Source of the DNA: a virus
IMG/VR virus record: IMGVR_UViG_3300042090_000228
Span: 1-20,057 of that record
Length of the DNA stretch: 20,057 bases
Strand: one strand, 5' to 3'
Shown here: in pieces, positions 1 through 20,057 of the stretch
Numbering within the stretch: the stretch's first letter is position 1
How the letters are laid out: each line of letters begins with the position of its first letter
The notes under the pieces: generated by a model
Told to the model about the DNA's origin: nothing
The model's input: only the letters and a program-made list of their open reading frames with translations
The model's database searches: none
Program-made: the position numbers and the translations under genes

Positions 1-6
1 AGCCAT
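1..6 (-). CDS. Start of the next late gene (only two codons in window)
   Basis: On the minus strand an ATG at 6..4 followed by GCT is preceded, seven bases upstream, by an AAGGAG ribosome-binding site (13-18), which overlaps the stop codon of the 171-aa gene at 17-19. This is the layout of a tightly coupled downstream gene. In T7-like virion clusters the gene after a gp14-like internal virion protein is usually another, much larger ejection protein. That identity is only positional inference, because just Met-Ala is visible. Confidence 0.6.
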
Positions 7-16
7 GGCCCGCTCC

Positions 17-532
17 TTATCCCGCCGCCATCATGTCGATCTGGGCGACACCCGTGACCGCGTTAATCCCGCCGCCGATCAGCGCGCCAAGCTTCCCGAC
101 CTTCGCGGCGTTGGCCGCATCTTCGGCCTGCTGCTGTTCGGCGTAATCCGCCTGCATCTGGCTTATGTAGCTGTTGACTTCGATCTGGGTCTGGGTCCCG
201 ATTAGTTGGCTGGCGATGGCGCCCTGGGCCGACGTGTTGCGCAGGATCGAGGCCGCGCTGCCTTCGAGTTTCAAACCGTTGCCAGCAGCCGCGGCGATAC
301 CCGAACTGCCGACTTTGTAGACCTGCCGGGCGTTCTGGACCTGCTGGAGTTTGCCGGCGGCTTCCTCCTGTTGGCTGTTCTCGTAGGCGATCGTGGCGGC
401 TTGGCCGAAGCCCTGGGCCGCGGCTTCCTCTCCAGCAATGGTCGAGGACGCGCCAATGGCGTTCGCGATGTCACTGACCGCGCCGCCAAGCGAACCCGAA
501 GCCGATGCAATGCCCTGTGCCGAAAACGCCAT
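17..532 (-). CDS. Internal virion (ejection) protein, T7 gp14-like
   Basis: A 171-aa Ala/Gln/Gly-rich, mostly helical protein. It has a hydrophobic small-residue N-terminus (residues 1-35), a central Gln/Glu helical stretch (50-70), a segment around 78-110 of the type SSGI..GNGLKLEGSAASIL..TSAQGAIAS, another Gln/Ala-rich helix (115-145) and a Gly-rich C-terminal segment. Podovirus internal virion proteins at this place share that middle pattern (a short 'SGV.L.GS...L..TA.QG' segment) and are ejected with the DNA to help form a channel through the envelope. The ATG directly follows the TAG of the upstream nozzle gene, and GGAG lies six bases before it. Family assignment rests on composition, motif and synteny. 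Confidence is good for a virion protein and moderate for the exact gp14 role. Confidence 0.65.
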   Translation of the reverse strand: MAFSAQGIASASGSLGGAVSDIANAIGASSTIAGEEAAAQGFGQAATIAYENSQQEEAAGKLQQVQNARQVYKVGSSGIAAAAGNGLKLEGSAASILRNTSAQGAIASQLIGTQTQIEVNSYISQMQADYAEQQQAEDAANAAKVGKLGALIGGGINAVTGVAQIDMMAAG

Positions 533-3500
533 CTAACGCTCCGCGGTGCGAACCCATCCGCCAATGTTCACGACCGTCGCCGGGTAGGGGCGCGAGACCT
601 GCCAGCACAGCATACCGTCAAAGCTGGGGCTATCGGCCACGGTGTCCCAATGGATGCCGGTGAACAGTTGCGTGACCGGGTATATGGGACCGCTCTCATA
701 GGCCGACAACTGCGCCGGATAGAGGTGATCGAAGTCAGTCCCGAAAGAAATCCCTTGGGTATTGAACAGCATGGTGCTGAACATATGCGCCCGACGTGTC
801 TCGCCCTGTGCCGGCCCGATCCGGGACCCGGTGTCCTGTTGCGTGGCCGGGCGCACGATTTGGCCCTCTGAGGTGAACGCGAACCCGATCGCGGCTGGGA
901 TCGCGCCGTCATAGCTCTGCGCCAGGGTCAGCGTGAACAGCCCGTTGGCGGCGCCGATCGGCACGGTGACCGAGCCATCCGACCCGACGGTGTAGGTGCC
1001 ACAGTCCAGGCCCGCGGCCCACACGTCCACCGATTGGCCGGCGAGTTGATTGTAGCCGTAGAAGATAACCTCGGTGTTGCTGTCCGCGATCGTTTGGCTC
1101 GACGGGCCGGCGGAACTGTCAACGAACCACGCGGTCTCCAGGGTGCTGTCCACGTCGGCCAGCGGCATCATGACCTCGACGTAATGCACGCCGTTTGCGT
1201 CCTCCGTCACCATGGCCAACTGGTCGAGCGTCGTGTCTGGCGTTAGCGTCATGGTGATGCTGGTAACTGTGCGCCCCGAGCCCAGGGAATGGCGGTGCCA
1301 TGCCGCGTATGTGCTGGGCTCGTTCAGCAGCACGGGGTTGTCGGTCTGGATGGCCGACAGGCGCCGGTAGGTGCAGCCCGCGAGGCTCCCGTCATTCATG
1401 CGCGCCCAGATAACCGGCGCCAACTCCTCCTGGTAGGCGATCTCCGCGATACCCGGCGCGGTGATATGCCGCCCTGTCAGCGCGAGGTTGGGGGCGTTGT
1501 ATTTGCCCGAGAACACGTTGGCCACCATCTCCAGCATCTGGCGCTGGAACTTCTGGACGAACACCGTCGCCAGACCCGTGGTCTTCGGCTCGACGAACGC
1601 GCTGCCGTAGTGGGTCACCGGGTTGATTTCCGCGGTGGCCGGGGTGATCGGGTCATTGGTCGTGCTGGCCGAGATCATCCACTCGCGCGAGCGCGTGCCG
1701 ACGAGGATGCCCTGTTGCACGCCCTTCATCCACAGGATCGTCTCGTCATCGTCCGAGTTGAACACGAAGCTGATGCCGTTGCTGTCGGCCACGGTGCCGT
1801 CAGTCGCGGTCGGCGTGAACGTGAGCGGGTCGTCCGAGACGCTGCTGTCCACCCGGTTCGGCACGGCCCCGGCCAACCATAGCCGGCCCTGGTAGAAGCA
1901 ACCACAGGTGGGCCATTGGGAATTGGTGTCGGTATAGACGCCGGCCTGATACAGGGTGATCGGGGTGGCATCGGTGAGCGAGCCATTCAACTGCACGTCG
2001 ATCGAGGTGGCGGAATGGATCGCCGTGACGATCCCGGGCACCCAGTAAGCCGCCCCGGCCGCGGCCTGCCATTGGTTCAGGCTGACCGGCGGCGCGGCGC
2101 CCGTGCTTTGCTCCAGGGCCGTGTAATAGGCCGCTGGGTCACCATAGGTCACGGACTGACCGGCGACATACGTGACGCCCTGCTGCCAGACAGGTGGCTG
2201 ATAGAACAAGCGGATCAGGCGCCCAACGTCGCCAGACTGCGCCCCATCCGGGCCGAACGCGAGCCCGGCATTTGGCACCGTTGCCCATTGGCTCGTGCTT
2301 ATATCCGGCTCGTTGTTCAGGTTGCCGTTGACGAGGCTGATGTAGTTGCCAGAACCATAGGACGCGGTGTCGCCTTCGGCGTAAGTCGTCAGCGAACTCC
2401 ATGTCGCGAATGATAACTCCATCGTGATAATGCCGGTGATGTTCTCGCTGATCTGCGCGAAGTTTACCGGCGCCCAACTTTCAGTGATCCCCAGGTTGGC
2501 GCCGGGCGTGTCCGACCCGACGAACGAGTGTGTGCCGCGGTTCACGGCGACATAGTATTGCCCGTTGTAGTAGACGGTCGAGCCGCTGCCGCTGCCGTTC
2601 CACGCCGTATAGGAGCCGCCGCTTGTCCACGTGTTGAAATAGGGCGGGCTGGAGTTCACGAGCGTCGGATCGCACAAGACCCAAGCGGAGTTGGTTCCGG
2701 GGACGTTATTAACGTTCGTGCCGCCGATGCCGCCTGTCGTGCTGATGTAAACCGCGCCCTGATACGATACGATGTCACCCGTGTTATACCGGCCGAGCGA
2801 ACCGCTGGCGGGGGTCCAATCCACGTTGTAGACCGGGCCAATCGTCGGCGTGCCCGAGCCCGCGGTCATCGTGGCCACCTCCCCGTTGACGGGATCGAGG
2901 TATGGCCCATCGGTGAGCGACGCTGCCGCCATGGCGAACGTGGTCGTGCCGGCGCCGAGTGTCTGGGCCGAGAGAAGCTGGGGTTGATGACCAACGGCGA
3001 GGAGCACGCCCTCGGTGATGTTTTGCGCACTCGTGAACGGTATCCAGCGCATGTAAGGCAGCGAGGCCGCGACGAACGGGCTGGTCAGGGTCGTGATGCG
3101 CGCGACCTGCGGGTAATGCCCGGAGACGAAGGAAAGCCCAACGCCAGATATGGCCGCGCCGGTCACCGCGTCTTTCAGGGTGAAGGTCGTGGTGCTGTCC
3201 ATCGTCACGGTGAACTGACGGTATTGTAGCGGCCCAGTGGACGTGCCCGGGAACACTCCTGACGGGAACAGGAACATGACCTGATCGCCCGTTGACCAGG
3301 AGACCGCGGCGCCCACGGTAAAGACGCCAGGATTGGCGTTCGTCACGCCGGTCACCGTCGGCGGGGCCGGATCGGTCACCAGCCCGCCCGCGTAGAAGAA
3401 CCGCAGGTTGCTGTCCGTGAACTCCAGCAGGTATGGAAGGCTCTGGGTCGGCGCCCAGCCAATCAACTTGGCCGCGTAGCCCAGGCGAGTAGGCGCCAGC

Positions 3501-3664
3501 ATCAACGTGCCGGAGCGCCGCTCAACGGCTCCTTCCTCCAACGGAATGAAGTTGGAGCACAGGTTCATGGCCGTGCGATACTTTGGCAGGTCGAACCTGC
3601 CTTGCATCAACGCGGACCACTCGCCTCCAAGGAAAGAGTTCTGGGTGAACGAAGCCTGCCCCAT
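533..3664 (-). CDS. Large tail nozzle-type protein with FCCH-like and carbohydrate-binding-like modules
   Basis: A 1043-aa protein. The N-terminus (residues 6-60) has the pattern F..N.FLGGEWS....GR.DL.KY...M..C.NF...E.GA.ERR.GT, typical of large podovirus tail proteins in the nozzle/gp12 position. Residues about 100-185 (from PPTVTGVTNANPG) resemble the phage version of the E1-FCCH beta domain. Four short W/Y-rich stretches (about 283-331, 345-398, 421-463, 492-533) have the layout W..Y..GD.V.Y...Y......W of CBM5/12-like chitin-binding modules. The C-terminal half looks like beta-rich nozzle body. It follows the gp11-like connector and the zipper protein, as in T7 gp11-gp12 order. The start has a GAAGG site ten bases upstream. 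Tail identity is well supported. Sugar binding by the modules is inference. Confidence 0.8.
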   Translation of the reverse strand: MGQASFTQNSFLGGEWSALMQGRFDLPKYRTAMNLCSNFIPLEEGAVERRSGTLMLAPTRLGYAAKLIGWAPTQSLPYLLEFTDSNLRFFYAGGLVTDPAPPTVTGVTNANPGVFTVGAAVSWSTGDQVMFLFPSGVFPGTSTGPLQYRQFTVTMDSTTTFTLKDAVTGAAISGVGLSFVSGHYPQVARITTLTSPFVAASLPYMRWIPFTSAQNITEGVLLAVGHQPQLLSAQTLGAGTTTFAMAAASLTDGPYLDPVNGEVATMTAGSGTPTIGPVYNVDWTPASGSLGRYNTGDIVSYQGAVYISTTGGIGGTNVNNVPGTNSAWVLCDPTLVNSSPPYFNTWTSGGSYTAWNGSGSGSTVYYNGQYYVAVNRGTHSFVGSDTPGANLGITESWAPVNFAQISENITGIITMELSFATWSSLTTYAEGDTASYGSGNYISLVNGNLNNEPDISTSQWATVPNAGLAFGPDGAQSGDVGRLIRLFYQPPVWQQGVTYVAGQSVTYGDPAAYYTALEQSTGAAPPVSLNQWQAAAGAAYWVPGIVTAIHSATSIDVQLNGSLTDATPITLYQAGVYTDTNSQWPTCGCFYQGRLWLAGAVPNRVDSSVSDDPLTFTPTATDGTVADSNGISFVFNSDDDETILWMKGVQQGILVGTRSREWMISASTTNDPITPATAEINPVTHYGSAFVEPKTTGLATVFVQKFQRQMLEMVANVFSGKYNAPNLALTGRHITAPGIAEIAYQEELAPVIWARMNDGSLAGCTYRRLSAIQTDNPVLLNEPSTYAAWHRHSLGSGRTVTSITMTLTPDTTLDQLAMVTEDANGVHYVEVMMPLADVDSTLETAWFVDSSAGPSSQTIADSNTEVIFYGYNQLAGQSVDVWAAGLDCGTYTVGSDGSVTVPIGAANGLFTLTLAQSYDGAIPAAIGFAFTSEGQIVRPATQQDTGSRIGPAQGETRRAHMFSTMLFNTQGISFGTDFDHLYPAQLSAYESGPIYPVTQLFTGIHWDTVADSPSFDGMLCWQVSRPYPATVVNIGGWVRTAER

Positions 3665-3666
3665 GA

Positions 3667-3864
3667 CTATGTGGCCTTCAGCGCCGCCCGCACCGCGGCG
3701 AGTTCCGCTTCAAGCTCCGCGACCCGCGCCTTCAATGCAGCGTTCTCCACTTCCAACTCCGTTGGGTTTGGAGCCGGCACGATTTGATGAACGCTCTCGG
3801 CCCCAAGGTCGGGGGCAGTGCTGGTCTGATGTAGCCATGGCAGAATTTGTGTCACGCTCGACAT
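3667..3864 (-). CDS. Small leucine-zipper coiled-coil protein
   Basis: A 65-aa protein. Residues 1-33 are unstructured-looking and Pro/Thr-rich. Residues 35-62 form an almost ideal coiled coil (ELEVENAALKARVAELEAEL and on), with Leu/Val/Ala at a and d positions and charged residues elsewhere. It overlaps the end of the connector gene by 13 bases and ends two bases before the nozzle gene start. A GGAGG lies 13 bases upstream of the ATG, a long spacing, so translation is probably coupled to the connector. Its place between connector and nozzle suggests an assembly factor or minor structural oligomer. I do not recognise a named family. Confidence 0.6.
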   Translation of the reverse strand: MSSVTQILPWLHQTSTAPDLGAESVHQIVPAPNPTELEVENAALKARVAELEAELAAVRAALKAT

Positions 3865-5174
3865 GATATGTAATCATCCTCCGGGGGTTGATCGGTGCCG
3901 CTCTCCACCGCGTTGACGATCCGCGCCTCGCCCATCGTTCGGTTATAGGCCGCGGCTATGCTGGCTTTCTTCGAAGGGTCCTGGGTCAGTTCCTCAACGA
4001 TTTCAAACGCGATGCGCGCGGCGAGACCCTCGCAGAACATATCGTCCATCTTCGAGACGTTCGTTATGTCCGCGATGAAGCGCAGCAAGATTATCGAGTT
4101 CTCGCGCGAGGTGAGGAAGCCGGCCTCCTGCACCCAGTCGGAATAGGTGAGCCCGCCGGGCGCCCCGAGATACGAGACCGCGCCCTGGGTAGGGTCCTGC
4201 GGCGCCATGCGCAGGAAACCATACGGCAACGGGAATGCGTTGCGCGTGTTGGCCTCTTGCACCGGGCCGGAGCCGATCGGGTATTCCGCGATCCCCGACT
4301 GCACCGTGGCCTGGATCGGGAGCCAGTTGATGTTCGACGCCAGGGCGACCGTGGGCGCGTCCACAGGCCCGCAGGAAATCCATTGGCTGTTCGATCCTGG
4401 CGGCGGGTTGCCCACGTTCTGCTCGATCGCGGAGCGCCAGAGCACCCACTGATACATGACCACCTGATCGCGGTTGTAGGTGACCAAGGGGTTCCAGTCA
4501 GTCAGGGTCCAGGGATTGTTCGACGAATTGGACGTGATGGCGACGGTCGTGATCGACTGCACCGCGCCGGCCGACGGCTGCGTGTTGATGGTGACCTGGA
4601 TGTTTCCGTTACCGTTCCCGTTGACCAGCGAGCGATAGACATTGATCGCCTGCGTATTCGGGTTCTGCACGTAGACCAGTTCGCCGGCCCAGTAGCTTGA
4701 TGTCATGTCGTAAGGCACGGCGATCCGCGGCCCAAAGTAGACATCCCAAACGGAGCCCGAGCCCACCCCGGGCGCATTGTTGAGGTTCTCCTGGGCGTAG
4801 GAAGTCCACCAGAGCCCCGGCACGCTTGGGTCGGTCACAATGGCTCCGGGCGTATAAGTCACGGTGGAGGACCACGTGGAAGGTGTCAGCCACAGGGTTC
4901 CGGTATTCGGGCCGCTCTGGGGCTGGTAAATCGAGTTGCCCAGGATGCCGGTCATGTTCGCCGCCAGAGGACGCAACGGCGCGCGGCGTGTCGAGAAGAC
5001 CCAGGTGTTCCGGCGCAATTCCGCGCGCCGGAGTTTGTCATAGACGAACGCGCACGCCGCCGCCTGTTGGCTGGTATCCGACAGGCTCACAATCCGCCGC
5101 ACGCCACAGTGTTGCAGAGCGCGGTTGCATATGTCTTCCGGGATATTAAACGCGGCGGGCGTGTCAAGGCTCAT
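3852..5174 (-). CDS. Head-tail connector / tail tubular protein A-like, with inserted modules
   Basis: A 440-aa protein. Residues 12-66 (ICNRAL..CG...I.SL.D.S..A.....VYD..R...LR...W.FS.RRA) match the N-terminal helical signature of T7 gp11-like and P22 gp4-like connectors. The C-terminal segment (about 345-435: EAGFLTSRENSIILLRFIAD, then FCEGLAARIAFEIVEELTQ and a terminal helix) is the usual C-terminal half. Family members are generally near 200 aa. The extra length is a central block holding three W/Y-rich carbohydrate-binding-like stretches (about 100-146, 155-185, 225-267). It forms the ring between portal and nozzle. An AGGAA site six bases upstream overlaps the preceding stop codon. Family call is strong. 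The role of the inserted modules is inference. Confidence 0.85.
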   Translation of the reverse strand: MSLDTPAAFNIPEDICNRALQHCGVRRIVSLSDTSQQAAACAFVYDKLRRAELRRNTWVFSTRRAPLRPLAANMTGILGNSIYQPQSGPNTGTLWLTPSTWSSTVTYTPGAIVTDPSVPGLWWTSYAQENLNNAPGVGSGSVWDVYFGPRIAVPYDMTSSYWAGELVYVQNPNTQAINVYRSLVNGNGNGNIQVTINTQPSAGAVQSITTVAITSNSSNNPWTLTDWNPLVTYNRDQVVMYQWVLWRSAIEQNVGNPPPGSNSQWISCGPVDAPTVALASNINWLPIQATVQSGIAEYPIGSGPVQEANTRNAFPLPYGFLRMAPQDPTQGAVSYLGAPGGLTYSDWVQEAGFLTSRENSIILLRFIADITNVSKMDDMFCEGLAARIAFEIVEELTQDPSKKASIAAAYNRTMGEARIVNAVESGTDQPPEDDYISCRA

Positions 5175-5182
5175 GATCGTTC

Positions 5183-5410
5183 CTAATCGTCAACGAGACT
5201 GCCACTCGATTGCAGGAAGGTGAACACGTCATTCAGCGCCAGGATCAGCGTGGCCGTGTCCGGTATCAGCCCCGTGTCAAATTCGAGGTAGAGGCTGTTG
5301 GTGGTCAGGGTCGCGGTCGAAACCGTGCCAGTCGTCACGGTCGGCCCAATGATCTGGCCGGCCTGCACAGTGGGAGCGACGATGGTTTGTTTGACCGCGA
5401 TCCTGCTCAT
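5183..5410 (-). CDS. Small virion-associated protein, unknown
   Basis: A 75-aa protein rich in Thr/Val/Ile with short beta-like stretches (residues 5-45) and a more helical acidic C-terminus (50-75, DTATLILALNDVFTFLQSSG). It lies between the 152-aa beta-rich protein and the connector, four bases after the former, in the same strand and spacing as its virion neighbours. I do not recognise the family. It could be a small tail or adaptor component. The SD upstream of the ATG is weak, suggesting coupled translation. Confidence 0.6.
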   Translation of the reverse strand: MSRIAVKQTIVAPTVQAGQIIGPTVTTGTVSTATLTTNSLYLEFDTGLIPDTATLILALNDVFTFLQSSGSLVDD

Positions 5411-5414
5411 GGCT

Positions 5415-5873
5415 TTAGTCCAACAGTTCGATTAGGCAGTTCGACACGTCGAGTGCATCAGCGACCGGGTTCATGGTGTCCTGGCAAGTGATGGTAATAA
5501 CTACCGGCTGGGTCCAATCGCCAGAAAACGCTCGCGGCGAACTTTTCTGGAGATGCGTCGTCGGTGCATTGTCAAAGCCCAACTTAGTGGGTTGCAAATC
5601 GGTGTTTCCGTTTCGCACCAATTCCGTTTGCAAGCGCCATATCGTGGCATTGGGCGCCAATGTCATGGAAACCTCCGGCACACCATTGAGCGCCACGCTG
5701 ACTACTCTTGCATCAGCGATAGCTTGTGCTTCCCCTGTGAGGGTGATGCGCACGGATTGCCCGTCCAGTTCCAACGTGTTGGGCGGCAAGGTGTAACTGA
5801 TAACGACATCCGCCGTTGTATCCGCACCATTGCCAACTGGGGAGCCTACATAGGCGTAAAGAAGCGAGGACAT
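5415..5873 (-). CDS. Beta-rich structural protein in the receptor-binding cassette
   Basis: A 152-aa protein starting MSSLLYAYVGSPVG. I chose the ATG at 5873 because it has an AAAGG site about eight bases upstream and follows the stop of the previous gene. A longer frame to 5957 would run 73 bases into that gene. The sequence alternates polar and hydrophobic residues (for example LDGQSVRITLTGEAQ and WTQPVVITITCQDT) as in a beta-sandwich domain, and ends with a short hydrophobic stretch, SNCLIELLD. Base use is less GC-rich than the head genes (29 G+C of 60 at 5581-5640). It may be an accessory subunit or chaperone of the adjacent receptor-binding protein. No family recognised. Confidence 0.6.
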   Translation of the reverse strand: MSSLLYAYVGSPVGNGADTTADVVISYTLPPNTLELDGQSVRITLTGEAQAIADARVVSVALNGVPEVSMTLAPNATIWRLQTELVRNGNTDLQPTKLGFDNAPTTHLQKSSPRAFSGDWTQPVVITITCQDTMNPVADALDVSNCLIELLD

Positions 5874-5884
5874 AGCTTTACCTT

Positions 5885-6886
5885 TCAGTAGCCGCCCGCC
5901 GCGCGCAACGCGGCGACGAGAGATTGCCGTTGTGCGCCCGACGCGCCCACGGCCCACAGTCCAAAAGCCGTTACGAATATATTTGTTTCGGCTGTCCCTC
6001 CGGCGTTCGACAACATGTGAAGCGACGTGTTTACCGCGGTGGTGCCGGCATTGCCTGTCGTTTCAGCCCCGTTGATATTGACAACTGACGAAGTGGAATT
6101 GCCAACGCCAACCAAAGCGAACGGCGATCCGACCACCACCGCGCCGGGAAGTGCCGTGCCAAAGTTAATGGCGCACGATGGAGTTGTAGCAATAGCCATT
6201 AGATTTCGCGATGCGGTCACGTCCGCGATAAATCCAGTGCTCTGGGATTGCCAGTTGTTCGCGGCCAGTAGGATTGTTCCGGTAGCTGGCACATTGGCGG
6301 CAAGCGCGATGTTCAACCACGTGTATTGAGTTGAAAGGGAGGACAGCGAGGATAGCACGGGAAGACTTTTGCTACCCAGCACATTCAACAAAAGCAGTGG
6401 CTGATTGGCGTTCGTATTCTGGATGCCATGCGCACCGTTGCCGCTTTGGTCAAAGACTTTCGACACAAACAAAGCATTCGCCACGCTAAGAGACGTGCTG
6501 CCGACGGTCTGAGAGCGGGTCACAGTCCAGGTAGGTGACGATCCCGATGCGATAAATGTTCCTGGCAATACATTTGCGCCAGTCACCTGACCACCGATGA
6601 CACCTCCGGTGAAAGTCAACGTATAGCCGGAGATCGACCCCGTGCCAGTGGCGCTGACGCCGCCCCACGCCGCTATAGCCGCTTGGTTCAACGCACCGTT
6701 AGAAAACCCAAACGTTGCCGTAGCGTTATCGCTCGATCGGCGAAGCGTCATAATGCTCGGGTTGTTGAAGTTCGCCCGGTTGTAAGGCTGGAGCCCGCAA
6801 AACATCGCGGCTCCTGGCAGAATATCACCAGGACCCCGATACAGATTAGATCGAATGAGCGCCAGGAGCTTTTGGGTCTGGCGCAT
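5885..6886 (-). CDS. Probable receptor-binding / tail fibre protein, ConA-like (arabinofuranosidase-type) fold
   Basis: A 333-aa protein from the ATG at 6886, one base after the upstream stop. A GTG at 6910 would add 8 aa but has no visible SD. Residues 35-62 (YNRANFNNPSIMTLRRSSDN..) and 144-163 (VFDQSGNGAHGIQ...NQP) are hallmarks of the concanavalin-A-like domain of GH54 alpha-L-arabinofuranosidase B, common in phage fibre and receptor-binding proteins (usual form 'RVRRSSDN..DIGF ... TWYDQSGNG'). Between them, about 78-135, sits an inserted Gly/Thr-rich unit (GTGSISGYTLTFTGG ... TVTRSQTVGSTSLS), a frequent phage beta-repeat. Local GC is low (29 of 60 at 6061-6120, against 39 of 60 at 12241-12300 in the portal gene), suggesting exchange of this cassette. 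Sugar recognition is likely. Enzyme activity is unproven. Confidence 0.65.
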   Translation of the reverse strand: MRQTQKLLALIRSNLYRGPGDILPGAAMFCGLQPYNRANFNNPSIMTLRRSSDNATATFGFSNGALNQAAIAAWGGVSATGTGSISGYTLTFTGGVIGGQVTGANVLPGTFIASGSSPTWTVTRSQTVGSTSLSVANALFVSKVFDQSGNGAHGIQNTNANQPLLLLNVLGSKSLPVLSSLSSLSTQYTWLNIALAANVPATGTILLAANNWQSQSTGFIADVTASRNLMAIATTPSCAINFGTALPGAVVVGSPFALVGVGNSTSSVVNINGAETTGNAGTTAVNTSLHMLSNAGGTAETNIFVTAFGLWAVGASGAQRQSLVAALRAAGGY

Positions 6887-6887
6887 G

Positions 6888-7367
6888 TTAATATCCGTCG
6901 CGAAGCACACTCAGGCCAAGGATCAGGTCCGCGGTGCCGGCCGGCGTGATCGAGGAGTTCGCCACGATGGCCGCGTAAATGTTCGTCGCGGGCGCGTTGT
7001 CGCGATTGGTGATGCTTTTCGCCAGAGGTTGAGAGGCAGCGGAGAACGTCACGCCCTGGGGCACGGAGGGCGTCAACGTGAACGGCGGCAGCGCGAGTTT
7101 GCTCACGTCGGCCGCGGCGATCGTGATAAGCGTGCCGTCCTGGATGACCGAGTTCGTTGGGTTCTGGCCGAACAGGTAGACAGTGACACCCAGGGTATTG
7201 CCACCCTGGAAATACACGTCCACCTCATTCAGGATGCCACCCGGCTGAAGGGGGCTGTCTAGCACGGCGATCGTTTGCAGCCCGCCTAGGCATTTGCTCG
7301 GAGCATAGGCGACCGTCCCGACATTGATGACGGTTGGCACGGTGAGATCGGTGGCCGGCTTGCTCAT
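6888..7367 (-). CDS. Virion structural protein, unknown (head/tail region)
   Basis: A 159-aa protein, beta-rich, with segments such as GGLQTIAVLDSPLQPGGILN (28-47) followed by VDVYFQGGNTLGVTVYLFG and a C-terminal ATNIYAAIVANSSITPAGTADLILGLSVLRDGY. Start and upstream stop overlap as TAATG, so it is probably co-translated with the 138-aa gene. Proteins of this look occur downstream of capsid genes in podoviruses as unnamed minor structural proteins. A head fibre or decoration role is possible but not shown. Confidence 0.6.
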   Translation of the reverse strand: MSKPATDLTVPTVINVGTVAYAPSKCLGGLQTIAVLDSPLQPGGILNEVDVYFQGGNTLGVTVYLFGQNPTNSVIQDGTLITIAAADVSKLALPPFTLTPSVPQGVTFSAASQPLAKSITNRDNAPATNIYAAIVANSSITPAGTADLILGLSVLRDGY

Positions 7368-7783
7368 TACAGGATCGGCAGGTTGACTTGCCCAACCGGC
7401 GCTCCGCTCAGCAGATACATTTCGATCAGCTTCAGACTTTCCCGCACGTTCAGGTTGGTGACACCAGCCCCGGCGTTGACCGCGACGAAGATTTGGTTCG
7501 TCACCGTGCCGGCAGCCGTTGAGATTGACCCGCTTTCCGCTGCGATGTTGGCGGCGGTGGTCGCCAGCGATCCGATGATCGTCATCTCAGCGGAGGTGAT
7601 CGTGGCGCCCAAAGTCATCGCGGCGGTCAGCGATCCGCTCTCGGCCGTGAGGTTCGTGCTGTCCGTCGCCAGGGAAGTGCCCTGGGTCTGGATCGTGGCG
7701 AGATCGAGCGTGCCGAACGTGACCTGGAGATCACCGTTCTGCTGCTGTCCGCGGTTCACGCCAAAGGTGTTAAATACCGACAT
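7367..7783 (-). CDS. Small structural protein with internal repeat, unknown
   Basis: A 138-aa Thr/Ala/Ser-rich protein. A short motif recurs about 37 residues apart: NLTAESGSLTAA (44-55) and NIAAESGSISTAA (80-92), suggesting an internal duplication. The C-terminus (NVRESLKLIEMYLLSGAPVG) is helical. A good AAAGGAG site lies six bases upstream of the ATG, directly after a structured intergenic gap. The 3' end overlaps the next gene as TAATG. No recognised family. It probably belongs to the virion because both neighbours do. Confidence 0.6.
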   Translation of the reverse strand: MSVFNTFGVNRGQQQNGDLQVTFGTLDLATIQTQGTSLATDSTNLTAESGSLTAAMTLGATITSAEMTIIGSLATTAANIAAESGSISTAAGTVTNQIFVAVNAGAGVTNLNVRESLKLIEMYLLSGAPVGQVNLPIL

Positions 7784-7801
7784 GCGCTACTCCTTTGTTA
7801 C

Positions 7802-7856
7802 CCTGGGCACCGTTCACCTTTCGGCAGGCCGGGCGTTCCGCCCGTTTAAGCCCAGG
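7802..7856 (-). terminator. Nested inverted repeats between cement-like gene and next gene (RNA processing or attenuation site)
   Basis: A perfect 6-bp stem with a 3-base loop (7830-7835 with 7839-7844) sits inside a 7-bp outer inverted repeat (7802-7808 with 7850-7856), immediately before the SD of the 138-aa gene. There is no U-tract after the stem in the leftward direction, so a classical intrinsic terminator is unlikely. A stabilising, processing or partial-attenuation structure is more plausible. Function is inferred. Confidence 0.35.
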
Positions 7857-7869
7857 TCACAACTCGTGG

Positions 7870-8472
7870 TTACGCCGCTCCAGGAACGGTGTAGTCAACC
7901 TTCAGCATCATCGTGCCGCCCGTGGTGACGCCAGTGGTCACATAGGCCACGATGTCGAATAGCCCACCTGGATCGGTCGAATAGCCCAGGACCTGCCACA
8001 GGGGTTGGTTCTCAGAACCCGGCGGGAAGTTGGTCGCGTTCGCATAGGTCAGGTCATAGGGGGACCCCGACGCCAGGATGGATTGCGCTGCGCCGAACAA
8101 CTTGTTGTTCGCCGAACTAATCTGCGGAATGGTGCTCTGCAACGCGGTCGGCGTGCCATCCGTGGTGCTGTCCGAGAACCGCACGTTGAAGTCCGCGGCG
8201 CCGGCCGACGCGATCGTGAAACTGTAAAGCTTCACCGATTTCACATGCGCGCTGGTCGGAATGCGAACCATGGAATACGTCGAGGACGTGTTGTCGCCGC
8301 TGGCCACGGTCACCTTGTCGGTGATGGTCAGGAGGCTGGCCTGTGCGCCCTCGCCGGCCGTGTTCGCCACCACCGGGTTAGAGGCTTGCGTCGGGGCCGA
8401 AGTGAAGGTCGCGGCAGTCAAACCGTCGAGATTGACGATCGACTGGGAGAAAGCGATGTTGGTCTGCGTCAT
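7870..8472 (-). CDS. Probable capsid cement/decoration protein
   Basis: A 200-aa protein encoded directly after the major capsid gene. The centre (about 50-95: ITDKVTVASGDNTSSTYSMV, then IPTSAHVKSVKLYSF..ASAGAADFNVRFSD) and the C-terminal strands (GLFDIVAYVTTGVTTGGTMMLKVDY, in part) look like a beta-sandwich or jellyroll. In Bordetella phage BPP-1 and related podoviruses the gene after the capsid gene encodes a jellyroll cement protein that stabilises the shell. The position and fold look match, but I see no diagnostic motif. The start has GGAG eight bases upstream. Confidence 0.55.
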   Translation of the reverse strand: MTQTNIAFSQSIVNLDGLTAATFTSAPTQASNPVVANTAGEGAQASLLTITDKVTVASGDNTSSTYSMVRIPTSAHVKSVKLYSFTIASAGAADFNVRFSDSTTDGTPTALQSTIPQISSANNKLFGAAQSILASGSPYDLTYANATNFPPGSENQPLWQVLGYSTDPGGLFDIVAYVTTGVTTGGTMMLKVDYTVPGAA

Positions 8473-8494
8473 AGCCGGGCTCCGAAAGGATCAT

Positions 8495-8518
8495 CCAGAG
8501 CCCCTCGCGAGGCCCTGG
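8495..8518 (-). terminator. GNRA-capped hairpin directly after the major capsid gene
   Basis: In the leftward transcript, 8518..8509 pairs with 8504..8495 over ten consecutive positions (eight Watson-Crick, two G-U), closed by a GCGA tetraloop. It lies between the capsid stop (8532) and the start of the cement-like gene (8472). No strong U-run follows, so it may protect the capsid mRNA 3' end or cause partial termination rather than stop transcription fully. Confidence 0.4.
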
Positions 8519-8531
8519 AGGATCAGAATTG

Positions 8532-9482
8532 TTACGCGGTGATGTCGCCGCCGGTCGTGTCAGCACACGTGATCTGGAACACCTTGCCCGGTTGGGTGCG
8601 GGTGCAACCGATCATCATCTGCGTGTAGACCTGATAAGGCTGGCTCGACAGGTCCTCGCGGATCGTGATGCGGTTCAGCATGTCGCGCCACACGCCAAGA
8701 TGCAGGCCCGACTTGGCGAACGCCAAGCAGTTCCGCACGCTGGAGGTGTAGGGCAGCCGTTCAGACACCACGATGTCGAAGCCCAGGAAGCGCGTCACAC
8801 GCCCGTCCACCAGCACCGGCTTGTCGTTGAACTCGGTGCTGACGACCTGAACTTGGTTCAACAGGTCGGCTTCCTGCTGCGAACCAATGACCACCGTGAC
8901 CGGATCGGTCTCAATGTCCACATGGTAGTGCCGCAGGTTCCGGCGAAGCTCAATGAGCTTGGCGACGGTCAGGCCCGTGTTGATGCCGCTGGCGCCAAAC
9001 TGCACACCGATCTGGAAGCCCGGCGAAGCGGCGGTCGTCAGCGCGGTGTTGAAGGTCTCCGGCGACAGGCTCGCGGCATCCTGGCCGGTCTGCGCCGTGC
9101 CAAACGCGGCGGCGAACACGATGTCGTCGATCGCGCGCCCGAAGGCCATCGCGGCGTTCTGCACATACTGCGACTTGGGATCGACAATGGTTTGCAGTTC
9201 ATCGAAGGTGTCGATCAACTGCGCCTTCTCGCGCTCGGTCGGGAAGACCCACCGACGGGTGAAGGCATTGTCATCCGGCTGCAACGCCGAATAGCGTCCA
9301 ACCGGGGCTTTGGCGGCGGTGGCGTTCAACTGTTGCACAGGAGAGGCCATCTTGCCGACGTAGGTGCGCTCGTCGATCTTGCCGCGCAGCTTCGACCCCA
9401 TCTGCTGAAGTTTCAACTCCAGGAGGGTGGAAAACTGCGTCGTGTAAAGAGGGTAAAGACCCTGGGAAGTCGGTTCGGCCAT
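8532..9482 (-). CDS. Major capsid protein
   Basis: A 316-aa protein. It starts MAEPTSQGLYPLYTTQFSTL and has a helical N-arm (LLELKLQQMGSKLRGKI), then charged and aromatic segments and stretches such as KLIELRRNLRHYHVDIETDP (172-191) and FLGFDIVVSERLP, typical of podovirus HK97-fold capsid proteins annotated simply as 'phage capsid protein'. Order supports it: scaffold and lysozyme upstream, cement-like protein downstream. An AGGGA site lies eight bases before the ATG. It self-assembles on the scaffold around the portal to form the procapsid shell. I saw no N-terminal protease-cleaved delta domain. Confidence 0.85.
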   Translation of the reverse strand: MAEPTSQGLYPLYTTQFSTLLELKLQQMGSKLRGKIDERTYVGKMASPVQQLNATAAKAPVGRYSALQPDDNAFTRRWVFPTEREKAQLIDTFDELQTIVDPKSQYVQNAAMAFGRAIDDIVFAAAFGTAQTGQDAASLSPETFNTALTTAASPGFQIGVQFGASGINTGLTVAKLIELRRNLRHYHVDIETDPVTVVIGSQQEADLLNQVQVVSTEFNDKPVLVDGRVTRFLGFDIVVSERLPYTSSVRNCLAFAKSGLHLGVWRDMLNRITIREDLSSQPYQVYTQMMIGCTRTQPGKVFQITCADTTGGDITA

Positions 9483-9692
9483 TGGAATGGTCCCTGATTG
9501 GTGATGAGCGATGGCGGTTCAGGTGGCCGTATCCAATGACGGGGGCCGAGACAGGCGTGCTCGCCCGGGGTTGCCGGGGTCTGAGCGGTTACGAGCCCTG
9601 GTGTATACCTTTCGGTAGCCTTAAACCCTACACATAGAGGGTCTTACCAAGGGGCTAGTCGAGGTGCCAGGTAAGCAGGCACAGGACAGCTT
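9483..9692 (-). promoter_or_regulatory. Leader of the capsid gene (largest gap in the late block)
   Basis: A 210-base non-coding gap between lysozyme and capsid. It holds an imperfect GC hairpin (about 9546-9569) and a small stem-loop with a GAAA tetraloop (TACC/GGTA, about 9609-9620). The 9-mer CCGAAAGGT in that loop recurs in the gap at 7802-7856. An A/T-richer patch near 9618-9640 could host a late promoter, but no convincing -35/-10 pair is visible. A promoter boosting capsid expression here is inference. Confidence 0.3.
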
Positions 9693-10142
9693 TCAAGAGG
9701 GCGTCTTCAGTGCTCGCAGAGCGCGCTGGAAGTCGAGCACGCGCACCGGGGTCTGTTCATTCCATGCACTCTCGTCCAGCGCCTGGATCGCGTCGTCCCA
9801 TTGGTGGTTGCAGATGAGTTTCCACGTGCGAGGAAACTTTGCTGTCCACGCGGTCCCGAGTTGAAAGTTGACCGACGCCAGGGCTACGATGAACGGCACG
9901 CTGGGAATGCCCACCTGTGCCGCCTGCTCGATCGCGGCCTTGATGGCCTTGGCCGTGTCCTCCGCGAACCACTGATCGACCAGGGCCGGCGGAATGTCGT
10001 CGCCCACGTCCAGGTTGTCCGATGGCTGGATCAGGTGGCCGATGCCACCCGTGGGCAGGCCGCGGCTGTCGCGATAAACGACATACCGCACCCCCTCGCG
10101 AAGCTTCAGCACCGTCTCCAGGCCCTCTTGCACCGGGTCCAT
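9693..10142 (-). CDS. Endolysin / lysozyme, GH24 (T4 lysozyme-like muramidase)
   Basis: A 149-aa protein. E16, D25 and T31 in REGVRYVVYRDSRGLPTGGIGH have exactly the spacing of the T4 lysozyme catalytic triad (E11, D20, T26), followed by the conserved GH. Later segments (VPFIVALASVNFQLGTAW, then FPRTWKLICNHQWDDAIQAL) match the helical C-terminal lobe. The enzyme hydrolyses the MurNAc-GlcNAc bond of peptidoglycan. There is no signal peptide or membrane anchor, so export would need a holin, or the enzyme acts from the virion. It sits between scaffold and capsid, overlaps the scaffold stop as TAATG, and has a G-rich site six bases upstream. Placement in the head module is uncommon for a lysis gene. 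Confidence 0.9.
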   Translation of the reverse strand: MDPVQEGLETVLKLREGVRYVVYRDSRGLPTGGIGHLIQPSDNLDVGDDIPPALVDQWFAEDTAKAIKAAIEQAAQVGIPSVPFIVALASVNFQLGTAWTAKFPRTWKLICNHQWDDAIQALDESAWNEQTPVRVLDFQRALRALKTPS

Positions 10143-11026
10143 TACCGGCCCCCGCTGCTACCGGCGAGAACCACCGAGAGGTTGTTGAACTCGCGCACGG
10201 CCTGGGCATCGCCCGCCAGGAGCTTGGCAGCCCAAGCGGGGTCCTGCTTCAGCGTGGTCATGCGGTTCGCGGCTTGCTCGCGGGTCATGATACCGGAGCC
10301 CGAGCCGCCGCTGGCGACATACTGGTCGTCCTTGTTCAGCACGCCCACGCGCCGCAGGGCCTCCATGGTTTTGGCGTAGCCGGCGGTCTTCTCCAGCGCG
10401 GAGATCGTCTCGTCGTCCAGCCCCAGGGCTTTCGCGCCCTGTGCCGCGACGAAGCGGTTCACCTCGAAGTTGGTGCCCCAGTTCTGGCGCAGAAGGCCCC
10501 GCTCAGTCTCCAGCTTGGCGGCGGCTTCCGACTGTTCGGCGGCGCGTTGACTGTCAGCGAACTTGACGAACTCGGACGCGAACCCAGACATGGCCGACGC
10601 GGACACGTGCGCGGCGTGCGCGGCGTTGCGCAGCGCGGTATCCATAGCCGGGTCGATCGCTGAACCATCGGCACGCTTCACCTGGGACAGGTCATAGCCG
10701 GTGGGTTCTTTCGGCACGCCCAGACGTTCCCAGACGCCGCTCCACTCGGGCGCCACGGGGTCTTTGGGCAACCGCAGCAGCGTGGTCGGGTCGGCGCCCA
10801 CGAAGCGCTGGGCCTCATTGTAGGCTTTGGTCGCCTGCAACGCGACCTGCACGGGATCGGTGTGCGTCCAGCCCTTGTTCTGCCAGAGCCCGATCTCCTC
10901 CGCGGTCGCCTTGCCGTCATACCAATTCGCGGCTGGCGGCGGTGTCGCACCTCCAGCCGGAGGGGGCTGAGCGCCCCCCTGTGCCGGCGGGGTCGCGCCG
11001 GTCAGGTCAGTTTGCGTGCCACTCAT
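10142..11026 (-). CDS. Capsid assembly scaffold protein
   Basis: A 294-aa protein. Residues 1-34 are Pro/Gly/Gln-rich and disordered. Residues 35-115 carry the usual pattern NWYDGK...EEIGLWQNKGW...DP.....KAYNEAQRFVG....LLRLPKDP..PEW...WERLGVP..PTGYD found in podovirus scaffolds. Residues 130-215 are long charged helices (EQSEAAAKLETERGLLRQNW). The C-terminus is helical and ends in a Gly/Ser tail. It lies just before lysozyme and capsid. Scaffolds direct capsid assembly and leave before or during packaging. The start overlaps the Bbp19-like gene as ATGA, with GGAG eight bases upstream. Confidence 0.8.
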   Translation of the reverse strand: MSGTQTDLTGATPPAQGGAQPPPAGGATPPPAANWYDGKATAEEIGLWQNKGWTHTDPVQVALQATKAYNEAQRFVGADPTTLLRLPKDPVAPEWSGVWERLGVPKEPTGYDLSQVKRADGSAIDPAMDTALRNAAHAAHVSASAMSGFASEFVKFADSQRAAEQSEAAAKLETERGLLRQNWGTNFEVNRFVAAQGAKALGLDDETISALEKTAGYAKTMEALRRVGVLNKDDQYVASGGSGSGIMTREQAANRMTTLKQDPAWAAKLLAGDAQAVREFNNLSVVLAGSSGGR

Positions 11027-11310
11027 TGCTCAATCTCCATCGGTGGTATGATACCGCCTGTTGCGATCTCATAAAGTTGCTCATCCGTCAGTTTCAAGTG
11101 CTGCTGGATGCGCAGCCACACGTCACGACGGCCTTGTTTCCGCGCGTCTATCCGCGGGTCCTCGTCGAAAGTTGTTTCGTAAGCGTAGCAGAACTGCGCC
11201 AGATCAGCGAGGACGATCTGCCCCGTCGGTTGGTGCATGGTCAGTTGGTAGGCTCGCTTCCGGCCCTGTATCTTGCGCAGAGCCTCGATCGCGGTCGTAA
11301 GCAGTTTCAT
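11023..11310 (-). CDS. Bbp19-like small phage protein
   Basis: A 95-aa protein with the pattern QPTGQIVLADLAQFCYAYETTFDEDPRIDARKQGRRDVWLRIQQHL split across residues 27-72. This matches the Bbp19-like phage family (GR/GQ.VL.DL..FC......F..DP......EGRR.V...I...L), a helical protein of unknown function first named in Bordetella phage BPP-1 and encoded between portal and scaffold. GGAGAG lies four bases before the ATG. The stop overlaps the scaffold start as ATGA. Family call rests on motif and position. Confidence 0.75.
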   Translation of the reverse strand: MKLLTTAIEALRKIQGRKRAYQLTMHQPTGQIVLADLAQFCYAYETTFDEDPRIDARKQGRRDVWLRIQQHLKLTDEQLYEIATGGIIPPMEIEQ

Positions 11311-11446
11311 CGTCTCTCCAGTGGCTGAACTCCCAGCGGGAGAACTCGTCCTGTTTCCAGATCATCCAGGAATGGTGACCGATATCAAGGTAGGCGCCAC
11401 AGACGCGAACCCCGTGCATGAATAGCAGGCCGAAATCGAACGTCAT
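11204..11446 (-). CDS. Small overlapping ORF after portal, uncertain
   Basis: An 80-aa frame that starts within the portal stop codon (ATGA overlap), the coupling style used throughout this block. Its first 45 codons (MTFDFGLLFMHGVRVCGAYL, then a Trp/His/Asp-rich part) fill an otherwise empty 133-base gap. The remaining 35 codons overlap the Bbp19-like gene in another frame and look like low-information Asp/Arg/Pro sequence. The Trp/Phe-rich start is not what random GC-rich DNA tends to encode, but the SD is weak. It may be a real short gene or a former gene eroded at its 3' end. Confidence 0.4.
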   Translation of the reverse strand: MTFDFGLLFMHGVRVCGAYLDIGHHSWMIWKQDEFSRWEFSHWRDDETAYDRDRGSAQDTGPEASLPTDHAPTDGADRPR

Positions 11447-13209
11447 TGCTGCATCCCAGGTTGGATCGGCTGCGGCTCCATCTGCGGCGGCTGTTGCTGT
11501 TGGGGCTGACCCATGCCGGCCTTCGCCTGCACGGCCTGGGCTTTCATCATCGCGGCCTGGGCCGGCGCGGCCTGGACCTGCATTTGCTGTTGCTGTTGCT
11601 GCTGGAGCGCCTGATCCTTCTGCGCGATCTCCTCCGGGCTCGACATCCAGCTTTCGGGAACCATCTGGATTTCCGCGATGGCCGGGATCGCGACCTTGAA
11701 GTTGAACGGGTGCAACAGCGACGTGTCGCCCGTGATCTGCACAAGCTCCTTGACGCTCTCGACCGTGCGCATGAAGCCCGCGGCGTTCTGCGCCCGCATG
11801 GCCCGCGCCAGCGGCGAGGTGGAGAGCATCTGGTAAGAGCCCCCGGCTTCCCGGAGGCGGGGCGGCATCGGCGGCAGCAGATGCAAGTGCGACAGGCAGT
11901 CCAACTCGCGGATCGTCATCGGCCCCAGGTATTCGCTCTCCTGTCGCCCGACCGTCGGCGCCAGAAGGATGCCCTTCTCGTTCACGCGCTCGATCACTTC
12001 AGTCGCGCTCATGGTCGGGGTCTCGGTCAGGATTTGGAACAGGCTCACCAGGAACGTGTCATTGATGAGCGCCCGCTCCTCCTGCATCATCTCCTTGGTG
12101 ATCTGTATCTCGCCGACCGGCAGGGTGCCAACGAGGGGCTTCCCATCCGCGGTCATGCCGCCTTTGTTCAGTGCGCCCGGCAGCAGCGACATGCCCATGA
12201 GGCCGTCATCACCAAGCAGCAGCACCGGGTCCGCGGCGCGGTGGCCGGCCTTCAGGAAGGTGCGCTTCTCCGCATTCAAGGTCTTCAGCGCCGGCAGCAC
12301 GAGTTGGGTCGGGCCGCGGCCGTAGACTTCCATTGGGGTCTGGAGGTAGCGCGAGATCGCCGTGGGAAGCCCGCGATAGCCGCCTTCTGGCGCCACGAGC
12401 GCGTGCCCCTCAATGCACATTTGGATCGACATGAACGGCTTGCCGCGCCCATCCACCCGTTCCGGGTCCCAGTCGCTCCGCGGATAAACCCGGTGCAGGA
12501 AATTGTAGGGCCACTCAGAATGCTGATCGAGCGCGTTCTTCAACGCTGGCGGTAGCGCATCGTAGCCGAACTTCTGCATTGCCTGTCGCGCCGTCAACTT
12601 ATACCAGCGGATGAAACCGTCGGGCACGCCCTGGTGGTTCTGGTGAATAAATAGTTCCCCAAGCGGAATGTTGATATACCGCAACCCTCGCTGGCCCGTT
12701 CCTTCTCCGTAATACTCCTCGACATACATGGCGCCCGTGCCAAACGCGCCAAGCGATGTGTAAACATTCTGATTTTGACTGGCGAAATTGGAAACCGGGT
12801 TGTAGCGATGCTTGAACAAAATGCGTGACACTTGTTCAAACCAAAGCCGTGTCGGACGATCCTTCATCACATATTCATCGTCGGCGATGATCTGCTGCCA
12901 TTGCATGTTCCGCGGCGTCAACATGCTGTCCAGGATAGCGCTGAACCGCGCGAGCGCGGACATGCCTGTGGCATCCACCTGTCGGTCGGTCTTCTTCTGG
13001 CCGGGCCAGTTGAAGTTGCCATAGTAGAACGTGTTGCGAGAGGTTGGCAGGACAAGCTCGGCGGCTTCCTCCCACTGGGACGCGAACGTGTTTCGCCATA
13101 GCTGGAGTTCGCTGAACTCCTTCATGGTGTCCTCAACGAGGAACTCCTCGCGCGCGGTCGCCTTGTGACCGGCCTCGTAGAGCTTGTAGCGTTCGTCGTC
13201 CGTGGCCAT
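11443..13209 (-). CDS. Portal protein (T7 gp8-like head-to-tail connecting protein)
   Basis: A 588-aa protein. Residues 25-110 (SELQLWRNTFASQWEEAAEL, then VLPTSRNTF, DATGMSALARFSAILDSMLTP and W.QI) are the N-terminal signature of the T7-like head-tail connector family. Residues 160-215 (GTGAMYVEEYY.., INIPLGELFIHQNHQG..D) continue it. The C-terminus (about 543-588) is strongly Gln/Pro/Ala-rich with a run of seven Gln, like the flexible tails of other portals. It forms the dodecameric DNA entry and exit ring at one capsid vertex and docks the terminase and then the gp11-like connector. Start and preceding stop overlap as TGATG. The SD is weak, so coupled translation is likely. Confidence 0.92.
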   Translation of the reverse strand: MATDDERYKLYEAGHKATAREEFLVEDTMKEFSELQLWRNTFASQWEEAAELVLPTSRNTFYYGNFNWPGQKKTDRQVDATGMSALARFSAILDSMLTPRNMQWQQIIADDEYVMKDRPTRLWFEQVSRILFKHRYNPVSNFASQNQNVYTSLGAFGTGAMYVEEYYGEGTGQRGLRYINIPLGELFIHQNHQGVPDGFIRWYKLTARQAMQKFGYDALPPALKNALDQHSEWPYNFLHRVYPRSDWDPERVDGRGKPFMSIQMCIEGHALVAPEGGYRGLPTAISRYLQTPMEVYGRGPTQLVLPALKTLNAEKRTFLKAGHRAADPVLLLGDDGLMGMSLLPGALNKGGMTADGKPLVGTLPVGEIQITKEMMQEERALINDTFLVSLFQILTETPTMSATEVIERVNEKGILLAPTVGRQESEYLGPMTIRELDCLSHLHLLPPMPPRLREAGGSYQMLSTSPLARAMRAQNAAGFMRTVESVKELVQITGDTSLLHPFNFKVAIPAIAEIQMVPESWMSSPEEIAQKDQALQQQQQQQMQVQAAPAQAAMMKAQAVQAKAGMGQPQQQQPPQMEPQPIQPGMQQ

Positions 13210-13409
13210 CAGTAGGTTGTTCCCATACCGATTGGCGCCAGACCCAGATCACGAGCGACGGTCGAGCCGGTCCCCTGGCCCAGCAGCATCTTGCGCCGCT
13301 TCTCCTCCTCCAACGCGTCCTGGACCTGGGTGCCGAGCGTGGTGCCCAGCCCCAGGTCCGCGGACACGGGGGACAGCATCGTGTTCTTCATACTCGCTGG
13401 GGGCATCAT
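13209..13409 (-). CDS. Small protein upstream of portal, unknown
   Basis: A 66-aa protein (65 if the second of two tandem ATGs is used). The AGGAGG site right before the double ATG is built from the Glu codons and stop of the previous gene (GAG GAG GAA TGA). The second ATG, four bases from that site, has the better spacing. A longer frame to 13463 would lie inside the upstream gene and is not favoured. Sequence: Met/Pro/Leu/Gly-rich N-terminus, a charged helix around 28-42 (QVQDALEEEKRRKMLLGQG), and a Gly-rich end, GLAPIGMGTTY. Small proteins of this type sit upstream of portals in many podoviruses. Function unknown. Confidence 0.65.
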   Translation of the reverse strand: MMPPASMKNTMLSPVSADLGLGTTLGTQVQDALEEEKRRKMLLGQGTGSTVARDLGLAPIGMGTTY

Positions 13410-13603
13410 TCCTCCTCGCCGGGTTTCGCCGGCTCGGGTTCCACGGGCAGCACCGCGGTCCATTCTCCCGCCTTGACCCGGCCGACTTCCCGGGGGCGGC
13501 GCCCGCCGGTCAGGAAGATCAGGTTATCGTCTTCGTCCACCTTGTATGTCGGGGCGTCGATCATGGTTTCATCGCCGAAGGAGCCGGAGACGACATAGGA
13601 CAT
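13406..13603 (-). CDS. Small acidic protein, unknown
   Basis: A 65-aa acidic protein with beta-like segments (TYKVDEDDNLIFLTGGRRPR) and a Pro/Glu-rich tail ending in three Glu. Those Glu codons double as the ribosome-binding site of the next gene. An AGGAG site lies seven bases before the ATG. It begins the portal group after a 42-base gap following terminase. No family recognised. Confidence 0.6.
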   Translation of the reverse strand: MSYVVSGSFGDETMIDAPTYKVDEDDNLIFLTGGRRPREVGRVKAGEWTAVLPVEPEPAKPGEEE

Positions 13604-13630
13604 GGGGTAGCTCCTGGCACAGGGCAGGGA

Positions 13631-13643
13631 AGGGTTTGACCCT
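13631..13643 (-). terminator. Small hairpin after terminase large subunit
   Basis: A perfect 5-bp stem (13631-13635 with 13639-13643) with a 3-base loop, starting three bases after the terL stop. No U-run follows in the leftward direction. It could be a weak processing or attenuation structure in the 42-base gap between packaging and portal genes. Short enough to be chance. Confidence 0.2.
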
Positions 13644-13645
13644 AT

Positions 13646-15100
13646 CTAGTAGGCGAACAGGTCGAAATCAACACCGGCTGCCTGTGCCGGCTCCATCCGG
13701 CGGCTGACCTGCCCGCCGATGAGATGCAAAGGCTTGCCGAACCGCTTACCCATGATCCCGCCTCGGGTGGCGTCCAGCAGGTCGTTCATGATCGGCACGA
13801 TCAGGCCGTCTTTCCGGTGATACATGCGATACTCGTCGAACCACTCCGTCAGGTGGCTGGCGACCTTGAACCTGTTGGTCGCCATCCGCTGCTGCATCTC
13901 CAGGATGCCCGTCTCGACCGAGACCCCGCCGTCCTCCCAGTGCATGTGCTTGGGGGTCATCAGCAGGCCCTCGTCCTTGTAGAGCTTCGCCAGGGTCTCG
14001 CCCGACCCCTTCTCCCGGTTGTTCCCGTCATGGGGCCAGCCCACGGGTATGTTGCCAGCGATCGCCTTCATGGCCTTGGCGTGCTGGAGGGGCTGGGCGT
14101 CCGACATGCGGATGGCGTGCAGGATGTGGAACACGTCGGCGTCCCGGTCCCAGGCTGACAGGACCGCGGCGAACGGGTGGGCGATACCGAAGTCCAGGGT
14201 CCAGAGCTTGGTCCAGTGCTCGGGCAGATACTGGATCGCCGGCTCCATGATCTGGCTCTCGGGCGTGATGAACACGGCGCCGGAGCCGAGCATGGGGATG
14301 CCGCGCGCCCGGGCCTCGCGCTCGTGTGGCAGGTAGGCCGCGATGATCGCCGCGCGCTTGGCCGCGGGGATATGCAGGGCGTCGTCGATCGTCATGGTGA
14401 CCACGAACCGGGTGTCGCTCACCTCATTGATGAACCGCAGCACCACGGCGCTCATACCCTGGAGCGGCGTGAAGGTGATGATACCGCAGCCGTCGGTCGC
14501 CGTGATCCGGGTCAGGATTTCCGAATACTCCGGGGCCGGCGGCTCCTCGTCGCACCAGAAGAAGTCAATGCTGTCGCCCTGGAGCTTCTGCCTGCCTTGC
14601 TCGTAGGTCTTGAACCGGAGGACGGAGATGCCGTCCACGCTCGCGCCATCTGGCGCCAGATGCTTGACCTGCACCGTATCATAGGCGTCGGTCACGCCCC
14701 GGGCCAGCGAGGGCTTCTCGACGAACGCCTCTCGGGGGATCATGCCCGAGCCGAGCATCTCCTCGACACCGGGCTCGCCGCAGAGCAAGCGCTGGGACAC
14801 GTCACGGGTAACGGCGCCAGTCTCCCCAACCGCCCAGGCTTTGATGGGCCGCTTCCAGCGGCGGCCCAGCCATTCCGCGGGATACTCGCCGGTCAGGTGG
14901 AACGCGGTCTCGGCCGAGCCGCAGTAGCTCTTGCCGACTTGGTTGCCAGCCATCAGCAGCCGTTCGCGGTAGACCGCGCCGGCATCAAAGAACTGCTGCT
15001 GCTTGGGATAAGGCTCGAAGAAGTCGAGCTTGCGGTAGACCTTCCGGGTCTTCGCCGCGTTTAGGGTGGCGATGATCTTGTCGAGTTCGGCGTTGCTCAT
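13646..15100 (-). CDS. terL: Terminase large subunit (packaging ATPase-nuclease)
   Basis: A 484-aa protein. Walker A is AGNQVGKS at 51-58 (Lys57). Walker B is DFFWCDEE at 179-186, with catalytic Glu185. The coupling motif is ITFTP at 208-212. The C-terminal RNase H-like nuclease is marked by WTLDFGIAHP with Asp303 and by DLLDATRGG with D440/D443 near the end. Length and motif order are normal for TerL. It docks on the portal, translocates DNA into the capsid and cuts the concatemer. The start overlaps the preceding small gene as ATGA, with little SD, so coupled translation is likely. Confidence 0.95.
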   Translation of the reverse strand: MSNAELDKIIATLNAAKTRKVYRKLDFFEPYPKQQQFFDAGAVYRERLLMAGNQVGKSYCGSAETAFHLTGEYPAEWLGRRWKRPIKAWAVGETGAVTRDVSQRLLCGEPGVEEMLGSGMIPREAFVEKPSLARGVTDAYDTVQVKHLAPDGASVDGISVLRFKTYEQGRQKLQGDSIDFFWCDEEPPAPEYSEILTRITATDGCGIITFTPLQGMSAVVLRFINEVSDTRFVVTMTIDDALHIPAAKRAAIIAAYLPHEREARARGIPMLGSGAVFITPESQIMEPAIQYLPEHWTKLWTLDFGIAHPFAAVLSAWDRDADVFHILHAIRMSDAQPLQHAKAMKAIAGNIPVGWPHDGNNREKGSGETLAKLYKDEGLLMTPKHMHWEDGGVSVETGILEMQQRMATNRFKVASHLTEWFDEYRMYHRKDGLIVPIMNDLLDATRGGIMGKRFGKPLHLIGGQVSRRMEPAQAAGVDFDLFAY

Positions 15101-15321
15101 TGGAACGGAACCGGCTCGCCCATCCGGCGATACTCCGCGACCGCCCGAGCCATGGCGCCGTTGATTTGCTTCAGAGCATCCACCTCGCTTTGGAGGTTCA
15201 CTGCCCTGTGCAGCTTAGCAACCCCATCTTCCAGGATCGCCGCCAGGGTGCCGAGCACCAGTCGATCGGCACGTTGATCCTTGGTGGCGTCCAGTTGCAG
15301 CCGACGGATCAGCGATCTCAT
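15097..15321 (-). CDS. Small helical protein between terminase subunits, unknown
   Basis: A 74-aa, nearly all-helical, basic protein (RSLIRRLQLDATKDQRADRL, then LGTLAAILEDGVAKLHRAVN and a C-terminal AMARAVAEYRRMGEPVPFQ). Both ends use ATGA overlaps, with terS upstream and terL downstream, and a GGAGG site lies seven bases before the ATG. The position suggests a packaging accessory, but there is no recognised domain. Confidence 0.65.
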   Translation of the reverse strand: MRSLIRRLQLDATKDQRADRLVLGTLAAILEDGVAKLHRAVNLQSEVDALKQINGAMARAVAEYRRMGEPVPFQ

Positions 15322-15929
15322 ATCAGGTCCTCCAGGCCGGTGGCGTCGTTGGCCACCTGGAACTCGGCGTCGAGCACGATGCCCGCCTTGCCGAGAAGCT
15401 TGCGCGGGTCCACGCCCACCTCACGAGCCAGAGTGATGACCCGATCAATCTGTTCGCGAGCGCTGGGCTCGACCTCGACAGTGTGTTTCATGTTCACGGT
15501 CTTCTCCGGCTCCAGGCCGGCGAGGTTCATGATGCGTCCCGCGGCGTTCAGCTTGTCGCGCTTCGAGGCGTTGGCGTCGGTCAGGACCGAAACCGTCTCT
15601 GCCACCGCCAGGAGCGACGAGGACCGGGCCAACGCCTTGGCCTCCTGGACCAATGCCTCCTGCACCCGCGGGTCCGCGGCGAGGCGCGAGGCGGTCACCT
15701 GGAGGCTGGAACCCGTGCCCTGGTAGCCGGCGATCCGCGCCGCCTGCGCCTGCCCCTTGCCGCCGAGTTCGACCAGCGCCAGAACGAAGGCCCGGGCGCG
15801 TGGCGTGAGTGCCCGCATCTCCTTGGACAGCTTGGTGCCCGACACAACGATCTCGTCCATCGGGGTCTCGCCCTCGCGGGCTGCCTCCAACGTCATGATC
15901 GCCTGGGCTTCTTTCAGTGATAGAACCAT
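15318..15929 (-). CDS. terS: Terminase small subunit
   Basis: A 203-aa protein from the ATG at 15929. A TTG at 15965 and ATGs at 15896 and 15860 are alternatives and none has a strong SD, so the start is uncertain. The core (about 40-100: LTPRARAFVLALVELGGKGQ, then AARIAGYQG..SSLQVTASRLAADPRVQEAL) is the small-terminase helix-turn-helix pattern: AF...L...G....AA..AGY......A.RLL.DP.V...L. The helical middle (100-150) is the expected oligomerisation region. It recognises the packaging site and activates TerL. It is the first gene of the leftward block, next to the divergent control region. Confidence 0.8.
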   Translation of the reverse strand: MVLSLKEAQAIMTLEAAREGETPMDEIVVSGTKLSKEMRALTPRARAFVLALVELGGKGQAQAARIAGYQGTGSSLQVTASRLAADPRVQEALVQEAKALARSSSLLAVAETVSVLTDANASKRDKLNAAGRIMNLAGLEPEKTVNMKHTVEVEPSAREQIDRVITLAREVGVDPRKLLGKAGIVLDAEFQVANDATGLEDLI

Positions 15930-15979
15930 GACCGCCCAGGTGGGGTGCCCTGTGCCGCCGGTCAACCCCGGTTCCCACC

Positions 15980-16024
15980 GGACTTAGCCTGTTGTCTCTT
16001 GTTTTGGACGGTTTTGCTAAGTCC
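15980..16024. repeat. 9-bp perfect inverted repeat (GGACTTAGC / GCTAAGTCC)
   Basis: The arms are 15980-15988 and 16016-16024, separated by 27 bases, close upstream of terS. The same core recurs at 16192-16219 and, in one copy, just before the winged-helix-like gene start. It could be an operator. A 27-base loop makes a simple RNA terminator less likely. Confidence 0.6.
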
Positions 16025-16191
16025 TGGTTCTCCGCGGGGTGGCGCGTGATTTTCCGCTGCTAGGCCAATTCGCGCGCGACCGCGATCGAGGGGGCCACCC
16101 GCCCCCACCCCGGTCTTTTCGCGCCCGCGCGACCACGCGCACAGGTAGAGTTATCCTGTGTATCCGCACGCGCGCACGCGTTGCACCTGTC

Positions 16192-16219
16192 ATGCTAAGT
16201 CGTTATGCGCGCTTAGCAT
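16192..16219. repeat. 8-bp inverted repeat (ATGCTAAG / CTTAGCAT), candidate operator
   Basis: The arms are 16192-16199 and 16212-16219, with a 12-base spacer. They flank a weak rightward -10-like TATGCG. They share GCTAAG with the inverted repeat at 15980-16024, which suggests binding sites for one regulator. Confidence 0.5.
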
Positions 16220-16374
16220 AGCTGACATGCAATCATTGCGTGCACGCTCGGCACATGAGAGGCCCAAATGGGCTTGCGTTGATCGAGGTCAGCAAATAGG
16301 CACAGGTTAGCGCGATAGGTCAATCACTTGCGAGCCGTGGCGACATGGTGCGCGACATAAACAGGAGTTAACTC

Positions 16375-16485
16375 ATGCTATCGCTCGCGTTCAACGCGGC
16401 ATGTCTGGCCTACATGGGCATAGCCTATCTGGCGTGCCTGTGGCTCGCTGGCGTGCCCATGCCATGGGAAGATGACAATGGTTAA
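16375..16485 (+). CDS. 36-aa single-helix membrane microprotein
   Basis: An ATG seven bases after a perfect AGGAG (16363-16367) opens a 36-codon frame, too short to be flagged by usual length filters. It has a short polar start, one hydrophobic helix of about 24 residues (LAFNAACLAYMGIAYLACLW) and an acidic tail, PWEDDNG. It is the first gene of the rightward block, and its end overlaps the start of the next gene. A small membrane protein is well supported. Function (host takeover, superinfection exclusion, lysis control) is unknown. Confidence 0.65.
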   Translation: MLSLAFNAACLAYMGIAYLACLWLAGVPMPWEDDNG

Positions 16486-16669
16486 CTTGCCTCGTGTCGT
16501 TGAAGCAGAGATCGCACTAGCTTTCGAGCATTGGCGCGCTATCGGCTACAGCGCGCAAACGTCAATGGCGCTTGCACTGGCCAAACACAGCACAGATGAC
16601 CGCTTTCGCGCAGAAGCGCGCGGCTATGTGTTTCGTCACACTAACCAAACGGAGGCCGATCTTGTCTGA
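16478..16669 (+). CDS. Small helical protein, unknown
   Basis: A 63-aa protein from the ATG at 16478, with GGAAG seven bases upstream. An in-frame ATG at 16472 abuts that site and is less likely. Sequence VVEAEIALAFEHWRAIGYSA followed by ALALAKHSTDDRFRAEARGY is amphipathic and helical. It overlaps the end of the microprotein gene and its own stop lies inside the start of the next gene. No family recognised. Confidence 0.6.
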   Translation: MVNLPRVVEAEIALAFEHWRAIGYSAQTSMALALAKHSTDDRFRAEARGYVFRHTNQTEADLV

Positions 16670-16943
16670 TCCACTGCTAAAGCGCTTGCGCTCATGCTGG
16701 CGTTGCGTGGTGCGCAATTACATACACGCGTGGCATTTCCCCAATGAGCACAAGAGCCTGATTGTGGGCCATCTTACCGGCGTGACAGGGTTTATCATGT
16801 CGCTGGCGGGATGGCACAGTGTCAGCGTGTGGTTGCACGGGGGCGGGATGGCGCTTGTCCTACATCATCATTTCACCAACCCGGCAACGCGCAAGCATGT
16901 TGAGGGAGACACACTGGACGACGTGATAGACGCTGAAGCCTAG
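16662..16943 (+). CDS. 93-aa probable membrane protein with TTG start
   Basis: I place the start at TTG 16662, six bases after a perfect GGAGG (16651-16655) and overlapping the previous stop. The open frame continues upstream to 16572, but only inside the previous gene. Residues 1-33 are basic (LLKRLRSCWRCVVRNYIHAW). Residues about 33-72 hold one or two hydrophobic stretches (SLIVGHLTGVTGFIMSLAGW, then VWLHGGGMALVLHHHF). The tail is acidic. The final Ala codon and TAG are the first bases of the duplicated 80-bp element. Function unknown. Basic N-terminus, hydrophobic middle and acidic tail would suit a small inner-membrane protein. Confidence 0.65.
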   Translation: MSDPLLKRLRSCWRCVVRNYIHAWHFPNEHKSLIVGHLTGVTGFIMSLAGWHSVSVWLHGGGMALVLHHHFTNPATRKHVEGDTLDDVIDAEA

Positions 16944-17017
16944 CGCTTACGCTTGCTCCATCTGTGCTTAGGGTGGAGCTTGCGCCAGCGCTTGGCTGGA
17001 AACACAGAACAAAGGAG
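16938..17017 (+). ncRNA. Pseudoknot-forming intergenic RNA element, copy 1
   Basis: An 80-base element identical to 17738-17817. Pairing seen: P1 16942-16947 with 16987-16992 (AGCGCT both), P2 16950-16952 with 16982-16984, P3 16955-16960 with 16974-16979 (GCTCCA/TGGAGC), joined by 2x2 internal loops. The 13-base loop starts TCTGTG (16961-16966), which is complementary to CACAGA at 17003-17008, two bases before the SD AAAGGAG (17011-17017). This makes an H-type pseudoknot next to the ribosome site. An alternative hairpin, CCAGC 16985-16989 with GCTGG 16995-16999, excludes P1. P1 starts inside the upstream stop codon, so terminating ribosomes would open it. A translational switch is inferred. 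Confidence 0.7.
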
Positions 17018-17023
17018 CTAACC

Positions 17024-17098
17024 GTGTCACCGTTTGAAATCATGGCCCTTGTCGGGCTGCTGCTGGTCATCGGCATCAAATTCGCCTGGGAGGTGTAA
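17024..17098 (+). CDS. 24-aa membrane microprotein downstream of pseudoknot copy 1
   Basis: A GTG start six bases after the AAAGGAG that closes the 80-base element. The 24 codons encode SPFEIMALVGLLLVIGIKFA followed by WEV, a single hydrophobic helix with short polar ends. The next gene follows after four bases. The RNA element upstream would directly gate this start. Alternatively the element serves the whole following group. Small size limits certainty, but SD and hydrophobic pattern agree. Confidence 0.6.
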   Translation: MSPFEIMALVGLLLVIGIKFAWEV

Positions 17099-17102
17099 CG
17101 CC

Positions 17103-17390
17103 ATGTTTTACTATGGTGACCATGCATCTATGCGCGCGGATGACCTCGACGATAGCTACGACGATGATCTGTCCGAATTGGATGATGGCGAGCTTCGCGA
17201 CCTTGTGCGTGAGCTTCGCGACCTTGTGCGTGAGCTTCGCGACCTTGTGCGTGAGCTTCGCGCACAGGTGGAGCAACTGAAAGCGCGTGAACAATCGCGC
17301 GCGGCAACCGTTGCCCATGCGCCCGGGGCCTTTGACGGGCGCAGCATGGCTGATGCGATGGCCACAACCTTGAAGGAGCTTAAACTATGA
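17103..17390 (+). CDS. Acidic protein with perfect leucine-heptad tandem repeat
   Basis: A 95-aa protein from the ATG at 17103, with GGGAGG nine bases upstream (17088-17093). A longer frame to 17034 overlaps the microprotein gene and is not favoured. Residues 11-28 are very acidic (ADDLDDSYDDDLSELDDGE). Residues 30-50 are three exact copies of ELRDLVR, followed by ELRAQVEQLKAREQ: a parallel coiled coil with Leu at a and d. The tail is Ala/Gly-rich and ends LKELKL. The repeat is perfect in DNA too. It probably oligomerises. Function unknown. The stop overlaps the next start as ATGA. Confidence 0.7.
   Translation: MFYYGDHASMRADDLDDSYDDDLSELDDGELRDLVRELRDLVRELRDLVRELRAQVEQLKAREQSRAATVAHAPGAFDGRSMADAMATTLKELKL
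17190..17262 (+). repeat. 21-bp tandem repeat, three copies plus 10 bases
   Basis: Units at 17190-17210, 17211-17231 and 17232-17252 are identical, followed by a partial unit at 17253-17262. Each encodes the heptad ELRDLVR. Exact identity including third codon positions points to recent slippage expansion, so the copy number may vary between related phages. Confidence 0.95.
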
Positions 17391-17743
17391 TACGTGAGGC
17401 TTCAATCATCCTGCCACGTGTCCACAAAGAGGCCACGTTTTCACTCCGCGAGGGCTTGCTCGACCGTTTCGGCGGCTACACTGAGCACGAAGCGGATGGC
17501 GCATGGCGCGATCCTCAAACCGGCATCGTCCACATTGACTATAACTCAGTGTTTACCATCGCGGTAGACGATGATGATGGGTCACACATGCTCGACCTGC
17601 GCGACCTTGCCATGAATGCAGGCACGCAAGCGGGACAAATCAGCGTCTACGTGCGCGGCTTTGACGGACACGTGGAGTTCGTCAACTGCGACCACATGCC
17701 CGCGCCAGCGCTGGTCACGCATGGCGAACCTATCCACGCCTAG
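17387..17743 (+). CDS. Conserved small phage protein (EASIILP...GG..GAW type), unknown
   Basis: A 118-aa protein. The pattern REASIILP (3-10), FGGYTEHEADGAWRDPQTGI (28-47), VFTIAVDDDD, LRDLAMNAGTQAGQISVYVR and GHVEFV resembles a widespread uncharacterised family in phages and proteobacteria with a compact alpha/beta domain. The ATG lies eight bases after AAGGAG and overlaps the previous stop as ATGA. The last Ala codon and TAG are the start of the second 80-base element, so this gene's end abuts a regulatory RNA, as at 16943. Family impression is from memory of similar sequences. No function is known to me. Confidence 0.7.
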   Translation: MIREASIILPRVHKEATFSLREGLLDRFGGYTEHEADGAWRDPQTGIVHIDYNSVFTIAVDDDDGSHMLDLRDLAMNAGTQAGQISVYVRGFDGHVEFVNCDHMPAPALVTHGEPIHA

Positions 17744-17817
17744 CGCTTACGCTTGCTCCATCTGTGCTTAGGGTGGAGCTTGCGCCAGCGCTTGGCTGGA
17801 AACACAGAACAAAGGAG
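17738..17817 (+). ncRNA. Pseudoknot-forming intergenic RNA element, copy 2
   Basis: Identical over all 80 bases to 16938-17017, offset by exactly 800. P1 is 17742-17747 with 17787-17792, P2 17750-17752 with 17782-17784, P3 17755-17760 with 17774-17779. The pseudoknot pairs TCTGTG 17761-17766 with CACAGA 17803-17808, then the SD is at 17811-17817. As in copy 1 it spans the whole space between one gene's last codon and the next gene's SD. Function as a translational regulator is inference. Confidence 0.7.
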
Positions 17818-17827
17818 AATGCTTGTC

Positions 17828-18031
17828 ATGGCCACGAATGGCAATCAATACATAATCCGCGCGCCAAGGCATTGGACCCTGGCGCTGCTAGGCGAGAGTG
17901 CCACGCCTAAAGAGGCGCGTGACTATCGTGCCAAGCTTGCGCACGAGGGGCGAGTTATCGTCTCGCTCGCCGGTCACGCGGATCGCGCGGAAACCGGCTA
18001 CCTCGCCAACTTCATCGCGTATGGAGAGTGA
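17828..18031 (+). CDS. Small protein downstream of pseudoknot copy 2, unknown
   Basis: A 67-aa protein from the ATG at 17828, ten bases after AAAGGAG. An in-frame ATG at 17819 is only one base from the site and is unlikely. An upstream extension to 17753 would lie inside the RNA element. Sequence: QYIIRAPRHWTLALLGESAT, a helix PKEARDYRAKLAHEGR, then VIVSLAGHADRAETGYLANF and a short tail. It looks like a compact alpha/beta domain. No family recognised. One base separates its stop from the next start. Confidence 0.65.
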   Translation: MATNGNQYIIRAPRHWTLALLGESATPKEARDYRAKLAHEGRVIVSLAGHADRAETGYLANFIAYGE

Positions 18032-18032
18032 C

Positions 18033-18446
18033 ATGACCGACACCCTATCATTCCGTTCCGCCGTGCTCGACATCGCGGGCCGCTTGTTTCCCCACGGGTT
18101 CGACATCAACCCGAACCCGCCAAACACGCTGGAGGAGCTTGCGCTCACCATGCTGCAAACCGGGCGCATGGTAGTCACCTCGCACGTGACGGATGACTGC
18201 GAGTTCGACGCCCCCACCTATGCCGCGTTCCGCGCGTGGCATGATTGGTGCCATGTATTCGGTGGTCACGCGTTCGACCTGCAAGGCGAGTGTGCGGCCG
18301 TTCGGATGCAACTGGCCATGATATACGGCATGTATGGCAAAGCCTGCCATGACGCCTGGAAGCCCACGCTCTTGCGCCAGATCATTAAGGACAATTTTGG
18401 CGAGGACGCGTTTTGCCCTGGGCTGCTAGGGGCTGCGATTGAGTGA
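18033..18446 (+). CDS. Conserved HxxxH phage protein, putative metal binder
   Basis: A 137-aa protein from the ATG at 18033, with GGAGAG five bases upstream. A longer frame into the previous gene is not favoured. The core at 64-96 reads FRAWHDWCHVFGGHAFDLQG followed by ECAAVRMQ, putting H70, H74, H79 and E86 in a row of likely metal-ligand or active-site residues. Phage proteins with 'FR.WHD..H......F...GE...' are common and uncharacterised as far as I know. The rest is helical with Cys/His scattered. It is not a canonical HExxH. It sits in the accessory block next to a real HExxH protein. Confidence 0.7.
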   Translation: MTDTLSFRSAVLDIAGRLFPHGFDINPNPPNTLEELALTMLQTGRMVVTSHVTDDCEFDAPTYAAFRAWHDWCHVFGGHAFDLQGECAAVRMQLAMIYGMYGKACHDAWKPTLLRQIIKDNFGEDAFCPGLLGAAIE

Positions 18447-18519
18447 CCTGACCGTAATCCTGGGCGGCTACGGGGCACTGTGCCTCGTAGCCGTCACAAT
18501 CCACCTTATGAGGAGTTAA
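18439..18519 (+). CDS. 26-aa membrane microprotein with TTG start
   Basis: A TTG six bases after AGGGG, overlapping the previous stop in another frame, opens 26 codons: SDLTVILGGYGALCLVAVTI then HLMRS, a single hydrophobic helix with a basic end. Its last codons contain the AGGAG used by the next gene. It fills an otherwise empty 78-base gap and resembles the other single-helix microproteins here in size and style. SD strength is moderate. Confidence 0.45.
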   Translation: MSDLTVILGGYGALCLVAVTIHLMRS

Positions 18520-18524
18520 GACCA

Positions 18525-18932
18525 ATGAACCATATGGACATCGCGGCAAAGATCGTCGCGGATGCTGGCGTGCGGCATATTGACTGGCTACCGCCAAGCC
18601 AAGCGGAGCGTGCCGCGTCAATGTGGCGCTTTAAGGCCATGCTCGTGGCGCCACCGATTGACGATAAGACGCTGACCATATTCGCCCACGAAGCAGGGCA
18701 CCTCGCTACCACGCCAGACGCGACACGCGAGGGCTTGTCAATCCTGGAAATCGAATATCGCGCCAGTAAATGGGGCGCGGACGCCATTCGGCGTCATGGT
18801 GGCACGGTAACGCCAGCCATGGTGGCGAACATGCGTCGCGTGCTACGGCACTATGCCGAGGACCCGGACGACGTGGATGGGCGGGAACCGCCGGAGGTTT
18901 ACCATTTCCTGAAAGGAGAAGCCGACCTATGA
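18525..18932 (+). CDS. HExxH zincin-like protein, ImmA/IrrE-type candidate
   Basis: A 135-aa protein from the ATG at 18525, nine bases after AGGAG (18511-18515). The key segment LTIFAHEAGHLATT has the zinc-protease motif H55-E56-x-x-H59. E75 or E77 in LEIEYRASKWGADAI could be the third ligand, at a spacing and context like the E..A..FA stretch of ImmA/IrrE peptidases. Those enzymes cleave repressors or anti-repressors in mobile elements and stress regulators in bacteria. The protein is short and lacks an N-terminal HTH. Function by family is plausible but the match is motif-based only. Confidence 0.65.
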   Translation: MNHMDIAAKIVADAGVRHIDWLPPSQAERAASMWRFKAMLVAPPIDDKTLTIFAHEAGHLATTPDATREGLSILEIEYRASKWGADAIRRHGGTVTPAMVANMRRVLRHYAEDPDDVDGREPPEVYHFLKGEADL

Positions 18933-19117
18933 CACAGAAGCATCTCAGAGATGCGCCAGTCGCATACGACTACGTTGGCCAAATCATGGCCTATGAGCAA
19001 GGTGACTTGGACAACGAGGATACCTTGACCCTGTTCCGCTACCTCGTAGACAGGGGGACCATCTGGCACCTGCAAGGCCACTATCAGCGCGCGGCGCACG
19101 CCATGGGACTGATATGA
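18929..19117 (+). CDS. Small conserved phage protein (MAYEQGDLD...LQGHY type)
   Basis: A 62-aa protein from the ATG at 18929, overlapping the previous stop as ATGA, with AAAGGAG ten bases upstream. The pattern Q.MAYEQGDLDNEDTLTLFR, LVDRG..WHLQGHYQR.A..MGLI is a very common small phage protein (usually 'YE.GELDE...ELFQ.LVD.G..W.LQGHYGR.A..LI'), sometimes labelled DUF7417. No function is known to me. It ends the group before the long structured leader. Confidence 0.75.
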   Translation: MTQKHLRDAPVAYDYVGQIMAYEQGDLDNEDTLTLFRYLVDRGTIWHLQGHYQRAAHAMGLI

Positions 19118-19143
19118 CGATTTCCATCGCCAGAATGTAATAA
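19114..19143 (+). promoter_or_regulatory. Weak candidate promoter before the structured leader
   Basis: ATGACG (19114-19119) and TAATAA (19138-19143) are separated by 18 bases, in the most A/T-rich stretch of this gap, just upstream of the folded leader. The match to sigma70 hexamers is only partial (4 of 6 and 3 of 6), so this is a suggestion rather than a call. Confidence 0.2.
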
Positions 19144-19155
19144 AACCCTTGAAAT

Positions 19156-19261
19156 CCGGGTATTCCTCCTTATGTCAGGCGCCACGCCTTCGCGCGACCG
19201 ACCCTCTGGGGAGGGATCAGCGCGAGAGGCCCAAGCAACCGACATAGTGGAATATACCCGG
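19156..19261 (+). ncRNA. Three-way-junction structured leader RNA
   Basis: The closing helix is CCGGGTA 19156-19162 with TACCCGG 19255-19261, TTCC 19163-19166 with GGAA 19249-19252, and TATGTC 19171-19176 with GACATA 19241-19246. Inside are two hairpins: AGGCG/CGCCT (19177-19181, 19185-19189, 3-base loop), and TCGCGC/GCGCGA (19190-19195, 19220-19225), the latter topped by CCCTC/GAGGG (19202-19206, 19211-19215, 4-base loop). A 15-base single strand (19226-19240) completes the junction. The SD (19276-19282) follows 14 bases later. It fills most of the 173-base gap before the winged-helix-like gene. I do not recognise it as a known riboswitch or ribozyme. Confidence 0.65.
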
Positions 19262-19290
19262 AAACTGGGATAGAAAGAGGAGAACTTAGC

Positions 19291-19740
19291 ATGACTACGC
19301 AAGCCGAATGGCTGCGCATGACTGATCCCGCTGTGCCTTGGCGACAGCGCTACGCCACCCTAGAGGGGGAGGTGCGGACTGTGCTCGCGACCCTGGCGCC
19401 AGACGAGACCCTGACCACCCGGCGACTGGTGCAACGCTTGTTCCCGGACCCGCGAGGGCCGGAGGGCGCGACCGTCGTGAGGCGCCTATACAATGCCATG
19501 GAGCCCCTCGCGACCCATGGGCTGGCCGATTGCGTCACCCTGGGGAAACCGACCGTCATCTATGGTCGGTTAAAGCAACGGCGGTTATGGAAGCACCCCG
19601 CAGGCCCCACCCTGGAGGACGTGCGGCGCATCTGTGCGGCCTACCTGGACGCCCGCCCCGCGATGCCGGATGACTTGCGCTACCGGGCCGCTGCGGCTTT
19701 GCTTGCCGGCCGGGATCAAGAGGAGAACCAAACATCATGA
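19291..19740 (+). CDS. Winged-helix-like DNA-binding protein, putative
   Basis: A 149-aa protein. Residues 25-60 (EGEVRTVLATLAPDETLTTR, then RLVQRLFPD) and 60-80 (TVVRRLYNAMEPLATHGLAD) have the helix-helix-recognition-helix spacing of a winged helix. TLGKPTVIYGRLKQRRLWKHP (83-103) would be the wing and the following basic strand. The C-terminus is helical. Phage proteins with this 'G....YGR....LW..P' ending are frequent and usually unnamed. The start is eight bases after AGAGGAG, downstream of the three-way-junction leader, and ACTTAGC directly precedes the ATG. It could be a regulator of this phage. No HTH score was computed. Confidence 0.6.
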   Translation: MTTQAEWLRMTDPAVPWRQRYATLEGEVRTVLATLAPDETLTTRRLVQRLFPDPRGPEGATVVRRLYNAMEPLATHGLADCVTLGKPTVIYGRLKQRRLWKHPAGPTLEDVRRICAAYLDARPAMPDDLRYRAAAALLAGRDQEENQTS

Positions 19741-20057
19741 AACCCGTTACCATATCAATTTCCATGCTCCGAAAGGCGGGCGCATGTAAGGCCGAGCTTT
19801 CCCGGCTGGAGGGTTTATTCGGCCCTCGCGTCGCCTTGACGGAGGAGTTCGCCCTAGCCAATGCCGCATCCTGTGACTGGGATTGGGCCGCGTTCAATTT
19901 ACTTTCCGGCTCGGCCCAGGCGGAATACGAGCGTGTCAGGGGCGCGGCCTGGGCGGAATACGAGCGTGTCACGGACCCGGCCCGGGCGGAATACGAGCGT
20001 GTCAGGGGCGCGGCCTGGGCGGAATACGAGCGTGTCAGGGGCGCGGCCCGGGCGGAA
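19737..20057 (+). CDS. Tandem-repeat protein (AEYERV units), truncated by window edge
   Basis: It starts at ATG 19737 (ATGA overlap with the previous gene; AGGAG upstream) and runs off the right edge after 107 codons. Residues 1-60 form a unique domain (KAELSRLEGLFGPRVALTEE then FALANAASCDWDWAAFNLLS). From residue 62 it consists of 11-residue repeats AEYERVRGAAW, with variants ending TDPAR. Phage proteins with the same head and 'A.AEYERV' repeats are known and uncharacterised. The repeats should form continuous helices. The true length is unknown because the repeat continues past the edge. Confidence 0.75.
   Translation, partial: MKPVTISISMLRKAGACKAELSRLEGLFGPRVALTEEFALANAASCDWDWAAFNLLSGSAQAEYERVRGAAWAEYERVTDPARAEYERVRGAAWAEYERVRGAARAE
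19920..20057 (+). repeat. 33-bp tandem repeats, four copies plus partial
   Basis: Units at 19920-19952, 19953-19985, 19986-20018 and 20019-20051, then GCGGAA of a fifth at the edge. The first 19 bases are identical in all four units. Differences concentrate in the last 14 bases (AGGGGC against ACGGAC; GCG against CCG; TGG against CGG). Units 1, 3 and 4 are identical in sequence. Confidence 0.95.

Follow-up and report, generated by a model that had tools for sequence, protein, structure and literature searches.

A duplicated intercistronic element with two mutually exclusive predicted folds in the early operon of a podovirus-like phage

The lambda cIII mRNA folds alternatively. Structures of this type (cited in PMC5371410) link mRNA structure, translation and RNase III in a phage, as far as they are described there; they cover a start region, whereas the element reported here lies between two genes and leaves the SD open. 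In the early operon of T7, the RNase III sites R0.5, R1, R1.1 and R1.3 are, as is our element, irregular intercistronic hairpins that lie between a stop codon and an SD and have no U-run, and RNase III is known to process T7 transcripts (Dunn and Studier 1973, cited in PMC5371410). Other phages carry repeated intergenic sequences of a different kind. In cluster K mycobacteriophages, the SAS/ESAS likewise recur between genes, lie beside the starts of non-structural genes and contain inverted repeats; the changes found in these inverted repeats gave no support to RNA pairing, and the authors favoured DNA-binding sites (PMC3203893). While SAS/ESAS are a fixed 13-bp repeat, in the related family described below the stems covary, and the 13-bp GGGATAGGAGCCC repeat at start codons is absent from the element studied here. 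The PeSLs of T4-like phages are promoter-terminator composites (Comeau et al. 2014, cited in PMC5931544). In the account available from that citing paper they resemble our element in being intergenic stem-loops that are repeated and associated with the shuffling of modules, but they carry a promoter and a terminator, whereas our element has neither promoter nor T-run. Neither the SAS/ESAS nor the PeSL definition fits the element.

The window, i.e. the whole stretch of DNA analyzed, is a virus record of 20,057 nucleotides. Its structural genes (terminase, head-tail adaptor, major head protein and tail proteins, according to PHROGs) are on the minus strand, and a set of small genes at 16375-19740, with no protein functions assigned, is on the plus strand. 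Among the latter, two 80-nt copies of one sequence, spaced 800 nt, flank a 720-bp module of three genes. The sequence comparison confirmed the identity of the copies (80/80) that had been claimed in the original prediction, and no further copy of the 80-mer was found elsewhere in the record. Both copies open with the final Ala codon of an upstream ORF and its TAG (ORF ends at 16943 and 17743) and close with the SD AAAGGAG, ahead of a GTG at 17024 (copy 1) or an ATG at 17828 (copy 2), so that each one spans the space from stop codon to SD, as had been proposed. The predicted fold of the 80-mer has -37.6 kcal/mol (z -3.4), and none of 200 shuffles was as good. All three stacked helices anticipated for it are present: P1 (AGCGCT/AGCGCT), P2 (CGC/GCG) and P3 (GCTCCA/TGGAGC), the last one lengthening to 9 pairs when GU is counted. 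The pairing of head and tail in P1 exceeded that of tail shuffles (p 0.013). In addition, a 3-bp outer GCC/GGC prolongs P1 beyond a U-U mismatch, and therefore the helix passes through the stop codon. The features of the locus are the following:

16662..16943, plus strand: gene upstream of copy 1, 93 aa, predicted from sequence, function unassigned
16938..17017, plus strand: element copy 1, identical to copy 2
16938..16940, plus strand: outer GCC, pairing with GGC at 16994-16996 and continuing P1 (fold)
16942..16947, plus strand: P1 5' arm AGCGCT of copy 1, overlapping the TAG stop at 16941-16943 (fold)
16950..16952, plus strand: P2 5' arm CGC, pairing with 16982-16984 and followed by a UU/UU internal loop (fold)
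16955..16979, plus strand: P3 hairpin of copy 1, GCTCCATCT-GTGCTTA-GGGTGGAGC (fold)
16961..16966, plus strand: TCTGTG, proposed pseudoknot strand, unsupported
16985..16999, plus strand: H2, alternative hairpin of copy 1, CCAGC-GCTTG-GCTGG, excluding P1 (motif, refolding)
16987..16992, plus strand: P1 3' arm AGCGCT of copy 1, common to H2 (fold, refolding)
17003..17008, plus strand: CACAGA, proposed pseudoknot partner, unsupported
17011..17017, plus strand: SD AAAGGAG of copy 1 (sequence)
17024..17098, plus strand: gD, gene of a 24-aa hydrophobic peptide, downstream of copy 1
17387..17743, plus strand: gF, upstream of copy 2, phrog_3543 (no assigned function)
17738..17817, plus strand: element copy 2, the sole other site in the record
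17742..17747, plus strand: P1 5' arm of copy 2, with the 3' arm at 17787-17792 (identity to copy 1)
17755..17779, plus strand: P3 of copy 2 (identity to copy 1)
17785..17799, plus strand: H2 of copy 2 (identity to copy 1)
17828..18031, plus strand: gG, downstream of copy 2, 67 aa, function unassigned

Other traits of the small-gene region were also observed. Besides gD, a second tiny hydrophobic peptide gene (about 26 aa) is found at about 18439-18517, with a TTG start and a 15-bp hairpin inside, and a similar tiny ORF follows the gH homologue in the related contig L030. In gE, a 21-nt exact repeat occurs three times (17190-17262) and encodes heptads of the RDLVREL type, and at 19879-20057 tandem repeats of 33 nt, encoding an 11-aa repeat (AEYERV...), run off the contig end. 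The leader of gK (19118-19290) presents a long closed fold, CCGGGTATTCC/GGAATATACCCGG, of -62 kcal/mol; in L030 (5737-5536, minus strand) the leader of a homologous-looking gene is laid out alike and differs in sequence (-78 kcal/mol), and both are possibly another structured RNA.

No relatives of the 80-mer were recovered by sequence: exact and gapped DNA patterns in viral contigs and blastn in phages gave no match. The proteins gF and gH, used as single queries in viral_contigs, had no close relative, which left no direct homologue of the window element to align. At the gathering cutoffs, Rfam (SAM-II, preQ1 and all other families) gave no match over the window, and the relaxed search gave a spurious snoRNA match only, outside both copies; the element had not been recognized at the outset, and these covariance searches agree in offering no credible match. 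On the other hand, terminase searches led to over 100 related, podovirus-like contigs. Their small-gene region is mosaic, the homologues of gF, gH, gI and gJ being ordered differently in L030, L004 and L005. Duplicated intergenic cassettes are also found in these phages: L043 has one of 89 nt (7789-7877 and 8097-8185, minus strand; 94% identity) in which both copies start at TAG and contain several hairpins, with a relative in L050, and L036 has its own duplicated intergenic element. Repeated long palindromic hairpins (GTTAACCATGTTTG...) lie between small genes of L022 (Brevundimonas phage Bajun) at 1627-1768 and 3367-3527, and L004 carries a duplicated terminator-like hairpin with a T-run (4784-4816 and 4907-4939), each followed by a promoter-like stretch. 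This cassette of L004 is more PeSL-like than the window element.

To compare the architecture, the early-strand spacers between a stop codon and an SD were gathered with a simple home-made gene caller, and the elements were selected by a single criterion, the presence of one strong continuous hairpin (P3). The same layout recurs in the related phages and is also that of the window element: the stop codon, P1 starting on or beside it, a strong P3, a small hairpin H2 that reuses the P1 3' arm, and the SD. Pairing of the sequence before P3 with the sequence after it (P1) exceeded that in shuffles (Fisher combined p 9e-5, n 18), and a second hairpin after P3 (H2) was in excess (combined p 7e-8, n 18), although in the window element alone H2 was not significant (p 0.14) and in several elements the predicted P1 was weak. 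The P1 3' arm fell inside H2 more often than expected by sliding (0.94 vs 0.83, p 0.008), which makes P1 and H2 mutually exclusive. The 15-bp hairpin of the gH-gI spacer was excluded from the statistics on H2 and on the overlap because it is probably within a small TTG-started ORF. A motif of the form ..GC-(4-7 nt)-GC.. in H2 was present in 10 of 23 early-strand elements, including the CCAGC-GCTTG-GCTGG of the window, against 1.9 expected, a count that none of 1000 shuffles reached. The motif was defined after inspecting the elements, and therefore two controls outweigh the p-value: the other 101 early spacers presented no excess (13 vs 11.6 expected), and none of the 7 late-strand elements had it. 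In L045, four early-strand spacers (2768, 3941, 4468 and 6065) end in H2-type hairpins whose stems differ and are mostly fully paired (TAGGC/GCCTA, AGGGC/GCTCT, CGACGC/GCGTCG). The exclusion of P1 by a competing hairpin CCAGC/GCTGG, advanced in the original prediction, is thus upheld by the presence of the hairpin, its predicted refolding and its comparative recurrence. Two stricter rules were tried and abandoned: P1 does not begin exactly at the stop codon, as it often reaches a few bases into the coding end, and an exact anti-stop triplet in the tail was only weakly enriched.

Four of these elements (L097, L129, L146 and L154) have in common TGATYGCAGYC-P3-NNCGGCRATY. A covariance model built from three of them (R1) found further members on the early strand, namely L150 (twice), L073, L145, L058 (of which L060 is a repeat), L005 and L040, and the clear members found in this way sit between a stop codon and an SD. 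This GATTGC family, 10 copies in 9 phages, is newly recognized here. In the 10 aligned copies 96% of the P1 and P3 pair cells were standard and 12 of 16 pairs presented double changes (4 of 6 in P1 alone), in an alignment that was fitted to the model and so favours structure; the covariation score was 0.68 against 0.23 in shuffles (0/500) and at most 0.09 when slid. Furthermore, L058, L005, L040 and L146 had already been found without the model as stop-P3-SD elements. In L145 the stop is TAA and P1 pairs A-U where the TGA members pair G-C, and in L129 P1 lies just after the stop and not on it. The two copies of L150 (6695-6625 and 6387-6319, minus strand) have a common P1/H2 core and a different but paired P3. 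Together with the covariation of P1 and P3, this shows selection on the fold. No covariation of H2 was seen within the family, since H2 is conserved and hardly varies. A refined model (R2), run unfiltered on the window, had no match on the plus strand at 16938-17017 or 17738-17817, nor did R2 match in one Rhodospirillales MAG, a single genome searched without a positive control. The window element has the architecture of the GATTGC family and lies outside it, and therefore its own case rests on architecture and folding.

These observations support a structured intercistronic element in which a stop-proximal helix and a pre-SD hairpin exclude each other, and which probably serves to process or regulate a shared mRNA. 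The reading that we prefer, tentatively and at somewhat less than an even chance, is that of an intercistronic cassette for RNA processing and end protection in the early operon of a podovirus-like phage. In the uncut transcript the upstream stop codon would be held within a long irregular hairpin, P1-P2-P3, of about 18-21 pairs, shaped like the RNase III processing signals of T7; the window element itself has this shape, with about 20 pairs in an irregular hairpin placed between the stop of one gene and the SD of the next. After a cut in this hairpin, P3 would form the 3' end of one mRNA, right behind its gene, and the P1 3' arm, now free, would refold into H2 as a small hairpin at the 5' end of the next mRNA, just before its SD. 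The stem sequences vary freely among the elements, which fits the expectation for a nuclease that reads structure; such a cassette agrees with this variation, with the position of P3 behind one gene and of H2 before the following one, with the lack of a T-run after P3 in all 23 early elements, and with an SD accessibility that is the same in both states (see below). When the T7 region was folded, the R0.5 hairpin was found to include the gene 0.4 stop codon. The spacers folded here are the RNase III sites of T7, which the T7 record does not annotate as such. Unlike the phage elements, the T7 folds examined presented no recognized H2-like hairpin overlapping the P1 3' arm, and no sequence relation between the two was shown; by analogy we infer the role of RNase III, and with it the cleavage, the protection of the ends and such effects on expression as there may be.

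Because P1 and H2 exclude each other, translation termination at the stop codon could decide between them just as a cut could. In a translational reading, which we consider possible but doubtful, the terminating ribosome would cover the P1 5' arm, H2 would form, and initiation at the next gene would change, by coupling or by insulation. This reading keeps real weight because P1 lies on or beside the stop codon and P3 follows at about one ribosome footprint. All three bases of the stop were paired in 59% of the elements against 25% in shuffles (about 1/400), and P3 starts 11-15 nt past the first stop base in most elements. Such a distance is about the edge of the footprint of a terminating ribosome. 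The overlap of P1 with H2 beyond sliding points in the same direction, and when the first 12 nt of the window element were blocked, as by a ribosome on the stop, the predicted fold switched from P1 to H2, the P1 form being otherwise about 7.6 kcal/mol more stable. However, across the elements the gain of H2 upon blocking was marginal (p 0.053), the anti-stop triplet reached 12 cases vs 8.7 expected (66/1000 shuffles), and P1 sits after the stop in L129. The predicted accessibility of the SD also stayed constant (mean 0.48, against 0.49 when a ribosome occupies the stop; p 0.28), which makes hiding or exposing the SD an unlikely output, against what had been proposed at first. A broader formulation, a hitherto undescribed type of phage RNA switch that responds to termination, in which the partner strand of a stop-locking helix otherwise forms a pre-SD hairpin and the message downstream is reset by a terminating ribosome or by a cut, seems to us rather unlikely. 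The original prediction saw instead a pseudoknot beside the SD by which the SD is hidden or exposed, in the manner of SAM-II and preQ1 riboswitches or T4 gene 32, and this we judge very improbable. TCTGTG and CACAGA do form a perfect 6-bp match (duplex -6.3 kcal/mol), but when the tail is shuffled, about 4% of the sequences still offer the loop a Watson-Crick match of 6 bp (22% if GU is allowed), and of 22 other elements only L147 reached at least 6 such pairs; the complementarity is real and is best regarded as a coincidence. The likeness to SAM-II or preQ1 is unsupported, as the SD pairs with the element in neither predicted structure, its accessibility does not change and Rfam gives no match. 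From the logic of a translational switch, the competing stop-proximal helix and hairpin stand, and the pseudoknot and the exposure of the SD do not.

The identity of the copies around a three-gene module could also be explained by a mobile or recombinational intergenic repeat, in which identical cassettes would let modules come and go by homologous recombination and the fold would be secondary. The mosaic gene order between the window, L030 and L004 and the duplicated cassettes of other phages, such as that of L043, speak for it, but we find it improbable as the main explanation: P1 and P3 covary in the related family, the paralogous copies of L150 differ in P3 and keep it paired, and no target-site duplication was seen at the window copies. 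An intrinsic terminator, or a PeSL-like cassette of promoter and stem-loop, is hardly credible; intergenic stem-loops repeated in one genome suggest it, but the stem is never followed by a T-run in the early elements, and a scan of both copies found no promoter-like or terminator-like site.

From a single transcript, the early operon of a phage must yield numerous small proteins, each at a defined level. A recurrent element that changes fast in sequence, keeps its fold and connects one gene's end with the next gene's start would solve this problem in a general way. Such elements are missed by sequence searches, and none of the related-phage loci tested matched Rfam. In synthetic operons, the element could also be used as a small module with which genes are kept apart or coupled. 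The covarying family, for its part, offers a concrete model in which to ask whether processing or termination controls the next gene.
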